From contig JAUNLF010000002.1 of the NCBI GenBank assembly GCA_030532405.1, positions 62,001 to 126,000 on the forward strand: a DNA stretch of 64,000 nucleotides, read 5' to 3'. Shown here piece after piece: positions 1-64,000 of the stretch (positions are counted from its first letter, which is position 1; each line of letters opens with the position of its first letter). Under the pieces are notes generated by a model. It searched no databases. It worked only from the letters and a program-made list of their open reading frames with translations, and was not told the DNA's origin. Made by a program: the position numbers and the translations under genes. The stretch is from Actinomycetaceae bacterium (GTDB taxonomy: Bacteria; Actinomycetota; Actinomycetes; Actinomycetales; Actinomycetaceae).

Positions 1-1
1 T

Positions 2-478
2 GTTAACTACGCGCTTTCAAGAATTGCGGCGCTCCTGCTTGTCGTGATGACACTCCTGGTGTTGTATCAAGTGTTTAGTCGATACGTCCTCAATGCGCCT
101 GCGGACTGGACTGAGGAACTCGTTCGCTATTTCCTAATATGGACTGGTTTCATTGGGGCAGCTTACGCTTTCGGATCGCGTCAACACATGGCACTCATAT
201 TTGTGCGTGAGCGACTGCCAGAAAAACAAAAGAGGGTCCTAATGGTCGTGACCGACATTTTGATTCTCCTGTTTGCTATTTTCATCATCATTATTGCCGG
301 AACCCAACTGGCATTCTCGGCTCGGATGGAGCTATCGCCATTGCTTGGTATTTCCCGCGGTCTTGTCTACGCCGTGGCGCCAATCTCGGGTGTATTCATC
401 GTTCTGGTCCAAATCATCAATATTTGGGAGGACGTAACCGGGAAAGTCCTAGTTAAGAAAGAGGAGGTAGAAGGATGA
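2..478 (+). CDS. dctQ: TRAP transporter small permease (DctQ-like), 5' end outside window
   Basis: Small membrane subunit of a tripartite ATP-independent periplasmic (TRAP) transporter, which imports organic acids or related solutes with a sodium or proton gradient and an extracytoplasmic binding protein. The frame is open from base 2, so the gene starts before the window; an internal ATG at 44 is not the start. The visible part has three or four hydrophobic helices and the typical DctQ stretch around YVLNAPADWTEELVRY. The stop overlaps the next start (ATGA at 475), giving translational coupling to the large permease. The binding-protein gene (dctP) is expected just upstream, outside the window. 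The substrate cannot be read from this subunit. The region looks AT-richer than the phosphate genes that follow. Confidence 0.9.
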   Translation, partial: VNYALSRIAALLLVVMTLLVLYQVFSRYVLNAPADWTEELVRYFLIWTGFIGAAYAFGSRQHMALIFVRERLPEKQKRVLMVVTDILILLFAIFIIIIAGTQLAFSARMELSPLLGISRGLVYAVAPISGVFIVLVQIINIWEDVTGKVLVKKEEVEG

Positions 479-1776
479 GTGTCGGAATTGCAGCACTGGT
501 GCTGTTTGTAATCTTTTTGTTCCTGCTCTTCTTAGGAATCCCAATTTCTGTGACCATTGTTGCTTCATCAATGGCGACCGCATTAATGTACCTTCCTTCA
601 GATCAGGCTGGGTTCATTGTTATGCAGAAGATGAATAACGGTATTGATAGCTTTGCGCTACTTGCGGTACCGCTATTCATTTTCGCTGGAAACATTATGA
701 ACAACGGTGGTATTGCCCAGCGTTTGATTCGTCTTGCGCAGTTGCTAGCCGGCCGAATACCGGGGTCGCTAGCGCAAACCAACGTTTTGGGTAACACGTT
801 GTTTGGGGCATTGTCTGGTTCTGCTGTTGCAGCTGCGGCCGCGATTGGCGGGACGATGAACAAGATGCAACGCAAAGAAGGCTACGATCCGGCCTACGCG
901 GCTGCAGTTAACATCGCTTCTGCGCCTATTGGGCTGTTGATTCCGCCGACGTCGGCTTTCATTGTCTACTCAGCCATAACCGGTGGAGTTTCGATTTCGG
1001 CACTATTCATGGCCGGCTATGTTCCCGGCTTTATGATGGCCGCGGTCGTGATGATCATTGCTTACCTGTACGCAAAGAAGCACAAGTATCCGGTGTCCAA
1101 AAGACCACCGGCGAAGGAAGCCTGGAAGATCGTACTGGATTCCATCCCTAGCCTCTTGCTAATTGTCGTCGTTATTGGCGGCATTGTTGGTGGTATTTTT
1201 ACCGCTACAGAGGGCGCGGGTGTCGCGGTATTGTACTGTCTGATTTTGGCTCTGATCTACAGGTCGATGACGTGGAAAGATTTCATGTCGGTGCTACTTC
1301 GCTCGACTGCGACTTCCGGTATTATCCTATTCCTGATTTCTGCGTCGTCAGCGATGTCGTGGGTGATGGCTTATACCGGTATTCCCGGTGGGATTTCAGA
1401 GGCGATGCTATCCATATCTGACAATCCGATCGTTATCTTGCTTCTGATGAACCTTGTATTGCTGATCGTCGGTGTGTTTATGGATATCACCCCGGCAATC
1501 CTAATCTTCACCCCAATTTTCTTGCCTATTGTCACAGGTTTAGGAATGGACCCCGTTCACTTTGGTGTTCTGCTTATCTTCAACATGTGTATAGGCACTA
1601 TGACCCCGCCGGTGGGCTCGGTCCTCTTTGTGGGTACGTCAGTTGCAGATGTTTCTATTGAAGCAGTGTCGAAGAAGTTGCTCCCATACTTCGGCGCGCT
1701 CATTGTTGTTCTGTTGCTGATCACATTCATTCCGCAGCTCTCCCTTGCTGTTCCGCAGTGGCTCGGATTGATTTGA
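475..1776 (+). CDS. dctM: TRAP transporter large permease (DctM-like)
   Basis: Membrane-embedded large subunit of the TRAP transporter, forming the translocation path together with the DctQ subunit. At 433 residues it has the usual family length, is hydrophobic throughout (about 11-12 helices), and carries DctM-type stretches such as ALLAVPLFIFAGNIMNNGG, GALSGSAVAAAAAIG and the C-terminal MTPPVGSVLF. The start codon overlaps the dctQ stop by 4 bases (ATGA), so the two are one operon. The downstream AraC-type regulator on the same strand is a plausible local regulator; that link is inferred from position only. Confidence 0.95.
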   Translation: MSVGIAALVLFVIFLFLLFLGIPISVTIVASSMATALMYLPSDQAGFIVMQKMNNGIDSFALLAVPLFIFAGNIMNNGGIAQRLIRLAQLLAGRIPGSLAQTNVLGNTLFGALSGSAVAAAAAIGGTMNKMQRKEGYDPAYAAAVNIASAPIGLLIPPTSAFIVYSAITGGVSISALFMAGYVPGFMMAAVVMIIAYLYAKKHKYPVSKRPPAKEAWKIVLDSIPSLLLIVVVIGGIVGGIFTATEGAGVAVLYCLILALIYRSMTWKDFMSVLLRSTATSGIILFLISASSAMSWVMAYTGIPGGISEAMLSISDNPIVILLLMNLVLLIVGVFMDITPAILIFTPIFLPIVTGLGMDPVHFGVLLIFNMCIGTMTPPVGSVLFVGTSVADVSIEAVSKKLLPYFGALIVVLLLITFIPQLSLAVPQWLGLI

Positions 1777-1890
1777 GAATAGGCGTTCTCGATGGTCGTC
1801 AACACGGTGATTAAGGAACCGATACATCGCGGTCCTGAAGTTACATGTGTATACGACCTGTGTAAGGATTGATATTAGAACGCTCACGCG

Positions 1891-1933
1891 CGTGTGGGTC
1901 CATCGTTTCTGAAATGAGCGGTGGGCCCACACG
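1891..1933 (+). terminator. 11-bp inverted repeat after the TRAP operon
   Basis: CGTGTGGGTCC (1891-1901) faces GGGCCCACACG (1923-1933) with a 21-nt loop and one G-T pair. There is no clear T-run, so it may be a weak terminator, an mRNA-stabilising hairpin or an operator. It covers the GTG at 1921 that could otherwise start the AraC gene, which favours the ATG at 1954. Confidence 0.4.
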
Positions 1934-1953
1934 TATTAGACATTGGGGTTGCG

Positions 1954-2829
1954 ATGATTGATAACGCTGGGCATCTAATGTCCGGGGGAAGCGACGTGGC
2001 TGTCGCCAGGGCTGTCGGCGTTGACGACAACATGGTGAGCTCCCATTCTCACCATTATTTTGAGATCTATTATCTTCGAAGTGGTCAGCGATACCACGTG
2101 ATAGAAGATCACCTGCACCTCATCAAATCTGGCGAGTTGATTATTTTCCCGCCCTACTTGATGCATCACTCATTTGGTGACAAAGGTGTGGGGTTTGACC
2201 GCTATGTGCTTTACTTCAGCCCTGAAGTGGTTGCGAGCGCGAAGTTGTTGAACAGGATTCGGAATGCGTCCAATAGTTACAGTTTTGATGGGCCAGAAGC
2301 GCGTCGTGTAGAGGATATCTTTGGTCGTTTAGATGGGGTCCAACAGCGCGGTGATGAATTTGCTGCTGTCGAAATGCGATTGCTTGTTAATGAGCTTTTG
2401 ATCGGTATGGCTCGCCAAGAACCTAGCAATACGGAAGTTGAACGTCGCGATCGAGTTGCGGAGGTTGTCCGCTACCTTCATGACAATCACTGCCAGCAAC
2501 TCCGCCTAGAAGATATTGCGGAAGAGTTCTATGTCAGCCAGTACCACCTGTGCCGCGAGTTCAAGAAGTTTACAAAATCAACCGTGATGCAGTACTTGAA
2601 CAAGATTAGGATCGGACAAGCGCAGCGGTTGCTAGACGAGACTGATCTGAATGTGACACAAATTTCTGAGCGTGTCGGATTCGTGAACGTCACCCATTTC
2701 AATCGCGTGTTTAAACAGATTACGGGGATGGCTCCGCTTTCGTATAAGAAAGCGCATACCTTAAGGTACGCATCCCGCTGTGGAGGCGAGTATAGCGGTG
2801 CGGCCTTCGCTGACACTTACAATTTGTAA
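1954..2829 (+). CDS. AraC family transcriptional regulator
   Basis: One-component regulator with an N-terminal cupin-type sensor (roughly residues 20-100, with the His-rich HSHHYFEIYYLRSG segment and PYLMHHSF) and a C-terminal pair of helix-turn-helix motifs (LRLEDIAEEFYVSQYHLCREF and NVTQISERVGFVNVTHFNRVFK, the AraC signature). I place the start at ATG 1954 because the alternative GTG at 1921 lies inside an inverted repeat. About 290 residues is normal for the family. The sensor type is usual for sugar or organic-acid regulators, and the preceding TRAP transporter genes are the obvious candidate target. The effector is unknown. Confidence 0.88.
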   Translation: MIDNAGHLMSGGSDVAVARAVGVDDNMVSSHSHHYFEIYYLRSGQRYHVIEDHLHLIKSGELIIFPPYLMHHSFGDKGVGFDRYVLYFSPEVVASAKLLNRIRNASNSYSFDGPEARRVEDIFGRLDGVQQRGDEFAAVEMRLLVNELLIGMARQEPSNTEVERRDRVAEVVRYLHDNHCQQLRLEDIAEEFYVSQYHLCREFKKFTKSTVMQYLNKIRIGQAQRLLDETDLNVTQISERVGFVNVTHFNRVFKQITGMAPLSYKKAHTLRYASRCGGEYSGAAFADTYNL

Positions 2830-2867
2830 GTCTAAGTGAGACTGTGAGTGTAAGTCTTTGTAAGTCT
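2816..2867. repeat. 15-bp palindrome and three GTAAGTCT repeats
   Basis: CTTACAATTTGTAAG (2816-2830) is a perfect odd palindrome overlapping the AraC stop codon. GTAAGTCT occurs at 2826, 2850 and 2860. This could be an operator array for the downstream gene or for autoregulation. No known motif was recognised. Confidence 0.4.
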
Positions 2868-2967
2868 GTCGCACTTCCGTGCCAAGTGGGAATGTTTGCG
2901 AGACAATAGGGGAGTGACCCCAGCCACGTCCGCGTGTGTTTGTGGTATCTGTTAGGAGATGAGTTCT

Positions 2968-3606
2968 ATGAGTGATCGTCCACGTTTCCGGCGCCCCGCC
3001 ATGCTTAGTTTTGAAGATGCTGAAAAGATTGAGGGCGATGATGACCCCGCTGCAGCGTCTCAAGTGGCTATGACATCTGCGCGAGCACTCCTTGGCCTCA
3101 GTGATGAAGAGTTTGGCCCGAATGCTGTCGAAAACCTCGTGTCCGCTATTGAGGAAGAGGGCGTTGACATTGTGGCTGACCTTTGGGAGCGTAGCCCCGA
3201 GTTCACGCTTCCGGGCGCGTTTTGGCGTCTCTACTTGTTCAACGAGTGGTACCAGCGCGACACGCTTACCGTTCACCAGCGTTACAAGGAAGGCCTGAAC
3301 GCCCCGTTTACCGCCGGAATCGACGATGCTGACCCGAAGCCGGAAGCCCCGGACGCTGAGGAAGTATTCGGCCGGGTCAACAACCTGATGAAGGGCCGCG
3401 AGTTTGGCGACCTCACCAAACTACTGCGCGATAGCGCCCTCGTAATGCGAATTTTGGCGTCTGGCGCCACGTTCGGAACCACGTGGATTCGTTCCGACAA
3501 GGACAGGCTGGCAAACATGGTTACGCGCCGTGCGTCCGCGCTCATTGAAACCGCAGAAGAACTCGACACAGCCGCGGACCGTTCCGAAGCTGGCCGTCTA
3601 ATTTAA
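2968..3606 (+). CDS. Conserved hypothetical protein upstream of ppk
   Basis: A soluble acidic protein of about 212 residues with no signal peptide or membrane segment and no motif I recognise. The start at ATG 2968 is preferred over ATG 2959 because AGGAG (2954-2958) sits 9 nt upstream of it. The protein is rich in Glu/Asp and alternates helices such as NAVENLVSAIEEEGVDIVADL and AFWRLYLFNEWYQRD. It ends 40 bases before ppk on the same strand, so the two may be cotranscribed. No function is assigned. Confidence 0.75.
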   Translation: MSDRPRFRRPAMLSFEDAEKIEGDDDPAAASQVAMTSARALLGLSDEEFGPNAVENLVSAIEEEGVDIVADLWERSPEFTLPGAFWRLYLFNEWYQRDTLTVHQRYKEGLNAPFTAGIDDADPKPEAPDAEEVFGRVNNLMKGREFGDLTKLLRDSALVMRILASGATFGTTWIRSDKDRLANMVTRRASALIETAEELDTAADRSEAGRLI

Positions 3607-3646
3607 ACTCCCAAAAGCACGTTCATTTCCCTGAAAAGGACCCGCG

Positions 3647-5965
3647 ATGCCCGAAAACAATGACCCCCAGTCCATACCAGTCACAAATATTGACGTTGAT
3701 TCCGTAGTCAAACCCGACATGCCCGAGGGCGTGCCTGCTGACGGCGACGGTGAAAAGGACAGTCCGTTTGCTTCGCCCGAACAGCGTGACATGTTCATCC
3801 TGGAGCAGTCGGAAAAGGCGCAGCCCGAAAAGGATCCACTGCCCGAAGGGCGTTTCGCCGACCGTGAACTGTCGTGGATGCGTTTCAACCAGCGCGTACT
3901 GGAGCAGTCCGAAGATACGGAGCTGCCACTGTTGGAGCGCGCGTGGTTCTCAACAATCTTCTCGTCAAACCTGGACGAGTTCTACATGGTTCGCGTTGCC
4001 GGCCTGAAACGCAGGATCGCGGCGGGTATCGCGAAGGTTGCCGCGTCGGGGCTCACGCCGCGCCAGGTTCTGGAGGGCATCACCGAACAGGCGCGCGAAC
4101 TCACGTCCCGCCAAGTTGAGCACTTCCACCAAGAACTCCTGCCCCTGCTTCACGCCGAAGGCCTACACCTGCGCGAGTGGGAGGAACTAAACCCGGAACA
4201 GCAAGAAGCGCTCACCCGCTACTTCCGTAAGCAAATCTTCCCCGTCCTCACGCCGCTCGCGGTGGACCCATCCCACCCGTTCCCTTACATTTCGGGCCTG
4301 TCCCTCAACCTTGCCGTCGTGGTCCTAAACGAAGCCACCGGTAAGAACCATTTCGCGCGCGTCAAGGTGCCGCCCTCGCTGCCGCGCCTGATCAACGTGG
4401 AATCCGTGATGCCTCGCTTTGAGGGCACCGCCCCCGAAGACCTTGCGGCAACCAAGCAGGGAACGAACTTCATTTCGCTCGAGCAGGTCATCGCCGCGCA
4501 CCTCGACGCCCTCTTCCCGGGAATGAAGGTCGTTGAATCGCATACCTTCCGCGTCACGCGTAACGAGGATCTTGAGGTCGAAGAGGACGATGCGGAGAAC
4601 CTGTTAACCGCGATGGAGCACGAACTACTTCGCCGTCGCTTCGGGCCCGCTGTACGCCTGGAAGTCGCTGAAGACATTTCCGAGTCCGTCCTCAAATTCT
4701 TGGTACAACGCCTCGAAATCACCGAACAGGACGTCTTCAAGCTGCCCGAGCCGCTCGACCTGACAGCGTTGAACGACCTCCACGAACTGGATTTGCCGCA
4801 CCTGAAGTACCCCAAGTACGTGCCGGTAACCCCCAGTGGCCTCGCCGAGTACGAATCTGCGCGCGCCGGCGACATTTTCGCATCGATTCGTAACCACGAC
4901 GTGCTGCTACACCACCCGTACGACTCGTTCTCAACTTCAGTGCAACACTTCGTTGCGACCGCGGCGAAAGACCCGAAGGTGCTCGCAATCAAGCAGACGC
5001 TGTACCGCACGTCCGGCGATTCGCCAATCGTGCAAGCGCTAATCGACGCGGCGCAAGCAGGCAAACAAGTGGTTGCGATCGTAGAGATCAAGGCGCGTTT
5101 CGACGAGGAAGCCAACATCTCGTGGGCGCGCAAACTCGAACGCGCCGGCGTTCACGTCGTGTACGGCATGGTCGGCCTCAAAACCCACTGCAAACTGTCA
5201 ATGGCGGTACGTCAAGAATCTGACGGCCTGCGCCGCTACTGTCACGTCGGCACCGGCAACTACCACCCGAAGACCGCCCGCGGCTACGAGGACCTCGGCC
5301 TGCTCACGTGCGACCGCGACGTGGGCCAGGACCTCACGCGCCTGTTCAACCAGTTGTCCGGCTACGCGCCGCGAACCACGTTCCACCGCCTGCTCGTCGC
5401 CCCCATGTCGATCCGTTCGGGCCTCATCGAACGCATCGAACAGCAAGTTGAACGCCACAAACAAGGCAAGGAAGCGTACATCGGCATCAAGGTTAACTCC
5501 ATCGTCGATGAGGCCGTGATTGACGCTCTATACCGCGCTTCGCAGGCAGGTGTCCACGTTGACCTGGTCGTCCGCGGTATTTGCGGCATTCGCGCCGGGG
5601 TTCCAGGCCTGTCCGAGAACATCCGAGTCCGCTCAATCCTGGGCCGCTACCTGGAGCACTCGCGAATCTACTGCTTCGGCCCGGCCGGGGAAGAGGAAGT
5701 ATGGATCGGATCGGCCGACCTCATGCATCGAAACCTTGATCGCCGCGTAGAAGCACTGGTTCGAATCACTGACGAAGGCCAAATCGGATACCTCGCCAAG
5801 CTGCTGCGTACGGAAGCGTCCGACGAAGTCGCATCCTGGCACCTGCGCCCCAACGGACAGTGGGTCCGCCACACGCACGGTAAGAAGGGCAAGCGCCTGA
5901 TGGACATTCAAGAGCTACTCATGAAGAACGCGTCCAGCCGAGTTAAAGGGCGAAAGGTTTTCTAG
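3647..5965 (+). CDS. ppk: Polyphosphate kinase 1
   Basis: PPK1 reversibly polymerises the gamma-phosphate of ATP into inorganic polyphosphate. The 772-residue protein has the family order: an acidic N-terminal extension of about 65 residues, the N domain starting near [16 protein letters not shown], the head domain, and two phospholipase-D-like catalytic domains. The autophosphorylated-histidine region is visible as [19 protein letters not shown], and the nucleotide/metal region as [13 protein letters not shown] and [26 protein letters not shown] lies 9-14 nt before the ATG. The gene heads a phosphate-metabolism stretch (mutT1, pst, pit), and its degradative partner ppx is at 41.6 kb. Confidence 0.98.
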
Positions 5966-5982
5966 CCCGGACCTCAAACATT

Positions 5983-6077
5983 GAGTACGGACAAATCTGA
6001 GATTCTAGCGGATCCGTGAAAGCTTCCACCGTGCGGGGCGCGGAACCGATAGAATCGAATCAGATTTGTCCGTATTC
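5983..6077. repeat. Long inverted repeat between ppk and the NUDIX gene
   Basis: A 15-bp exact inverted repeat, TACGGACAAATCTGA (5986-6000) against TCAGATTTGTCCGTA (6060-6074), extends imperfectly to 5983-6006 and 6051-6077. The arms enclose about 45-59 bases that are themselves GC-rich and can partly fold. No T-run follows, so it is not an ordinary terminator. It could be an operator pair, a small MITE-like remnant or an mRNA-stability element. Confidence 0.6.
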
Positions 6078-6149
6078 GCTCTACTCCACAACTAGATACA
6101 CACCCCGAAACAGGGGTCCAGTGGGGTACCAAAAGTTTGAAAGATCACC

Positions 6150-7187
6150 GTGGCTAAGTTCCGTCCAAGCCCAGTACCTAGCCGTATCGTGCGGTCAGCG
6201 GGCGCCGTTGTTTGGCGACCGCGAAACGTGCACGCCCCGGTCAGGGTGGGCCAGACCTACGGGCCAGACGACATTGAAGTCTTGCTCGTACATCGCCCTC
6301 GTTACGATGACTGGTCCTGGCCCAAAGGCAAAGCTGAAATCAACGAACCCCTACTCGCGGCCGGCGTGCGCGAGGTAGAAGAAGAAACCGGCGTGCTCGT
6401 ACAAATGCACGCCCCCCTAATGACCCAGCGGTACCGCCTCGGGTCCGGTCAAACTAAAGAAGTGCACTACTGGATCGGAGTTCCAGTTCGACACGGGGGA
6501 GTGGAACGCTCGCGCATTCCAATCGTCCCCGCGACGCCAAAAGAAATCGACACGACACGTTGGATGACCGCACCCCACGCGCGCAAAATGCTCACCCGCC
6601 GCGGAGACAAACGCCTCCTCGACGACGTTGTCGCCCGCGCCCAAACAGGCACGCTAGTCACCCAAACACTTGCCATCGTCCGCCACGGCGCAGCAATAAC
6701 CCGCAACCAGTGGATAGGAACCGAGGCGGCTCGGCCCCTCAACCGCACTGGCGGAGTGCAGGCGCTCGACCTCGTAGACATATTTTCTGCACTCGGCGTG
6801 ACGCGTCTACTTTCAAGCCCGTGGACGCGTTGCAGGGCGTCCTTAGAACCCTACGCAACCGTCGCAAACCTCGGGCTAGTCACCGCGGAGGAACTCACCG
6901 AAGACTCCACGCGCCGAGACCCGTACGCCGCATCCGAAGTCATCCGACGGCTACTACAACGGCCAGCCGAGCCCGTCGTAGTTTGCGGACACAGGCCCGT
7001 CCTCCCCGCAATGATGGAACCAATCCGGCAAATAAGCTCAAACCAAATGGCCCGAGAACTGCCCTCCGAAGACCCATTCTTGCGAACCGCGGAACTCATG
7101 GTCTCGCACGTCGCGTACCCAAGCGAAAACAATGGACAACCCCAAATTGTGTCCATTGAGTACCACCGAACCATAAAACGCGTGTAA
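6150..7187 (+). CDS. mutT1: NUDIX hydrolase fused to histidine phosphatase (MutT1-like)
   Basis: A two-domain protein of 345 residues. The N-terminal half is a NUDIX hydrolase with a complete box (G-KAEIN-E-PLLAAGV-REVEEETGV, near residues 60-82). The C-terminal half is a histidine phosphatase with the catalytic RHG (IVRHGAA), the SSPWTRC motif and a second-His segment VVCGHRP. In mycobacteria this fusion, MutT1, removes 8-oxo-dGTP and diadenosine polyphosphates. Position directly after ppk is the common actinobacterial arrangement. The start is GTG at 6150 with a weak upstream purine stretch. Confidence 0.93.
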   Translation: MAKFRPSPVPSRIVRSAGAVVWRPRNVHAPVRVGQTYGPDDIEVLLVHRPRYDDWSWPKGKAEINEPLLAAGVREVEEETGVLVQMHAPLMTQRYRLGSGQTKEVHYWIGVPVRHGGVERSRIPIVPATPKEIDTTRWMTAPHARKMLTRRGDKRLLDDVVARAQTGTLVTQTLAIVRHGAAITRNQWIGTEAARPLNRTGGVQALDLVDIFSALGVTRLLSSPWTRCRASLEPYATVANLGLVTAEELTEDSTRRDPYAASEVIRRLLQRPAEPVVVCGHRPVLPAMMEPIRQISSNQMARELPSEDPFLRTAELMVSHVAYPSENNGQPQIVSIEYHRTIKRV

Positions 7188-7209
7188 TGTGACCCAAATC
7201 GTTATGGAA

Positions 7210-7231
7210 GTTAACGCAGTGTTCACCTGAA
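7210..7231 (+). promoter_or_regulatory. PHO-box-like direct repeat upstream of pstS
   Basis: Two adjacent 11-nt units, GTTAACGCAGT (7210-7220) and GTTCACCTGAA (7221-7231), match the GTTCACC-type direct repeats bound by PhoP/RegX3 response regulators in actinobacteria. A weaker third unit follows. The site lies about 110 bp before pstS, as expected for phosphate-starvation control. Confidence 0.6.
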
Positions 7232-7341
7232 ACTGATTGGAGTGTAACTTTACGTCGATAACGTCATACCGGTTGCACCAGCAACCTTCCCCTCTATGGC
7301 GAACCGCCTGGGAACATACCTAGTCGAATAGGAAAAACGAC

Positions 7342-8472
7342 GTGAAGAACCTCCGACTCTCTCGAGTTGCCCTTGCGTTCGGCGCGGGCTCACTAGCATT
7401 CGCTTTGACTGCCTGCGGCTCTGATAATGCCGTTCCGAACACCGAGAACGAAGAAACCCCGGAAGAGACCGCTGCGGAAGCCACTGGCGAAGAGCTCTCG
7501 GGTAGCCTCGCAGGTGCAGGCGCTTCCTCGCAGGAAGCCGCGATGAACGCATGGATCGCTAAGTACCAGGGTGTACAGCCCGGCGTTACCGTCTCCTACG
7601 AGCCCGTTGGCTCGGGTGCTGGCATCACCCAGTTCATCGACAAGCAGGTTGCTTGGGCAGGCTCCGACGCCGTCCTCGAAGGCGACGAAATCACCGCTGC
7701 TGAAGAGCGCTGTGGTGGCCCGGCCATCAACCTCCCCGTCTACATCTCCCCGGTTGCAGTTATCTTCAACCTTGAGGGCGTTGACAACCTGAACATGGAT
7801 GCCGAGACCATCGCTAAGGTCTTCGCTGGCGAGATCACCAACTGGAACGACCCGGCCATTGCCGACCAGAACCCGGATGTTGAGCTGCCCGACCTGGCAA
7901 TCACCCCGGTTCACCGTGCTGACAAGTCCGGCACCACCGAAAACTTCACCGACTACCTGAACAAGGCTGCCCCGGAGGCATGGCCGCACGAGCCCGACAA
8001 GGCATGGCCGATTGAGGGCGGCGAGTCCGGTGACAAGACCGCAGGCCTAGTCCAGGCTGTTAACCAGGGTGAAGGCACCATTGGTTACGCTGACGCTTCG
8101 CAGGCTGGCGACCTCGGTACCGTAGCTCTGCAGGCTGGCGACGGCTACATCGCATTCTCCAACGAGGCTGCTGCTACCGCTGCTGACGCAGCTGAGCGCG
8201 TTGAGTCCGGCGTTGAGGGCGACCTTGGCCTAGAGGTCAACCGTAAGCCCGAGGATGCTGGCGCATACCCGATGGTTATGATCTCCTACGCCATCGTCTG
8301 CACCACCTACGAGGACGAAGAGACCGCTAACCTGGTCAAGGACTTCATCGGCTTCCAGGTATCCGAAGAGGGCCAGGCAGCAGCTGAAGAAGCCGCTGGC
8401 TCCGCACCTCTGTCCAGCACCATGCGTGACGAGGTCATGAAGTCGCTCGATATGATCGGGGCGGCTCAGTAA
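7342..8472 (+). CDS. pstS: Phosphate ABC transporter substrate-binding lipoprotein
   Basis: PstS captures inorganic phosphate outside the membrane and passes it to PstCA. The N-terminus is a lipoprotein signal with lipobox LTAC-G (Cys at about residue 28), followed by an acidic linker. The mature part has PstS motifs: GAGASSQEAAMNAWI, SVxYEPVGSGAGITQF, WAGSDA and HRADKSGTTENFTDYL. Length (376) fits the family. The GTG start at 7342 has AGGAAA about 7 nt upstream. It is the first gene of a compact pstSCAB operon, and a PHO-box-like repeat lies upstream. Confidence 0.97.
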   Translation: MKNLRLSRVALAFGAGSLAFALTACGSDNAVPNTENEETPEETAAEATGEELSGSLAGAGASSQEAAMNAWIAKYQGVQPGVTVSYEPVGSGAGITQFIDKQVAWAGSDAVLEGDEITAAEERCGGPAINLPVYISPVAVIFNLEGVDNLNMDAETIAKVFAGEITNWNDPAIADQNPDVELPDLAITPVHRADKSGTTENFTDYLNKAAPEAWPHEPDKAWPIEGGESGDKTAGLVQAVNQGEGTIGYADASQAGDLGTVALQAGDGYIAFSNEAAATAADAAERVESGVEGDLGLEVNRKPEDAGAYPMVMISYAIVCTTYEDEETANLVKDFIGFQVSEEGQAAAEEAAGSAPLSSTMRDEVMKSLDMIGAAQ

Positions 8473-9402
8473 ATGAAAAACACCGGGAAGGTCGGTAACA
8501 AGATCTTCCGGTCAGGCTCAACCGCAGCGGCGGTCACGATTCTCGTGACCCTCGCTGCGGTGGCCGCGTTTCTAATCATTCAGGCCTGGCCGGCAATCAG
8601 CGATCCGAGTGTTCGAGTTCGAACCGTTGGTAGCGCCGAACAACTTAATATTTGGCAGTTCACCGCACCCCAGATTTTCGGTACGGTACTTGCAGCTGTT
8701 CTGGCAATGCTCCTAGCGGTCCCCCTCTCGATCGGAATCGCCCTATTCATCAGTCACTACGCGCCTAAGCGACTCTCCCAGAGCCTGGGATACCTAGTCG
8801 ACTTACTTGCGGCCATCCCCTCCGTTGTCTACGGCCTGTGGGGCGCAATGTGGCTCATCCCTAAACTCGTTCCCCTCTACGATTGGCTCGCAACCTACTT
8901 AGGCTGGTTCCCGCTATTCGCGCCCCCGGTTTCCTCAACCGGTCGCGTTATCGCGTCAGCCTCCTTGATCCTCGCTGTAATGATCCTTCCGATCATCACT
9001 GCGGTGGCTCGCGAAGTCTTCCTCCAGACACCTAAAGCGCATGAAGAAGCAGCCCTAGCTCTGGGCGCAACCCGTTGGGAAGTTATCAGGATGGCTGTTC
9101 TTCCCTTCGGCCGCTCCGGCATTATCTCCGCCTCCATGCTCGGCCTTGGCCGCGCGCTTGGCGAAACGATGGCTGTGGTGATGGTCCTTTCGGTTGGATC
9201 GAGTTACTCATTCAACATTTTGCAAGCAGGAAAGCACTCCACGATCGCGGCGAACATTGCACTGCAGTTCCCCGAATCGACCGGTGTTGACAGGTCCGCG
9301 TTGATCGCGACCGGTCTGGCCCTGTTCGCAATCACGATGGTGGTTAACATGATCGCTCGTTGGATCATCTCTCGCCGTGCAGAGTTCTCAGGAGCTAACT
9401 GA
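8473..9402 (+). CDS. pstC: Phosphate ABC transporter permease PstC
   Basis: Inner-membrane permease subunit pairing with PstA. It has about six helices and the ABC-permease cytoplasmic loop (EEAALALGATRWEVIRMAVLP). The start codon directly abuts the pstS stop (TAAATG), and the stop overlaps the pstA start (TGATG at 9400-9404), so translation is tightly coupled. At 309 residues it has normal length. Confidence 0.97.
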   Translation: MKNTGKVGNKIFRSGSTAAAVTILVTLAAVAAFLIIQAWPAISDPSVRVRTVGSAEQLNIWQFTAPQIFGTVLAAVLAMLLAVPLSIGIALFISHYAPKRLSQSLGYLVDLLAAIPSVVYGLWGAMWLIPKLVPLYDWLATYLGWFPLFAPPVSSTGRVIASASLILAVMILPIITAVAREVFLQTPKAHEEAALALGATRWEVIRMAVLPFGRSGIISASMLGLGRALGETMAVVMVLSVGSSYSFNILQAGKHSTIAANIALQFPESTGVDRSALIATGLALFAITMVVNMIARWIISRRAEFSGAN

Positions 9403-10355
9403 TGTCGACACAAGCTCAAGTTCAAGACTCGTCGAATCCTTTCGCGCCCAGGAACCCTGCGCTAAATAAGCGACGTCAAATGACGGACAAGATCGCCGCG
9501 GTTGGCGTGTCGATCGCGTTCGCACTAGCTGTCATCCCGCTGTTCTCTTTGCTGTGGATCGTAATCTCGAACGGTTGGGAAAGGATCTCTCCCTACTTCC
9601 TGACCGTCTCGATGAGCGGTGTCTACGGCGGTATGGACGCGGGCGGTATCTACCACGCAATGATCGGTACGCTACTGGTCACCGCATGGGCCACCATCAT
9701 CTCGGTGCCCATCGGTATGGCTACCGCGATCTACCTGGTCGAATACGGCAACAACTCAAAGCTTGCTCGCGCAACCACGTTCTTCGTTGACGTTATGACG
9801 GGTATCCCGTCGATCGTCGCGGGCCTGTTCGCAGCATCGCTGTTCGCCCTGTTCGTGTCACCCGCATACCGCGCTGGCATCATGGGTGCAGTTGCCCTGT
9901 CCGTCCTCATGATCCCGACGGTGGTCCGCTCAAGTGAAGAAATGCTCCGCCTGGTTCCAAACGAACTACGCGAAGCATCCTACGCGCTGGGCGTACCGAA
10001 GTGGCTAACGATCGTGAAGGTTGTGCTCCGCACCGCGGCGGCCGGTCTGACGACCTCCGTAATGCTCGCGGTTGCGCGTGTTATTGGCGAGACCGCGCCA
10101 CTACTTATCACGGTTGGCGTGATCGACTCGATCAACTACAACGTTTTCGAAGGACGCTTGATGACACTGCCGGTATACGTATACCGCCAGTACTCGCAAG
10201 GTTTGGCTCCGTGTGGCGCCATGGAAAACTGTGTGGAGACCATCAACTACGATCGTGCGTGGGGCGCCGCCCTCGTGCTGATCATCCTGGTGATGCTCTT
10301 CAACCTCATCGCGCGCATCGTCGCTTACTACTTCGCCCCGAAGGGCCGGAACTAA
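9402..10355 (+). CDS. pstA: Phosphate ABC transporter permease PstA
   Basis: Second permease subunit of the Pst transporter, with about six helices and the EAA-like loop (REASYALGVPKWLTIVKVVL). Its start overlaps the pstC stop. A periplasmic loop near the C-terminus contains two Cys (residues around APCGAMENCVE), which is not needed for the family function and could form a disulfide. It is followed 9 bases later by pstB. Confidence 0.96.
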   Translation: MSTQAQVQDSSNPFAPRNPALNKRRQMTDKIAAVGVSIAFALAVIPLFSLLWIVISNGWERISPYFLTVSMSGVYGGMDAGGIYHAMIGTLLVTAWATIISVPIGMATAIYLVEYGNNSKLARATTFFVDVMTGIPSIVAGLFAASLFALFVSPAYRAGIMGAVALSVLMIPTVVRSSEEMLRLVPNELREASYALGVPKWLTIVKVVLRTAAAGLTTSVMLAVARVIGETAPLLITVGVIDSINYNVFEGRLMTLPVYVYRQYSQGLAPCGAMENCVETINYDRAWGAALVLIILVMLFNLIARIVAYYFAPKGRN

Positions 10356-10364
10356 GAGATAAAC

Positions 10365-11144
10365 ATGGCTGACAAAATTTCTGTTAAGAACGAGAACATT
10401 TATTACGGTGACTTCCTTGCAGTCAAGGGAGTCAACATGGAGATCGAATCCAAGTCGATCACCGCGCTAATCGGCCCGTCCGGCTGCGGTAAGTCCACCT
10501 TCTTGCGCACCCTAAACCGTATGCACGAGGTCATCCCCGGCGCATACGTAGAGGGCGAGGTTTTTGTCGGTGACAAGAACATCTACGACAAGGACGTGGA
10601 TCCCGTTCAGGTTCGCCGCTCGATTGGCATGGTATTCCAGCGCCCCAACCCGTTCCCGACGATGAGTATTCGCGAGAACGTGCTGGCCGGCATCAAGCTG
10701 AACAACCGTCGCCTGCCGAAGTCAGAGCAGGACGACATTGTTGAGGAATCCCTGCAGGGCGCGAACCTATGGAACGAGGTTAAGGACCGCCTGAACCGTC
10801 CGGGCTCCTCACTGTCCGGTGGTCAGCAGCAGCGCCTGTGCATCGCGCGCGCGATCGCGGTTTCGCCCGACATCCTCCTGATGGACGAGCCCGCATCCGC
10901 CCTCGACCCCATTTCGACGCTGGCGATCGAGGACCTCATGCTAGAGCTGAAGAACGACTACACGATCGTTATCGTCACGCACAACATGCAGCAGGCAGCG
11001 CGCGTTTCCGATCGCACCGGTTTCTTCAACCTTGAGGGCGCAGGAAAGCCCGGCATGCTCGTAGAGATCGACGACACTTCGAAGATCTTCTCGAACCCGA
11101 CTGAAAAGGCTACGGAAGACTACATTTCGGGCCGCTTCGGTTAA
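10365..11144 (+). CDS. pstB: Phosphate ABC transporter ATP-binding protein PstB
   Basis: Cytoplasmic ATPase that powers phosphate uptake. All ABC motifs are present: Walker [11 protein letters not shown]-loop VFQRPNPFP (typical of PstB), signature LSGGQQQR, Walker [14 protein letters not shown] and the switch His in IVTHNMQQA. At 259 residues it is full length. It is the last gene of the operon; the usual partner phoU is not next to it and is not in the window. Confidence 0.98.
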
Positions 11145-11163
11145 AAACTTGGCACCCGCACTC

Positions 11164-11185
11164 CTGAACACGGCCTCGTGTTCAG
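11164..11185 (+). terminator. Hairpin after pstB
   Basis: Perfect 9-bp stem CTGAACACG / CGTGTTCAG with a 4-nt loop. No T-run follows. It probably protects or pauses the pst transcript before the stronger terminator 40 bases downstream. Confidence 0.5.
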
Positions 11186-11225
11186 AGGGAGCTGGGGCCT
11201 AACAGACTCCTGGAGGGGAGACACG

Positions 11226-11263
11226 GTGAGGGCGGGTAGCGCTACCCGCCCTCACTTTAATTT
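11226..11263 (+). terminator. Rho-independent terminator of pstSCAB
   Basis: Perfect 15-bp inverted repeat GTGAGGGCGGGTAGC (11226-11240) / GCTACCCGCCCTCAC (11241-11255) followed by TTTAATTT. It also lies at the convergent junction with the minus-strand lipoprotein gene. Confidence 0.85.
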
Positions 11264-11276
11264 ATGCGCGGGCCAC

Positions 11277-11388
11277 TGCAGGCTCAGGTCGGTACCGGCA
11301 CGGGCCGCTACCGGAGCGGGCCGCTAAGGGCTCAGACTGCTACCGGCTCAGGGCACTACCGGCACAGGCCTCTACCGGCCGCTGTTTT
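11277..11388. repeat. 16-bp degenerate tandem repeat
   Basis: About seven head-to-tail units with a 16-nt period. Units start at 11293, 11309, 11325, 11341, 11357 and 11373, with a weaker one at 11277; the consensus is TACCGGCTCAGGCCGC. The stop codon of the minus-strand lipoprotein gene (11372-11374) lies inside the fifth/sixth unit boundary. The period is not a multiple of three, so this is not a coding repeat. Confidence 0.85.
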
Positions 11389-11830
11389 TGAAAGTGTCGG
11401 ACACCTGGCTGGTCGTGTTTACGGCAATGCAAAGTAGCGTGCGGTCTTCGGCTTTGTTCCAACTATCTTCCGTTGGGGAAAGCGGGAAGACGTCGAGCTG
11501 CGACTCAGCCAGGGGCGTGCCTACGAATTCTTCAAAAGCAGCCGAGCAAAAGGCTGCGGCGTCCTCTTGAATCACGTCCAAACCGGGAAACTCGGCGTAT
11601 TGAAGTTCTTCTTGGCCGATTACTTGCGCGTCGTGGGGCTCGGAACATTTCGTCGTGTTCACCGACGTCATTTCGAAGCCGCCCTGCAGGTCGTAGTCTT
11701 CGGGGAGCTGCAGGCAGTCACCGGTCTGCAGGTCTATTGCGACGGTTGAGCCGCAGCCGGCCAGTAGCAGTGCGAAAACGGCAGCCCCGCCGAAAAGGCG
11801 GGGCTTAGTCAAAGAGAACTTTTTGGTCAT
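11372..11830 (-). CDS. Small secreted lipoprotein, septum-formation-domain-like
   Basis: A 152-residue lipoprotein with signal peptide and lipobox LLAG-C (Cys about residue 26). The mature part starts GDCLQLPEDY and contains NTTKCSEPHDAQVIG and a final LCIAV segment. This GDC...C..PHD.. pattern resembles the actinobacterial Septum_form domain, whose exact role is unknown. Four Cys after the lipobox could form two disulfides. It lies downstream of the PiT gene on the same strand, 25 bases away, and may be cotranscribed. The domain assignment is from pattern only. Confidence 0.7.
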   Translation of the reverse strand: MTKKFSLTKPRLFGGAAVFALLLAGCGSTVAIDLQTGDCLQLPEDYDLQGGFEMTSVNTTKCSEPHDAQVIGQEELQYAEFPGLDVIQEDAAAFCSAAFEEFVGTPLAESQLDVFPLSPTEDSWNKAEDRTLLCIAVNTTSQVSDTFKNSGR

Positions 11831-11855
11831 AAAACTTTCCGGCGTTCCAACTTGG

Positions 11856-12908
11856 CTAAGGCAACACTAAGTGCAATAGTAAGTATATAAGCGCGGCTAC
11901 GCCTGCCGCGGCCGGCAGTGTTAGGAACCAAGCGATCACAATGTTTCCTGCGACGCCCCACCGGACGGCGGAAAGTCGCTTCGTGGCGCCGACACCCATG
12001 ATCGCCGATGTGATCGTGTGCGTTGTGGAAATCGGCGCGTGGATAACGAACGCTGTTATGTACAGGACTGATGCGGCAACAGATTCTGCTACGAATCCGC
12101 GGGCCGGGTCCAGTTCGATAACCTTGCGGCCAAGTGTGCGCATGATGCGCCAGCCGCCCGCGTACGTTCCTGCCGAGATCGCGAGAGCCGCCGCCATTTT
12201 CACCCAGAACGGGATGGTTAGTTCGCCGTCCACGTAAATGTTGTGGGTTTCTCCGTATCCGCCGGCGAGTAGCGCCATGACGATAATACCCATCGTCTTT
12301 TGCGCGTCCTGCAGGCCGTGTCCGAGCGCCATTGCAGCCGCTGAGACTGTTTGCGCCATGCGGAACTTGCGCATTGTCTTGTGGTAGGGCAGGTTGCGCA
12401 CCAGTAGCAATACGAACTTCATTAGGAAGTATGCGAGGGCGAAGCCAACCAGCGGGGATGCGAACATGGGGATGATTACCTGCATGCCGATGCCGCCCCA
12501 CAGCACGTCGGTTGCGGATGCGAGTCCCGCGCCTACTAGTCCGCCGATGAGGGCGTGTGAGGACGAGGATGGCAGGCCGAACCACCATGTGATGAGGTTC
12601 CACGTGATTGCGCCGATGAGGGCTGCGAGGATGATGCCGAGCCCGTGAACTTGCATTACGGGTTCGGTTGACATTGTGAATTGCGAAATGTCGATGATGC
12701 CTTCACCGATTGTTTTCGCGACTTCTGTTCCTAGTAGAGCACCGACAACGTTCATGACGGCGGCCATTCCTAGTGCAACGCGGGGGGTCAACGCGCGTGT
12801 TGATACCGATGTTGCGATGGCGTTGGCCGCGTCGTGGAAGCCGTTCGTAAAGTCGAAGCCTAGTGCAATAACAATTACGACGACTACGAGTACAAGCGCG
12901 AGATCCAC
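11856..12908 (-). CDS. pitA: PiT family low-affinity phosphate permease
   Basis: Secondary transporter that moves metal-phosphate with protons or sodium. The 350-residue membrane protein has both PiT signature repeats: GFDFTNGFHDAANAIATS at the N-terminus and APISTTHTITSAIMGVGATK near the C-terminus. PSSSSHALIGGLVGAG lies between them. It begins 3 bases after the DUF47 gene, forming the common DUF47-pit operon. It is convergent with the high-affinity pst operon, so both uptake systems sit back to back. Confidence 0.96.
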   Translation of the reverse strand: MDLALVLVVVVIVIALGFDFTNGFHDAANAIATSVSTRALTPRVALGMAAVMNVVGALLGTEVAKTIGEGIIDISQFTMSTEPVMQVHGLGIILAALIGAITWNLITWWFGLPSSSSHALIGGLVGAGLASATDVLWGGIGMQVIIPMFASPLVGFALAYFLMKFVLLLVRNLPYHKTMRKFRMAQTVSAAAMALGHGLQDAQKTMGIIVMALLAGGYGETHNIYVDGELTIPFWVKMAAALAISAGTYAGGWRIMRTLGRKVIELDPARGFVAESVAASVLYITAFVIHAPISTTHTITSAIMGVGATKRLSAVRWGVAGNIVIAWFLTLPAAAGVAALIYLLLHLVLP

Positions 12909-12911
12909 GGG

Positions 12912-13538
12912 TCAGGACTCCTTGATGGCAATGGTTTCTACGCCATTGGCCAGTTCCTCAAAGGAGTCGACTGCTTTTTCGAGTGCTTCGACGATGTCTT
13001 TAAGTTTGATGACTTCCATGGGGTCTAGGCCGGTGTCGAAGAGGTCGGAAAGCGTGTGGCGGTAGGCTTGGTCGCCTTCGTTTTCGAGGCGGTTGATTTC
13101 GACCCAGTAGTCGCGTAGGCCGCCGAGTGTCTTTAGGCGGGGCATGGCCTCCGCGGTCAGGTCGCAGCAGCGTTGGATTACGTTGAGTTGTTCGGATACG
13201 CCGGCGGGTAGGGCTTCTACTTTGTATAGGACGATGAGGTCGCCGGCTTCGTCCATGTAGTCCATACAGTTGTCTAGGCAACTGGCAATGTAGGTGATGT
13301 CATCGCGATCGAGGGGAGTCACGAAAGTTTGGTTTAGTTTGGACGCAATGTTGTGCGTCACTTCATCACATTTTTGTTCTACTTCGTGAAGCTCATCGCG
13401 GAGCTTTACGCGCCTTTCGTAGTCTGAAGCGTGGATCTTTGCTAAGAGTTCCGCGCCGGCTACAAGGTGATTTGCCTGCTCAGTCAAAAGCTCAAAGAAG
13501 CCATTGCCCGTGTCAGATCTAGAAAATCGCACTTCCAT
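12912..13538 (-). CDS. DUF47 (PhoU-like) protein, partner of the phosphate permease
   Basis: Helical cytoplasmic protein of the DUF47/PhoU-like family, found with PiT permeases and thought to modulate them. The typical start FFELLTEQANHLVAGAELL and the DEVTHNIASKLNQTFVTPLDRDDI core are visible. I place the start at ATG 13538 (about 208 residues). A GTG at 13562 adds 8 residues, and the ribosome site does not clearly separate the two. It is cotranscribed with the permease gene 3 bases downstream. Confidence 0.93.
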   Translation of the reverse strand: MEVRFSRSDTGNGFFELLTEQANHLVAGAELLAKIHASDYERRVKLRDELHEVEQKCDEVTHNIASKLNQTFVTPLDRDDITYIASCLDNCMDYMDEAGDLIVLYKVEALPAGVSEQLNVIQRCCDLTAEAMPRLKTLGGLRDYWVEINRLENEGDQAYRHTLSDLFDTGLDPMEVIKLKDIVEALEKAVDSFEELANGVETIAIKES

Positions 13539-13900
13539 ACTCCATATAAAATTGATGGGCACATGCAGTAACCAGACTAGTGCACTTTGCCTATTCTTCC
13601 CACATTCGTAATCTGGAATTAACGTTTGCGTTGCTATTAGTTTCGCTGATTTTGCGGGAAGTTTGTCGTCTTCTGGGTCCTGGGTCCTGTTCGAAGCTGT
13701 TAAAACTCACATGTGAGGTGTGTCTTAGTGGGTGTTGTCAGCATTTTTTATCCGTGAGGGCGAGCTGCGTCCTCGAAAGCCCGAAAATTTTCGCATAATC
13801 GCTGGGATCTGTTGGAATCGTCTCAACTTTGGAGTGGGAAGCCTCATTTTGTGCTGTATCTGGCTCTGAAAAAGTCATACTGTCCGGTTAAACTATGGGT
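13539..13900 (+). promoter_or_regulatory. Divergent gap with leaderless promoter for the AsnC gene
   Basis: This gap between the DUF47 gene (minus) and the AsnC gene (plus) has no convincing gene. At its right edge CTGAAA (13866-13871), 17 nt, then TAAACT (13889-13894) forms a promoter whose start site would fall on the ATG at 13901, giving a leaderless mRNA. A T-run at 13744-13749 is followed by ATCCGTGAGGGCGAG. Nothing else was recognised. Confidence 0.45.
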
Positions 13901-14491
13901 ATGGGTTCTGAGGGTTCAAAAGATCTGGATTTTGAGCTCGACGAGACGTTTTTGAAGATTCTCGACGAGCTGCGAAAAGATTCCCGCATTTCGGTGGCTG
14001 CGCTGGCGGAAGCTGTGGGGATTTCGCGTTCTAATGCTTATTCGAGGCTGAACGCGCTGATTGAGTCTGGCGTGATTGAGCGTTTTACGGTTGAGATTAA
14101 CCCACGGCTGGTGGGTAAGAAGGTAAGCGCTTTAGTTTTTGTTTCGCTGGATCAGAGTAAGTGGAAACAGTTCGGCATGCAGCTGGGGCAGCTGGAGCAG
14201 ATGGACTATTACGCGGTTACGACCGGTGGGTACGACGCGGTTCTGCGGCTGCGTGCTGATGATGTTCCGGGTATCCAGCATGCGGTTGTGGACGTGATTT
14301 CGCAGTGGTCGTGCGTGCGTGACACGGAGACGGTTTTCTTGATGCAGGAGCAGAGTAGTGATTACGCGCTTGCTCCTTTGGATGTTGAGACGGGGACGCT
14401 GGATCCTATGGGAGTGCTTAACTTTGATTCGGCGGCAACGCGGTCGCTGCGTGGTGATGGCGGCGTTGGTCGGCGTCCGAACGGAAACTAG
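13901..14491 (+). CDS. Lrp/AsnC family transcriptional regulator
   Basis: A DNA-binding regulator of the feast/famine family, usually sensing an amino acid. The N-terminal winged helix-turn-helix is clear (LRKDSRISVAALAEAVGIS then RSNAYSRLNALIESGVI), followed by a RAM-type ligand/oligomerisation domain with the YYAVTTGGYDAVLRL stretch. The C-terminal tail of about 40 residues is extra and low in motif content. ATG 13895 is also possible, but the -10 box TAAACT sits 6 nt before ATG 13901. No amino-acid gene is adjacent to indicate the effector. Confidence 0.9.
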   Translation: MGSEGSKDLDFELDETFLKILDELRKDSRISVAALAEAVGISRSNAYSRLNALIESGVIERFTVEINPRLVGKKVSALVFVSLDQSKWKQFGMQLGQLEQMDYYAVTTGGYDAVLRLRADDVPGIQHAVVDVISQWSCVRDTETVFLMQEQSSDYALAPLDVETGTLDPMGVLNFDSAATRSLRGDGGVGRRPNGN

Positions 14492-14502
14492 TTTTTGGGC
14501 AT

Positions 14503-14593
14503 AAAAAAGACATCGGACCAAAAAGCGCCAGTCGGCGCGAAGGCCGCTCGTAGCGGCTTATGGTGGAGCCCGGGGCTTAGTCGGTCCGATGCC
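14503..14593 (-). ncRNA. Candidate small RNA with four-way-junction fold
   Basis: Read on the minus strand, a transcript starting near 14593 can fold as a cloverleaf-like structure. The closing stem is GCATCGGACC (14592-14583) with GGTCCGATGTC (14519-14509). Inner hairpins are AGCC-CCG-GGCT (14577-14567), GCCGCT-ACG-AGCGGC (14557-14543) and GCGCC-GACT-GGCGC (14538-14525). The last hairpin is followed by TTTTT, and the closing stem by TTTTTT (14508-14503). A -10 box TAGACT (14606-14601) lies 7 nt before the predicted start. It lacks a T-loop and has a 10-bp closing stem, so it is not a tRNA; it also lacks the SRP RNA tetraloop domain and 6C RNA loops. The family is unknown. Confidence 0.55.
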
Positions 14594-14743
14594 TATGACT
14601 AGTCTAAATCAAACTAGAGATTTGTGCAGTTCAACTTTGCGACATGTCTAAGTTTCGGTTTAGTAACCGCGGGTTTACGGAAAGTTTGGTGTGCGTAGTC
14701 GGATGGTTTCCCCAGTTGTGTGTTTTTGTGGGACGATCGAAGC

Positions 14744-15793
14744 GTGAGTCTTAGGAAGTCGAATCAGGACAAGCCCGGTCGGTCGAAGGGGAATGACGCG
14801 AGTATGCCGCGGATCTCTTCCCACTCGGCAACGCCGGGTGTGAGCCGACCGCAGAATCCTTCCGAGGGCGATGAGCCTGCGCGCACGGTTGGTCAGTCTC
14901 GACTTTCTAGGAGCTTGAGGCGTAGTCAGGAAGCTAATCGGGTTGAGCCAAACAAGCGTGCTCAGCGCATGCAGCGGATCCTGTCCGTGCCTTTGAAGTA
15001 CCTTTCGGCCTCCGTCGCGATATTGCTGTCGGTTTTCATGGCGGTTGGTTACCTGGCAACTGGTCAGCGTGACTTTGTGACGGCCGCGGTGGTGGCGGCG
15101 ATTTTGATTATGGCGAATGGCTGGAATGGTCTGGTGCAAACGCCGGTTAAGTACACGTCGGCGGTGACGGTCGCGACTGTTGGCTTGCTTTCGGTTCTGG
15201 CAGTGCGGATCACTGACGATTTTGCTTGGGCGACGATAGTGCTCGGGTTTTCTGTTGCTATTGCGACCATTATGGAGATGGTCAGGCCTCTGCCCAGAGA
15301 GAACTTGGTGCGGTCCCTATCATCCTCGGTGTCCGCCGGGTTTGTCGCAATTATTGGATCGGCGTGGATCGTGCTGTCCGCATCGCAACTGTGGTCCGCG
15401 ATCATGGTTGGCGCCGCGGTTTCTGTGACCCTGTCTGTGATAGGCAACCAGATCGGGACAAGCGCTAAGGCCAATGCTATTTGGGCGTTGATTTTTGGCA
15501 GTGTTAGTGGACTAGGCCTGGGTGCTGTCGCGGTGCAACTGGGCAAACAATCGCAGATTGTTCGCCTGGCCTTGCCAACCCTCATGGGATCCGTGCCCTC
15601 CAGCGTATGGGTGCTGATACTCGCCACCATTTTGGGCCTCGCGATCGGGCTAACCATTGCCCTGATCGACATCCTCTTTGGCGAACACAACCGCAGGGTC
15701 TCTGAAACCGGTGCCTTCGCTCGTGGAGCAATGAAGTTCCTGCTCGTCGTAATGCCGATCTACGTGATCGTGCGCATCGGAGCGCTTGGGTAA
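14744..15793 (+). CDS. Integral membrane protein of unknown function
   Basis: A protein of about 349 residues with a basic, Ser/Arg-rich cytoplasmic N-terminus (about 85 residues) followed by nine or ten hydrophobic helices and a short C-terminus. I choose GTG 14744; GTG 14720 would add eight residues (one Trp-containing segment) and has no better ribosome site. No transporter or enzyme motif is recognised. It stands alone between the small-RNA candidate and the pilus locus. Confidence 0.7.
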   Translation: MSLRKSNQDKPGRSKGNDASMPRISSHSATPGVSRPQNPSEGDEPARTVGQSRLSRSLRRSQEANRVEPNKRAQRMQRILSVPLKYLSASVAILLSVFMAVGYLATGQRDFVTAAVVAAILIMANGWNGLVQTPVKYTSAVTVATVGLLSVLAVRITDDFAWATIVLGFSVAIATIMEMVRPLPRENLVRSLSSSVSAGFVAIIGSAWIVLSASQLWSAIMVGAAVSVTLSVIGNQIGTSAKANAIWALIFGSVSGLGLGAVAVQLGKQSQIVRLALPTLMGSVPSSVWVLILATILGLAIGLTIALIDILFGEHNRRVSETGAFARGAMKFLLVVMPIYVIVRIGALG

Positions 15794-15825
15794 GCCTGTA
15801 GATTCGCTTAACTGAAGGCATTTTG

Positions 15826-15859
15826 CGCTCGTGTACCAAAGCTCACATGCGAGCGTTTT
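15826..15859 (+). terminator. Terminator of the membrane protein gene
   Basis: CGCTCG (15826-15831) pairs with CGAGCG (15850-15855), loop 18 nt, followed by TTTT. The stem is short, so confidence is moderate. Confidence 0.45.
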
Positions 15860-15947
15860 CACAGTAGCTTTGTTGTAAATCCCATCATGCTTGTTGAGCT
15901 GTTGTTGGGTGTGGGCGGGAGTCCGGTTTCCGCTAGATATCGCTAAA

Positions 15948-15976
15948 TTGACACGGTTTACTCTGCTCTTTTTAAA
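15948..15976 (+). promoter_or_regulatory. Sigma-70-type promoter for the pilus locus
   Basis: TTGACA (15948-15953), a 17-nt spacer and TTTAAA (15971-15976). The transcript would have a leader of nearly 200 nt before the first pilus gene, and the palindrome at 16103-16118 lies within it. Confidence 0.6.
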
Positions 15977-16102
15977 AGGTCTGAGCGCGCAGGCGTTCTT
16001 CTAAGTGTGAGCTATATGTCTTGGTGTGGGCGCTGTTGGGTCAAGTTTTGTGGAAAATCGTTTAGCAAGTCCGATTTTCTGTGATATCTGTATAAATGCC
16101 TG

Positions 16103-16118
16103 CAGGACTTAAGTCCTG
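16103..16118. promoter_or_regulatory. 16-bp perfect palindrome in the pilus leader
   Basis: CAGGACTTAAGTCCTG, an uninterrupted 16-bp palindrome just after a TATAAA (16091-16096). It may be an operator or a loopless mRNA stem. No known regulator motif is matched. Confidence 0.5.
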
Positions 16119-16176
16119 TTGTGATTATCGTTGCGTTACTTTCGGTGCTTAAAAATTGATAGAGGAGGCGAGAGCA

Positions 16177-18939
16177 GTGCACTGCGTGCGTAGACGGATT
16201 GCTGCGTTGACGGCGACATTCTTGTCGCTCGCTCTTGCACTCCCATTTTCCATGGCGGGTGCGCAGGAACAACCATCTGAGACAACTTCGCCTTCTTCCC
16301 AATCGACTGTTGAATCAGATTCCTCCGATAGCTCTGTACCTCTTGAAAGCGTCGGTACGGATCCTGAAGCCACCGAGTTACCGGTAGCTGAAGAGGGAAC
16401 ATCCGCTAGCCCAGAAGATTTAGAGGATCTAGAGGTCTCTGGTGAAGAAGAAACCTCTTACGCGGTGCGTAGCTCTGCTGATGCCAGGGCAGATGGGTAT
16501 GTGCCGAACACCGGAATCCTAGGTTTGGAAACTCACGGCCTGATGTGGGATCTCGAGCTAAAAGACCACGTGGATCCGGCAGACTTCAAGGTAGATCCCA
16601 GTGGTTATATTGCTGTTGAGCCCATGACCATGACCGATTATGGCACCAACGGTGGTCTAACCCCTCAGCAGCAGAAAGATATTTTCAACAATGCTGCGGG
16701 CGCGAATCTAATCCGACGCAACGATGGTTTGAGCCGAGACAAAGAAAATTTTGGCCAACTTTGGGGATTCCTGACCGGATCCGGGTCGGGCGTGCATGAT
16801 GGGCGTTACACAAAGTCGGGCCCCGTGTTTTTGATGTCCTCTGGCGGTTATAACCAGACCTGGAAGCCTGAATATTTGGTGTTGGTAGAAAACCTGGGAG
16901 TCGAGCTTAAAGCCGGGGCAGCTTACGACGGTAGATATTTCTTTGGCGGGTTCTACTACAAGGATAATAAGGCAAGTCAAGCAAGGTTCCGAGTTTTTGA
17001 GTACAACCCAACGGCTCAACGGTATCCGGTACGAATTTTAGGGGATCTTCCTGTGGGTATGCCTTCCACGCAGGGGTCGGCAGGCATGGAGTTTGATGCG
17101 CAGGGCAACCTTTACATTCTGGTTGCCAGTCGGTTCTTTGGGGCAGAGAAGAAAAACCACGTCAACCTCTACAAGGTATCTGCAAGCGTTCTAGAGAATC
17201 GCTGGCAGAGTGCAAGGTTTGGATACGAAGGTACTGCGAACTCGAAACTGCAAACCTACTTCACGGATCTTACGACGAATAAGCAGGTGTCTTGGCCGGC
17301 GAGCGAAATGTACCAAGTGGCGTCACTAAACGAAGTGTCAACCTCGTTTGCTAACGCGGCTCCTTATCAAACGTTTAAGAATATGCCGCTCCCTTATGAC
17401 GTTCAAGGATTTGCGTTTGGGCGGGATGGTTCTATTTTTATCCAGTACAACTTCGACCCGTACTGGGGGAATCTCCAGGATTTTGACGAAGGGAAGATAG
17501 TTGATGTTCCTTTGTCGTCGTTTATCCGCTCGTATCCCTTGGTTTTCAACACCGGCACTACAGCTGTTGTAGAACAGTCTCAAAGCAGGATCGTTTTTGC
17601 CAGCCCGCGTTTCCCCTCTTCGGAGATTAAGGAGATTGACGGTGGCGGGTATGGCCCGACGTTTGAAGTGAAGAAGGTTGTTGAAAATAGGGTCGCGCTG
17701 GAAGACTAGTTTACGTTTGGTTGGAGCGCGCCCAGCGGGAATGAGTTCGTCGACGTCGCTTCGGGTGTCACTTATTACTCTGACGACGACCCCCAAGGGA
17801 AGGGACCTTTTGCTACTAAAGAAGGGCCTTTAAGTATTGGTGGTGGCGTAAAGGTTAGGGTCTGGGAAGAACTGCCTGAAGAGAACTATGACGAATATAA
17901 GCCCTATCTGCACTGTAGTTTCGACGAAGACGGCACAAAACGCACGCCGTACATTCTTGATAGAACGAGAATCGGCTGGGACGTTGAGCTTAATGCTTCC
18001 GGTGCTAGTGAGTGTACGATCACGAACCGGGTTCCCAGCGGAGGCATGCAAATTCTGCACGAGTGGGCATACCCTTCCGGCGTTCTAGACGGTACTACAG
18101 GTCCGCTTGAGGGCACGCAGTTCACGGTTCCTGCCTCGCCAGGCACTCCGGTTGTAGGAGACCCGGCTGACACGCTTACCACCGCGGCCAGCGGCTACAC
18201 CACGGAGATCGACAGGCGGCCAGGCGACTACCAGGTCACCATGCCGGAACTCCTACCGGGCTACTACAATCGCGTCCTCACTTACACGACCAAGACTCGT
18301 GAGGTGAGAGCCCCGGGGACCGTGACCGTGCTAGAGGATCAAACAACCGTCCAGCGCGTTACAGACATTCGCAAGACAGGCACCCTTACTTGGCAGAAGG
18401 TCGATGCTTCGGATAAACGCCGGCTACTGGCTGGTTCCAAGTGGAAGCTGACCAGGACGCCTGACCAGGAGTACGGCGGAGAATTTGCGCTGGAGGTCGC
18501 GGACGTTTGCGAAGACACGTGTCCTGAGGGCGTAAAAGACGTGGACACGCGTGCCGGCTACCTGAAGGTTAACAACTTGCCTTGGGGAGTGTACGAACTT
18601 GTAGAAACCGAGGCTCCCGCGGGCTTCGTCGCCGACAGCACGCCAATCACCCTGTACTTCGGCCCCGCAGACACGGCGCCGGCTGATCTTCCCGAGAAAT
18701 ATCACCAATCCACAGTTGGTGACAAAGAGCTCCTCATCTCTCTTGTCGATGAGGAGACAGCACAGAACGCTGTTCCAAACAAGCAGCAACAAGTACCTAG
18801 CTTGCCGTTCACGGGAGGTATCAGTAGGGATGCCTTCCTGATCGGTGGAGCAATCGTCCTGGCCCTCGCAACCATCGCTCACCTCACCTCGAGACCAAAG
18901 CGGTACGCAACCGGCCGACACACACTACACAAAAAATAA
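16177..18939 (+). pseudogene. Large pilus tip/adhesin protein interrupted by an in-frame TAG
   Basis: One continuous reading frame of 920 positions is broken only by TAG at 17707-17709 (codon 511). Upstream is a signal peptide (MHCVRRRIAALTATFLSLALAL) and a large extracellular region. Downstream, in the same frame, it continues with pilin-type beta domains, an E-box-like LVETEAPAGF, an LPFTG sorting signal, a hydrophobic segment and a basic tail. Because the anchor lies after the stop, normal termination would release an unanchored 510-residue fragment. AGGAGG-type site (16163-16168) lies 8 nt before GTG 16177, which beats the TTG at 16156. CAG to TAG is the simplest cause (VALED-Q-FTFGW). 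Gene order tip-shaft-sortase matches SpaA-type pili of actinomycetes. A sequencing error or natural readthrough remains possible. Confidence 0.85.
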
Positions 18940-18961
18940 ACAACACCAAGAAAGGTAAATC

Positions 18962-20494
18962 ATGCAAAATCCCACAGTGCGGAGGCGAGTAGCTGGCCTG
19001 TTCAGCCTCCTACTTGCTGCGATCATGACGCTTGCAGTGTTTGGAATGTCTCCGGCACTGGCAGCGGATACGACTGAGGTAGCCAGCGGCAATATCAACG
19101 CGAGCCAAAAGGGTTCTCTAACCATTCACAAGTATGCGGAGCCGAAAACCGGCAACGATAACGACGGTCGGGAGATCACAGGTGGTCTACCGAAAAACAC
19201 TGCACTTGACGGCGTCACCTTTGACGTACAAAAGGTTGAAGGTATTGACATTGCGACCGACGCCGGATGGAAGCTCATCAAGGAGCTCGTTGGCAAGACC
19301 TCTATCGACGGGGTCCCGGCTGACGGCACTACGCAACTTACCCTCGGCAGCGCAAAGTCGGTAACGACCGCTAACGGTGGCAAGGCGATGCTAACCGGAC
19401 TTGACCTGGGCGTGTATCTAGTCACGGAAACGGGTGACGAGGGTGGTAACAACATTACGTCTAAGGCCGCTCCGTTCTTCGTGACGATCCCATTCCCCGA
19501 CGCGAAGGAAGCGAGCGGTTGGAACTACGACGTTCACGTGTACCCGAAGAACTCCGTGACTAGCGCCGAGAAGGTTGTTGAAGACACCGACGCAGTTAAG
19601 GTTGGCGACCAGCTGAAGTGGCACGTCTCCTTCATGATCCCCGAAGGCGACGACCTTAAGTCTTTCGAGATCACCGATAAGCTCGACCCGAAAACCGAGT
19701 ATGTTTCTGCGACCGCGCAGATCGTTCCCGCTGGAACCACCATTCCAGTACCTGACAACGTTACCGGCACCTCTGTAAAGCCGACCTTGACTTGGGGCGA
19801 GTACTCCGGAACCACCAAGCAGGATCTCTCCGCCAAGTTTGAGGAAGATGCCCTCACCACGCTCAATGCCAACAAGGGTGAGAAGGTTGTACTCACCATT
19901 GTTGTCGAGGTTAAGAAGATCGAGGGTGACGGCGAGATTACGAACCCGGACGCACAGGGTTGGTTCAATGATCCTAACCACTCCAGCACTTCCGTAACGC
20001 CGGAGAAACCTGAGACTTCAAGCTGGGGCAAGTTCCAGATCTTCAAGTACGCTTCGAATGATAAGGGCGCGACAAAGCTGGCTCTTGACGGCGCAGTCTT
20101 TGACATCTACGCAGAGGCAGCTCTTCAGGAAGACGGAACCTTCAGCGGCGATCCGTTGTACACGGTTACCACCGCCAACGGGGGCCTCGCCCAGGTAGAT
20201 GGCCTCAAGTTCGGCACCTACTACGTAGTTGAGACCCAAGCTCCCGCAGGCTACGAAATCAACAAGACAAAGACCAAGGTTGAGGTCATCGGTGTTAACA
20301 AGATCAAGATCAACGACAAAGAGGGCACGCTCGTCGAGATCGAGAACAAGAAGGCAACCCCGGGTACCGACCTGCCTGAGCTGCCGCTTACCGGTGCTTC
20401 CGGCACGCTCCTCCTTACCCTCGGAGGCGCTGCCCTGATCGCACTCGCAGTAGGCACGTTCTTTGTAGGCGCACGCAACAAGTCGCGCGACTAA
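18962..20494 (+). CDS. Major pilus shaft subunit (SpaA/FimA-type, LPLTG)
   Basis: Backbone pilin polymerised by the downstream sortase and then attached to the cell wall. The 510-residue precursor has a signal peptide ending near ALAAD, the pilin motif YPKN with the linking Lys at about residue 196, CnaB-type domains expected to carry isopeptide bonds, an E-box YYVVETQAPAGYE, and a C-terminal LPLTG at about residue 474 followed by a hydrophobic helix and a basic tail. AAAGG precedes the ATG. It follows the tip gene by 22 bases and is separated from the sortase gene by a strong hairpin. Confidence 0.96.
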   Translation: MQNPTVRRRVAGLFSLLLAAIMTLAVFGMSPALAADTTEVASGNINASQKGSLTIHKYAEPKTGNDNDGREITGGLPKNTALDGVTFDVQKVEGIDIATDAGWKLIKELVGKTSIDGVPADGTTQLTLGSAKSVTTANGGKAMLTGLDLGVYLVTETGDEGGNNITSKAAPFFVTIPFPDAKEASGWNYDVHVYPKNSVTSAEKVVEDTDAVKVGDQLKWHVSFMIPEGDDLKSFEITDKLDPKTEYVSATAQIVPAGTTIPVPDNVTGTSVKPTLTWGEYSGTTKQDLSAKFEEDALTTLNANKGEKVVLTIVVEVKKIEGDGEITNPDAQGWFNDPNHSSTSVTPEKPETSSWGKFQIFKYASNDKGATKLALDGAVFDIYAEAALQEDGTFSGDPLYTVTTANGGLAQVDGLKFGTYYVVETQAPAGYEINKTKTKVEVIGVNKIKINDKEGTLVEIENKKATPGTDLPELPLTGASGTLLLTLGGAALIALAVGTFFVGARNKSRD

Positions 20495-20504
20495 CAAAAC
20501 CAAC

Positions 20505-20539
20505 CTGTGGGGACAGTGCCACGCGCACTGTCCCCACAG
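20505..20539 (+). terminator. Strong hairpin between pilin and sortase genes
   Basis: Perfect 15-bp stem CTGTGGGGACAGTGC / GCACTGTCCCCACAG with a 5-nt loop and no T-run. It ends 14 bases before the sortase start. It likely lowers sortase expression relative to pilin or protects the pilin mRNA 3' end, rather than fully terminating. Confidence 0.7.
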
Positions 20540-20553
20540 TCCACGGAGAAACC

Positions 20554-21468
20554 ATGCGCATACTCGTCATGCGGATCATCACAGCAATCCTCGCCCTCCT
20601 CGGAGCGGGGCTTTTCCTATACCCATACACCGCGTCATGGATCTCCCAATACCACCAGTCCCGCGAAATCGACGCCTACGTATCCGGCATCGAAAACATC
20701 GAACCCGCACGTCAAGAACAAATCGCCCAAGCGCACAAATACAACGAAGCCCTCCGCTCCGGCGCAAACCTCCTCCCCGGCCAGCGCAAACCAATAGCCG
20801 ACAGCGCAATCGACGAACGCCTCACCAAAGACCTCTGGCCCTACGAGGAAATCCTCAAAGCCGACAGCAACGGTATGATCGGCCGACTCCAAATACCAAG
20901 CATCGACGTCGACCTCCCCATCCAACACGGCACCAGTGAAGCCACCCTCCGCAAAGCCGTCGGACACCTCGAAGGAACCTCCTTCCCCGTCGGAGGTGGC
21001 GGAACCCGCACAGTCCTCACCGCACACCGCGGCCTCCCCTCCGCCACACTGTTCAACAACCTCGACAAAGTCAGCGAAGGTGACCTCTTCACCGTCGAAA
21101 CCTTCGGCGAAATCCTCACCTACCGCGTCATTCACACCCAAGTGGTACAACCCGAAGACAGCGAAGCCGTCCGCGCCGTCCCCGGCGAAGACCTCGCTAC
21201 CCTCGTCACCTGCACCCCCCTCGGTATCAACAGTCACCGCATCCTCGTCACCGGCGAACGCGTATATCCGAACCCCGAAGGAACCCCAGAACCGGGCGAA
21301 ACATCAGACCTCCCACGCTTCCCCTGGTGGGCTGTCGGCGTAGTCGTAACCCTCATCATCGTGGTCGCGCTTGTCTATTCAGGAGTACGGCAGTACAGAA
21401 AACAAAAAAATACGGCAGAAAATGCTGAAACGCGCCGGAAATCTGAGTCAACCCCGCACGCCTCGTAA
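20554..21468 (+). CDS. srtC: Class C (pilus-specific) sortase
   Basis: Membrane transpeptidase that links pilin monomers. It has an N-terminal helix (residues 7-24), a catalytic core and a C-terminal helix (about 257-278) with a basic tail, the class C layout. The catalytic triad is visible: His158 in LTAHRGLP, Cys220 in TLVTCTPLGIN and Arg229 in SHRILVTGER. No DP(F/W/Y) lid triplet is found anywhere; the corresponding stretch reads KDLWPYEEIL. GGAGA precedes the ATG. It completes the tip-shaft-sortase cluster. Confidence 0.95.
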   Translation: MRILVMRIITAILALLGAGLFLYPYTASWISQYHQSREIDAYVSGIENIEPARQEQIAQAHKYNEALRSGANLLPGQRKPIADSAIDERLTKDLWPYEEILKADSNGMIGRLQIPSIDVDLPIQHGTSEATLRKAVGHLEGTSFPVGGGGTRTVLTAHRGLPSATLFNNLDKVSEGDLFTVETFGEILTYRVIHTQVVQPEDSEAVRAVPGEDLATLVTCTPLGINSHRILVTGERVYPNPEGTPEPGETSDLPRFPWWAVGVVVTLIIVVALVYSGVRQYRKQKNTAENAETRRKSESTPHAS

Positions 21469-21500
21469 GAAAAGCTAGCGCGCGCTTTTAGCCTGTACTC

Positions 21501-22085
21501 ATGATTGTTATTCCGGAGAATCTTCCAAAGCGGGTCGCCCCGCTGACGTGGCTACTTGGAACTTGGCGCGGCTGGGGTACGGCGACCGGTGATGATGGGG
21601 ACGTGTTGATCTCGTTTGAGTTCGACGCGCAAGTTGTCGGCACGCGGGTGCGCAGCCAGCTGACGGTTTATAGCACGGACTCCGCGGTGGAACTCGACGC
21701 GCAGACCGGCGCCCTCGACGGCGCTGACGCGTTAAACAAGTCCGGCGTTGCGTGGGAGGAAACCGCGTACTGGAGTGTCGTCTCAGACCCCGAAAATGAG
21801 GACGACAAGTACCTGCAGGTAACATCCGCAACCACGCGGGGGCTCGCGCTACTGTGGGTCGGTAAAGTGCAGGGCCCGCGCATCCGCCTGCTCGTAGACA
21901 CGCTTGCCAGGACGGAGGATGCCCTCGCTGTCTCGAAGGGCGACAGGATGCTCGGACTGGTGAACTCCGATATCTTCTTTACGGAGACCATGACCACGCC
22001 GAAAGGCAACCTGACCGCGTCGGGTCGCGTCGCTCGCGTTCAGGACCCCCAGCCGATACCACCATTTGCTAAGGAAGGCATGTAA
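21501..22085 (+). CDS. FABP-family (nitrobindin-like) beta-barrel protein
   Basis: A 194-residue cytosolic protein with the fatty-acid-binding-like beta-barrel seen in actinobacterial nitrobindins. The hallmark GTWRGWG motif lies near residues 16-22. In the family a His near the C-terminal part coordinates heme and the protein acts on peroxynitrite or nitric oxide; I do not see an obvious conserved His at the usual place, so heme binding is uncertain. Its stop overlaps the next start (TAATG at 22083-22087), coupling it to ygfZ. Confidence 0.85.
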   Translation: MIVIPENLPKRVAPLTWLLGTWRGWGTATGDDGDVLISFEFDAQVVGTRVRSQLTVYSTDSAVELDAQTGALDGADALNKSGVAWEETAYWSVVSDPENEDDKYLQVTSATTRGLALLWVGKVQGPRIRLLVDTLARTEDALAVSKGDRMLGLVNSDIFFTETMTTPKGNLTASGRVARVQDPQPIPPFAKEGM

Positions 22086-23260
22086 TGCAATCGCCCCTGT
22101 TTCCAAAAGCCGCCAAAGATTCGCTAGATTCCGACGTTGCCGCACACTACGGTGACCTGTCGGGCGAACAGTGGGCTTTAGAAAAAGGGACCGCTTTTTC
22201 CGACATGTCCGACATGGGTATCGTCACCGTTTCCGGACCCGACCGTCTGTCGTGGCTGACAACAATTTCGTCCCAAGTTGTCGACCCGATGACGCCGGCG
22301 GACTCAAAAGAACTCCTCCTCCTTGACGCCAACGGACGCATCAGTTTCGCGGCCGCAGTGCTTGACGACGGGGAAAAAACTACGCTCCTGGTCGAAGGTG
22401 ACCGCGCGGATGCGCTCGTTGAGTTCCTTGAATCCATGAAGTTCATGCTCCGCGTCAGCATCGAAAACGCAACCGAACGCGTCGGCGTCGTCGGCGCGAT
22501 CGTGCCCAGTAACCACGAAGCAATTAATAGGGCGCGTGAGGACGTTGCTGAGTATCCCGGCTACCTGGTTTCCTGGGTGGATCCCTGGCCTGGCGTGGTT
22601 GAGGGCGGGGCTAGTTACACTCAGCCTGGGTTTGAGCACCCCGCGAAGCCGCGCACGCGCATCCTGCACCTGATCGAGCGCGACAAGCTAACGCAGTTCG
22701 CGGAAGAGTGGGCCGACGACGGCGGCAAGTGGGCAGGCCGTATCGCTTGGGAGGCCCTGCGGATTGAGGATTTCCGCCCCCGCTGGGGCCGTGAAGTAGA
22801 CGAAAAGAGTGTGCCGCACGAGTTGGACTGGCTCCGCACGGCCGTGCACCTGAACAAGGGCTGCTACAGCGGCCAAGAATCCGTGGCGCGCATCGTGAAC
22901 ATGGGTAAGCCGCCGCGCAGGCTCGTATTGCTCCAGCTGGATGGGTCCGAATCCAAGACCGTTAAACCCGGCGATGAAGTTCAGGCCAAGGGCCGCGCGG
23001 TCGGCCGCGTCACGTCGGTGGCGCGTCACGCCGACTGGGGTCCAATCGCACTCGCTGTAATCAGGCGCGGCATCGCGATCGAAGTGCTCCTCGACGTCGT
23101 CACCGAAGAAGGCCCGATCATCGCGGCGCAAGAAATGATCGTCGACCCGGCGGGCAAGTCCTCGCAGTCCCCAAAGGAACGTCCCGGTAAAGACCTGCGC
23201 GGAATCCGCCGCGGCGTTGAAGGACACCGCCCCATCGGCGGCATGGGCCTAAGTAAGTGA
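22085..23260 (+). CDS. ygfZ: Folate-binding protein YgfZ (GcvT-like)
   Basis: Folate-dependent protein of the GcvT fold that supports repair or assembly of some Fe-S enzymes (such as MiaB). The family signature K-G-C-Y-x-G-Q-E is present as NKGCYSGQESVAR near residue 258. It is 391 residues long, slightly longer than the E. coli protein, as usual for actinobacteria. It is translationally coupled to the FABP gene and followed 3 bases later by dtd. Confidence 0.93.
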   Translation: MQSPLFPKAAKDSLDSDVAAHYGDLSGEQWALEKGTAFSDMSDMGIVTVSGPDRLSWLTTISSQVVDPMTPADSKELLLLDANGRISFAAAVLDDGEKTTLLVEGDRADALVEFLESMKFMLRVSIENATERVGVVGAIVPSNHEAINRAREDVAEYPGYLVSWVDPWPGVVEGGASYTQPGFEHPAKPRTRILHLIERDKLTQFAEEWADDGGKWAGRIAWEALRIEDFRPRWGREVDEKSVPHELDWLRTAVHLNKGCYSGQESVARIVNMGKPPRRLVLLQLDGSESKTVKPGDEVQAKGRAVGRVTSVARHADWGPIALAVIRRGIAIEVLLDVVTEEGPIIAAQEMIVDPAGKSSQSPKERPGKDLRGIRRGVEGHRPIGGMGLSK

Positions 23261-23263
23261 GTC

Positions 23264-23692
23264 ATGAAAGCTGTAATCCAACGCGTTAACGGCGCGTCCG
23301 TAACCGTAGACGGTGAAATTGTTGGCGCCATTGAGGGCGAGGGGCTTTGCGTGCTTGTCGGTGTAACCCACGGCGACGGCCCCGCGCAGGTGCAGACCAT
23401 TGCTCGCAAGATCGCCAGCCTTCGCATCCTGGCTGACGAAAAATCAGCAACCGATGTGGGCGCGCCCGTCCTCGTCGTATCACAATTCACGCTGTACGGG
23501 GACGCGCGAAAAGGTAGGCGACCCACTTGGAATGCGGCGGCGCCGGGCGATGTGGCGGAGCCGCTCGTAGACGCTGTCGTCGAAGAGCTACGAACCGCGC
23601 ACGGCCTGCACGTCGAAACGGGACGCTTCGGCGCAATGATGCAAGTTTCGCTGACAAACGACGGGCCGTTCACGATTCTGCTCGAGGCCTGA
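23264..23692 (+). CDS. dtd: D-aminoacyl-tRNA deacylase
   Basis: Hydrolyses D-amino acids mischarged on tRNA and so protects translation. It is 142 residues long, typical of the family, starts [17 protein letters not shown] and has both active-site motifs: SQFTLYGD and the C-terminal NDGPFT (the cross-subunit Gly-Pro motif). It follows ygfZ with a 3-base gap. Confidence 0.97.
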
Positions 23693-23779
23693 CCGGCACA
23701 AGAGCGCGTGCGGATGGTAGATGCGCGGCGCTTTCGCCCTCAAAAATGAAACGGGTTTCCACATGGCGCGAATAATTCT

Positions 23780-23793
23780 CGCTAGTGGTGAAC
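23780..23793 (-). promoter_or_regulatory. ClgR-like operator upstream of clpC
   Basis: On the minus strand GTTCAC-N5-GCG (GTTCACCACTAGCG) matches the actinobacterial ClgR consensus GTTCGC-N5-GCG with one mismatch. It lies about 70 bp before clpC, a known ClgR target in other actinobacteria. Confidence 0.4.
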
Positions 23794-23858
23794 AAACGCG
23801 ACATCGGGCCGTGCGGCCTCTAGTGTGGACTTAGTACAGTTTGCAGGAGGACCAATTC

Positions 23859-26336
23859 ATGTTCGAACGGTTTACAGACCGCGCGCGCCGCGTTGTTGTG
23901 CTGGCGCAGAATGAGGCCCGCAACCTCAACCACAATTACATCGGGACGGAGCACCTGCTGCTCGGCCTGATTCAAGAGGGTGAAGGCGTTGCCGCTAAAG
24001 CCCTAGAAATGATGGGCATCGAACGCGACGCCGTGCGCGAGGCCGTCATTGAAATGATCGGCAAGGGCTCACAGACGAACACGGGTCACATCCCGTTCAC
24101 GCCGCGCGCAAAGAAGGTCCTCGAGCTGTCCCTGCGCGAAGCCCTGCAGCTCGGCCACAACTACATTGGCACCGAACACATGCTTCTTGGCCTCATTCGT
24201 GAGGGCGAGGGCGTTGCGGCGAAGGTCCTCATCGAACTTGGGGCTGACTTGTCGCAGGTGCGTGAAACCGTGATTCAGTTGCTGCGCGGCTATCAGCGTC
24301 AGTCCGGTGGTGGGCGCGAGTCTGTTGGTGCGGGCGCTCCGATGCGCGATCGCCAGCAGTCGAATTCTGCGATTTTGGAACAGTTTGGTCGCTCTCTGAC
24401 GAACGCTGCTCGCGAAGGCTCCCTTGACCCGGTCGTTGGGCGACTAACCGAGATGGAACGCGTAATGCAGATCCTGTCGCGTCGCACCAAGAACAACCCG
24501 GTGCTCATCGGTGAGCCCGGCGTTGGCAAGACCGCTGTTGTTGAAGGCCTAGCGCAGGCGATCATCCGCGGGGACGTGCCCGAAACGCTGGCTGATAAAG
24601 AGATCTACTCCCTGGACATGGGCTCGCTGGTTGCGGGTTCACGCTACCGCGGTGACTTCGAAGAGCGCCTAAAGAAGGTGCTGAAGGAAATCCGTTCGCG
24701 CGGCGACATCATCTTGTTCATTGACGAGATCCACACGCTAGTTGGCGCGGGCGCCGCGGAAGGCGCAATCGACGCGGCACAAATCCTAAAGCCGATGCTT
24801 GCGCGCGGTGAGCTCCAGACGATTGGTGCAACCACTTTGGAGGAGTACCGCAAGCACATTGAAAAGGACGCCGCCCTGGAGCGCCGCTTCCAGCCCGTAA
24901 AGGTTGAGGAGCCCACGGTTGAAGAGACCATCTCGATCCTGAAGGGTCTGCGTGACCGCTACGAGGCGCACCACCGCATCATCATTTCCGATGAGGCACT
25001 GGCCGCCGCCGCACAGCTTGCCGACCGTTACATTTCCGACCGCTTCATGCCCGACAAGGCAATCGACCTTGTTGACGAGGCCGGCGCCCGCATGCGCATT
25101 CACCGCATGACCGCGCCGCCGGAGCTTCGCGAACTTGACGAGCGCATCTCCAAGGTCCGCCGCGACAAGGAGTCTGCGATCGACGAGCAGGACTTCGAAC
25201 GCGCAGCCTCCGCACGCGACCTGGAGCAGCAGCTCATGAAGGAACGCGAAGAAAAGGAAGCGTCCTGGAAGTCCGGCGACATGGACACGATCGGGGAGAT
25301 CGGCGAGGAAGAAATCGCTGAAGTTCTCGCAATGTCCACGGGCATCCCCGTCGTCAAGCTGACCGAAGCCGAGTCGCAAAAGCTCCTCCACATGGAAGAC
25401 GAGCTCCACAAGCGCATCATCGGTCAGGAAGACGCTGTGCGCGCACTGTCCCAGTCGATTCGACGCACCCGTTCCGGCCTTAAAGACCCGAAGCGCCCCG
25501 GCGGTTCGTTCATCTTCGCCGGTCCGACCGGTGTTGGTAAGACCGAGCTTGCCAAGACGCTTGCCGAGTTCCTGTTCGGCGACGAAGACGCCCTCATCCA
25601 ACTGGATATGTCGGAGTTTTCTGAAAAGCACACGGCATCGCGACTATTCGGTGCGCCTCCGGGATACGTTGGTTACGACGAGGGTGGCCAGTTGACCGAG
25701 AAGGTTCGCCGTCGCCCGTTCTCCGTGGTCCTATTTGACGAGGTCGAGAAGGCGCACGCCGACATCTTCAACTCGCTACTGCAGATCTTGGAAGATGGCC
25801 GACTGACCGACTCGCAGGGTCGCGTCGTGGACTTCAAGAACACGATCATCATCATGACCACGAACCTGGGTACGCGTGACATCAACAAGGGTGTCATGAC
25901 GGGCTTCCAGGCTGAGGGCGCGATGGCGAACGACTACGAGCGCATGAAGCAGAAGGTGAACGAGGAGCTGAAGCAGCACTTCCGCCCCGAGTTCCTGAAC
26001 CGTGTCGACGAAACTATCGTCTTCCCGCCGCTGGAGAAGGATCAGATCGTACGCATTGTCGACCTGATGATCGCCCAGCTTGCCGAGCGCATGAAGGACC
26101 AGAACATGGCCCTCGAAATGACGCAGGACGCGCGCCTGCTCTTGGCGGATAAGGGCTTCGATCCGGTGCTTGGCGCCCGACCGTTGCGTCGCGCGATCCA
26201 ACGCGAGATTGAAGACATGCTTTCGGAGAAGATCCTCTTCGGCGAAATCAAGACGGGCGATACCGTCATTGTCGACGTTGAGGGCGCTGAGGGCGAGCGT
26301 CGTTTCACCTTCACTCCGAAGCGTGACGAAGACTAG
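23859..26336 (+). CDS. clpC: ATP-dependent Clp protease ATPase subunit ClpC
   Basis: HSP100 unfoldase that feeds substrates to ClpP. The order of domains is: N-terminal double Clp-N repeat (residues 1-145), AAA-1 with Walker A GEPGVGKT and Walker B LFIDEIH, middle region with a UVR-like segment ([21 protein letters not shown] region), AAA-2 with Walker A GPTGVGKT and Walker [11 protein letters not shown], and the ClpP-binding VGF-like loop region. The start ATG 23859 has AGGAGG (23845-23850) upstream; 825 residues is standard. A terminator follows. Confidence 0.98.
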
Positions 26337-26406
26337 GTGAGGCTTGTGCGCGGACAGTAGTTCACTGTTCGATACGGCACGAACTTGCAAAACTAAATAA
26401 TCCTTA

Positions 26407-26450
26407 AGTTGGAGGGGCGGATCAAAAAGATTCGCCCCTCCAACTGTTTT
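26407..26450 (+). terminator. Rho-independent terminator after clpC
   Basis: Stem AGTTGGAGGGGCG / CGCCCCTCCAACT with a loop containing AAAAA, followed by GTTTT. It is at the expected distance after the clpC stop. Confidence 0.88.
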
Positions 26451-26557
26451 CGGAGTGGGTCCGAGGGCCCAAGAATTGATAACCTAGGAGGCAGTGTGCA
26501 AGCACGAAACCGCGACGAAGCGGTTGGGTAATAGATATAGAAAGTAGAGGCCTACGA

Positions 26558-29257
26558 ATGGTCAAGTACGTCTACGATTTTTCCGAAGGCGACAAGGACA
26601 TGAGGGATCTGCTTGGTGGTAAGGGTGCAAACCTTGCCGAGATGACCAAGCTAGGCCTTCCTGTACCACCTGGCTTCACGATTACCACGGATACCTGCCG
26701 TGAGTACTTGAAGCTTGGAGATGTTCCGCCCGAATTGGCTCCCGAGGTTACTAAGCATCTGCGTAACGTTGAGGACACGATTGGCAGGCAGCTGGGGGAC
26801 GCGAAGAACCCGCTGTTGGTCTCGGTCCGTTCCGGTGCGAAGTTCTCGATGCCGGGCATGATGGATACCGTTTTGAACATCGGCCTCAATGATGAATCTG
26901 TAGAAGGATTGACGGAGGTTTCCGGAAACGAGCGTTTCGCTTGGGATTCGTACCGTCGTCTAATCCAAATGTTCGGCGACACCGTCATGGGGATCAATGG
27001 CGCTCTGTTTGGCGATGCACTGGACAAGATGAAGGAAGACCGTGGTGTTCACTTTGACCACGAGCTTTCCGCCGATGACTTGCGCGAGCTGGTAAAGCAG
27101 TTCAAGCAGATTGTGAAGGAAGAAACTGGCCGCGAGTTCCCCCAGGACGCACGCGAGCAGCTCGACCTTGGTATCGAAGCAGTATTCCAGTCGTGGAACA
27201 CTGAGCGCGCGAAGATTTACCGTCGCCGCGAGCGCATCTCTGACGACCTGGGCACTGCGGTAAACGTTCAGACCATGGTGTTTGGCAACATGGGTGAGGA
27301 TTCCGGTACGGGTGTTTGCTTCACTCGTGACCCCTCTACCGGCCACTCTGGCGTTTACGGTGACATTTTGATGAACGCGCAGGGCGAGGACGTTGTTGCG
27401 GGTATCCGTAACACTGAGCCGCTGGTGAAGCTTGGCGAGCATGATGAGAAGTCTTACAAGGAGCTTCTGGCGATCATGCGTAAGCTGGAGACTCACTACC
27501 AGGACCTGTGTGACATTGAGTTCACCATTGAGCGTGGCAAGCTGTGGATGCTGCAGACTCGCGTTGGTAAGCGTACGGCTGCCGCTGCGTTCCGCGTGGC
27601 AACCCAGCTGGTTGACGAAAAGCTCATCACTATCGACGAGGCTCTAACTCGCGTTACCGGTGGTCAGCTGACGCAGCTCATGTTCCCGCAGTTCGACCCG
27701 CGTGCGGAGAAGAAGCTTTTGACCCGCGCGATGGCCGCTTCGCCGGGCGCCGCTGTGGGTGAGCTCGTGTTCAACAACAAGGACGCTGAGGCCGCTGCCG
27801 CTGAGGGTCGCAAGTGCATCCTGGTCCGCCGTGAAACGAACCCGGATGACCTGCCGGGCATGGTCGCCGCGGAGGGCGTTCTTACCGCTCGCGGTGGTAA
27901 GACGTCTCACGCAGCTGTTGTTGCTCGCGGTATGGGTAAGACGTGTGTCGTTGGCGCGGAAGCGTTGAACGTTAATGAGGCCGAGAAGACTGTTACCGTT
28001 GGTGACACTGTGCTGAAGGCTGGCGACGTTGTCGCTATTGACGGCACCACTGGTGAGGTATTCATTGGTGAGGTTCCGGTAACGGATTCGGCTGTTACGA
28101 CCTACCTGACTGAAGGTCTGGAGACCGGTCTGAAGGCGGCTGGCGATGATGAGATGCTGGCTGACCTGATCAAGTCGGTTGATCGCCTGCTAACCCACGC
28201 GGACAAGGTTCGTCGCCTGCGTGTACGCACGAACTCGGATACTCCGGAGGATGCGGCTCGCGCAGTCGAGTTCGGTGCGGAGGGTATTGGTCTTTGCCGT
28301 ACGGAGCACATGTTCCTCGGTGAGCGTCGCCCGCTGGTTGAGCGCGTGATTCTTTCCGAGCCGGGCTCGGAAGACCGCGCGAAGGCACTGCAGTCCTTGG
28401 AAGAGCTACAGCGCTCTGACTTTGAGGCAATGCTTCGCGTGATGGACGGCAAGCCGATGACGGTTCGCCTGATTGACCCGCCGTTGCACGAGTTCCTGCC
28501 CGACCTCACCCAGCTTGAGATTAAGGTTGCGGTTGCGAAGGCTAAGGGCGAGGAAGTTTCCGAGGCGGACCTGGCGATGCTTGACGCGGTCCGTCGTATG
28601 CACGAGGCCAACCCGATGCTCGGTACCCGCGGTGTTCGCCTAGGTATCCTGTTGCCGGGTCTGTTCGCGCTACAGATCCGCGCCCTCATTCAGGCGACCC
28701 TGTCGCTGAAGAAGGAAGGCCTGGATCCGCAGCCGGAGGTCATGGTTCCGCTGGTTGGCTCGGTTCGCGAGCTTGCGCTCGTCCGTCAGGAGGCCGAGGG
28801 CATCATCGCTGCAGAGACGGAAGCTGCCGGAATCGAGCATGACTTCCCGATCGGCTGCATGGTTGAGCTCCCGCGCGCCGCGATGACTGCGGACGATCTG
28901 GCTCAGGAAGCTGACTTCTTCTCGTTCGGCACGAACGACTTGACCCAGACCACTTGGGGCTTCTCGCGTGACGACGTGGAAGGCACGATCTTCCCGACCT
29001 ACATTCAGGAATCCGTATTCGCGGTTTCCCCGTTCGAGACGATCGACCAGCACGGTGTTGGCGCAGTTGTCGAGGAGGGCGTGAAGCGTGGCCGCAAGAC
29101 CAAGCCCGAACTGAAGCTTGGTATCTGTGGTGAGCACGGTGGCGATCCCGATTCGATCCACTTCTTCCACAAGACTGGACTGGACTACGTTTCCTGTTCG
29201 CCGTTCCGCGTACCGGTTGCCCGTTTGGAGGCCGGCCGCATAGCGGTCATGGACTAG
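26558..29257 (+). CDS. ppdK: Pyruvate, phosphate dikinase
   Basis: Interconverts pyruvate, ATP and phosphate with PEP, AMP and pyrophosphate. The 899-residue protein has the nucleotide-binding domain at the N-terminus (LGGKGANLAEM), the swivelling phosphohistidine domain (GGKTSHAAVVARG), and the PEP/pyruvate TIM barrel with GCMVELPRA and the catalytic Cys in LGICGEHGGDP. A purine-rich AGAGG lies about 10 nt before ATG 26558. Terminators flank it on both sides, so it is monocistronic. PPi-linked metabolism fits with the phosphate and pyrophosphatase genes elsewhere in the window. Confidence 0.98.
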   Translation: MVKYVYDFSEGDKDMRDLLGGKGANLAEMTKLGLPVPPGFTITTDTCREYLKLGDVPPELAPEVTKHLRNVEDTIGRQLGDAKNPLLVSVRSGAKFSMPGMMDTVLNIGLNDESVEGLTEVSGNERFAWDSYRRLIQMFGDTVMGINGALFGDALDKMKEDRGVHFDHELSADDLRELVKQFKQIVKEETGREFPQDAREQLDLGIEAVFQSWNTERAKIYRRRERISDDLGTAVNVQTMVFGNMGEDSGTGVCFTRDPSTGHSGVYGDILMNAQGEDVVAGIRNTEPLVKLGEHDEKSYKELLAIMRKLETHYQDLCDIEFTIERGKLWMLQTRVGKRTAAAAFRVATQLVDEKLITIDEALTRVTGGQLTQLMFPQFDPRAEKKLLTRAMAASPGAAVGELVFNNKDAEAAAAEGRKCILVRRETNPDDLPGMVAAEGVLTARGGKTSHAAVVARGMGKTCVVGAEALNVNEAEKTVTVGDTVLKAGDVVAIDGTTGEVFIGEVPVTDSAVTTYLTEGLETGLKAAGDDEMLADLIKSVDRLLTHADKVRRLRVRTNSDTPEDAARAVEFGAEGIGLCRTEHMFLGERRPLVERVILSEPGSEDRAKALQSLEELQRSDFEAMLRVMDGKPMTVRLIDPPLHEFLPDLTQLEIKVAVAKAKGEEVSEADLAMLDAVRRMHEANPMLGTRGVRLGILLPGLFALQIRALIQATLSLKKEGLDPQPEVMVPLVGSVRELALVRQEAEGIIAAETEAAGIEHDFPIGCMVELPRAAMTADDLAQEADFFSFGTNDLTQTTWGFSRDDVEGTIFPTYIQESVFAVSPFETIDQHGVGAVVEEGVKRGRKTKPELKLGICGEHGGDPDSIHFFHKTGLDYVSCSPFRVPVARLEAGRIAVMD

Positions 29258-29270
29258 TACCACAAGCCTG

Positions 29271-29304
29271 AAAACCGGGGTCAGCTGATGCTGGCCCCGG
29301 TTTT
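29271..29304 (+). terminator. Rho-independent terminator after ppdK
   Basis: AAAACCGGGGTCAGC / GCTGGCCCCGGTTTT with a TGAT loop; one G-T pair. The flanking A- and T-runs make it able to work in both directions. Confidence 0.9.
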
Positions 29305-29451
29305 GCATATCCGCGGTGAACGCTCGTGTAAGCGGTGCTGATTTCGCGTTGTTATGCCGCCACAACTAGCAAGAAAGCGTCCGGACAATGAGCTAAAGCG
29401 TCTCAAGTTAGAAATACCTAAATTGATGCGAAAAAGAGGCCCTAGGTCCTC

Positions 29452-29470
29452 GCAGGTTAGGCTAACCTAA
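29452..29470. promoter_or_regulatory. DtxR/IdeR-type iron box upstream of feoA
   Basis: The 19-bp site ends in GGTTAGGCTAACCTAA and matches the DtxR/IdeR consensus (TTAGGTTAGGCTAACCTAA) at 17 of 19 positions. A -10 box TAATAT (29473-29478) follows at once, and the GTG start is 6 nt further, so repressor binding would block the promoter and the feoA mRNA is probably leaderless. Confidence 0.88.
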
Positions 29471-29484
29471 TCTAATATAGATAC

Positions 29485-29709
29485 GTGAAGCTTTCCGAAT
29501 GTAGTCGCGGTGATCGAGGGAGATTACTGTCGATAGAAGTCCAGCCGTGCTACCAGTTGCGCGTCCAAGAGTTGGGCCTGCGTCCCGGCGCGAAATTCGT
29601 TGTGACTAATCGGGCTGCGTTCGGCGGAGTCGTATTGAACGTTGGTGGAACCCGCGTCGCTGTTGACAGGCGTTCTTCCAAAGTTATTGACGTGGAGGTA
29701 GTGGGGTGA
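29485..29709 (+). CDS. feoA: Ferrous iron transport protein A
   Basis: Small SH3-like cytoplasmic partner of FeoB. It is 74 residues long with the typical QVQ...LGLRPGAKFVV and the VDRRSSKVIDVE C-terminal strand. The GTG start is 6 nt after a -10 box, implying a leaderless mRNA. The stop overlaps the feoB start (GTGA at 29706), so feoA and feoB are coupled. Control by a DtxR/IdeR-type repressor is expected from the box at 29452-29470. Confidence 0.93.
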   Translation: MKLSECSRGDRGRLLSIEVQPCYQLRVQELGLRPGAKFVVTNRAAFGGVVLNVGGTRVAVDRRSSKVIDVEVVG

Positions 29710-31931
29710 GTTGCTCAAAGTGCTCGCCGGGTGATCGCGATTCCTGTGATAATCCGGATGCCAGGGGCGTCCTCGTACAAATAGGCGGCCTGTCTAATGA
29801 CACGCCTCCAAACGTGGTGCTCGTTGGCAACCCTAATGTTGGAAAATCAACACTATTTAACGCTTGCACTGGTGCGCATCAGGCGGTTGTGAACGCGCCG
29901 GGCACGACCGTGGAGGTCATGCAGGGGCGTTGTACGGATATGAATGTGCGCCTGGTGGATTTGCCGGGAACGTACTCGCTGATTGCGAACTCACCGGATG
30001 AGCAGGTTGTTGTAGATACGCTCGCGGGCGTGCCGGGGTCGTTTACGGATCCGGCGACGGGCCGTTCGATCGACTTGGTGGTCGTGATTTTGGATGCGTC
30101 TGCAATGACGCGTTCGCTTTACTTGCTGGGCCAGGTTGCGCAGACCGGCCGTCCGATGGTCGCTGTTTTGACGATGACGGACGTCGTCGAGCATGAGGGT
30201 GACACGGTGGATGCGGCTGCCCTGTCGACAACGCTGGGTATTCCGGTGCTTGCGACTGACGTGCGCACGCGCGAAGGCGTGAGGGCCGTTGAGGATATGA
30301 TCCGCTCGGCGTTAGTGACGCGCCCTCGCGTGAAATCGATACGTCCCGACCCGACGGCTCCCGGCTACAATCAATTGGCCGCGCAGGCCGCGTTCGAACA
30401 GGAAGTGCGCCGCTCGCAGGTTGATCCGATTTTGGGGATTGGCGAGGGCCTCCCTGGCGCGGTCGCTCCGGATTGTAATTGTTCTGAAGCGGAGCATTTT
30501 GAGGGCGGCGCTGTGGACTCTACGCAGGCGCTGTCGGCTGCCGCTGAAGAGTCGGAGTTTGACCGCGCGTCGAAACTGTTCGAGTGGGTCGAGGAGGTCG
30601 AGCGTCGCGCCGGCCACCAGGAGGAGTCGACGAAGAAACTGTCGCGTTCAGACAGGATCGACACGCTGCTGCTGCATCCGCTGGTTGGAATCCCCGTGTT
30701 TTTCGCGGTCATGTGGCTGCTATTCCAGATCGCGGCGAACTGGACGAGTCCGGTTATGGACTTTTTTGACAAGCTGTTTTCATCCACGGATGAGGGCGTG
30801 CTTTCGTTCGCGAATGGAATTCAGTGGGGCCTGGAGAGTGTCGGCTTGGCGGACACTTGGGTGAGTAGCCTGCTGGTTGACGGCTTGTCGACTGGCTTGG
30901 GTGTGGTTGCGTCGTTCTTCCCGTTGATGTTCGTGATTTTCTTTGCGATCGCGGTGTTGGAGGACTCGGGCTACATGGCGCGGGCCGCGTTCTTGGGGGA
31001 TCGCGTAATGCGCATGATCGGGTTGGATGGGCGCGTTATTTTGCCGCTGATTGTCGGGTTTGGTTGTAACCTGCCGGCGCTCGCGGCGACGCGCGCGTTG
31101 CCGAGTGCTCGTCAGCGTCTGGTGACTACGTTGATTATTCCGTACACGTCGTGTGCTGCGAGGCTCACGATTTACTTGATGATTGCGCGGATTTTCTTCC
31201 CGGGTCACGCGGGTAACGTGGTGTTTTTGATGTACGTGCTGTCTTTGGTGATGGTCGTGTTGGGTGCTTTGGCGTTGCGTCCGTTTATTACGAGGGGCAC
31301 GTCGAGGGCGCCGCTGATGCTGGTGTTGCCGGCGTATCAGATGCCGCGCGTGTTGGTTACGGTGAAGAATACTTGGTCGCGCGCGTGGTCGTTTGTGACG
31401 GGTGCGGGCAAGATCATTGTGACGATGACGCTGGTGGTTTGGCTGTTTAGTTCGATCCCGACCACGTCGGAGCATACTTTTGCCGAAGACGGTTTGCCCA
31501 TGGAGGATTCCCTCTACGGTCAGGCGGCTATGGCTTTGGAGCCGATCTTTGAGCCTACTGGTTTTGGCGACTGGCATATGACGGGCTCGTTGATGACGGG
31601 GTTCGTTGCGAAAGAGACCGTCATTTCGTCGATCGTTACGTCCTACAATTTGGGGGAGGACGCTGCTGGAAACGCGCAGGATGGTGGCGACGACCTGGGT
31701 TCTTTGCCGGAGCTTGTGACGCAAACTTTTGAATCCACTGCCGGCGAGCATGCGCCGCTAGCGGCGTTTGGGTTCTTGGTGTTCGTGTTGACTTACACGC
31801 CGTGTTTGGCGACGGTTGCGGAGCAGTGGCGTCAGATTGGCCCGCGGTGGACGCTTGGGGCCATGGGTGTGCAACTTGTGGTTGCGTGGATTTTAGCGAC
31901 GATGATTTTCCAGATTGGACGGTTGTTTTGA
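29706..31931 (+). CDS. feoB: Ferrous iron transporter FeoB
   Basis: Major ferrous-iron importer with a cytosolic G-domain and a membrane channel. The G-domain follows a Cys-containing N-terminal tail (MSCSKCSPGDRDSC). G1 GNPNVGKST, G2 Thr in PGTT, G3 DLPGTYS and the G4-like segment near TMTD are visible. About eight helices follow, with GCNLPALAATRAL-type core motifs. At 741 residues it is of normal size. The linker near residue 250 contains an unusual CNCSEAEHFEGG metal-ligand-like stretch. Its stop overlaps the feoC start (TGATG). Confidence 0.96.
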   Translation: MSCSKCSPGDRDSCDNPDARGVLVQIGGLSNDTPPNVVLVGNPNVGKSTLFNACTGAHQAVVNAPGTTVEVMQGRCTDMNVRLVDLPGTYSLIANSPDEQVVVDTLAGVPGSFTDPATGRSIDLVVVILDASAMTRSLYLLGQVAQTGRPMVAVLTMTDVVEHEGDTVDAAALSTTLGIPVLATDVRTREGVRAVEDMIRSALVTRPRVKSIRPDPTAPGYNQLAAQAAFEQEVRRSQVDPILGIGEGLPGAVAPDCNCSEAEHFEGGAVDSTQALSAAAEESEFDRASKLFEWVEEVERRAGHQEESTKKLSRSDRIDTLLLHPLVGIPVFFAVMWLLFQIAANWTSPVMDFFDKLFSSTDEGVLSFANGIQWGLESVGLADTWVSSLLVDGLSTGLGVVASFFPLMFVIFFAIAVLEDSGYMARAAFLGDRVMRMIGLDGRVILPLIVGFGCNLPALAATRALPSARQRLVTTLIIPYTSCAARLTIYLMIARIFFPGHAGNVVFLMYVLSLVMVVLGALALRPFITRGTSRAPLMLVLPAYQMPRVLVTVKNTWSRAWSFVTGAGKIIVTMTLVVWLFSSIPTTSEHTFAEDGLPMEDSLYGQAAMALEPIFEPTGFGDWHMTGSLMTGFVAKETVISSIVTSYNLGEDAAGNAQDGGDDLGSLPELVTQTFESTAGEHAPLAAFGFLVFVLTYTPCLATVAEQWRQIGPRWTLGAMGVQLVVAWILATMIFQIGRLF

Positions 31932-32197
31932 TGTCTGGAGGACGTGCTACGGCTGAACTTCGCGAGGCACCTATGCAGAGGTTGCTCACCGAACTGGGCA
32001 GGGGAGCGACGGTTGCGAGCGCGGCTGAACGCGCAGGTATCAAGCCTGGGATCGCGCAGATCATGGTTGACTACCTGGAACGTACGGGGCGACTGCAAAA
32101 CGCGACCTCGCTTTGCGCCTCGGGGCTAGGTGCCTGCGGTACGGGCACGTCGGATCAGGTGAAGATCCACTGCGCCGGTTGCCCGCTTAGTCGATGA
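31931..32197 (+). CDS. feoC: FeoC-like winged-helix protein with Cys cluster
   Basis: An 88-residue protein overlapping the feoB stop by one base (TGATG). The first 55 residues fit a small winged helix (LLTELGRGATVASAAERAGI). The C-terminus carries four Cys in the pattern C-x6-C ... C-A-G-C-P, suggesting a metal or Fe-S site as in FeoC proteins. FeoC stabilises or regulates FeoB. Its last codons overlap, on the opposite strand, the end of a Fic-family gene remnant. Confidence 0.8.
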   Translation: MSGGRATAELREAPMQRLLTELGRGATVASAAERAGIKPGIAQIMVDYLERTGRLQNATSLCASGLGACGTGTSDQVKIHCAGCPLSR

Positions 32198-32366
32198 GGT
32201 CGAGGATGTCGTGCGCGATGTAGGCAGTGGTTCCGCGCGAGATTTTGCGCGTGGAGAGGATATCTGCCTCGTGGAGCTGGGTTAGTGCCTCACTAGCATT
32301 TTGTGCGGAGAGGTTGTAAATCTGTTGCGCGGTTTTGGCCGTCAAAACGGGTGTTCCGGGGGCTTA
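32187..32366 (-). pseudogene. C-terminal fragment of a Fic-family protein gene
   Basis: On the minus strand the frame ending at 32187 encodes about 58 residues of a winged helix typical of the C-terminus of Fic-domain (AMPylase) proteins, including AQQIYNLSAQNASEALTQL and ISRGTTAYIAHDILDLI. The frame is closed upstream by TAA at 32366-32364 and has no start codon, so the catalytic part is missing. It directly abuts the inverted repeat at 32367-32419, suggesting that a deletion or insertion event ended there. The family call rests on the winged-helix pattern only. Confidence 0.6.
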
Positions 32367-32419
32367 GATAAGCGTTAAACATGGCCAGATGGCAAAACCA
32401 TTCATGTTTAACGCTTATC
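32367..32419. repeat. 17-bp perfect inverted repeat
   Basis: GATAAGCGTTAAACATG (32367-32383) and CATGTTTAACGCTTATC (32403-32419) flank a 19-nt loop that contains a further ATGG...CCAT pair. No T-run follows on either strand. Its right arm is also the first member of the 40-bp-period repeat set. Confidence 0.88.
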
Positions 32420-32507
32420 CATGAATAGATTTCCGAAGTTGTCACCTTTAACCTCTATCCGTGAATGAGGTCGCAGGGGCCGCGCGTTTAGTCCTTATTC
32501 GTGAGGC
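32406..32507. repeat. Three 22-bp repeats at exactly 40-bp intervals
   Basis: Related units start at 32406, 32446 and 32486 (GTTTAACGCTTATCCATGAA, CTTTAACCTCTATCCGTGAA, GTTTAGTCCTTATTCGTGAG). The intervening 18-base stretches are unrelated. The third unit overlaps the 3' end of the ArsR-type gene. A CRISPR is unlikely because the spacers are too short. Confidence 0.7.
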
Positions 32508-33115
32508 GTAGTGGCCCGGTCTTCTGTATCTTCGATGACGGGGAAGTGGTTTACGTCGATGTAGAACCTTTCGGTTTCCTCTAGTGCGCTCTCGCGCGTC
32601 TTCGGGTCTTCTAGCCGTGCCTTGTTCTTGCGGTCCTGCGCCTGTGCACGGTCGAGCGCCTCTTGGATCGCTTCCGTGAGTTCGTCTTTTTCTTCTGCGG
32701 TAAGCCTAAGCACGTTCAAAAAGCCGTACACCACGTCGGACCCACCTGGACTGTTAGCGGCTTTGGCGCGATGGCGTGCAATAACGGGGGAGCTGCTCCT
32801 GGACTCGTAGACGCGTTCCAAGATCGCTCCAATATCAAGCTTGTTAGTCTGTGTCTCCGCGTCGATGTAGAGGCCGGATCCGGCAATCTGATACCAAGTC
32901 TCCCGAGCGTCGGTGGTGGGGCTCTCCGCTTTCTCGACGATACCGGCCTTAGCTAGCTCGCGAACGTGGTACGACACGGAGTTTGGAGCTTCCCCGAGCG
33001 CCTTCGCTAGATCGCTGACGCGCGCGCTGCCGCCTTGAAAAGCAAGCTCGTACAAAATGCTCATTCGCTTAGGGCTTGCAATGGTCTTCAGGAGGACCTC
33101 AGGTTCGACGCTCAT
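32495..33115 (-). CDS. ArsR-type winged-helix regulator
   Basis: A 206-residue transcriptional regulator with an N-terminal winged helix (VLLKTIASPKRMSILYEL, then VSDLAKALGEAPNSVSYHV as recognition region) and a helical C-terminal part (about residues 100-185) probably for dimerisation or ligand binding. The length is larger than metal-sensing ArsR proteins and fits regulators of drug exporters. It is divergent from the MFS exporter gene, and the shared gap has two TTGCGCAA palindromes, the likely operators. Confidence 0.85.
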   Translation of the reverse strand: MSVEPEVLLKTIASPKRMSILYELAFQGGSARVSDLAKALGEAPNSVSYHVRELAKAGIVEKAESPTTDARETWYQIAGSGLYIDAETQTNKLDIGAILERVYESRSSSPVIARHRAKAANSPGGSDVVYGFLNVLRLTAEEKDELTEAIQEALDRAQAQDRKNKARLEDPKTRESALEETERFYIDVNHFPVIEDTEDRATTPHE

Positions 33116-33136
33116 AAAAAAATATTACATGAATAT

Positions 33137-33158
33137 TTGCGCAATAGTTCTTGCGCAA
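33137..33158. promoter_or_regulatory. Paired TTGCGCAA operators in the ArsR/MFS gap
   Basis: Perfect 8-bp palindromes TTGCGCAA at 33137-33144 and 33151-33158, 14 bp apart. The second overlaps the -35 box (TTGCGC) of the MFS promoter. A further AATATT-N5-AATATT lies at 33121-33137. Binding by the adjacent ArsR-type protein would repress the exporter. Confidence 0.6.
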
Positions 33159-33179
33159 GATTATTTGCTGAACTATATT
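33151..33179 (+). promoter_or_regulatory. Leaderless promoter of the MFS gene
   Basis: TTGCGC (33151-33156), 17 nt, TATATT (33174-33179), then 7 nt to ATG 33187. The start site would coincide with the initiation codon. Confidence 0.5.
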
Positions 33180-33186
33180 TACGGTT

Positions 33187-34470
33187 ATGACGACTACAGA
33201 CACAAAGGTTTCTGACAATACGGGCGTTGACGGCTCGAAACCGTTGCTACGCAATAGTGACTACCTGAGGTGGTTTGCATCTGATGTGGCTGCCGATACG
33301 GGGGATGCGATCAGGGCATTTGCTATGCCCTTGATTGCGCTCGCGGTAACCGGGTCGTTGTCCCTAGCTGGTGTGGTGGGCGCGGTGTCGATGGCTTCGT
33401 CTCTACTGGCGACGCTTCCAGGTGGTGTGGTTGCCGACAGGGTTGACCGAAAAAGACTCATGGCACTTGGGCACGGGTTGGGCGCACTCATTTGGATAAG
33501 TGCCGTAATCATTTATTTCACTGGCTACTTGTCTACATCCGTGCTGTTCATCTTGGCCGCGGTTGCAGGTTTTCGCGGGGGATTCTTTGCGGGTGTTTCC
33601 ATTCCAGTTCTTAGAATGCTGGTGCAGCCTGAGCAGTTGCCGCGTGCGCTCGCGGCGAACCAGGCGCGCGATGGAACAATCCGTGTGGTTTCGGGGCCTC
33701 TCGGTGGTTTGTTGGTAGCGTTTTCGGTTTGGTTTCCCTTTGCCGTGCAGGCTGTTGGGCATGTTGCCGCGTGGTTCTTCTCAGTTTCGATTAAGGCAGA
33801 CCTGCGGCCTCAATCAGGCTTGGGTGAGGGGGAGTCGCTCCCGCGCGTTACGGAGCAACTTCGAGCCGGGATCGCATGGCTGCGCGAACACCTGGCTTTA
33901 ACGTTGTTGCTCGTTATTGCTGCAGTAGTCTCGCTGGCGTCAAATGGGGTGTTGCAAACGATAATCCTCGCCCTGGGCGCCTTAGGAGAACACGGAGCAC
34001 GAATCGGTATTGTCTCAACCGCACTAGCGGTGGGGATGATCGCGGGATCTTTGATTGCGGGGCCGCTTGCCTCCCGCGCGCCTACGGGCAAGCTGGCGAT
34101 TGGCTCAATCATGGCTTCGGCGCTTACTCTGATGCCGCTACTAGTTGTGCGTGACTTTTGGGTGATATTGACTTGCGTCGGACTGTTCGGCCTCACGGTG
34201 CCGTTGTTCAACGCTGCTGCTTCGGGATGGGCGATAGCGCAGATTCCTCGAACTCAGATTGGTTCGATCACTTCGGCGGCTGCATTGATAAATGGGGGAT
34301 TGTTGCCTCTTGGTCCGCTATTGGCCGGCATCGGCTTGGAAATGGTGGGCTTTGGAGGCACGCTCGCGGTATTTATTGCGCTTGAGGCAATCGGAGCGGT
34401 CTGTATGTTGTTTATTCCGCAGTTTCGCAGGCTTGGCAAACCGTCTGAGTGGAACCTCGAACCAGCTTGA
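33187..34470 (+). CDS. MFS family exporter
   Basis: Twelve-helix major facilitator of 427 residues, of the drug/siderophore-export type (MFS_3, EntS-like). The loop 2-3 motif GGVVADRVDRKRLMALG is visible near residue 80. Its mRNA is probably leaderless. The divergent ArsR-type gene is its likely repressor. The substrate is unknown; a xenobiotic is more likely than a metal given the transporter class. Confidence 0.88.
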   Translation: MTTTDTKVSDNTGVDGSKPLLRNSDYLRWFASDVAADTGDAIRAFAMPLIALAVTGSLSLAGVVGAVSMASSLLATLPGGVVADRVDRKRLMALGHGLGALIWISAVIIYFTGYLSTSVLFILAAVAGFRGGFFAGVSIPVLRMLVQPEQLPRALAANQARDGTIRVVSGPLGGLLVAFSVWFPFAVQAVGHVAAWFFSVSIKADLRPQSGLGEGESLPRVTEQLRAGIAWLREHLALTLLLVIAAVVSLASNGVLQTIILALGALGEHGARIGIVSTALAVGMIAGSLIAGPLASRAPTGKLAIGSIMASALTLMPLLVVRDFWVILTCVGLFGLTVPLFNAAASGWAIAQIPRTQIGSITSAAALINGGLLPLGPLLAGIGLEMVGFGGTLAVFIALEAIGAVCMLFIPQFRRLGKPSEWNLEPA

Positions 34471-34528
34471 TCTGCCGGTAAGAACCTAGAGTCTCGCAGC
34501 GTGTTTCCCGCATTGCGGCAATTGTAAA

Positions 34529-34578
34529 AGGACGGTTGCAGGCAGCCCAGGTGACTGGGGGCTTTCTGCAACCGTCCT
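34529..34578 (-). terminator. Shared terminator of the MFS and AztD-like genes
   Basis: Stem AGGACGGTTGCAG (34529-34541) / CTGCAACCGTCCT (34566-34578) with an inner GC-rich hairpin. On the minus strand it is followed by TTTAC, so it mainly ends the AztD-like transcript; the convergent MFS transcript may use it too. Confidence 0.75.
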
Positions 34579-34608
34579 AGCGGGAGGGTGCCCGCGCTCA
34601 AATAAGTG

Positions 34609-35862
34609 TTATCGGCCGTTGACTACTGCAAGTGAGCTTGGTGTTCCATCGACCTCAAATGATTCAATTTCGTCGGCGGACAGGTTGATGCGGTGGACCT
34701 TGTTGTTTTGCGGTTCGGAGATGAAAACAAACTTGGTTGCCTGGCTCTCGCCTGCCGCCATCATGGGCATGACGCCGCCGTGACCTTCGGGCTTTGTCCA
34801 ACCGTCCATGATGTTGAACTCCTTGGTGGTTTTGCCGTCGTTGTCGAGTGCGCGCAGTTTGCCGTCGGTGCCGAACACTGCAAAACCGCCGCCCGGTAGG
34901 CTGACCCGGTTGGTGAAGGCGGATGGGAAGTCAATCACCGATGCCTCACTACCCTTGACTAAAAGTAGGGAATCTTCAGCCCAATCGCCCAGGAACGCGC
35001 TACCGTCCTGGTTGGCCACAATCGCACCGACGCGTTCGCCGGAGTCGTCCGGAGACTTAATGATCGTCTCCTTGTCGCCATCTACGCGCAGGATTGAATC
35101 CGCGCAGCCAAAAATGGCAGTGTTTTCAAAAACAACCTCGCCGTGCATTCGGGGGCATTTGAACTCATTGAGGACGTTGTTGGATTCGTCGAGTAGCTCC
35201 ATGGAGTCGGACATCTCTTCGCCCTTCTTGGACAGCAGGACTTGCCCGTTCATAAGGGGGACGGCCACGCCGTGGTGAGGGGCGCTCGACTTTAGTTCAA
35301 CGCCGCTGAAATCGTCCTCGGCAAGCTGGTCGGGAGTCAAGATTAGGGCGCGAGCGTCGCCGTCGAAGTAGAGTGCGGTGACTCCGGTCGCGTCGTTGCC
35401 AACCACGTGGGTGGGTTTGGTTCCTTCTATCGGGGAGTCCGCAACTGATGGTGCTGACCGGTAGTAGTGCACGTGATCACCGTGAGGCTTCGTCCAAGAT
35501 CCACCATCGATCACGTCAATCTTGTTTGCTTTGCCCTGCACGGCCATGACGTGGCGGTCGTCGCCTGCAGTGGTGAGCGTGGGGCGTCCTCCAAGATCAA
35601 AAGAATCGATTGGAGTCATGTCGTAATCGAGGACGGTTACGCCGGTCTCGGTTGAAACTGCGAGGCGAGCGAGCTTCTCGTAGGCCTCTTCTGCGGTTTT
35701 GTCGACGCCCGGGTTGTGGTCGCCGTGTTCCGCGTGGGCGTCAGATTCGGCGTGGCTGGCGTGGTCGTGCGACTCGGCCGCTGTGTTTGAGGGCGAACAT
35801 GCGGACAGTGGAACCGTGAAGGCAGCTACGGCTGCCAGGGCTAGTGTTACTTTTTTCTTCAT
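34609..35862 (-). CDS. aztD: Zinc-binding beta-propeller lipoprotein (AztD-like)
   Basis: Exported protein of about 417 residues. After a lipoprotein signal (LSAC-S) comes a His/Asp-rich segment (SHDHASHAESDAHAEHGDH) able to bind several metal ions, then a beta-propeller-like body with more His pairs (KPHGDHVHYY, SSAPHHGVAV, PEGHGGVMPM). This matches AztD zinc metallochaperones, which pass zinc to a binding protein of an ABC importer. The start ATG 35862 is chosen because the upstream ATG 35895 lies inside a Zur-like operator. No zinc importer gene is adjacent, so the acceptor must be elsewhere. Confidence 0.8.
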   Translation of the reverse strand: MKKKVTLALAAVAAFTVPLSACSPSNTAAESHDHASHAESDAHAEHGDHNPGVDKTAEEAYEKLARLAVSTETGVTVLDYDMTPIDSFDLGGRPTLTTAGDDRHVMAVQGKANKIDVIDGGSWTKPHGDHVHYYRSAPSVADSPIEGTKPTHVVGNDATGVTALYFDGDARALILTPDQLAEDDFSGVELKSSAPHHGVAVPLMNGQVLLSKKGEEMSDSMELLDESNNVLNEFKCPRMHGEVVFENTAIFGCADSILRVDGDKETIIKSPDDSGERVGAIVANQDGSAFLGDWAEDSLLLVKGSEASVIDFPSAFTNRVSLPGGGFAVFGTDGKLRALDNDGKTTKEFNIMDGWTKPEGHGGVMPMMAAGESQATKFVFISEPQNNKVHRINLSADEIESFEVDGTPSSLAVVNGR

Positions 35863-35876
35863 CACGCAGTAAAGCA

Positions 35877-35897
35877 TAATGAGAACCGCTATCATTA
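35877..35897. promoter_or_regulatory. Zur-like operator upstream of the AztD-like gene
   Basis: A 21-bp imperfect palindrome with TAATGA (35877-35882) and TCATTA (35892-35897) arms and the GAxAxC-type interior of actinobacterial Zur boxes. A TTTACT -10 box (35873-35868, minus strand) lies 5 nt before the start codon. Repression under zinc sufficiency is inferred. Confidence 0.6.
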
Positions 35898-35996
35898 AGC
35901 AACTTGGGGATAGTGACGTGGGTTACTTCGGATTTGCTGCATTTCCGCATTGCGGCAACTTTTGAGGCTCCTTGCGTGCGCTGGGATGATAGCTGG

Positions 35997-37643
35997 GTGA
36001 ATGATTCGAAGTACCCAGGAGGGCGTGCCGGCGACCGTAGCGACCGGCAGGCCGGGCGCGTGCAAGATGGTACCGGTTCGACGTGGCCGGCTGGCTTGTC
36101 GAGTAAAGACGCGAACGCCCCAGCTGAAGCGGTCGCGAAACCGCGGCAAATCCAAGTTGCAGAGTTCGACTCGGTACGCCAAGCCAGCATGTGGCGCAGG
36201 CACGGAGCCGCCGAAGCAACCAGACGCCTCACCGCCGTGCTGCGCACAGCAATCCTCCTCGGCGACGAACTCACAATCGACCGAAACCAACTACTAGACG
36301 GCATCTATTTCCTCGCCCTTGGGCCGCAGGGCATCGCCCGTGAGCTAGGCCTCAGCCCAGATTCGATCTTGCCGATAAAGGTCAAGTGCCAGCCCGAACC
36401 CGCCACAAATGAGGAGACCCCAAGCCGCGCGGACCGCCGCGTGCCCGCACTACGCGGAGCGAGCGCCGGCGGGGGAGACCTTATCAACATTGATTTACAG
36501 CTTGAAAAAGTGCGTTCCGATGACTTCTTGCAGGCGTCGTCCGCGCGCATGGCAACAATGGCGGAGGCGACCCCTAACGACTGGCTCTGCGCGCCCATCG
36601 GAGAGAACTGGGTGCGCGGCGCGGGCCTCACCAACTTTGCAACCAATCTCAGCGTGAGCCGCATCGAAGCCCTCATTGAGGAAGCGCAGGAGGCGTGGGC
36701 AGGGGCAATGCTCGACGGGCGCGTGGCGGTAGACCGCTGGGATCGCGGCGCTAAAGGTGCTCCGCTCGACGTGCCCGGTGCGTTGAGAGAACGATTCTCC
36801 GATGAGGAGGAGCCGCGCCCGCTTGCCCGCTTTGTACTTGCGCAAAACACGAACTTCCGCAAAGAAATGACCGGCCGAGTCTACGAGTGGATGACGACCC
36901 CTCAAGCCCGCAATGGAGGGGGCGAAACGACGTGGCATGAGGCGCGCATGGCGATGGACATGTGGTCGCGCGCCTACTACCGGGCGATCGCCGAGCAAGA
37001 CGGGGCCATGTTCCTGTCGTTCTACGACAACACTTTCAAGACCGGCAACGAGGCTCTGGCCGCGCAATACGGGCTCGCACTGCCGAGGCGGTCGCGGTGG
37101 GAACGCCTGCGCGAGCGGCTGTTCACAGGCCGAAAGCAAGCGCGTGCAGAGGATGCTGGCTCCTCGTCGGCGAATGGCTCGCGCAGGGTGATTGAAGTAC
37201 GCAAGGCGGAAACGATCCGAATCGAGGGCGAGATCCTGGACCACATGCTCGTGATCGCGCCGCCCGTGTTCGCGCAACTCTACCCGCTCACGCGCGGCGC
37301 GGCGCACAGGCTGATCCAACAGGGCGAGCAGCAGGCGATGTTCGACGTTGCATACGCGGCGAGGGAGGCGGTGCGAGAGCCAGAAACTCACGCACACAGG
37401 AGGTTCGTGACGCTGATGAGGGTCGCGTCGATGACTGTGCTTGCCGTCGTGATCGCGTTGCTGGGTGTGGCGATGGATTTGACGCAGATGTCTAGGGGCG
37501 GGCAGGTATTTTCCGTTGCCGTTGCAGGTATTCTTGGTGTGATTGCGGGGCTACCGTGGGATGATCTCGCGGAGCTGATGAGGCTACGTGGTTCCGCGAT
37601 GACTGCAACTCTCACTGTGAGCAATGAGGGCGGCCAGCGGTGA
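35997..37643 (+). CDS. Hypothetical protein with two C-terminal membrane helices
   Basis: A large protein (about 548 residues from GTG 35997; GTG/ATG starts upstream at 35904 are less likely because they extend into a low-complexity, non-conserved-looking region). The bulk is cytoplasmic and rich in Arg, Ala and Glu, with helical stretches such as AAEATRRLTAVLRTAILLGDEL. Two hydrophobic helices lie near the end (SMTVLAVVIALLGVAM and FSVAVAGILGVIAGLPW). No enzyme motif is recognised. It is followed 28 bases later by a NUDIX gene with a strong AAGGAGG, so the two may be cotranscribed. Confidence 0.65.
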   Translation: MNDSKYPGGRAGDRSDRQAGRVQDGTGSTWPAGLSSKDANAPAEAVAKPRQIQVAEFDSVRQASMWRRHGAAEATRRLTAVLRTAILLGDELTIDRNQLLDGIYFLALGPQGIARELGLSPDSILPIKVKCQPEPATNEETPSRADRRVPALRGASAGGGDLINIDLQLEKVRSDDFLQASSARMATMAEATPNDWLCAPIGENWVRGAGLTNFATNLSVSRIEALIEEAQEAWAGAMLDGRVAVDRWDRGAKGAPLDVPGALRERFSDEEEPRPLARFVLAQNTNFRKEMTGRVYEWMTTPQARNGGGETTWHEARMAMDMWSRAYYRAIAEQDGAMFLSFYDNTFKTGNEALAAQYGLALPRRSRWERLRERLFTGRKQARAEDAGSSSANGSRRVIEVRKAETIRIEGEILDHMLVIAPPVFAQLYPLTRGAAHRLIQQGEQQAMFDVAYAAREAVREPETHAHRRFVTLMRVASMTVLAVVIALLGVAMDLTQMSRGGQVFSVAVAGILGVIAGLPWDDLAELMRLRGSAMTATLTVSNEGGQR

Positions 37644-37671
37644 GGGTTGTTAAAGATGAAGGAGGCGGCTG

Positions 37672-38202
37672 ATGGCTAAATGGGAACTGGAGTGGAAGGC
37701 GCCGGAGTTCCCGGTGCGTGTAGAAAGCGCTCTGACCCCCAGCCCTGCCGGCGGGTCCCACAAGCAGTATCGGGTTACGGTTGGGGACGCCGCGTTTGCG
37801 GGCGCCGTTGCCGTGCTGAGCGCGCGTGACACCGGGCGGATCCTGCTGGTGCGACAAGAGCGCATACGCCTTGAGCGTCATCTTTGGGAGTTGCCGCGCG
37901 GCATGGCTGAACTAGCCGACTCCGGCCCGGTCCAGACTGCCCTGCGTGAACTCCACGAGGAGACGGGAATCCGCGCCGAGAGCGGCGAATATTTGGGCAT
38001 GATTTTCCCCGATTCGGGGTTCCTCACCTCCGAAATCGCAGTCGTCCGAGTAATTATTGACCGTGAGGACGTGACCCTGGATGCTCGCGACGGCGAGATC
38101 GACGATCAGCGCTGGTTCTCCGAAGGTGAGCTAGGGCGCCTCATTGCACAGGGTGAACTTCGCGACGCCATCAGTCTTGCCGCACTCGCGGTAGCGCTCT
38201 AG
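37672..38202 (+). CDS. NUDIX hydrolase (ADP-ribose pyrophosphatase-like)
   Basis: A 176-residue NUDIX protein of the ADP-ribose/NDP-sugar type (LPRGMAEL preceding the box). The box reads G-MAELAD-SGPVQTAL-RELHEETGI, which has one extra residue and Asp/Ser in place of the usual first Glu, but keeps the REx2EExG core. A good ribosome site AAGGAGG lies 6-12 nt upstream. A GC-rich hairpin (38207-38236) follows. Confidence 0.9.
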   Translation: MAKWELEWKAPEFPVRVESALTPSPAGGSHKQYRVTVGDAAFAGAVAVLSARDTGRILLVRQERIRLERHLWELPRGMAELADSGPVQTALRELHEETGIRAESGEYLGMIFPDSGFLTSEIAVVRVIIDREDVTLDARDGEIDDQRWFSEGELGRLIAQGELRDAISLAALAVAL

Positions 38203-38206
38203 GCAG

Positions 38207-38236
38207 GCGGGCGGTTGCAACCGCGCACCCGCCCGC
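38207..38236 (+). terminator. GC-rich hairpin after the NUDIX gene
   Basis: GCGGGCGG (38207-38214) pairs with CCGCCCGC (38229-38236), with the inner palindrome GCGGTTGCAACCGC (38211-38224). No T-run is present. Confidence 0.5.
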
Positions 38237-38284
38237 ACTACGTTACAAGTTTAGGTGCGCCCGCCGTGACGCTACCATGAGGGC

Positions 38285-38956
38285 ATGTCTGATTCGTGTG
38301 TGGCAAGAGTGCCGATCTTTTCGCAGCTGACACCTGAGCAGCAAGACGCCGTCGCCTTGTTGGCCCGCCCCGTGCGCGTTAAAACGGGTGATCGTCTTTT
38401 CATGCAGGGTGAACGCAACGCGCCACTCATCGTCGTGCACCGCGGAGCCGTGAAACTCGTACGAACCGCCGCCGATGGCCGCGAACGAGTCGTCCGCGTA
38501 CTTCACGAAGGCGAGTTCAGTGGCGAAGCAACCCTGCTCACGGGAGCTCGACCCGAACACGAGGCAGTGGCCCTCGAAGATGTTGAAGCTTGCTCGTTTC
38601 GTCGTGAAGACTTCGCAAAACTACTCGCAGAACACCCGCAGGTCGGACTTTCGATGATGGGAGTCCTCTCTCGCAGGCTCCAAGAATCCCAAGACCTGCT
38701 CGACCAGGTTACTAGCCGCAGCGTTGACGTACGGATCGCGAACTACCTGCTCAGCCTCGAAGCCGAACCTGTTGGTGACGACATTCGCGTCACCTTCCCG
38801 GTTCTAAAAAAGGACGTCGCCTCGCTGCTTGGCACCACGCCGGAAAGCCTGTCCAGAGCCCTGAAACGCCTAACCCGCCGAGGGCTTATCACCCCCGACG
38901 GGTCAGGAATCATCTTGTTAGATATGGACGGTCTCATCGCGCTTGCTGACGAGTAG
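38285..38956 (+). CDS. Crp/Fnr family regulator, FLP-like two-Cys type
   Basis: A 223-residue regulator with an N-terminal cyclic-nucleotide-type beta-roll (FxQGERNAPLIVVHRGAVKLVR) and a C-terminal helix-turn-helix whose recognition helix contains E-S-L-S-R (PESLSRALKRL), the E..SR pattern that reads TTGA half-sites. It has only two Cys, at positions 5 and 103. The lactobacillus FLP protein uses Cys5 and Cys102 for a redox disulfide switch, so an equivalent switch is inferred. A TACCAT -10 box lies 6 nt before the ATG (leaderless). It is convergent and overlaps the metal ATPase gene by 39 bases. Confidence 0.88.
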   Translation: MSDSCVARVPIFSQLTPEQQDAVALLARPVRVKTGDRLFMQGERNAPLIVVHRGAVKLVRTAADGRERVVRVLHEGEFSGEATLLTGARPEHEAVALEDVEACSFRREDFAKLLAEHPQVGLSMMGVLSRRLQESQDLLDQVTSRSVDVRIANYLLSLEAEPVGDDIRVTFPVLKKDVASLLGTTPESLSRALKRLTRRGLITPDGSGIILLDMDGLIALADE

Positions 38957-40819
38957 CGAAGCGGAGGGCGTGGAGGGAATCATCTCGATGTCTTTAGGCC
39001 TCCACCTTGGCAGGCGAAGCGCGTTCAAGATGACAGCCAACACGCTTGCTTCGTGCACGAGCATGCCGATCGACATGCCAACCCTCTCGAATACGACACC
39101 CGTGAGCAGTAGTGCAACGGTAGCCAGTGCGATCACAGTATTTTGCGTCATTAGGCGGAAAGTCTGCTTCGCAAGGCGCTGCGCGTGAGCCAACTGATCC
39201 AGGCGGTTACCAGCCAAAACCACGTCCGCAGTCTCCACGGAGACGCCCGTGCCAGCACCCATCGCGATTCCAACATTCGCAGTGGCAAGTGCCGGCGCGT
39301 CGTTTAGGCCGTCACCAACCATGGCGACGTTTGCGCCCTCATCAACCATTTTTTGAACGTGCGCAACCTTGTCTTGCGGCAACAGTTGAGCGTGAAACTC
39401 ATCAATACCAGCGATCTTCGCGATGTGAGCGGCCGCTCGCGGGTTGTCGCCCGTCAGCATCACGATTCGCTTAATGCCTCCGCGGTGCAAAGCGGCCATG
39501 GCCTGCGCGGCGCCCGGACGCAACTCGTCCGAGATCGCTACGAATCCGAGCACCCGTCCGTTTTCCAAAACGTAGGAGACGGTTGCGCCCTGAGACTCCA
39601 TAGCAGTCGCCTCATCGATGAATGAATCTGGGACCGACAATCCCTCTAGTGCGCGCGCGGACCCGACCGTGATTTCGCGGCCATTTACGAGGCCGGTGAT
39701 GCCAACTCCGCGGGTGACCTCCACCTGCTCGGGGTCGGATAGCGCAAGGTCCTCAGCTTCAGCAGCTGCGACGATGGCCCTCGCGAGGGGGTGCTCGGAG
39801 GCGAGCTCCAGCGAACCGGCAGCGAAAAGCAGATCGCTTTCGGAACCGACGAGCGTCCTGACCGCGGAGACCTGCGGGGCGCCCTGCGTGAGCGTACCCG
39901 TCTTGTCGACAACAACCGTGTCTGCTTTCGCGAGGCGTTCGACAGCGTCACCACCCTTCAGGATTACGCCGCGCCTGGCGCCGTTACCGATTCCCGCAAC
40001 GATTGCGACGGGGGTTGCGATTACGAGCGCGCCCGGACATGCGATCACCAAGAACGTGAGTGCAAGTTCAACGTTTTGCGTTATGAGGCCGAAAATGATT
40101 GCAGCAACAATGATTGCAGGCGTGTAGATCGACGCGAACTTATCGAGAAACTGTTGGCGCGGAGCCTTAGCATCTTGAGCGTCCTCAACGAGTTCAATAA
40201 TTTTCGCGTACGTCGTGTCGTCGCCCACCTTGCTCGGGCGAACCTTCAGGAAACCATTTTCCAGCGTAGTTCCGGCGAAAACCTCATCGTCAATACTGCG
40301 TTCCACAGGTACGGGCTCGCCTGTGATGGCGGCCTGCTGCAGGTGGCCTTCGCCCTCAATAATGGTTCCATCAACGGGAACGGAGTCGCCCGCCTTGATA
40401 ATGACAACGTCATCAAGCGTGATGTCGTCGACTTCGACCTCAACTTCCTTACCATCGCGGAAAAGACGGGCGGTAGTTGGGGCGGCCTCCACCAGTTCAC
40501 GCACAGACGTGCGCGTGCGCTCCAGAGAACGCTGCTCCAGATACGCACCAAAAAGGAAGAGGAACGCGACAACACTGGACTCCACATATTCGCCGATAAT
40601 GAGGGCGCCTATGACCGCGATGGTAACCAGCAGGTCGATCGAAAACGTGCGGTAGCGAAGTGCGCTGATTGCTTTTTTGGCGATTGGCAGGCCTGCAACA
40701 AACGATGCTGCAATCAAAGCCCAATCCTGGGCCACAGGAAAACCCGCAGCCCAGGCGCCAAACCCCACCAGCAACAAGATGCCAGCTACCAGAGTTAGGT
40801 GTTTGGTTTGAATCTTCAC
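38918..40819 (-). CDS. Heavy-metal-translocating P1B-type ATPase
   Basis: A 633-residue metal pump with no N-terminal metal-binding domain. It shows the actuator TGEP, the phosphorylation site DKTGTLT, the GDGLNDAPAL hinge motif and about eight helices. The transmembrane metal motif is CPG (ACPGALVIATP) rather than CPC, a variant that makes the metal uncertain (zinc, cobalt or copper). It follows the HMA chaperone gene by 2 bases on the same strand. A Crp/Fnr-type box lies upstream of the pair. The stop overlaps the 3' end of the convergent Crp/Fnr regulator gene. Confidence 0.93.
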   Translation of the reverse strand: MKIQTKHLTLVAGILLLVGFGAWAAGFPVAQDWALIAASFVAGLPIAKKAISALRYRTFSIDLLVTIAVIGALIIGEYVESSVVAFLFLFGAYLEQRSLERTRTSVRELVEAAPTTARLFRDGKEVEVEVDDITLDDVVIIKAGDSVPVDGTIIEGEGHLQQAAITGEPVPVERSIDDEVFAGTTLENGFLKVRPSKVGDDTTYAKIIELVEDAQDAKAPRQQFLDKFASIYTPAIIVAAIIFGLITQNVELALTFLVIACPGALVIATPVAIVAGIGNGARRGVILKGGDAVERLAKADTVVVDKTGTLTQGAPQVSAVRTLVGSESDLLFAAGSLELASEHPLARAIVAAAEAEDLALSDPEQVEVTRGVGITGLVNGREITVGSARALEGLSVPDSFIDEATAMESQGATVSYVLENGRVLGFVAISDELRPGAAQAMAALHRGGIKRIVMLTGDNPRAAAHIAKIAGIDEFHAQLLPQDKVAHVQKMVDEGANVAMVGDGLNDAPALATANVGIAMGAGTGVSVETADVVLAGNRLDQLAHAQRLAKQTFRLMTQNTVIALATVALLLTGVVFERVGMSIGMLVHEASVLAVILNALRLPRWRPKDIEMIPSTPSASLLVSKRDETVHI

Positions 40820-40821
40820 GA

Positions 40822-41043
40822 TTACTTAACCTTGGTCTTCAGAACCGGGTAGCCAAGGTCGTTAATGATCTTGCCAATGGCTTCTGCGCTTACCTGCGCC
40901 TCATCGAAGTTGACCTTCACGCGCGAGGAGTTGAAGCCGACATCGACGCCGTCAACACCGTCGAGGCGACCAACAGCGGTCTCGATCTTCTTAATGCAAG
41001 ACGGGCAGGTGAACGGTTCGGTGGAGTAGGTTGCAAGCGACAT
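40822..41043 (-). CDS. HMA-domain metallochaperone (CopZ-like)
   Basis: A 73-residue ferredoxin-like metal-binding protein with one C-P-S-C site (FTCPSCIKKIETAVG) and the usual GVDxVDVGFNSSRVKV strand. It would deliver metal to the ATPase encoded 2 bases downstream. The start ATG 41043 has AAAGG about 10 nt upstream; longer frames upstream lack support. The pair is preceded by a class-II-spaced Crp/Fnr box. Confidence 0.92.
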   Translation of the reverse strand: MSLATYSTEPFTCPSCIKKIETAVGRLDGVDGVDVGFNSSRVKVNFDEAQVSAEAIGKIINDLGYPVLKTKVK

Positions 41044-41133
41044 GATTATCGACCTTTCAATCAGGTGGCACTCTCTTATTTCCCTTAGGTGCCTCGGTTG
41101 ATTATCAGTAAACTCGCTTCCTTTCGGCCGCGC

Positions 41134-41149
41134 CTTGACGCACGTCAAG
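41134..41149. promoter_or_regulatory. Crp/Fnr-type operator of the chaperone-ATPase operon
   Basis: Perfect 7-2-7 palindrome CTTGACGCACGTCAAG, i.e. TTGAC-N4-GTCAA, the half-site read by E..SR-type Crp/Fnr proteins. On the minus strand a -10 box TTTACT (41112-41107) puts the site centre near -41.5, the class II activator position. Confidence 0.68.
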
Positions 41150-41568
41150 CCGGTGCTAGCCAGGCCTGATTTCTTTACAGCAGTCGACGGAAAATCTACT
41201 GTAACAATCTTCCAGTACTTTCCAGTAGGTGTTCCAGTATGTTCTAGTAAATGTTTCAGTAGATTTTCGAGGGTGTGCTTCGTTGCCCGCGATGCGAGGC
41301 TTCACGGTCGTACTTTTTAGCGGAATCTAGCGGAAACTGTGCCTAGGCATGGAAGTTTTCTGGCGCAGCACGGCGAGGTTCAAGCGCAAAAAATCTACTG
41401 TAACAATGTTGCAGTACTTTCCAGTAGGTGTTCCAGTAAATGTTTCAGTAGCCACCCACGGGTGAAGTGCGCTGGCGTGCGCGAACGTAGCCACCCGCGC
41501 GCACGAGGGGGCCGGGCGTACGCAGGCTGCCCCGAGCACGAGAAGGCCAGGCGTCTGGCGCGCGTGTA
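41150..41568. repeat. Repeat-rich gene-free gap with phased TACTGGAA arrays
   Basis: This gap between the metal operon and ppx has no convincing gene. It holds two copies of a 60-75-bp element (41191-41267 and 41390-41450). On the minus strand each contains four or five TACTGGAA-like 8-mers spaced 10 or 12 nt. The first copy is bounded by an 11-bp inverted repeat, AAAATCTACTG (41191-41201) / CAGTAGATTTT (41257-41267). A further pair TAGCCACCC occurs at 41448 and 41488. The helical spacing suggests a protein-binding array. Confidence 0.8.
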
Positions 41569-41603
41569 AACGTGGGGGAGCGTGGCCCCCACGTTAGTTT
41601 TTT
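41569..41603 (+). terminator. Plus-strand terminator without an obvious plus-strand gene
   Basis: AACGTGGGGG (41569-41578) / CCCCCACGTT (41586-41595) with a 7-nt loop, then AG and TTTTTT (41598-41603). The T-run is on the plus strand, whereas ppx runs on the minus strand, so a transcript from the repeat region may end here. Confidence 0.8.
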
Positions 41604-41611
41604 GCTTTGTG

Positions 41612-42589
41612 TTACTGTTCTTCGCCGAGGCCGGCGAGGTCCAGCCCCGAAGATCGAGGTTGGGACTCCATCCTGTCTATGCGTTCAAGTAGTACGCCCT
41701 CGCGAAGTGCCCACGGGCAAATCTCAAGTTTCTTAACTTTGAACGCTTTCATTGCCTGCATGGCAACTTCGGCGCCCGCAACGATCTGATAGCTACGTTC
41801 CGGCGTGATGCCGGGAAGTTCAGTGCGCGCGGATGCGGGAATGCGTCCAAGCCGGTCAACCCAATCTTTGAGGTCGTTTTTGCTCATCCGGCGACGCTCT
41901 TCCGGCCCGACCACCGCAACTTGCTGGCCGGCAAGCCGTGCGAGTGACCTGAAGGTCTTAGAAGTGGCAACCACGTGGTCGGGTCTCTCTAGTTCCAAGA
42001 TCTGTTCTGCAAGGGGCGCCATGCGTTGCTTCACGTACTTGCGCAGATCCTTGATCTGGTCGCGAGTAGGAAGCTCACTGTCCAGGAACATCTTCGTGAG
42101 CCTTCCCGCGCCAAGCGGAATCGAGGCGACAAACTCGGGCTCCTCGTTAATACCCAGCGCGACCTCAAACGAGCCGCCCCCGATGTCCAGAACCATCAAC
42201 CTACCGGCGGCCCAACCGTGCCAGCGACGCGCAGCCAGGAAGGTCAGTTCGGCCTCCTCCTGCCCGGACAGCACCTTGAAACTAGTGCCGGCCTCGCCCT
42301 CCAAAATCTCCATCACTTCATCACCGTTAGGCGCTTCGCGGATCGCCGAAGTGATAATGCCCATCAGCTGGTCAACCTTGGAATCGCGCGCAAAAATCAC
42401 CGCGCGCCTAATCGCCGCAACCAGGGCCGACACGCCCTCGTCACTAATTCGGCCCTCATCGTCCATATACTGCATAAGACGCACCACGGACCGCTGATCC
42501 AAGAACGGGTCAGGGCGCACGCGTGCCTTCGCGTCAACCACCAGCAGGTGGACCGTGTTTGAACCGATATCTAAAACTCCAAGGCGCAT
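41612..42589 (-). CDS. ppx: Exopolyphosphatase / Ppx-GppA phosphatase
   Basis: Releases phosphate from polyphosphate ends or hydrolyses pppGpp. The 325-residue protein has the ASKHA phosphate loops DIGSNTVHLLVVDA and DIGGGSFEVALG and the length of the actinobacterial single-lobe Ppx proteins. The start ATG 42589 directly precedes the family N-terminus RLGVLDIG; the open frame extends 76 codons upstream but that part is not family-like. It complements ppk at 3.6 kb. Confidence 0.95.
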   Translation of the reverse strand: MRLGVLDIGSNTVHLLVVDAKARVRPDPFLDQRSVVRLMQYMDDEGRISDEGVSALVAAIRRAVIFARDSKVDQLMGIITSAIREAPNGDEVMEILEGEAGTSFKVLSGQEEAELTFLAARRWHGWAAGRLMVLDIGGGSFEVALGINEEPEFVASIPLGAGRLTKMFLDSELPTRDQIKDLRKYVKQRMAPLAEQILELERPDHVVATSKTFRSLARLAGQQVAVVGPEERRRMSKNDLKDWVDRLGRIPASARTELPGITPERSYQIVAGAEVAMQAMKAFKVKKLEICPWALREGVLLERIDRMESQPRSSGLDLAGLGEEQ

Positions 42590-42683
42590 AACCTCAATCG
42601 TATGTCCCAAGGACGCGGCCGAGGGAATTATGCAGACCTGAAGCTGGACACTTAACCAAAGGTTTGCAAAATCGTGACACACT

Positions 42684-45600
42684 GTGAGTATGGTCGCGAC
42701 ACAGCAGTTCCAAAGTTTGTATCCAAACAATCCGGACGTGAATGAGCCGGACTCCGCACTGATGCGTGAACTTGCCTCCCGCCTGCACGGGCGCGTTAGA
42801 GGCGAACTGGATTTCACAACCGCCGCCAGGGCTATCTACTCCACAGACGCCGGCAACTATCGGGTCGTCCCGCAAGCCGTGTTCGCGCCCGTGGATAAGG
42901 ACGAAGCGATCCTCGCGATCAACACTGCCCGCGAACTTGGAATACCACTCACCCCGCGCGGCTCCGGCACGTCCTGCGCTGGAAACGCTATCGGTCCCGG
43001 CCTCGTGATGGACTACCACCGCCACATGAACCGCGTACTGTCAATCGACCCCGAAAACAAAACAGCAGTTGTCGAACCCGGATGCGTCGAAGGAACCCTG
43101 CAAAAAGCCGCCGCGAAATTCGGCCTGCGTTTCGGCCCCGACCCATCCACGCAAAACCGTTGCACCATCGGCGGAATGGTCGGCAACAACGCGTGCGGCC
43201 CGCACGCAACCGCGTGGGGTAAGACCTCCGAAAACGTGGTCTCCCTAGAAGTAATAGACGGAACAGGACGCCACTTCGTCGCCGGCAGCGGCAACCTGTC
43301 CCAAGTTGAAGGCCTGCAAGAACTCGTCGACGCCAACCTGCAACCCATCCGCACCGAAATGGGCCGCTTCGGCCGCCAAGTATCGGGCTACTCCCTTGAA
43401 TACCTACTCGCCGAAAATGGCCGCAACCTCGCCGGAATGCTGGTTGGCTCAGAGGGAACCCTCGTATCCGTCCTCGAAATCGAAGTAAAACTTGTAGACG
43501 TGCCACGCGCGCCCGTCCTGGTCGCAATCGGATACCCCGACATGGTCGCCGCCGGACACGACGTGCCCGCAATTTTGAAACACAAGCCGCTCGCGGTTGA
43601 AGGCATGGACAAACGCCTAGTCGACGTCGTCCGCGTACACAAAGGCCCCGGAGCCGTTCCCGAACTTCCCTCGGGAGAAGGCTGGTTAATGTGCGAGGTC
43701 GGAGGCGCCGACCTGGACGACGCCATGCAAAAGGCGCGCGCAATGGCAGACGACGCGAACTCGGACGCGGTCGCGATCTACCCGCCCGGCGACGACGCTG
43801 CCAGACTGTGGCGAATCCGCGCTGACGGCGCCGGCCTTGGCGGGCGAACCCCCGTCGAACTCGACGCCGACGGCAACGTGACCGGAGGCAACGAACAAGC
43901 CTGGCCCGGCTGGGAAGACGCCGCCGTCCCGCCAGAAAATCTGGGCAGCTACCTGGAAGACTTCACCGCGCTCATGCGTCGCTACGAAATCAACGGCCTA
44001 CTTTACGGCCACTTTGGTGACGGGTGCGTGCACGTGCGCCTGGACATGCCGCTCGGCTCAAAGGCCGGCACCCAAAAGTCCAAAAATTTCCTAATTGAGG
44101 GCGCCAAACTACTCGGACGCTACGGCGGTTCAGTATCCGGCGAGCACGGCGATGGCCGCTCGCGTTCCGAACTCCTGCAATACATGTACAGCCCCGAAGT
44201 ACTGGAGCTGCTAGCCGCGGTGAAGCACCTGTTTGACCCGCAGAACCTCATGAACCCCGGCGTGCTCACCCGGCCGCGCGCCCTGGTTGGTGCCGCCGGA
44301 GGGCACCCCGACCACGCCGAGTTCACCAAGGCATTCGCGCCGAACCCGCTCGAAGAGGACCTAAGACGCCCTCAGGCCACAAAATATGGCGCGTCGGGAG
44401 GATTCGAATTCCACGAAGACCACGGCGACTTCACCACCGCCGTCCACCGTTGCACCGGCGTATCGAAGTGCCGCGCCGACAACACGGCTGCGGGCGGATT
44501 CATGTGCCCGTCGTATTTGGCGACGAAGAATGAAATCGACTCGACCCGCGGCCGCGCGCGAATCCTAGAAGAAATCACGAACGGTGAACTCATCGCCACG
44601 TGGGACGACCCGCGCGTTACACGCGCACTCGACCTGTGCCTGGCGTGCAAGGCGTGTTCAACCGACTGCCCGGCGGGAATCGACATGGCGAAATACCGCT
44701 CCGAGGTCATCTACCGCAAGTTCCGCGGCAAAATCCGGCCGATCTCGCACTACCTGCTGGGGCGCCTACCGCAGTGGACGCGCCTAACCGCCACGATCCC
44801 GGGCATGTCCGCGGTCGCCAACGCGGCCATGAAAGTGAAACCAATCCGCGCCGCCGCATTCAAAGTCGCAGGCATCGACCCGCGCCGGAAAATGCCGCAC
44901 CTGCAAAACCACCTATTCAACAAGTGGGCCACCAAACACACGTGCGCGAAAGCGACCGCCGACGTGCCGCGCACCGAAAGCGGCCGCAAGTACGTAGTGC
45001 TGTGGGCCGACTCGTTCAGCCAGTCGATCAACGACCAGGGTGCCCGCGACATGATCGACGTCCTCGTCGCCGCCGGATACACGCCGCTGCTACCCTCGCG
45101 CGACCTGTGCTGCGGCCTCACGTGGATCACCACCGGCCAGCTGGACGTCGCCCGCGACAAGATCGACCGCCTGGTCACCGAGCTCGCCCCCTTCGCCAAG
45201 GCCGGCATCCCCATCGTCGGCGTTGAACCGTCGTGCACCGCAGTGTTGCGCGATGACGCCCTCGATCTTGGAATTCCAAACGAGGACGTGGCCGCGGTTT
45301 CACAAGCCACGTACACGCTTGCGGAACTGTTGACCGCGCCCGCGCCAATTGGCCCCGATAAGGATGATTGGATGCCAGATTTGGAGGGCGTGGAGGTCGT
45401 TGCGCAGCCGCACTGTCACCACTACTCCGTCATGGGGTGGGACGCGGACCAGACGATTTTGACGCGTGCCGGAGCAAAACTGACGAAACTGTCGGGGTGC
45501 TGCGGGTTGGCTGGCAACTTCGGCATGGAGCAGGGCCACTACGACGTGTCGGTGAAGGTCGCGCAAAACTCGCTACTACCCGCGTTGGACGCTCACCCTG

Positions 45601-45710
45601 GAGCCATTTACCTGGCTGACGGATTCTCGTGTCGCACGCAGGCCGAACAATTGCGAGGCCGCAACGGCATGCACCTGGCGAGCCTGATCAAAAAGTTCGG
45701 TTCAAGATAA
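42684..45710 (+). CDS. FAD- and Fe-S-dependent D-2-hydroxyacid dehydrogenase (YdiJ/Dld-like)
   Basis: A 1008-residue respiratory-type dehydrogenase. The order is: FAD-binding PCMH domain (TPRGSGTSCAGNAIGPGLV), FAD-oxidase C-terminal domain with GHFGDGCVHVRL and SGEHGDGRSRSE, a Fe-S domain (CTGVSKC...CP and CLACKACSTDCPAG), and CCG-type segments (LCCGLT, SGCCGLAGNFGMEQGHYD). This is the architecture of E. coli YdiJ, a D-2-hydroxyglutarate/D-lactate-type dehydrogenase. GTG 42684 and ATG 42690 are both possible starts. It stands alone. Confidence 0.93.
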   Translation: MSMVATQQFQSLYPNNPDVNEPDSALMRELASRLHGRVRGELDFTTAARAIYSTDAGNYRVVPQAVFAPVDKDEAILAINTARELGIPLTPRGSGTSCAGNAIGPGLVMDYHRHMNRVLSIDPENKTAVVEPGCVEGTLQKAAAKFGLRFGPDPSTQNRCTIGGMVGNNACGPHATAWGKTSENVVSLEVIDGTGRHFVAGSGNLSQVEGLQELVDANLQPIRTEMGRFGRQVSGYSLEYLLAENGRNLAGMLVGSEGTLVSVLEIEVKLVDVPRAPVLVAIGYPDMVAAGHDVPAILKHKPLAVEGMDKRLVDVVRVHKGPGAVPELPSGEGWLMCEVGGADLDDAMQKARAMADDANSDAVAIYPPGDDAARLWRIRADGAGLGGRTPVELDADGNVTGGNEQAWPGWEDAAVPPENLGSYLEDFTALMRRYEINGLLYGHFGDGCVHVRLDMPLGSKAGTQKSKNFLIEGAKLLGRYGGSVSGEHGDGRSRSELLQYMYSPEVLELLAAVKHLFDPQNLMNPGVLTRPRALVGAAGGHPDHAEFTKAFAPNPLEEDLRRPQATKYGASGGFEFHEDHGDFTTAVHRCTGVSKCRADNTAAGGFMCPSYLATKNEIDSTRGRARILEEITNGELIATWDDPRVTRALDLCLACKACSTDCPAGIDMAKYRSEVIYRKFRGKIRPISHYLLGRLPQWTRLTATIPGMSAVANAAMKVKPIRAAAFKVAGIDPRRKMPHLQNHLFNKWATKHTCAKATADVPRTESGRKYVVLWADSFSQSINDQGARDMIDVLVAAGYTPLLPSRDLCCGLTWITTGQLDVARDKIDRLVTELAPFAKAGIPIVGVEPSCTAVLRDDALDLGIPNEDVAAVSQATYTLAELLTAPAPIGPDKDDWMPDLEGVEVVAQPHCHHYSVMGWDADQTILTRAGAKLTKLSGCCGLAGNFGMEQGHYDVSVKVAQNSLLPALDAHPGAIYLADGFSCRTQAEQLRGRNGMHLASLIKKFGSR

Positions 45711-45750
45711 AGAAATAGGACATTCATCCGCAATTTATTTTGTACGAGAT

Positions 45751-45790
45751 TACTTTGGGTTGCGTTCATGACACAATAGAGCCCAAAGTA
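45751..45790. promoter_or_regulatory. 9-bp inverted repeat upstream of the RAMA-like gene
   Basis: TACTTTGGG (45751-45759) and CCCAAAGTA (45782-45790) with a 22-nt spacer, ending 24 bases before ATG 45815. It may be an operator or a leader hairpin. Confidence 0.5.
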
Positions 45791-45814
45791 TCTGATCACA
45801 GGATGGGTGGAGTA

Positions 45815-47263
45815 ATGCCATTATTTGAGTTCGACGACGGTCGCCTCATCCCGGCGCAGTTTGGACGCAGTGTCCGCGACGGATTGACCGACGACATCCT
45901 CAAATCTGTGCGAGAGCAGGTGCTTGAAATTGTCGGCCGGCCACTCTTTCCGATTACGTGGCAGGATTCCGCACCCGTCGGGTCGGGCATGGATGGGGGA
46001 GCGCCCCGCCTGACCGCCCTCGACGCATCCGGACAAGTTGTATCCGTTGAGGTCGTTGAACGCCTGGATTCCACAACCATGATCGATTCGCTGTCCCGAC
46101 TTGCCGACACCGCGTCGCTTGGTTGGAACGACCTCGCGGCCGCGTACCCCGGCGGAATTCAAGGGTTCCGCATGGGTTGGGCCGAGTTCCGTGACGCGAT
46201 GCCACCTTCGCCCGCCCCCGGCCCCCGCCTAGTTTTGGTGGCCGGGTCGATTGCCGACTCCGTGCGACCGGCCCTGGATGTGTTGGCGTCCTCCGGTGTT
46301 GAAGTGCACGAGATCGCCGTTCGCGTAATGTCCAACGGCCGCAAATTCCTGGACGTTCAGGCCGTCGGCCCGCGCCTTTACGGCCACAACCCCAACCTGC
46401 TACTTGGGCGCACGTCGCAAACGCTGGAGCTTACCTCTTTTAGCTCCTCCGAAGTTGAAAGCGGCGAATCCCCAGCCCGTCACGTCAGCGATACTTCCAA
46501 ATTTGATGAATCCAACGAGGGCGTGCCTGCCGACCACCCGGTTGACGCTGAAGCCCCCGGCGCGCAGGCGTCCGAAGACGAACCCCTCGAACCCGCTTAC
46601 GAGGCCAGTGAACCTGCTTACGAACCCAGCGAACCGGTCGATGAGGACGTCGAGGCCGATAACTTTGACCAGGCTGACGACGCCGACGTAGCGACTGCAC
46701 CCGAGCAAGGTGACGTCCTTGTTAACGGGGCCGAGGCTGATCAGGTCGGCGATTTCAGCCAGGCCGAGGTTGACCAGGCCGAGGCTGACCGGGCCGAGGA
46801 CGGGCCCGCAGACGTGGAGTCGCGGGACGCTACCGAAGTTGCGCCCGTCGAAGATGGTGAAGTCGTAGACGACGGCGAAACTGCCGAGCCGGCCCAGGCT
46901 GAAGATGCGGACGCTGAGATTCCGCAGCTTCAAGAGACCGCCGAGGGCCTGCACGTGATCGGCCAGATTCTAGGGGAAGACACTCCTGTTATCTGGCAGC
47001 ACACGGAGGTTGAGCGATTCGAGGCAACCTTGACCCCCGAGGGTGAGATCCGCACGGCCAACTGGTCTACCGGAGATCCGAATGAAGCCGCCGCAATGGT
47101 TGGTGGATCCTCAAAGTACAACGGTTGGGAAGTATGGCACCTGGGCGACCAGGTGGGTCCGAGTCTACGCGAAGCGCTCGCAGAACTTAACCGCGAGATC
47201 CGCAACGAATACCAAAACGCGGGCGCGCCCCGCCGCGGCCGCCGCACCCGCCACGACGCTTAA
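45815..47263 (+). CDS. Actinobacterial hypothetical protein with RAMA-like C-terminus
   Basis: A protein of about 482 residues with three parts. The N-terminal 200 residues form a conserved-looking domain (starting PLFEFDDGRLIPAQFGRS) with VSVEVVERLDSTTMID and GPRLVLVAGS segments. A long Glu/Asp-rich, repetitive linker follows (PAYEASEP, AEVDQAEADRAED). The C-terminal 95 residues resemble the RAMA/DUF4357 fold (DPNEAAAMVGGSS then NGWEVW). RAMA domains occur in restriction-modification contexts, but no nuclease or methylase is adjacent. ATG 45815 is preferred; function is unknown. Confidence 0.65.
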   Translation: MPLFEFDDGRLIPAQFGRSVRDGLTDDILKSVREQVLEIVGRPLFPITWQDSAPVGSGMDGGAPRLTALDASGQVVSVEVVERLDSTTMIDSLSRLADTASLGWNDLAAAYPGGIQGFRMGWAEFRDAMPPSPAPGPRLVLVAGSIADSVRPALDVLASSGVEVHEIAVRVMSNGRKFLDVQAVGPRLYGHNPNLLLGRTSQTLELTSFSSSEVESGESPARHVSDTSKFDESNEGVPADHPVDAEAPGAQASEDEPLEPAYEASEPAYEPSEPVDEDVEADNFDQADDADVATAPEQGDVLVNGAEADQVGDFSQAEVDQAEADRAEDGPADVESRDATEVAPVEDGEVVDDGETAEPAQAEDADAEIPQLQETAEGLHVIGQILGEDTPVIWQHTEVERFEATLTPEGEIRTANWSTGDPNEAAAMVGGSSKYNGWEVWHLGDQVGPSLREALAELNREIRNEYQNAGAPRRGRRTRHDA

Positions 47264-47344
47264 CCCCGAGCCACTCGCAGTCGCCAGGCCGAACAGCGCG
47301 CTCGCATAGCCCGCACGGTCCGCGCCTGAAGCCAACGCCCCGAG

Positions 47345-48496
47345 TTACAGCGGGGCTAGTTGCACATCTTCGGGCACAGGAACCCGTAAATCGCGAAGTT
47401 CAGCCGGCTCCGCCCTCGTAAAATCTGCGCGACTGACAACCGCGTGACGCAACCACCCCAGCGTCGTGTGCCAAACCTGCCTGCGCACGGGCGGGATCGA
47501 CAGCGTTAGGTCGTGGACGCCGGCAATGCGGGAAATCCACACGTTATCGCCCAGCTGGGCGGCGCGTTCCGCGATCACTTTCACGTCCAAAACAGCGTCC
47601 TGGAAGCGCGCGTCAGCAGTCCACTTGTTGCCGGCGAAAGACTTCTTCGACGCCATCACCAAAATGGGGCAGTCAATGGACAGGCCGTCGGCGACTTCGC
47701 GGTGGCCTTCCGTGATGGCTGCAAGCCAGCCCGCGTAAATGCTGCGCGTCGTCTTCCACACGGGGCTGATTCCCCAGCCCGCCAGCGACGGGTCGTCCGC
47801 GAAAGCACTGTATTCGGCGGGCATCTCCCCGTCATCTTTAGTCCAGCCCAAAAGTGACCTTGAGTAAAAATCGTTCCCACCGGTCGGCAGTATGCGGCGA
47901 GGCTCGCGCGCACCAATGATTTCCACAACCTGCTGGGCGGGGAAGCGGATTACTTCCGCGGTGTGCAACTCCAGCCACGGGGAGTTGAGCCACAGTCCCG
48001 CGAGCCGCCCCGGATTGTGGTGCGCCCACAGCGTCGTCACCAGGCCGCCCGTGGAATGGCCCATGAGCACAATCGGCAGATCCTCACCAATCAGGCCGAG
48101 CGCTTCTTCAATGTCCTCTTCGTATTCAGACAGGTGCGTGACCCACCCGAACGTTTGATTCTCGCGCCAAGACCTTCCGTATTTTCGTAAATCGAGGGCG
48201 TAGAACTCGCCGCCGGCTAACGCAACTTGCCTAGCGAGCTCCCTTTGGTGGAAGTAGTCATTCCAACCGTGAATGTACAGCGTCTTAAACACGGGGGTCT
48301 CAGGCGTGCCGGCCAGCAGGTGCGGGTCCTCGGAGCGCACGTGACGCACAACGGTTGCCACGACTTCGCCCTCGTCGTCCGGTAACAACTGCAGGGCTTG
48401 AGCCTGGAAGCCGGGCCCTAAAATGTCCGGCACCCACACGCCCGCTCGCGGGATCGGGTAATCACCAAAAACAGTGGTTGGATCGACGCTGCTCAT
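47345..48496 (-). CDS. Alpha/beta hydrolase (serine aminopeptidase S33-like)
   Basis: A 383-residue cytosolic hydrolase with the nucleophile elbow GHSTGG, an HGWNDYF oxyanion-hole region and a C-terminal VHDLT His candidate. The family includes monoacylglycerol lipases and lysophospholipases. Sequence does not show the substrate. It lies 97 bases upstream of metX on the same strand, which might be read with the metYX genes only if those extend, so it is probably separate. Confidence 0.88.
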   Translation of the reverse strand: MSSVDPTTVFGDYPIPRAGVWVPDILGPGFQAQALQLLPDDEGEVVATVVRHVRSEDPHLLAGTPETPVFKTLYIHGWNDYFHQRELARQVALAGGEFYALDLRKYGRSWRENQTFGWVTHLSEYEEDIEEALGLIGEDLPIVLMGHSTGGLVTTLWAHHNPGRLAGLWLNSPWLELHTAEVIRFPAQQVVEIIGAREPRRILPTGGNDFYSRSLLGWTKDDGEMPAEYSAFADDPSLAGWGISPVWKTTRSIYAGWLAAITEGHREVADGLSIDCPILVMASKKSFAGNKWTADARFQDAVLDVKVIAERAAQLGDNVWISRIAGVHDLTLSIPPVRRQVWHTTLGWLRHAVVSRADFTRAEPAELRDLRVPVPEDVQLAPL

Positions 48497-48593
48497 TCTT
48501 CGAGTCTACGCCCCGACCGCCGGCCGCCGCCCGGTTCGTGCACTCAAACGCGAGCGCCGCCGCTTCGCGCGCCGAAACCCAGCGGTTGCAGGG

Positions 48594-49775
48594 TCATTTA
48601 GCCTCCGCGGTCTCGGGCCATTTGGCGCGCTGGCGGGGCGCTTGCAGGAAGGCGCTTAGCAGCTCGGTGGTTTGCTCGGCTTCGATTAGGAAGCCGTCGT
48701 GACCGTGGTCGGAGCGGATCTCGCGGTAAAACCCCTGGCGCACACCGGTCGCGATAGTGAGGGACTGCGACGGTGAAAACAACCTGTCCGTGTCCACAGC
48801 CACCACGAGCGTGCGCGCGCGAACCAGCGACAAAGCGGCACTGACGCCCCCGCGGTCGCGCCCAATGTCATGCGTGATCATGGCGCGACACAGCGCAACG
48901 TAAGCGCCCGCGTCGAAGCGGCGCGCAAGTTTTTGCCCGTGATAGTCCAAGTACGACTGCACGGCCAGGCGGCCTCCGGTTAGCGGATCCTCCTGCCCCT
49001 GCGGGATGCGGTCGAAGCGTTCACCCAGCTCCTCGGCACTGCGGTAAGTGGTGTGCGCGATTTGGCGGGCCAGGCCGAGCCCTTTGACCGGTCCGACCTC
49101 GCAGTCGTAGTAGTCGCCTCCGTGCCAGTGCTCATCCAGAGCGACCGCGTTCACCTGCGTGTGCGCCCACGCGGACTGGTCGGCCGTCGTCGTTGGCCCC
49201 GACGCGATGACCGCCAGGTTCACTACGCGCTGCGGCGCCATGATCGCCCATTCCAGTGCGCGTTGCCCTCCCATTGAAGCGCCCAAAACCAAGTGGAACC
49301 TGTCAATCCCCAAAGCGTCCGTCAGTCGAATCTCCGCGTTCACCTGATCGCGCGTGGACAGCACCGGAAAGCGCGACCCCCACGGCTTTCCATCCTTATG
49401 CGGCGAGGACGGACCGGTCGACCCGTGACAGCCTCCCAAAATATTCGGAGCCACCACGAAGTAGCGCCGCGTGTCAATCACCTTGCCCGGCCCAACGATC
49501 TGGCTGAACCATCCGGCGGTCTTCTGCCCGGGCGCCACGCCGCCGGTTACGTGCGCGTCCCCGGTCAGGGCGTGCAGGATCAGGACGGCGTTCGACCCGT
49601 CCTCATTCAGCTGCCCAAAAGTTTCGTAACTCATCGTCACGTCCGGCAGCACCCCACCGTTTTCCAGTCGCAACGGTCCGATGCGTTCAAACTTGCGGAA
49701 AGCCACCGGATCGCCCTCGCGCCACCCGCCGGTCACCGGTAGCGTCGCCGATAAGTCTCGCGTTTGCCTAGACAC
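48594..49775 (-). CDS. metX: Homoserine O-acetyltransferase
   Basis: Acetylates homoserine for methionine synthesis. The 393-residue alpha/beta hydrolase-fold enzyme has the nucleophile LVLGASMGGQRALEWA, the RYFVVAPNILGGCHGSTGP substrate region, and the C-terminal SDHGHDGFLIE with the catalytic His. It follows metY by 14 bases on the minus strand, so the two form a metYX operon under the structured leader at 51.2-51.4 kb. Confidence 0.97.
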   Translation of the reverse strand: MSRQTRDLSATLPVTGGWREGDPVAFRKFERIGPLRLENGGVLPDVTMSYETFGQLNEDGSNAVLILHALTGDAHVTGGVAPGQKTAGWFSQIVGPGKVIDTRRYFVVAPNILGGCHGSTGPSSPHKDGKPWGSRFPVLSTRDQVNAEIRLTDALGIDRFHLVLGASMGGQRALEWAIMAPQRVVNLAVIASGPTTTADQSAWAHTQVNAVALDEHWHGGDYYDCEVGPVKGLGLARQIAHTTYRSAEELGERFDRIPQGQEDPLTGGRLAVQSYLDYHGQKLARRFDAGAYVALCRAMITHDIGRDRGGVSAALSLVRARTLVVAVDTDRLFSPSQSLTIATGVRQGFYREIRSDHGHDGFLIEAEQTTELLSAFLQAPRQRAKWPETAEAK

Positions 49776-49789
49776 GTCCTCGCCCCCTT

Positions 49790-51193
49790 TTAAATATTTG
49801 TTTCGGAGGGCGAGCTAGCACCGGACGTGGCTTCAGAATCCGCAGAGGACCCCGCGGATACGCCACTTTCGGAGGCCGTGACCTTGGCTGCGGCTTGGAA
49901 CGCGGCGTCAAGGTCAGCGATCAGGTCGTCCGCGTGCTCGATACCAACGGAAAGTCGGATAGTGCCCTGGTCGATCCCGGCCGCGGCAAGTTCGTCCTCG
50001 GACAGCTGGGAATGAGTCGTGGAAGCCGGGTGCACGGACAGTGAACGCACGTCGCCCAGGTTCGCCACAAAGGCGAACAGCTTCAAGTTGTCCACGAACG
50101 TGCGGCCGGGCTCAAATCCGCCCTTAATCACGAAGGACAACAGCGAGGACGGGCCCTTCGGCAGGTACTTGTTCGCAAGCTCGTGGTAGGGCGAGGACTC
50201 CAAACCGGCGTAGTTAACCGACTCCACCTGCGGGTGGTTTTCAAGGTAACGCGCAACTATCTGCGCGTTGTGGACGTGGCGGTCCATGCGAAGCGAGAGC
50301 GTCTCTATGCCCTGCTCGATCAAAAACGCGTTGAAGGGCGAGGCGGAAAAACCGAAATCGCGCTGGCCCTGCAGGCGGGCCTTCAAGATGAACGACACGT
50401 TCGCGCCAAACGGGCCATCTTCTCCAAGATCCTTGGCGTACACGATTCCGTTGTAGGACGCGTCGGGCTCGTTAAAGCCGGGGAAGCGCTTTGGGTCAGC
50501 CCCAAAGTCGAACTTGCCCGAATCCACGATGAACCCGCCTAGCGCCGTGCCGTGGCCTCCCAGGTACTTCGTAGCGGAGTGGACAACAATGTCGGCGCCG
50601 TGCTCGAACGGCCGACACAAGTAGGGTGTTGCCACGGTGTTGTCAACAATCAGCGGAACGCCTACCGTCTTTGCCGCGCCGGACACGGCCTCGAAATCAA
50701 GAATGTCGCCCTGCGGGTTCGGAATAGTCTCACCGTAAAACGCAACCGTCTTGTCGTCAGCCTGTTCCAGCCACTGGTCGCGGCTGCGCGGATCCTCAAC
50801 AAACCGGACCTCAACACCGAGTCGGGGTAGCGTGTGGCGGAACAGGTTAGCCGTACCGCCGTAAAGGCTCGGGGACGCCACAATATTGTTGCCTTGAGAC
50901 GCCAGGTTCAAAATCGCAAGAGTCTGCGCGGCCTGGCCCGAGGACGTGAGCAGAGCTCCGACTCCGCCCTCCAACGCGGCAATGCGCCCCTCAACGGCAT
51001 CGTTAGTGGGGTTGCCAAGGCGCGTGTAAATCGGGCCGAGCTTCTTCACTTGGAAACGGGCCTGAGCCTCTTCAACGGAGGGGAACTCAAAGGACGTGGA
51101 CTGGTAGATAGGTAGGGAGGTCGCCCCGGTTACGGGATCGGATTGACGGGCGGCGTGGATTTGCTTGGTTTCGAAAGCCCAATTTTCAGACAT
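49790..51193 (-). CDS. metY: O-acetylhomoserine sulfhydrylase
   Basis: PLP enzyme that makes homocysteine from O-acetylhomoserine and sulfide. The 467-residue protein has the PLP-lysine motif SATKYLGGHGTALGG, the SSGQAAQTLAILNLA cofactor region and a Ser/Gly/Ala-rich tail of about 35 residues beyond the normal C-terminus. The ribosome site AGGAGCT precedes ATG 51193 by about 8 nt and can be sequestered by AGCTCC in the leader (51230-51225). It is first in the metYX operon. Confidence 0.97.
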   Translation of the reverse strand: MSENWAFETKQIHAARQSDPVTGATSLPIYQSTSFEFPSVEEAQARFQVKKLGPIYTRLGNPTNDAVEGRIAALEGGVGALLTSSGQAAQTLAILNLASQGNNIVASPSLYGGTANLFRHTLPRLGVEVRFVEDPRSRDQWLEQADDKTVAFYGETIPNPQGDILDFEAVSGAAKTVGVPLIVDNTVATPYLCRPFEHGADIVVHSATKYLGGHGTALGGFIVDSGKFDFGADPKRFPGFNEPDASYNGIVYAKDLGEDGPFGANVSFILKARLQGQRDFGFSASPFNAFLIEQGIETLSLRMDRHVHNAQIVARYLENHPQVESVNYAGLESSPYHELANKYLPKGPSSLLSFVIKGGFEPGRTFVDNLKLFAFVANLGDVRSLSVHPASTTHSQLSEDELAAAGIDQGTIRLSVGIEHADDLIADLDAAFQAAAKVTASESGVSAGSSADSEATSGASSPSETNI

Positions 51194-51198
51194 TTTAA

Positions 51199-51374
51199 AG
51201 CTCCTAGATTCTTCGAAAGAGTCGGGAGCTGGGGCCTGTTCGCAACAGGTAGCGCCAAATGCATTGATGCAAAAAGTATTAATGAATGTGCGAAGCGGCC
51301 ACCAGCTGGGTGGTCACTACTGCAGACCAGATGCCCGCTAATCGCGGTGCTGGCATGCAGTCACAGGCACATTC
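51199..51374 (-). promoter_or_regulatory. Structured metYX leader, riboswitch candidate
   Basis: Minus-strand leader with nested stems. An outer stem GAATGTGC (51374-51367) / GCACATTC (51291-51284) encloses ACTGCA (51361-51356) / TGCAGT (51324-51319), CCGC-N5-GCGG (51347-51335) and a GCC-rich hairpin (51315-51297). Downstream come CCTGTT-GCG-AACAGG (51249-51235) and AGCTCC (51230-51225) pairing with the metY ribosome site GGAGCT (51204-51199). This resembles an aptamer plus translational expression platform. I cannot match it to SAM-I, SAM-II or SAM-IV consensus sequences. Confidence 0.55.
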
Positions 51375-51562
51375 GTTTCGTCATGGTTGTAATCTAACCC
51401 GCTTCAACAAATCTTCCGAGTGTTAGTCGGGTTTATCTCACGTTCCAAGATTTCGCGGGCCTTCGCGGAGGCGTATCTGTGTTCGTCCGCGGTTTTTTAA
51501 GGGTCCGGACGTGAGGGGTGCGAGTGGGCAAAAATTGAAATCAAGAGGACACGCCGATGAAA

Positions 51563-51606
51563 AATGTTACAGATGTGGCAACTGGTAGCAATGTGACTAA
51601 TGTTGC
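51563..51606 (+). promoter_or_regulatory. 27-bp-period direct repeat upstream of the NlpC/P60 gene
   Basis: AATGTTACAGATGTGGC (51563-51579) and AATGTGACTAATGTTGC (51590-51606) share 13 of 17 positions. GT(T/G)AC-type half-sites resemble those of MtrA, which controls cell-wall hydrolase genes in actinobacteria. The rest of the gap from 51375 to 51693 holds a T-run (51491-51497) and nothing else that I recognise; no c-di-AMP riboswitch motif is visible. Confidence 0.4.
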
Positions 51607-51693
51607 GATAGGTTAGATCTCGAATTAATCAATTGGATCGGCCCATCCACAGCCGGATTCACTAGCCCATCTAAACTGGAAAGAACCAATTCA

Positions 51694-53223
51694 GTGAAGA
51701 AGTTTTTGACAGGGCGCGGCCTGGTCGCGCTAGCGGTGTCCGCGGGACTATTTGTAACGATGCCGGGCATTGCCACAGCTGATGATGACTCCCAGTCCGC
51801 GCTTGCATACGAAGACATGTCGGTCGCGCAGATCGAAGTTGAACTAGCGCGAGTATCCGCCGCCTCCGTAGAAGCAGACATTGAAGTACAAAAGGTCGCG
51901 GAAGAACTCGCCAAGGCGCAGGCCGAACTCAGCCAGGCTAAAGCTGATGCCGCAGCCGCTAACGAGGCCGTAACTTCCTCGTGGGAAAAGTACGAAAAGG
52001 AACGCGAAACCCTCGCCATCATCTCGCAGTCGGCATACCGCGAAGGCTCCGGTAACGCGCAGGCACTGGCCCCGTACTTCGCCACTGATGGGTTGGCGGA
52101 CGTGGCTCGCCGCTCCAAGATCGTTAGCACCGTCTCGCACATCACCGACTCCAAGCTCCAGCGGGTAGCCGCCATGCATCAGGTTGCGAAGGCAACCGAA
52201 GATCAGGCAAACGCCGTTCAAGAGCGACTTGAAGCCGCGGAAGCTGAAGTCCAATCGCGCTCCGAAGAAGTCCAGGCCCTTGCAGAAGGTAAGCAAGCCG
52301 AGCTGGCTCAAGTTCAACAGCGCCGAGACGCCCTCATTACACAACTTGCTGACCGCCGCGGCACCAGCGTTGAAGAAGAACGCGAACGTCAAGACCAGAT
52401 TGAGGCCTCCCAGCGTGAACGCCAGGAAGCCTCCGAGCGTGCCCGTGTTGAACGCGAACAGGCGCACCTAAGCCAGGCGGAATCCGCACGTCAGGCGGAA
52501 GAAGCCGCCCAAGCGGCCGCCGCGCAACGCAACGACCGCGCCGAACAGCAGGCACTGGAAGAAGCCGCCGCACAGCGCGCCCGCGAAGAAGCTGAAGCCG
52601 CACGCAAGAGTGAAGCCGAAGCGAAGGCCGCCGAGGAGCGTGCCCGCGAGGAGGCCCGCCGCCAAGCCGCCGAAGCTGAACGTCAGCGTCAAGAAGCTGC
52701 CGCTAAGGCAGAACGCGAACGTCAAGAAGCCGCGGCAAAGGCCGAGCGTGAACGCCAAGAGGCCGCCGCGCAGGCTGAACGAGATCGTCAAGAAGCTGCC
52801 GCCCAAGCTGAGCGTGAGCGTCAGGAAGCCGCCGCGCAGGCTGCCGCGCAAGCCGCGTCCTCACGCGGTGCTGGCGCTGTCGCGTTCGCTAAGGCGCGCC
52901 TTGGAACCCCCTACCTGTGGGGCGGGACGGGTGCCGGCGGTTACGACTGCTCCGGCCTTGCCATGATGTCTTGGGCATCCCAGGGCGTCACGCTACCGCG
53001 CACGTCCTCCCAGCAGTACTGGGCGACTAAGCGCGTTGCGATTAACGCGTTGCAGCCCGGCGACCTGGTGTTCTTTGGAACGGGTGGGTCCACTGCCGCG
53101 ATCTACCACGTGGCGATCTACGCTGGCAACGGTCAGATTGTGGAAGCTACCGTGCCCGGCGACGTTGTAAGGCTTAACCCGATGCGTTACCGCGATTTGA
53201 TTCCGTTCGGAGGACGCCCGTAA
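51694..53223 (+). CDS. Secreted NlpC/P60 peptidoglycan endopeptidase (RipA-like)
   Basis: Exported cell-wall hydrolase of 509 residues. A signal peptide (MKKFLTGRGLVALAVSAGL) ends near TADDD. A long coiled coil follows (about residues 45-390), including near-exact 10-residue repeats of the type ERERQEAAA from about residue 330. The C-terminal NlpC/P60 domain (about 395-509) has the catalytic Cys in GGYDCSGL, His in IYHVAIYAGNG and the usual third residue. The layout matches RipA/PcsB-like hydrolases that act at the septum. GTG 51694 is preceded by GGAAAG. Confidence 0.93.
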   Translation: MKKFLTGRGLVALAVSAGLFVTMPGIATADDDSQSALAYEDMSVAQIEVELARVSAASVEADIEVQKVAEELAKAQAELSQAKADAAAANEAVTSSWEKYEKERETLAIISQSAYREGSGNAQALAPYFATDGLADVARRSKIVSTVSHITDSKLQRVAAMHQVAKATEDQANAVQERLEAAEAEVQSRSEEVQALAEGKQAELAQVQQRRDALITQLADRRGTSVEEERERQDQIEASQRERQEASERARVEREQAHLSQAESARQAEEAAQAAAAQRNDRAEQQALEEAAAQRAREEAEAARKSEAEAKAAEERAREEARRQAAEAERQRQEAAAKAERERQEAAAKAERERQEAAAQAERDRQEAAAQAERERQEAAAQAAAQAASSRGAGAVAFAKARLGTPYLWGGTGAGGYDCSGLAMMSWASQGVTLPRTSSQQYWATKRVAINALQPGDLVFFGTGGSTAAIYHVAIYAGNGQIVEATVPGDVVRLNPMRYRDLIPFGGRP

Positions 53224-53276
53224 CCTCCGCGTAGTTCGCATTACCGCGAGCACCCTGCGGGGTGAGTAAGCACAGC

Positions 53277-53306
53277 AAAAGCGGCTCCCAGTCGGGAGCC
53301 GCTTTT
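53277..53306. terminator. Bidirectional terminator between NlpC/P60 and ppa
   Basis: AAAAGCGGCTCCC (53277-53289) / GGGAGCCGCTTTT (53294-53306), 4-nt loop, with A-run and T-run on either side. It can terminate both convergent genes. Confidence 0.9.
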
Positions 53307-53343
53307 GCAATGTCTACAGCGTCTTGCGCGCCTTCACCTGTGC

Positions 53344-53417
53344 AACCGTGCCAGCTGTTTGGGCCGTGCCGTTACTGGGGCCGTTCCGCTAGTAGAACCG
53401 TGCCAGCTGTTTGGGCC
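53344..53417. repeat. 22-bp exact direct repeat near the ppa 3' end
   Basis: The 22-bp sequence starting AACCGTGCCAGCTGTTTGGG occurs at 53344-53365 and again at 53396-53417, 52 bp apart. Between them is GC-rich sequence with a related GGGCCGT. It lies between the terminator and the ppa stop codon. Confidence 0.9.
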
Positions 53418-53437
53418 AAAGCGCAGTGCTACAAGTT

Positions 53438-53935
53438 TTAGTTGTCGTAGTAGCCGGCGTCTTCAGCGCGCTTGTAGGACTTGCGGATTTCTTCTTCCGC
53501 GGCCTCGCGGCCAACCCAGTGCGCACCTTCGACCGACTTGCCGGGTTCGAGGTCCTTGTAGACCTCGAAGAAGTGCTGGATTTCCAGGCGGTGGAATTCC
53601 GAGATGTCGTCGATCTCGGTACGCCACGATGCGCGCTGGTCTCCGGCGGGGACGCATACGACCTTGTCGTCGCCTCCGGCTTCGTCGCGCATGCGGAACA
53701 TTCCGAGCGCGCGGCAGCGGATTACGCAACCGGGGAACGTGGGCTCTTCGAGGATTACGAGCGCGTCTAGCGGGTCGCCGTCCTCACCGAGCGTGTTGTC
53801 AATGAAACCATAGTCATCGGGGTAGCGCGTAGACGTGAACAGCATGCGATCCAGGCGAATGCGGCCGGTTTCGTGGTCCACTTCGTACTTGTTTCGGTTA
53901 CCCTTGGGGATCTCAATCGTGACGTCGAATTCCAT
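53438..53935 (-). CDS. ppa: Inorganic pyrophosphatase
   Basis: Soluble family I pyrophosphatase that drives biosynthesis by cleaving PPi. Core residues are visible: [11 protein letters not shown], the [20 protein letters not shown] metal-binding signature (three Asp), and the [14 protein letters not shown]-terminus. 165 residues from ATG 53935; a GTG at 53953 would add six and sits over the ribosome site. It belongs with the polyphosphate and PPDK genes in phosphate economy. Confidence 0.97.
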
Positions 53936-54039
53936 CGTGATCTTTCCCTTCACTCCGTTATGATCTCCAGGTTACATGACAGGACCTTCGAAAATTCGAA
54001 CTACACTGGGATAAGTGTTGATCCCGTCCTGGAGGGCAG

Positions 54040-55434
54040 ATGTCAAAAAGAACTTCTACCGCGATTCTAGGTGGTTTAGTGGTGCTTGCGGGCGTCGGCG
54101 GGTATGTGTATGCGGATATTCAGGATGTTGTGCCCGGGTTTTTGACTGAAAATGCGCCGATTGTGGGTTCGCCTGCCCCGCAGCGGGAATCTGTTCAGCT
54201 TTCGGACGCGTTGCCTGCACGAATGCTTGCGGATGTTCCACCGATTGCGCCGTCGGATTTGGATCCTGTTTGGAAGGACATTTCGCAGGCGGGTAAGGAT
54301 CAGAAGTTCACCCCTAGTGCTTACGTGGTTGATGCGGTGACGGGGAACGTCCTCTTGGATGGAAATGGGCAGAGGGCGGTGACGCCCGCGTCGGTTATTA
54401 AGATTTTGACTGCGGTGACGGCTGTGAATTCGTTGGATCCGGATGGCAGGTTGGCGACTTCCGTGTTCATTGATGAGGGCGGTACTTTGCACCTGGTTGG
54501 TGAGGGCGACCTGCTTTTGGGTTATGACGCGGGTAGTGCGGTTAAGATTAACGGCCGTGCGGGCTTGGAGGATTTGGCGAAGGCGACCGCGGAGGAGCTT
54601 TCGAAAAACTATGCGGATACTGCCGTGACGAGCCTAGTTTTTCATCCGAAGATTTTTGAGGGCGAGACTCGCGAGGCCGCGTTGCCCGCTGGGATGGAGC
54701 ACTGGGTTGGGCGGCTTTCTGCTTTTGCGGTGGATCGCGGGGAGCTGCCGGGGGAGGGGTATCAGCCGTATCGGGAGGATCCTGGGGCGCACGTGGCCGA
54801 GCAGTTGCAAAAGCACTTGAATGATTATGGCGTGAACGTGCAGGTTGAGAAGTCTAACGACGACTTTGACCAGTCTGGAGCTAGCCTGGTTGCGCAGGTT
54901 GAATCGGCGACGATCAGTGAGATTACGCGGTTCATGCTGGCGAACTCTGACAATACTGTCGCGGAGCAGCTTTGCCGCATGAGTTCGAAGGCGTCTGGCG
55001 CGGGTTCGACGTGGCCGGAAGCGGCGGCGCATGTTCGCAGTGTCGTCGCGGATGCTGGTATTTACAGTGAGGGCCTGGTTGTGCACGACTGCTCGGGGCT
55101 GAATGAGAACAATAAGATGGCGCCGCGCACGAGCGTTGAAGCGCTACGCAAAATCTGGAAGGCGGACGATCCCGCGCTTGCCCAGTTGATGCGTGACTTG
55201 CCGGTCGGTCAGTTCACGGGGACCCTTGACAAGCGTTTTGGCGATGAAGCGGATGGCGTTCGCGTGCAGGCGAAGACGGGTTCCCTTGACGACGTATCGT
55301 CCTTGGCCGGCTACGCCACTACGAAGGGTGGTCGTGTTTTGATTTTCCACGTTCAGTCTGTGAACGCGGAGGATGGAGCGTTTTTCACGCGCCCCGCAAT
55401 GGACGAGTTCGCTTTGAGTCTGACGCGCCTATGA
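54040..55434 (+). CDS. dacB: D-alanyl-D-alanine carboxypeptidase (PBP4/DacB)
   Basis: Exported class C penicillin-binding protein that trims or cleaves peptidoglycan peptides. The 464-residue protein has an N-terminal membrane anchor/signal, the SxxK serine in PASVIKILTAV, the SxN motif SDNTVAEQL and KTG in VQAKTGSLDDVS. It leads the common actinobacterial run dacB-tilS-hpt-ftsH. Confidence 0.95.
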   Translation: MSKRTSTAILGGLVVLAGVGGYVYADIQDVVPGFLTENAPIVGSPAPQRESVQLSDALPARMLADVPPIAPSDLDPVWKDISQAGKDQKFTPSAYVVDAVTGNVLLDGNGQRAVTPASVIKILTAVTAVNSLDPDGRLATSVFIDEGGTLHLVGEGDLLLGYDAGSAVKINGRAGLEDLAKATAEELSKNYADTAVTSLVFHPKIFEGETREAALPAGMEHWVGRLSAFAVDRGELPGEGYQPYREDPGAHVAEQLQKHLNDYGVNVQVEKSNDDFDQSGASLVAQVESATISEITRFMLANSDNTVAEQLCRMSSKASGAGSTWPEAAAHVRSVVADAGIYSEGLVVHDCSGLNENNKMAPRTSVEALRKIWKADDPALAQLMRDLPVGQFTGTLDKRFGDEADGVRVQAKTGSLDDVSSLAGYATTKGGRVLIFHVQSVNAEDGAFFTRPAMDEFALSLTRL

Positions 55435-55477
55435 AACCCGTTGTTTTACCCGATTTTTTCCGATCCGTGAGGGCGAG

Positions 55478-56536
55478 ATGAGTTCCACTAACGCCCTCGT
55501 TTCCGATCTGATTGGATCCACCCCTGATGCGCATACGAGGGCGGTGACCCTCGCGGTGCGCAGTGCCATGACCAGGCTGGATCTGTTTGATAGGCCGTGG
55601 AGTGTGGCTTGCTCGGGAGGGCCGGATTCTTTGGCGCTGACCTTCGCGGCGGCCGACTTGGCGGCGCGCACGGGCGTGCGCTTGACCGCAATTATTGTGG
55701 ACCACGGGATGCGCGAAGAATCGGGTGAGGAAGCGTTCCAGACCGCGAACCTGCTTTCCCAGTGGGGAATCGACAGCGTCATCGAAAAAGTGCGCGTGGA
55801 GGGAACCGGTGGTTTGGAGGCCGCGGCCCGGGAAGCTCGCTACCGGGCGCTACGCGAAAACACGCGGCCCGGCGGCGCGATCTTGCTCGGTCACACCATG
55901 GACGACCAGGCCGAAACCGTCCTGCTTGGACTCGGACGCGGATCTGGAACAAGATCACTTTCAGGAATGCGCGAATACACCGAGGACTCCCGCGCGTGGG
56001 TTCGCCCCCTGCTATCCATCCGCCGAACCGACACCGTAGGCATGTGCGCAGAGCTGGGCCTGCCCGCAATCGCGGACCCATCCAACCAAATCAACGGCGG
56101 CTGGACAACCAGCCGGGGCGAACCCCTGCCCAGGATTGCGATGCGCCACCGCGTCATCCCAGAACTATCCAAAGCGCTCGGCCGCGACGTTGTACCGCTG
56201 CTCGCACGGTCAGCGAAACTACTCGACCGCGACGCCACCGCCCTCGAAAATCTTGCAAACAAACAGACAGCCAAACAAACAGCTAGCCACGTCCTCATCG
56301 TCAAAGAACTTGCCAAACTAGAACCCGCCATTTTGACCCGCGTTTTGATCGACGCCGCAATCCAAGCCGGCAGTGGCGCGCTCGAAGCCGCGCACGTAGA
56401 CGCCCTCGAACGCCTCGTCACCAACTACAACGGGGGCGGGCCAATCCACCTACCAAACGGCGTGCGCGCACGGCGAGAAAAGACTGTGGTGGACGGAACG
56501 CTTCGCGCGGTGGTCAAAATATTCAAACAAGCCTGA
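55478..56536 (+). CDS. tilS: tRNA(Ile)-lysidine synthase
   Basis: Modifies C34 of the AUA-reading tRNA(Ile) with lysine. The 352-residue protein has the PP-loop SGGPDSLAL near residue 45 and the HGMREESGEEAF and GHTMDDQAETVLL motifs. It lacks the long C-terminal domain of E. coli TilS, as normal in actinobacteria. It starts with ATG 55478 directly after GAGGGCGAG. Confidence 0.95.
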   Translation: MSSTNALVSDLIGSTPDAHTRAVTLAVRSAMTRLDLFDRPWSVACSGGPDSLALTFAAADLAARTGVRLTAIIVDHGMREESGEEAFQTANLLSQWGIDSVIEKVRVEGTGGLEAAAREARYRALRENTRPGGAILLGHTMDDQAETVLLGLGRGSGTRSLSGMREYTEDSRAWVRPLLSIRRTDTVGMCAELGLPAIADPSNQINGGWTTSRGEPLPRIAMRHRVIPELSKALGRDVVPLLARSAKLLDRDATALENLANKQTAKQTASHVLIVKELAKLEPAILTRVLIDAAIQAGSGALEAAHVDALERLVTNYNGGGPIHLPNGVRARREKTVVDGTLRAVVKIFKQA

Positions 56537-56585
56537 TTTGTGGAAGACTGGATACACGTCTAAATCCGCGAAATGGGAGATGGTT

Positions 56586-57137
56586 ATGAAAGCGTCCGAC
56601 ATGGGCGACGACCTCGAAAAGGTCCTCATCACGAAAGAAGAAATCGACGCTCGTCTAGTCGAGATGGCGGAACAAATTGACAAGGACTATGAGGGCAAAG
56701 AACTGCTCCTGGTAGGCGTCCTGCGCGGCGCAGTCATGGTCATGGCCGACTTGGCCCGCGTAATTTCAACGCCTCTAGAAATGGATTGGATGGCCGTTTC
56801 CTCATACGGTTCCGGCACGAAGTCTTCCGGCGTCGTGCGGATCCTGAAAGACCTCGATTCCGACCTGACCGGCAAAAACGTGCTAATCGTCGAAGACATC
56901 ATCGACTCGGGACTCACGCTCGCCTGGCTAAAAACGAACCTGGCCTCACGCGGCCCCGAATCCGTCGAAATCGCCACGCTACTGCGCAAACCGGAGGCCG
57001 CTAAGGTCGAAGTCGACGTAAAATATGTCGGATTCGACATCCCGAACGAGTTCGTTATCGGCTATGGTCTGGATTACGCCGAAAAGTACCGCAATCTGCC
57101 ATTTGTTGGGACTCTCGCGCCGCACGTCTACAATTAG
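56586..57137 (+). CDS. hpt: Hypoxanthine phosphoribosyltransferase
   Basis: Purine-salvage enzyme that makes IMP or GMP. The 183-residue protein has the PRPP motif LIVEDIIDSGLTL and the family start VLITKEEIDARLVEMA. ATG 56586 has GGGAG 7-11 nt upstream; two further upstream start codons lack this. It is followed by ftsH 33 bases later. Confidence 0.95.
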   Translation: MKASDMGDDLEKVLITKEEIDARLVEMAEQIDKDYEGKELLLVGVLRGAVMVMADLARVISTPLEMDWMAVSSYGSGTKSSGVVRILKDLDSDLTGKNVLIVEDIIDSGLTLAWLKTNLASRGPESVEIATLLRKPEAAKVEVDVKYVGFDIPNEFVIGYGLDYAEKYRNLPFVGTLAPHVYN

Positions 57138-57170
57138 GCAAATTACGAAAAAACTTGAAAGGGTCTTCGC

Positions 57171-59225
57171 GTGAAGCAGTCGGACCGTAAAAACGATTCG
57201 AAGTCGAAGAAGAAGGGCACGACCAACTGGGTTGCCATCGTTCTGCCCATCATCATCATTCTCGCTATCGCTTGGGGTGCCTGGAGGGTCTTCCAACCCT
57301 CCCAGATTGGAACTTCCGAGGGTATCGAGCTACTTCGCGGCGACACCGTCGAACAGATCGTCGTTAACGATCCGGCCCAACGCGTTGACCTGAAGCTCTC
57401 CGAAGACTTCATCCACAAGCCCACGTTCGCGGGCGACCAGCAGAAGAATCACGGCAAAGAAGTCAGCTTCATCTACTCGACCGACCAGGGCGAGAGCCTG
57501 ATGAAGATCGTTGAGGACAACGACCCGAAGCGCGGTTACAACGTCCTCAACCCGCAGCCCAGCCTGCTAGGCGGCCTGCTCCAGCTGATGATCCCAATCA
57601 TGCTGCTACTCGCGGGCTTCTACTGGCTGACCACTCGCGCGTCGGGCGGACGCATGATGGGTGGCTTCGGACAGTCCAAGGCCAAAGAGTTCAACCGCGA
57701 AAATCCGGAAGTCACCTTTGCCGATGTTGCCGGCGAAGACGAGGCCGTGGAGGAACTCCAAGAGATCCGCGAGTTCCTAGCGCAACCGGAAAAGTTCAGT
57801 GCGGTTGGCGCTAAGATTCCGCGCGGCGTCCTGCTTTACGGCCCTCCCGGAACCGGTAAGACGCTACTTGCAAAGGCAGTTGCGGGTGAGGCGAACGTGC
57901 CGTTCTTCTCGATGTCTGGCTCGGAGTTCATGGAACTCTACGTGGGCGTGGGCGCGTCGCGCGTTCGCGACCTGTTCGACAAGGCGAAGAAGGCCGCTCC
58001 GGCAATCATTTTCGTCGATGAGATTGACGCTGTTGGCCGTCACCGCGGCTCCGGCATTGGCGGCGGCTCCGACGAGCGCGAGCAAACCCTAAACCAGATG
58101 CTCGTCGAAATGGACGGCTTCGACGATCGCACGAACGTCCTCATGATCGCGGCAACGAACCGCCCAGATATTTTGGACCCCGCACTGTTGCGCCCCGGCC
58201 GTTTTGACCGTCAAATCGCGGTGGAAGCCCCGGATATGCGCGGCCGCTTCGAAATCCTGAAGGTCCACGCGAAGGGGAAGCCGTTAACGTCCGACGTAGA
58301 CCTGAAGATGATCGCTAAGCGCACGCCCGGCTTTACCGGCGCCGACCTCGCAAACGTGCTTAACGAGGCCGCACTGCTCACCGCGCGTTCAAACGCAGAC
58401 CTGATCGACAACCGTGCGCTCGACGAAGCGATCGACCGCGTTATTGCCGGCCCGCAAAAGCGCACCCGCGTCATGAACGACCACGACAAGGCCGTAACCG
58501 CATACCACGAGGGCGGTCACGCCCTGTGTGCAGCCGCCCTGCGCTACACGGCACCCGTCACCAAGGTGACTATCTTGCCGCGCGGCCGCGCCCTCGGCTA
58601 CACGATGGTCATGCCGACTGAAGACCGCTACTCCAAGACGCGCAACCAGCTGCTAGACGACCTCGTTTACTCCCTCGGTGGCCGCGTCGCCGAAGAACTC
58701 GTATTCCGCGACCCTTCGACCGGCGCCTCCAACGACATTGAAAAAGCGACCTCCACGGCGCGCGCAATGGTCACCGACTACGGCATGTCCGAACGCCTCG
58801 GCCTCGTGAAGCTCGGCTCTGCCGACACGGAGCCGTTTGGCGCGGGCGGACAGCGCGAGTCAAAGGACAACTCCGACGCCGTCACCGCAATCATCGACGA
58901 AGAAATCCGCCGCCTGCTAGACGACGCGATGCGCGAAGCGTGGGAGATCCTCAGCCGAAACAGGGCCGTCCTCGACACGCTCGCACAGCGCCTGCTGGAT
59001 GAAGAAACCTTGAATGAGGGCGAACTCGCGGAAATCTTCAAGGACGTCATCAAACAGGACGAGCGACCCGTGTGGAACTACCAGTCCGACGCGGCGGTAC
59101 CCGGCACCAAGTGGGGCGATCCGGTAGGCCTGGAGGACGCGTCCGAAAAGCCGGCCACCCCGCAACAGCCCGCCCCGCTCCAAACGGGTGAATCACCGCA
59201 AAACGTTGCGGACCAGCAAGACTAA
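57171..59225 (+). CDS. ftsH: ATP-dependent zinc metalloprotease FtsH
   Basis: Membrane-bound AAA protease for quality control of membrane and regulatory proteins. The 684-residue protein has two N-terminal helices (about residues 17-37 and 125-148) around an extracytoplasmic domain, Walker A GPPGTGKT, Walker [13 protein letters not shown], the second region of homology ([18 protein letters not shown]), and the zinc motif HEGGH. A Pro/Gln-rich tail of about 50 residues follows. GTG start at 57171 after AAAGGG. Confidence 0.98.
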
Positions 59226-59307
59226 AATGCCGGCTCACATCCCGCGGCCATAACGAGGCGGCCGCGGGCCACAAACCACTGACAAAAGTCGGCAGAAGGT
59301 AGGCAAA

Positions 59308-59877
59308 ATGACTTACGATGCTCCCCGCGTTGAGCGGGCCGTTCGCGACCTCTTGGCCGCCATCGGGGAAGACCCCGAACGCGAAGGGTTACAAGAAACC
59401 CCCGCGCGCATGGCCAGAGCCTGGGCGGAAATCACGTCCGGACTGCACGAAGACCCGGCAGTACACCTCGAGAAGCACTTCACGGTTGATCACGAAGAAA
59501 TGGTGCTAGTGCGCGACATCGAGTTCCACTCGGTTTGCGAACACCACCTGCTTCCCTTCTACGGCAAAGCGCACGTGGCGTACATTCCGCGCAACAACAC
59601 GGTCACCGGCCTGTCGAAACTCGCGCGCGTCGTCGAAGGCTTTGCCCGCCGCCCGCAAGTACAAGAACGCCTGACCTCGCAGATCGCGGACGCCCTCGTC
59701 GACAAACTTAACCCGCAGGGCGCGTGCGTCATTATCGAAGCCGAACACATGTGCATGACGATGCGCGGCATTCGCAAACCCGGCGCATCCACGGTCACGT
59801 CCGCGTTGCGCGGCATCATGAATAATGCGGCAACACGCCAAGAAATGATGACTCTGGTTATGGGAGGCCGCGGCTAA
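59308..59877 (+). CDS. folE: GTP cyclohydrolase I
   Basis: First step of tetrahydrofolate synthesis, converting GTP to dihydroneopterin triphosphate. The 189-residue protein has [18 protein letters not shown] with zinc ligands and the [12 protein letters not shown] segment with the third zinc Cys. AGAAGGTAGG lies 5-14 nt before the ATG. Its stop abuts the folP start (TAAATG). Confidence 0.97.
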
Positions 59878-60729
59878 ATGCTCGCCCCCACATTCGCGAC
59901 CGACCTGCCCCACCCACTGCCAAGCGACCGCACGGCTTTGATGGGGATCGTCAACATCACGCCCGACTCGTTCTCGGACGGCGGGAAGTGGTTTGGCGTA
60001 GATAAAGCCATCGAGCGCGCAAACGTCCTCGTAAATCAAGGTGCGGACATCATTGACGTTGGTGGGGAATCGACGCGACCCGGCTCCACGCGAATCGACC
60101 CTTCCGAAGAAATTCGGCGCATTTTGGAGGTCGTATCCACGCTTTCTGCCCAGGGCATCGTGGTGTCGGTAGACACGATTAATTCGGCGACCGCGAGGGC
60201 GGTGTGCGACGCCGGGGCACGCATCATTAACGACGTGTCGGGAGCCTGCTGGGATCCCGAAATGGCGGACGTCATGGCGGACACGGACGCGGTGTGCATC
60301 ATCCAGCATTGGCGCGGCTTCCCGGGGTCGGCTGACGAGAGGATCTTGGAGCGGGCCTCGGCGGACCTTGTGTTAGATGAACTGGGAGCGCAAGTGGACC
60401 GCGTGCTGGCGGCCGGCGTGAAACCGGAGCGGATCGTTGTGGACCCCGGCCTGGGCTTTGCGAAAACTAGCGCGGCGTCCTGGGACGTGGTGGCCGCAAC
60501 TGGGCGGCTCGTGCAGCGATCGGACTATCCTGTTTTGATTGGGCATTCGCGCAAACGATTCCTAAAAGCGATGGCGGACGAGCAGGCGTCGGTGGATGAA
60601 CTCACCGTGTCGCTCACGTCTTTAGTTGCCGCGCAGGGCGCGTGGGCGGTCAGAGTTCACGACGCGGTGGGAAACGCCGCAGCAATACGCACCGGAACGC
60701 GCTGGCTTCGTGCAACCATAGAACAATAG
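59878..60729 (+). CDS. folP: Dihydropteroate synthase
   Basis: Joins the pterin pyrophosphate to p-aminobenzoate; the target of sulfonamides. The 283-residue TIM-barrel protein has MGIVNITPDSFSDGGK, DVGGESTRPGS and the GHSRKRFL phosphate/pterin region. It begins directly at the folE stop and is followed 21 bases later by the folB-folK fusion. Confidence 0.97.
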   Translation: MLAPTFATDLPHPLPSDRTALMGIVNITPDSFSDGGKWFGVDKAIERANVLVNQGADIIDVGGESTRPGSTRIDPSEEIRRILEVVSTLSAQGIVVSVDTINSATARAVCDAGARIINDVSGACWDPEMADVMADTDAVCIIQHWRGFPGSADERILERASADLVLDELGAQVDRVLAAGVKPERIVVDPGLGFAKTSAASWDVVAATGRLVQRSDYPVLIGHSRKRFLKAMADEQASVDELTVSLTSLVAAQGAWAVRVHDAVGNAAAIRTGTRWLRATIEQ

Positions 60730-60750
60730 TGCAAGAGGGGAGGTCCAGGT

Positions 60751-62379
60751 ATGAAGCTACTCAACACCAGCGAGTTTGACGTAATCAAAATTATGGGCCT
60801 AACCGCAAACGGACGCCACGGGGTTTACCCGTACGAGCGTCGCGACGGCCAACCCTTCCGCGTTGACGTCATCATGCACGTTGATACCAGAAGCGCCGCG
60901 AATGAGGACGATCTTAGCCGCACCGTTGATTATTCCGAGGTCGCAGCTGACGTGAACGCGATCCTTGCGGGCCCGCCCGTCTATTTGATTGAGACGTTGG
61001 CGCAGCGCGTTGCCGAGGCCGTGCTACAGCATGAGGCTGTTCAGATCGTTGAGGTCGAGGTGCACAAGCCGGACGCTCCTATGAACTACGAGTTCAACGA
61101 CGTGTCCATGACTATTCGCCGCACGCGCGATGAGGTTCAAGCGGCGCGCCGCGAGGCGGGTGCGCGTGATGGTGGGGCTTCAGACGATACTTCCGCGAGC
61201 CGCCAGACGGCCGCCTCTCCCGTGGGCCGGGCAACGCTTGCCACGGTCGACGAGGACGATGATTTGACGCGCTCACCCCACGACGAGGTTCGCGCGGTCA
61301 TTGCGCTTGGAGCCAACATGGGTGATGCGTGGCAGACGCTCGCGCAAGCCGTGCTAGCGCTGGACGGCGCGCCCGGTGTTTCCATCGCCGGGGTTTCGGC
61401 ACTGTTCCGCACCGCGCCCGTGCTTGCGCCCGGACAGGCCAGCCAAGATGACTACTACAATGCTGTCGCCGAGGTCCGCACGTCGCTCAGCCCCCTTGGC
61501 TTGCTCTCTGTTTGCCAGCAGATTGAGGACGAGTTTGGCCGCGTTCGCACCGAGCATTGGGGGCCGCGAACACTTGACTTGGACATCATCACGTACGAGG
61601 GCGTTCGAAGCGACGACCCGCAACTGACTTTGCCGCACCCGCGCGCTCACGAGCGCGCATTCGTGCTGGAACCGTGGCTGCAGGTTGACCGCAACGCTAC
61701 GGTTGGACGCCATGGCCGCGTTGACGTTTTGGTGGAGCAGGTGCGTGATCAACGGATCGAGAATGTTGCGGACTTCTGGGTGGAGGAAGCATCGCAGGGC
61801 ACCTATCCGGGAAAGCAACGTGACGTGCAGGACCCTGCCCCGTCTGACAGTGCGCAAAGTGATGCCAGCTTGAACGGCGATGTCAGCGCGGTTTACGGTG
61901 CTCCCAGCGACACGCGTCCAATCCCGCGCGTTGATCTGACGGGTGATGAGCCGGTAGCTAAGCCCCCCATCGCGCGTGAGCCAGGCACGAGCGAACGCCT
62001 CAGCGCGGGCACGCTCCCCACCAGGGCAAGCCGCCACGGCCGGCGCCGCCTTCCAAAATGGCACCCCCTGAAGCCGCGCCGAATCGTTGACGACGCATCG
62101 GAACTGTACCGAATCGAACCCGAAACAGCCCGGCCCACGGGGCGGCACGCCCGGAGCTACGCATTCGAAAACCACGACGAGGTGCCAGCTCGCCCTCGTA
62201 CACGACAACGACCGCGAATGGAAAGCGGACTGGCGGAAGACTTCGCGACGGGACTACTTCCCATATCTGAAGAACCGAAGCGCATGTCCCGGCGGACAAT
62301 CGTGCGCCCCACCGTGACCGGCGCAATCCCGATCACCAAGCCGAACGGGCACGGCGAGCGAGGCGAGGCCGAGTCGTGA
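60751..62379 (+). CDS. folBK: Bifunctional FolB-FolK protein with basic C-terminal tail
   Basis: A fusion of dihydroneopterin aldolase (residues 1-120, with GLTANGRHGVYPYERRDGQPF and TVDYSEV) and HPPK (about 178-340, with VIALGANMGD and GPRTLDLDIITYEG). A third part of about 200 residues follows that is Arg/Pro-rich (RHGRRRLPKWHPLKPRR) and has no recognised domain. The fusion completes the pterin branch between folE and folP. The stop overlaps the next start (GTGA at 62376). Confidence 0.94.
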   Translation: MKLLNTSEFDVIKIMGLTANGRHGVYPYERRDGQPFRVDVIMHVDTRSAANEDDLSRTVDYSEVAADVNAILAGPPVYLIETLAQRVAEAVLQHEAVQIVEVEVHKPDAPMNYEFNDVSMTIRRTRDEVQAARREAGARDGGASDDTSASRQTAASPVGRATLATVDEDDDLTRSPHDEVRAVIALGANMGDAWQTLAQAVLALDGAPGVSIAGVSALFRTAPVLAPGQASQDDYYNAVAEVRTSLSPLGLLSVCQQIEDEFGRVRTEHWGPRTLDLDIITYEGVRSDDPQLTLPHPRAHERAFVLEPWLQVDRNATVGRHGRVDVLVEQVRDQRIENVADFWVEEASQGTYPGKQRDVQDPAPSDSAQSDASLNGDVSAVYGAPSDTRPIPRVDLTGDEPVAKPPIAREPGTSERLSAGTLPTRASRHGRRRLPKWHPLKPRRIVDDASELYRIEPETARPTGRHARSYAFENHDEVPARPRTRQRPRMESGLAEDFATGLLPISEEPKRMSRRTIVRPTVTGAIPITKPNGHGERGEAES

Positions 62380-62840
62380 AGCCTCTAAGCCTTCCAAGTC
62401 TGCTGATTCCGGCGGTGATTTTCGGGGCTGTGGGCGCGGTGCTGCTACTGGCTTTTCCGACTATCATGTTCACGCCGTTCACCGGCATCTTGTTCGTAGC
62501 GGTGGCTGGTGCGCTACTTTATTTTGGACGCAAAGTCGTGGCCCTCAAGAAGGATGAAGAAACTAACCTGACCGCCACGGGCGCAATGAACGTTGCAATG
62601 TTTGCGTATTCTTCCGCGTGGGTTTCCGCGGCGGCGATCGGCTTTTTTGCGGGCGCTATTTTGTCGATGGTCCGCAACTTTCACGCGGACTATGTTCAAA
62701 CTTCAGCGCTCGGAGCGGTGCTTTCCGCCTCGGGTGCGATAGTTTTACTTGTCGTTGCGGTGCTCGTGGAACGCTGGTGCCAGATTGACGACGATGACGA
62801 ACAGCCGCCCTCTAAGGGCTTGGGACAGAATGCAGGGTAA
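62376..62840 (+). CDS. DUF3180 membrane protein
   Basis: A 154-residue protein with four hydrophobic helices, an actinobacterial family found directly after folK. A charged loop (GRKVVALKKDEETN) lies between helices 2 and 3. The GTG start overlaps the folBK stop, and its stop directly precedes the next ATG. Function is unknown. Confidence 0.88.
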   Translation: MKPLSLPSLLIPAVIFGAVGAVLLLAFPTIMFTPFTGILFVAVAGALLYFGRKVVALKKDEETNLTATGAMNVAMFAYSSAWVSAAAIGFFAGAILSMVRNFHADYVQTSALGAVLSASGAIVLLVVAVLVERWCQIDDDDEQPPSKGLGQNAG

Positions 62841-63689
62841 ATGGTGAACAGCAATGATCGTCAACGTAATCGCCCCGCGTCGAATCGTTCACGAGGGCGA
62901 GCTTCGAACTCCAGTGGTGCCCGCGCAAACTCGCGCGGACAGGCGGGCCGCAGTGGCTCTCGTAAGGCGAGTGCTGGAAGGCCGCAGGGTACTGCGCCGC
63001 GCAAGTCAGCCTCCGGGCGCGGTGGTGAAGCGCGGGTAAGGCAGGCGTCCGCTGCCCGCGGTGGGCGTCCGGGCTCGGGCTCGCAGCCACGCAAGGCGCG
63101 CAAGCCCCGCGGTCGTGGACCGGCAGGTACGGGTCGAAACCGCGTGGCCACGATAGTGCTTGCGGCAGTTTTAGGTGTTGCTGTCATTGTTGGTGCCGCT
63201 TACTTGCTGATCAGTTCGGCAACGCGAAGCCTGCAGGAACGTCAGGCGATTATCGATTCGGTTCAAGAACGCGACATTGCTGACCCCATCGCGGAGTGCC
63301 TGCCGGCCAACCTCGATTTCAAGATCGGTGAACACCAAACGTCAGCATCCGTTGGCGACGGCTGGTCAACAAAAATCACAGTAACTAACACAGGCAGTGA
63401 ACCCTGCCTGACGGACGGTTCCGCAACGTCAGCCGGAATGATCGTAAGCTCGGGATCCTACAAGCTGGTGGACACCACCGAATGCGGTGACCCGGAGGCC
63501 ACAAAACCCCTGCTAATCGGCAGTGGGCGGAGTTGGAACGGGACGCTTTCCTGGGACGGCAAGGACTATCAAAACTGCACTGCCGGCGATGATGCAACTG
63601 CGGGCACGTACGTTATGCAACTGAAGTTCTTAGACGAAGTTAAAGGCGAAGTCGTCGTCCAACTTCAGGACAGGGAACCCCAGGAATAG
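62841..63689 (+). CDS. Membrane-anchored protein with basic low-complexity N-terminus
   Basis: A 282-residue protein with a long Arg/Ser/Gly-rich cytoplasmic tail (about residues 1-100), one membrane helix (ATIVLAAVLGVAVIVGAAYL) and an extracellular part of about 160 residues. The extracellular part looks Ig-like and has four Cys (ECLP, EPCLTDG, TTECGD, YQNCTAG), likely two disulfides. No enzyme motif is seen. It starts directly at the DUF3180 stop and converges on disA. Confidence 0.8.
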   Translation: MVNSNDRQRNRPASNRSRGRASNSSGARANSRGQAGRSGSRKASAGRPQGTAPRKSASGRGGEARVRQASAARGGRPGSGSQPRKARKPRGRGPAGTGRNRVATIVLAAVLGVAVIVGAAYLLISSATRSLQERQAIIDSVQERDIADPIAECLPANLDFKIGEHQTSASVGDGWSTKITVTNTGSEPCLTDGSATSAGMIVSSGSYKLVDTTECGDPEATKPLLIGSGRSWNGTLSWDGKDYQNCTAGDDATAGTYVMQLKFLDEVKGEVVVQLQDREPQE

Positions 63690-63709
63690 CGCAGGCTCCG
63701 GCTCGCGTG

Positions 63710-64000
63710 CTACCAGCCGACAGATTCGGGTGACGCCGCCAAGAATTGGCGCTGTAGCGAGTCAGAAATGAGGCTTGCCCGGTAGGGGCCCACGCCCTCG
63801 ATTGTTTGAAGGTCTTCAATGGAAGCTTCACGCAGTTTGGTGAGCGTGTGCCACTTTTCGGTGAGCGCTTCAATGATCGTCCACGGCAGGCGCGGCACCA
63901 TTGAAAGGGATCGAATGCCGCGTGGCTCTAACACGCGGTCAAGGTCGGATGAGTCCACTACGGCGTGGCCGATAGTTGCGCAAATGCGGGTGAGGTCGAC
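63710..64000 (-). CDS. disA: DNA integrity scanning protein DisA (cyclic di-AMP synthase), 3' part only
   Basis: C-terminal piece (97 codons) of DisA, which makes c-di-AMP and scans DNA for branched structures. The helix-hairpin-helix DNA-binding region is visible (SIEDLQTIEGVGPYRASLI) preceded by the family stretch VVDSSDLDRVLEPRGIRSLS and IPRLPWTIIEAL-like residues. The frame is open to base 64000, so the catalytic N-terminus is outside the window. Confidence 0.92.
   Translation of the reverse strand, partial: VDLTRICATIGHAVVDSSDLDRVLEPRGIRSLSMVPRLPWTIIEALTEKWHTLTKLREASIEDLQTIEGVGPYRASLISDSLQRQFLAASPESVGW

What the first reader, a model, noticed from the sequence alone, without database searches (positions are those of the whole stretch)
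17700..18045. Pilus tip adhesin split by a single in-frame amber codon
The frame from GTG 16177 to 18939 is intact except for TAG at 17707-17709. Sequence on both sides reads as one pilin-type surface protein, and the LPFTG anchor lies only after the stop. The shaft pilin and sortase are intact, so the strain would make pili without the anchored tip protein and could release a 510-residue soluble fragment. CAG to TAG would restore VALED-Q-FTFGW. It could be a recent loss, phase-like variation between strains, readthrough, or a base error.
Basis: partly seen in the sequence, partly recalled or inferred. Interest (0 to 1): 0.8.

Follow-up and report, generated by a model that had tools for sequence, protein, structure and literature searches.

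The report
Pilus tip gene cut by stop
A gene for the sticky tip of a bacterial surface hair carries one stop signal in its middle, so the tip's binding part is probably made without the part that fixes it to the cell; this is most likely an ordinary loss of function, although some relatives look as if they switch the same gene on and off.

Summary
The frame GTG 16177 to 18939 is open except for TAG 17707-17709. Before the stop lies a 510-residue part with signal peptide and beta-propeller; stalk and LPFTG anchor lie only after it. Nine intact relatives of 843-997 aa run through the junction, and the two window parts match consecutive stretches of their profile. TAG is a real stop here: RF1 is present, none of 47 tRNA hits reads CUA, and 9 of 41 other window genes end in TAG. 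No readthrough structure was found. Best reading: a recent nonsense allele that removes the anchored tip. Slippage switching is unlikely for this gene (no G/C run of 7 or more in the window). In relatives it may be common: 13 of 14 G/C runs of 8 or more in 39 chosen family loci cluster at propeller tip genes. Whether tipless pili form is open: in Actinomyces oris, losing both tip pilins abolishes the shaft (PMC11389406, passage). A base error cannot be excluded without reads or strains. New member of a known kind; modest interest, with the family tracts the better lead.

The parts
16163..16168 (+). ribosome-binding site (AGGAGG), 8 nt before GTG 16177
   Evidence: sequence read; assignment by eye
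16177..17709 (+). N-terminal fragment of the tip adhesin, 510 codons and TAG
16177..16263 (+). Sec signal peptide, 29 residues (positively charged start, hydrophobic core, AGA before the cut)
   Evidence: by eye from the translation; no predictor run
16537..17706 (+). beta-propeller (Kelch-like) domain, ending at the last codon before the stop
   Evidence: profile match 16-294 of 294, E 3.7e-75 (this sequence is one of the ten rows of the profile); propeller folds among PDB profile matches; weak Kelch and propeller Pfam hits in up to 3 of 10 rows, none for the window row
17707..17709 (+). internal in-frame TAG
17710..18939 (+). C-terminal part of the former gene: 409 codons, stalk domains and anchor, no secretion signal of its own; first in-frame ATG/GTG/TTG is ATG 18046
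18379..18654 (+). SpaA prealbumin-like fold domain; K230, E299 and N357 of the C-part are invariant in ten rows
18802..18849 (+). LPFTG sorting signal followed by FLIGG, similar to the FLIAG motif of Actinomyces oris tip pilins
   Evidence: sequence; motif from PMC11389406 (abstract and passages)
18962..20494 (+). shaft pilin, SpaH/EbpB family, LPLTG
20505..20539 (+). perfect 15-bp hairpin between shaft pilin and sortase genes
   Evidence: z -6.4
20554..21468 (+). class C (pilus) sortase

Best explanation
The locus is a three-gene sortase pilus operon (tip adhesin, shaft pilin, class C sortase) of a member of the Actinomycetaceae. Its tip gene carries a nonsense allele. Shown: one frame, one stop, both parts homologous to consecutive stretches of intact relatives. 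Inferred: translation from GTG 16177 ends at codon 511 and yields a signal-peptide-bearing propeller that is exported and, lacking the LPFTG sorting signal, is not joined to the pilus. The stalk and anchor part is not made as a surface protein, because it has no start with a secretion signal. The tip is therefore lost. The shaft and sortase may be made less because about 1.2 kb of untranslated message follows the stop, and tip loss may also prevent the shaft from starting. The mutation is recent or still segregating in the species, since no further stop or frame break has gathered in the 409 codons after it.
For: Frame and stop. Profile of nine intact relatives: N-part matches positions 233-425 up to residue 508 of 510; C-part matches 448-532 (weak, 8.3 bits) and 679-873 (133 bits). 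The seven relatives found by the N-part are hit by both parts in BLASTP, 7 of 7, each as a single open frame with the N-part hit before the C-part hit (small database of 212 frames). Columns conserved in at least 8 of 9 relatives kept by the window: 15 of 20 before and 34 of 48 after the stop. The best GC3 break in the frame is at 18160, about 450 nt after the stop (log-likelihood ratio 6.7, reached by 17 of 2000 shuffles; 3.0 at the stop itself). TAG works as a stop: RF1 over cut-off, no CUA anticodon among 47 tRNA hits, 9 of 41 other window genes (picked by me) end in TAG, and the gene 23841-26336 (clpC by recall) ends in the same nine bases GAAGACTAG. The sorting signal of a tip pilin is needed for tip incorporation in Actinomyces oris (PMC11389406, abstract and passages).
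Against: No reads, no second strain and no transcript or protein data, so a base error or a colony-level variant is not excluded. The window row keeps the smallest share of conserved columns of ten rows in both parts, and the gap to the others is larger after the stop (0.71 against 0.86-0.97) than before it (0.75 against 0.79-1.00). This could mean some decay after the stop, or only distance. Of 30 columns identical in all nine relatives after the stop the window has lost 5; before it, 4 of 16.
Confidence: 0.72

Rival explanations
1. Sequencing or assembly error, or a variant that arose in the sequenced colony: the strain's gene is intact.
For: A single stop with everything else intact is what an error looks like. 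The assembly is a draft of 33 contigs. The bacterial population was not sampled.
Against: There is no homopolymer at the site, where short-read substitution errors are rare (general knowledge). One imperfect 25-nt direct repeat (80%) ends 11 nt before the stop, its partner lying in the shaft gene. Completeness 99.7%, contamination 1.07%.
Confidence: 0.13
2. A strain-level on/off polymorphism under selection: the tip is a contingency function, and nonsense alleles are one way to be off.
For: Broken or out-of-register tip genes recur in relatives: signal-peptide frame and propeller frame out of register at G/C runs in G194, G190, G067, G192 (signal peptides judged by eye), frame breaks at G/C runs in G074 and G150, a transposase-like gene inside the propeller in G064. 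In Bifidobacterium breve the first gene of two sortase pilus clusters depends on slippage at a G-tract (PMC9187656, abstract and passages).
Against: The window gene has no tract, so its switch would need a point reversion; no strain data.
Confidence: 0.08
3. Readthrough or recoding of the amber codon makes a fraction of full-length anchored tip.
For: The stop is followed by an intact coding frame.
Against: No CUA anticodon; no pyrrolysyl-tRNA synthetase over cut-off, best 21.9 against 178 bits; RF1 present; RNA after the stop folds no better than shuffles, z 0.3 and 0.6; the nine relatives have no stop there.
Confidence: 0.04
4. The short product is the selected form: a secreted free propeller acting as a soluble binding protein.
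For: The stop lies at the propeller/stalk border, the fragment has a signal peptide (by eye), and the propeller match ends at the last codon.
Against: One case; the downstream frame is kept. Of the four frames under 600 aa among 85 matches in 63 genomes, the other three lie at a contig end or stop 31 nt before one.
Confidence: 0.03

Closest known systems
[quoted passage not shown] PMC11389406, abstract and passages)
   Same: Two-pilin plan (tip and shaft) with a pilus sortase; tip sorting signal with a FLIAG-type motif (here FLIGG)
   Different: The tip gene here is interrupted; no alternative tip like CafA was found; homology of this propeller to FimB, FimQ or CafA was not tested
Bifidobacterium breve sortase pili switched by a G-tract (PMC9187656, abstract, outline and passages)
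   Same: First gene of the operon has its secretion signal and its LPXTG anchor in separate open frames
   Different: There an intragenic G-tract decides the frame; here a nonsense codon and no tract
Winkia neuii propeller-tip pilus operon (L022/L104)
   Same: Tip, shaft and sortase in order; propeller plus stalk plus LPFTG; collinear with both window parts (27% identity N-part; 25% C-part)
   Different: Tip of 942 aa is intact

Membership tests
sortase-assembled pilus operon | LPXTG shaft pilin with pilin domains | tested here: met
   NF033902 2.1e-94, GramPos_pilinD1 1.5e-23
sortase-assembled pilus operon | class C sortase in the cluster | tested here: met
   NF033745 3e-74
sortase-assembled pilus operon | pilus seen or polymer ladder on gels | not testable with these tools
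   needs the strain
anchored pilus tip adhesin | signal peptide and sorting signal in one open frame | tested here: not met
   TAG 17707-17709 between them
anchored pilus tip adhesin | tip-type sorting signal (FLIAG motif) encoded in the locus | tested here: met
   FLIGG at 18835-18849, 4 of 5 letters. Of 19 anchor hits in the genome (many of them chance at E up to 5), 15 had a locus; all 15 tails were read (six minus-strand ones again) and only this one has the motif; 4 of 19 were not read
pseudogene by nonsense mutation | intact homologues extend collinearly past the stop | tested here: met
   9 of 9 relatives examined; they were chosen as open frames found by N-part hits (7) or C-part hits (2)
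pseudogene by nonsense mutation | loss of expression or function | not testable with these tools
   no transcript or protein data
slipped-strand phase-variable gene | repeat tract in or before the gene | tested here: not met
   no G/C run of 7 or more in 64 kb; in 16000-18959 the longest homopolymer is A6 at 18931 and the only short tandem is four AC at 18918, both at the gene's far end
amber recoding (pyrrolysine or suppressor) | CUA tRNA and PylRS | tested here: not met
   assembly 99.7% complete

The most novel reading that the evidence does not exclude
In the Actinomycetaceae the propeller-tipped pilus is a contingency system whose tip gene is repeatedly switched or locked off (G/C tracts before the gene or between signal peptide and propeller, insertions, nonsense). 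The window allele is a locked state cut at the propeller/stalk border that exports the free propeller as a soluble binding protein.
Probability: 0.1. Interest if true: 0.65.

Novelty: new member of a known kind. Interest (0 to 1): 0.35.

Why it matters
A nonsense-interrupted surface adhesin gene is common in kind. It matters for two reasons: it predicts that this strain either lacks this pilus type or makes it tipless, which bears on whether a tip pilin is needed to start a shaft; and it led to a pattern in relatives (tracts and breaks in propeller tip genes) that makes switching of Actinomycetaceae pili testable.

Tried and rejected
Named or same-species strains: scans of genome contigs with the N-part and with the intact Winkia protein, plasmids and genus genomes (1 of 11, the window itself) gave no second strain; the tools say that records near the window's own genome may be left out. 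A structure model of the N-part from two sequences was too poor to use (mean pLDDT 36.5), so no fold search was made; the propeller assignment rests on profiles. Readthrough structure: rejected. Other tip genes in this genome: the C-part finds only itself and, weakly, the shaft (0.0018); a second operon (shaft plus sortase at C8) shows no tip gene among ORFs of 230 aa or more in 11 kb. Short frames in other genomes (G155, G012, G077) were looked at as parallel cases and set aside: G155 and the second G077 frame are cut by contig ends, and the G012 frame stops 31 nt before one. The first split of the homologue alignment was wrong and was redone with the junction placed by hand; only one search is used. 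In one search six minus-strand loci were read on the wrong strand; they were read again. Literature: searches for interrupted pilus tip genes listed 9, 0, 7 and 1 papers; passages of five of these were seen (PMC5536039, PMC8088525, PMC12445087, PMC3078919, PMC2830990) and none describes such a case. A find in the group A Streptococcus pili review (PMC7900414) returned no passage on truncation. Passages of PMC3164646 and PMC8235330 show only that pilus genes vary or are missing in related actinobacteria.

Full report
What is there. A tip-shaft-sortase operon lies at 16177-21468. The tip gene reads from GTG 16177 (AGGAGG 8 nt before it) through 510 codons to TAG 17707-17709, and the same frame continues for 409 codons to TAA 18937-18939. 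No stop interrupts those 409 codons; 0 of 5000 simulated sequences with the same base neighbours did as well. The part after the stop has a SpaA prealbumin-like domain (3.8e-16) and an LPFTG sorting signal. The shaft pilin and class C sortase are complete.

What the gene was. The N-part alone finds, besides itself, 8 of 213 genomes of the family at E up to 0.001. One of these, G196, is a hit to the signal-peptide region only and was dropped; the other seven have open frames of 897-1006 aa. Both window parts hit these seven frames, the N-part before the C-part (BLASTP against 212 frames of 11 loci). A profile of nine intact relatives (these seven plus two from G005, same genus, chosen by C-part hits) matches the N-part at 233-425, up to residue 508 of 510, and the C-part at 448-532 (weak) and 679-873. 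In all nine the frame runs through the junction. One relative is Winkia neuii DSM 8576, identical over 942 aa, family Actinomycetaceae.

Domains. The N-part profile finds beta-propellers among solved structures: designed repeat propellers (Pizza, 2.8e-07, score summed over repeats), Kelch proteins (KLHDC2, 0.003) and diisopropyl fluorophosphatase (0.03) among 64 matches up to E 1. Weak Kelch and propeller Pfam families appear in up to 3 of 10 rows, none for the window row itself. The propeller match ends at the last codon before the stop (the window is one of the ten rows of that profile). The stop is therefore at the domain border, within a conserved junction. K230, E299 and N357 of the C-part are invariant in ten rows; that such a triad forms an isopeptide bond in Cna-B-type domains is recalled, not tested.

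Does TAG stop here. RF1 is present over its cut-off. Of 47 tRNA hits, ARAGORN gave anticodons for 46, none CUA; the 47th is cut by a contig end and its anticodon loop reads CTTTTAA, a lysine tRNA by eye. No pyrrolysyl-tRNA synthetase passes its cut-off. Nine of 41 other window genes, picked by me, end in TAG, and the gene 23841-26336 (clpC by recall) ends in GAAGACTAG, the same nine bases as here. RNA after the stop is not structured beyond shuffles. The first in-frame start after the stop is ATG 18046, without a signal peptide.

Age of the break. Columns conserved in at least 8 of 9 relatives and kept by the window: 15 of 20 before, 34 of 48 after the stop. The window row is the lowest in both parts, more so after the stop, so slight decay is possible. 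The best GC3 break is not at the stop but about 450 nt later (0.53 to 0.66 at 18160; log-likelihood ratio 6.7, 17 of 2000 shuffles as strong; 3.0 at the stop), so the propeller and first stalk region share a composition that differs from the anchor end. This fits a mosaic gene and fits both sides of the stop having one history (inference).

Consequences. In Actinomyces oris the sorting signal with its FLIAG motif is necessary and sufficient for tip placement, and deleting both tip pilins (fimB and cafA) abolishes FimA shaft assembly while deleting either does not severely diminish it (PMC11389406, abstract and passages). Here the motif reads FLIGG and lies after the stop. No other tip gene was found in this genome: the C-part finds only itself and, weakly, the shaft; the second operon at C8 shows a shaft and a sortase only; and of 19 anchor hits the 15 with a locus were read and only the window's has the motif, 4 being unread. 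Polarity on the shaft and sortase is inferred by analogy with B. breve, where the authors hold that the frame of the first gene limits expression of the downstream genes (PMC9187656, passage).

Relatives. A profile search of the family gives 85 matches in 63 of 213 genomes; some matches are two stretches of one frame. Four frames are shorter than 600 aa: the window, two cut by contig ends (G155, G077) and one that stops 31 nt before a contig end (G012). Other breaks exist: G064 has a transposase-like gene (by recall; no family scan) inside the propeller, G074 and G150 change frame at runs of eight G and seven C, and in G194, G190, G067 and G192 the signal-peptide frame (by eye) and the propeller frame are out of register at runs of 9-10. 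In 39 family loci (307,325 bases; 36 with a propeller frame) there are 14 G/C runs of 8 or more; 13 of 14 lie within -900 to +1100 of a propeller start, zones that cover 25.6% of the bases (binomial tail 2.1e-07). This number is indicative only: the zone limits were set after seeing the positions, and I chose the loci (11, 8 with short frames, 20), not all 63 genomes. 11 of the 36 loci carry such a run in the zone, 25 do not. Shorter loci (starting at the frame, so without promoters) added no further gene with a run of 8. Drafts can miscount homopolymers. In B. breve, G-tract slippage deciding sortase pilus expression is supported by experiment, though the authors say that they give no direct evidence of the pilus proteins (PMC9187656, abstract and passages). 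The window gene has no tract, so its state is not a slippage state.

Verdict. A real split of a pilus tip adhesin gene in the sequence as given, best read as a recent nonsense allele, with a base error as main rival. Ordinary in kind; the pattern in relatives is the more interesting lead.

Noticed in passing
L024, L142, L143, L144, L151, L154, L155, L156, L159, L163, L164 (same family): G/C runs of 8-15 sit before propeller tip genes, between signal peptide and propeller, or in the stalk: 13 of 14 such runs in 39 chosen loci. Looks like slipped-strand switching of pilus tips; no such report for this family appeared among the papers listed (10 of 33 shown; 8 of 11; 3 of 3; 10 of 56).
   Followed up: partly
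L141 (G064:C2:296000-304000), 2606-6791: Propeller tip gene split by a 438-aa transposase-like ORF (4390-5706 +; IS256-like by recall, no family scan).
   Followed up: partly
L030 (G008:C26, same genus), 3606-8632: C-terminal remnant of a different tip-type protein (360 aa, FLIAG) beside an IS110 transposase fragment, and a sortase that seems split over two frames (upstream piece by eye): this pilus looks decayed.
   Followed up: partly
window 20505-20539: Perfect 15-bp hairpin between shaft pilin and sortase genes (z -6.4), without a T run on the + strand; single copy in the window. May set sortase level or protect the message.
   Followed up: no
window 16177-18936: GC3 step at about 18160 (0.53 to 0.66): propeller and first stalk region differ in composition from the anchor end and the neighbours.
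   Followed up: partly
L100 (G000:C8:107500-118500), 4017-6649 -: Second pilus operon of the same genome: shaft pilin 549 aa and class C sortase, no tip gene seen.
   Followed up: partly
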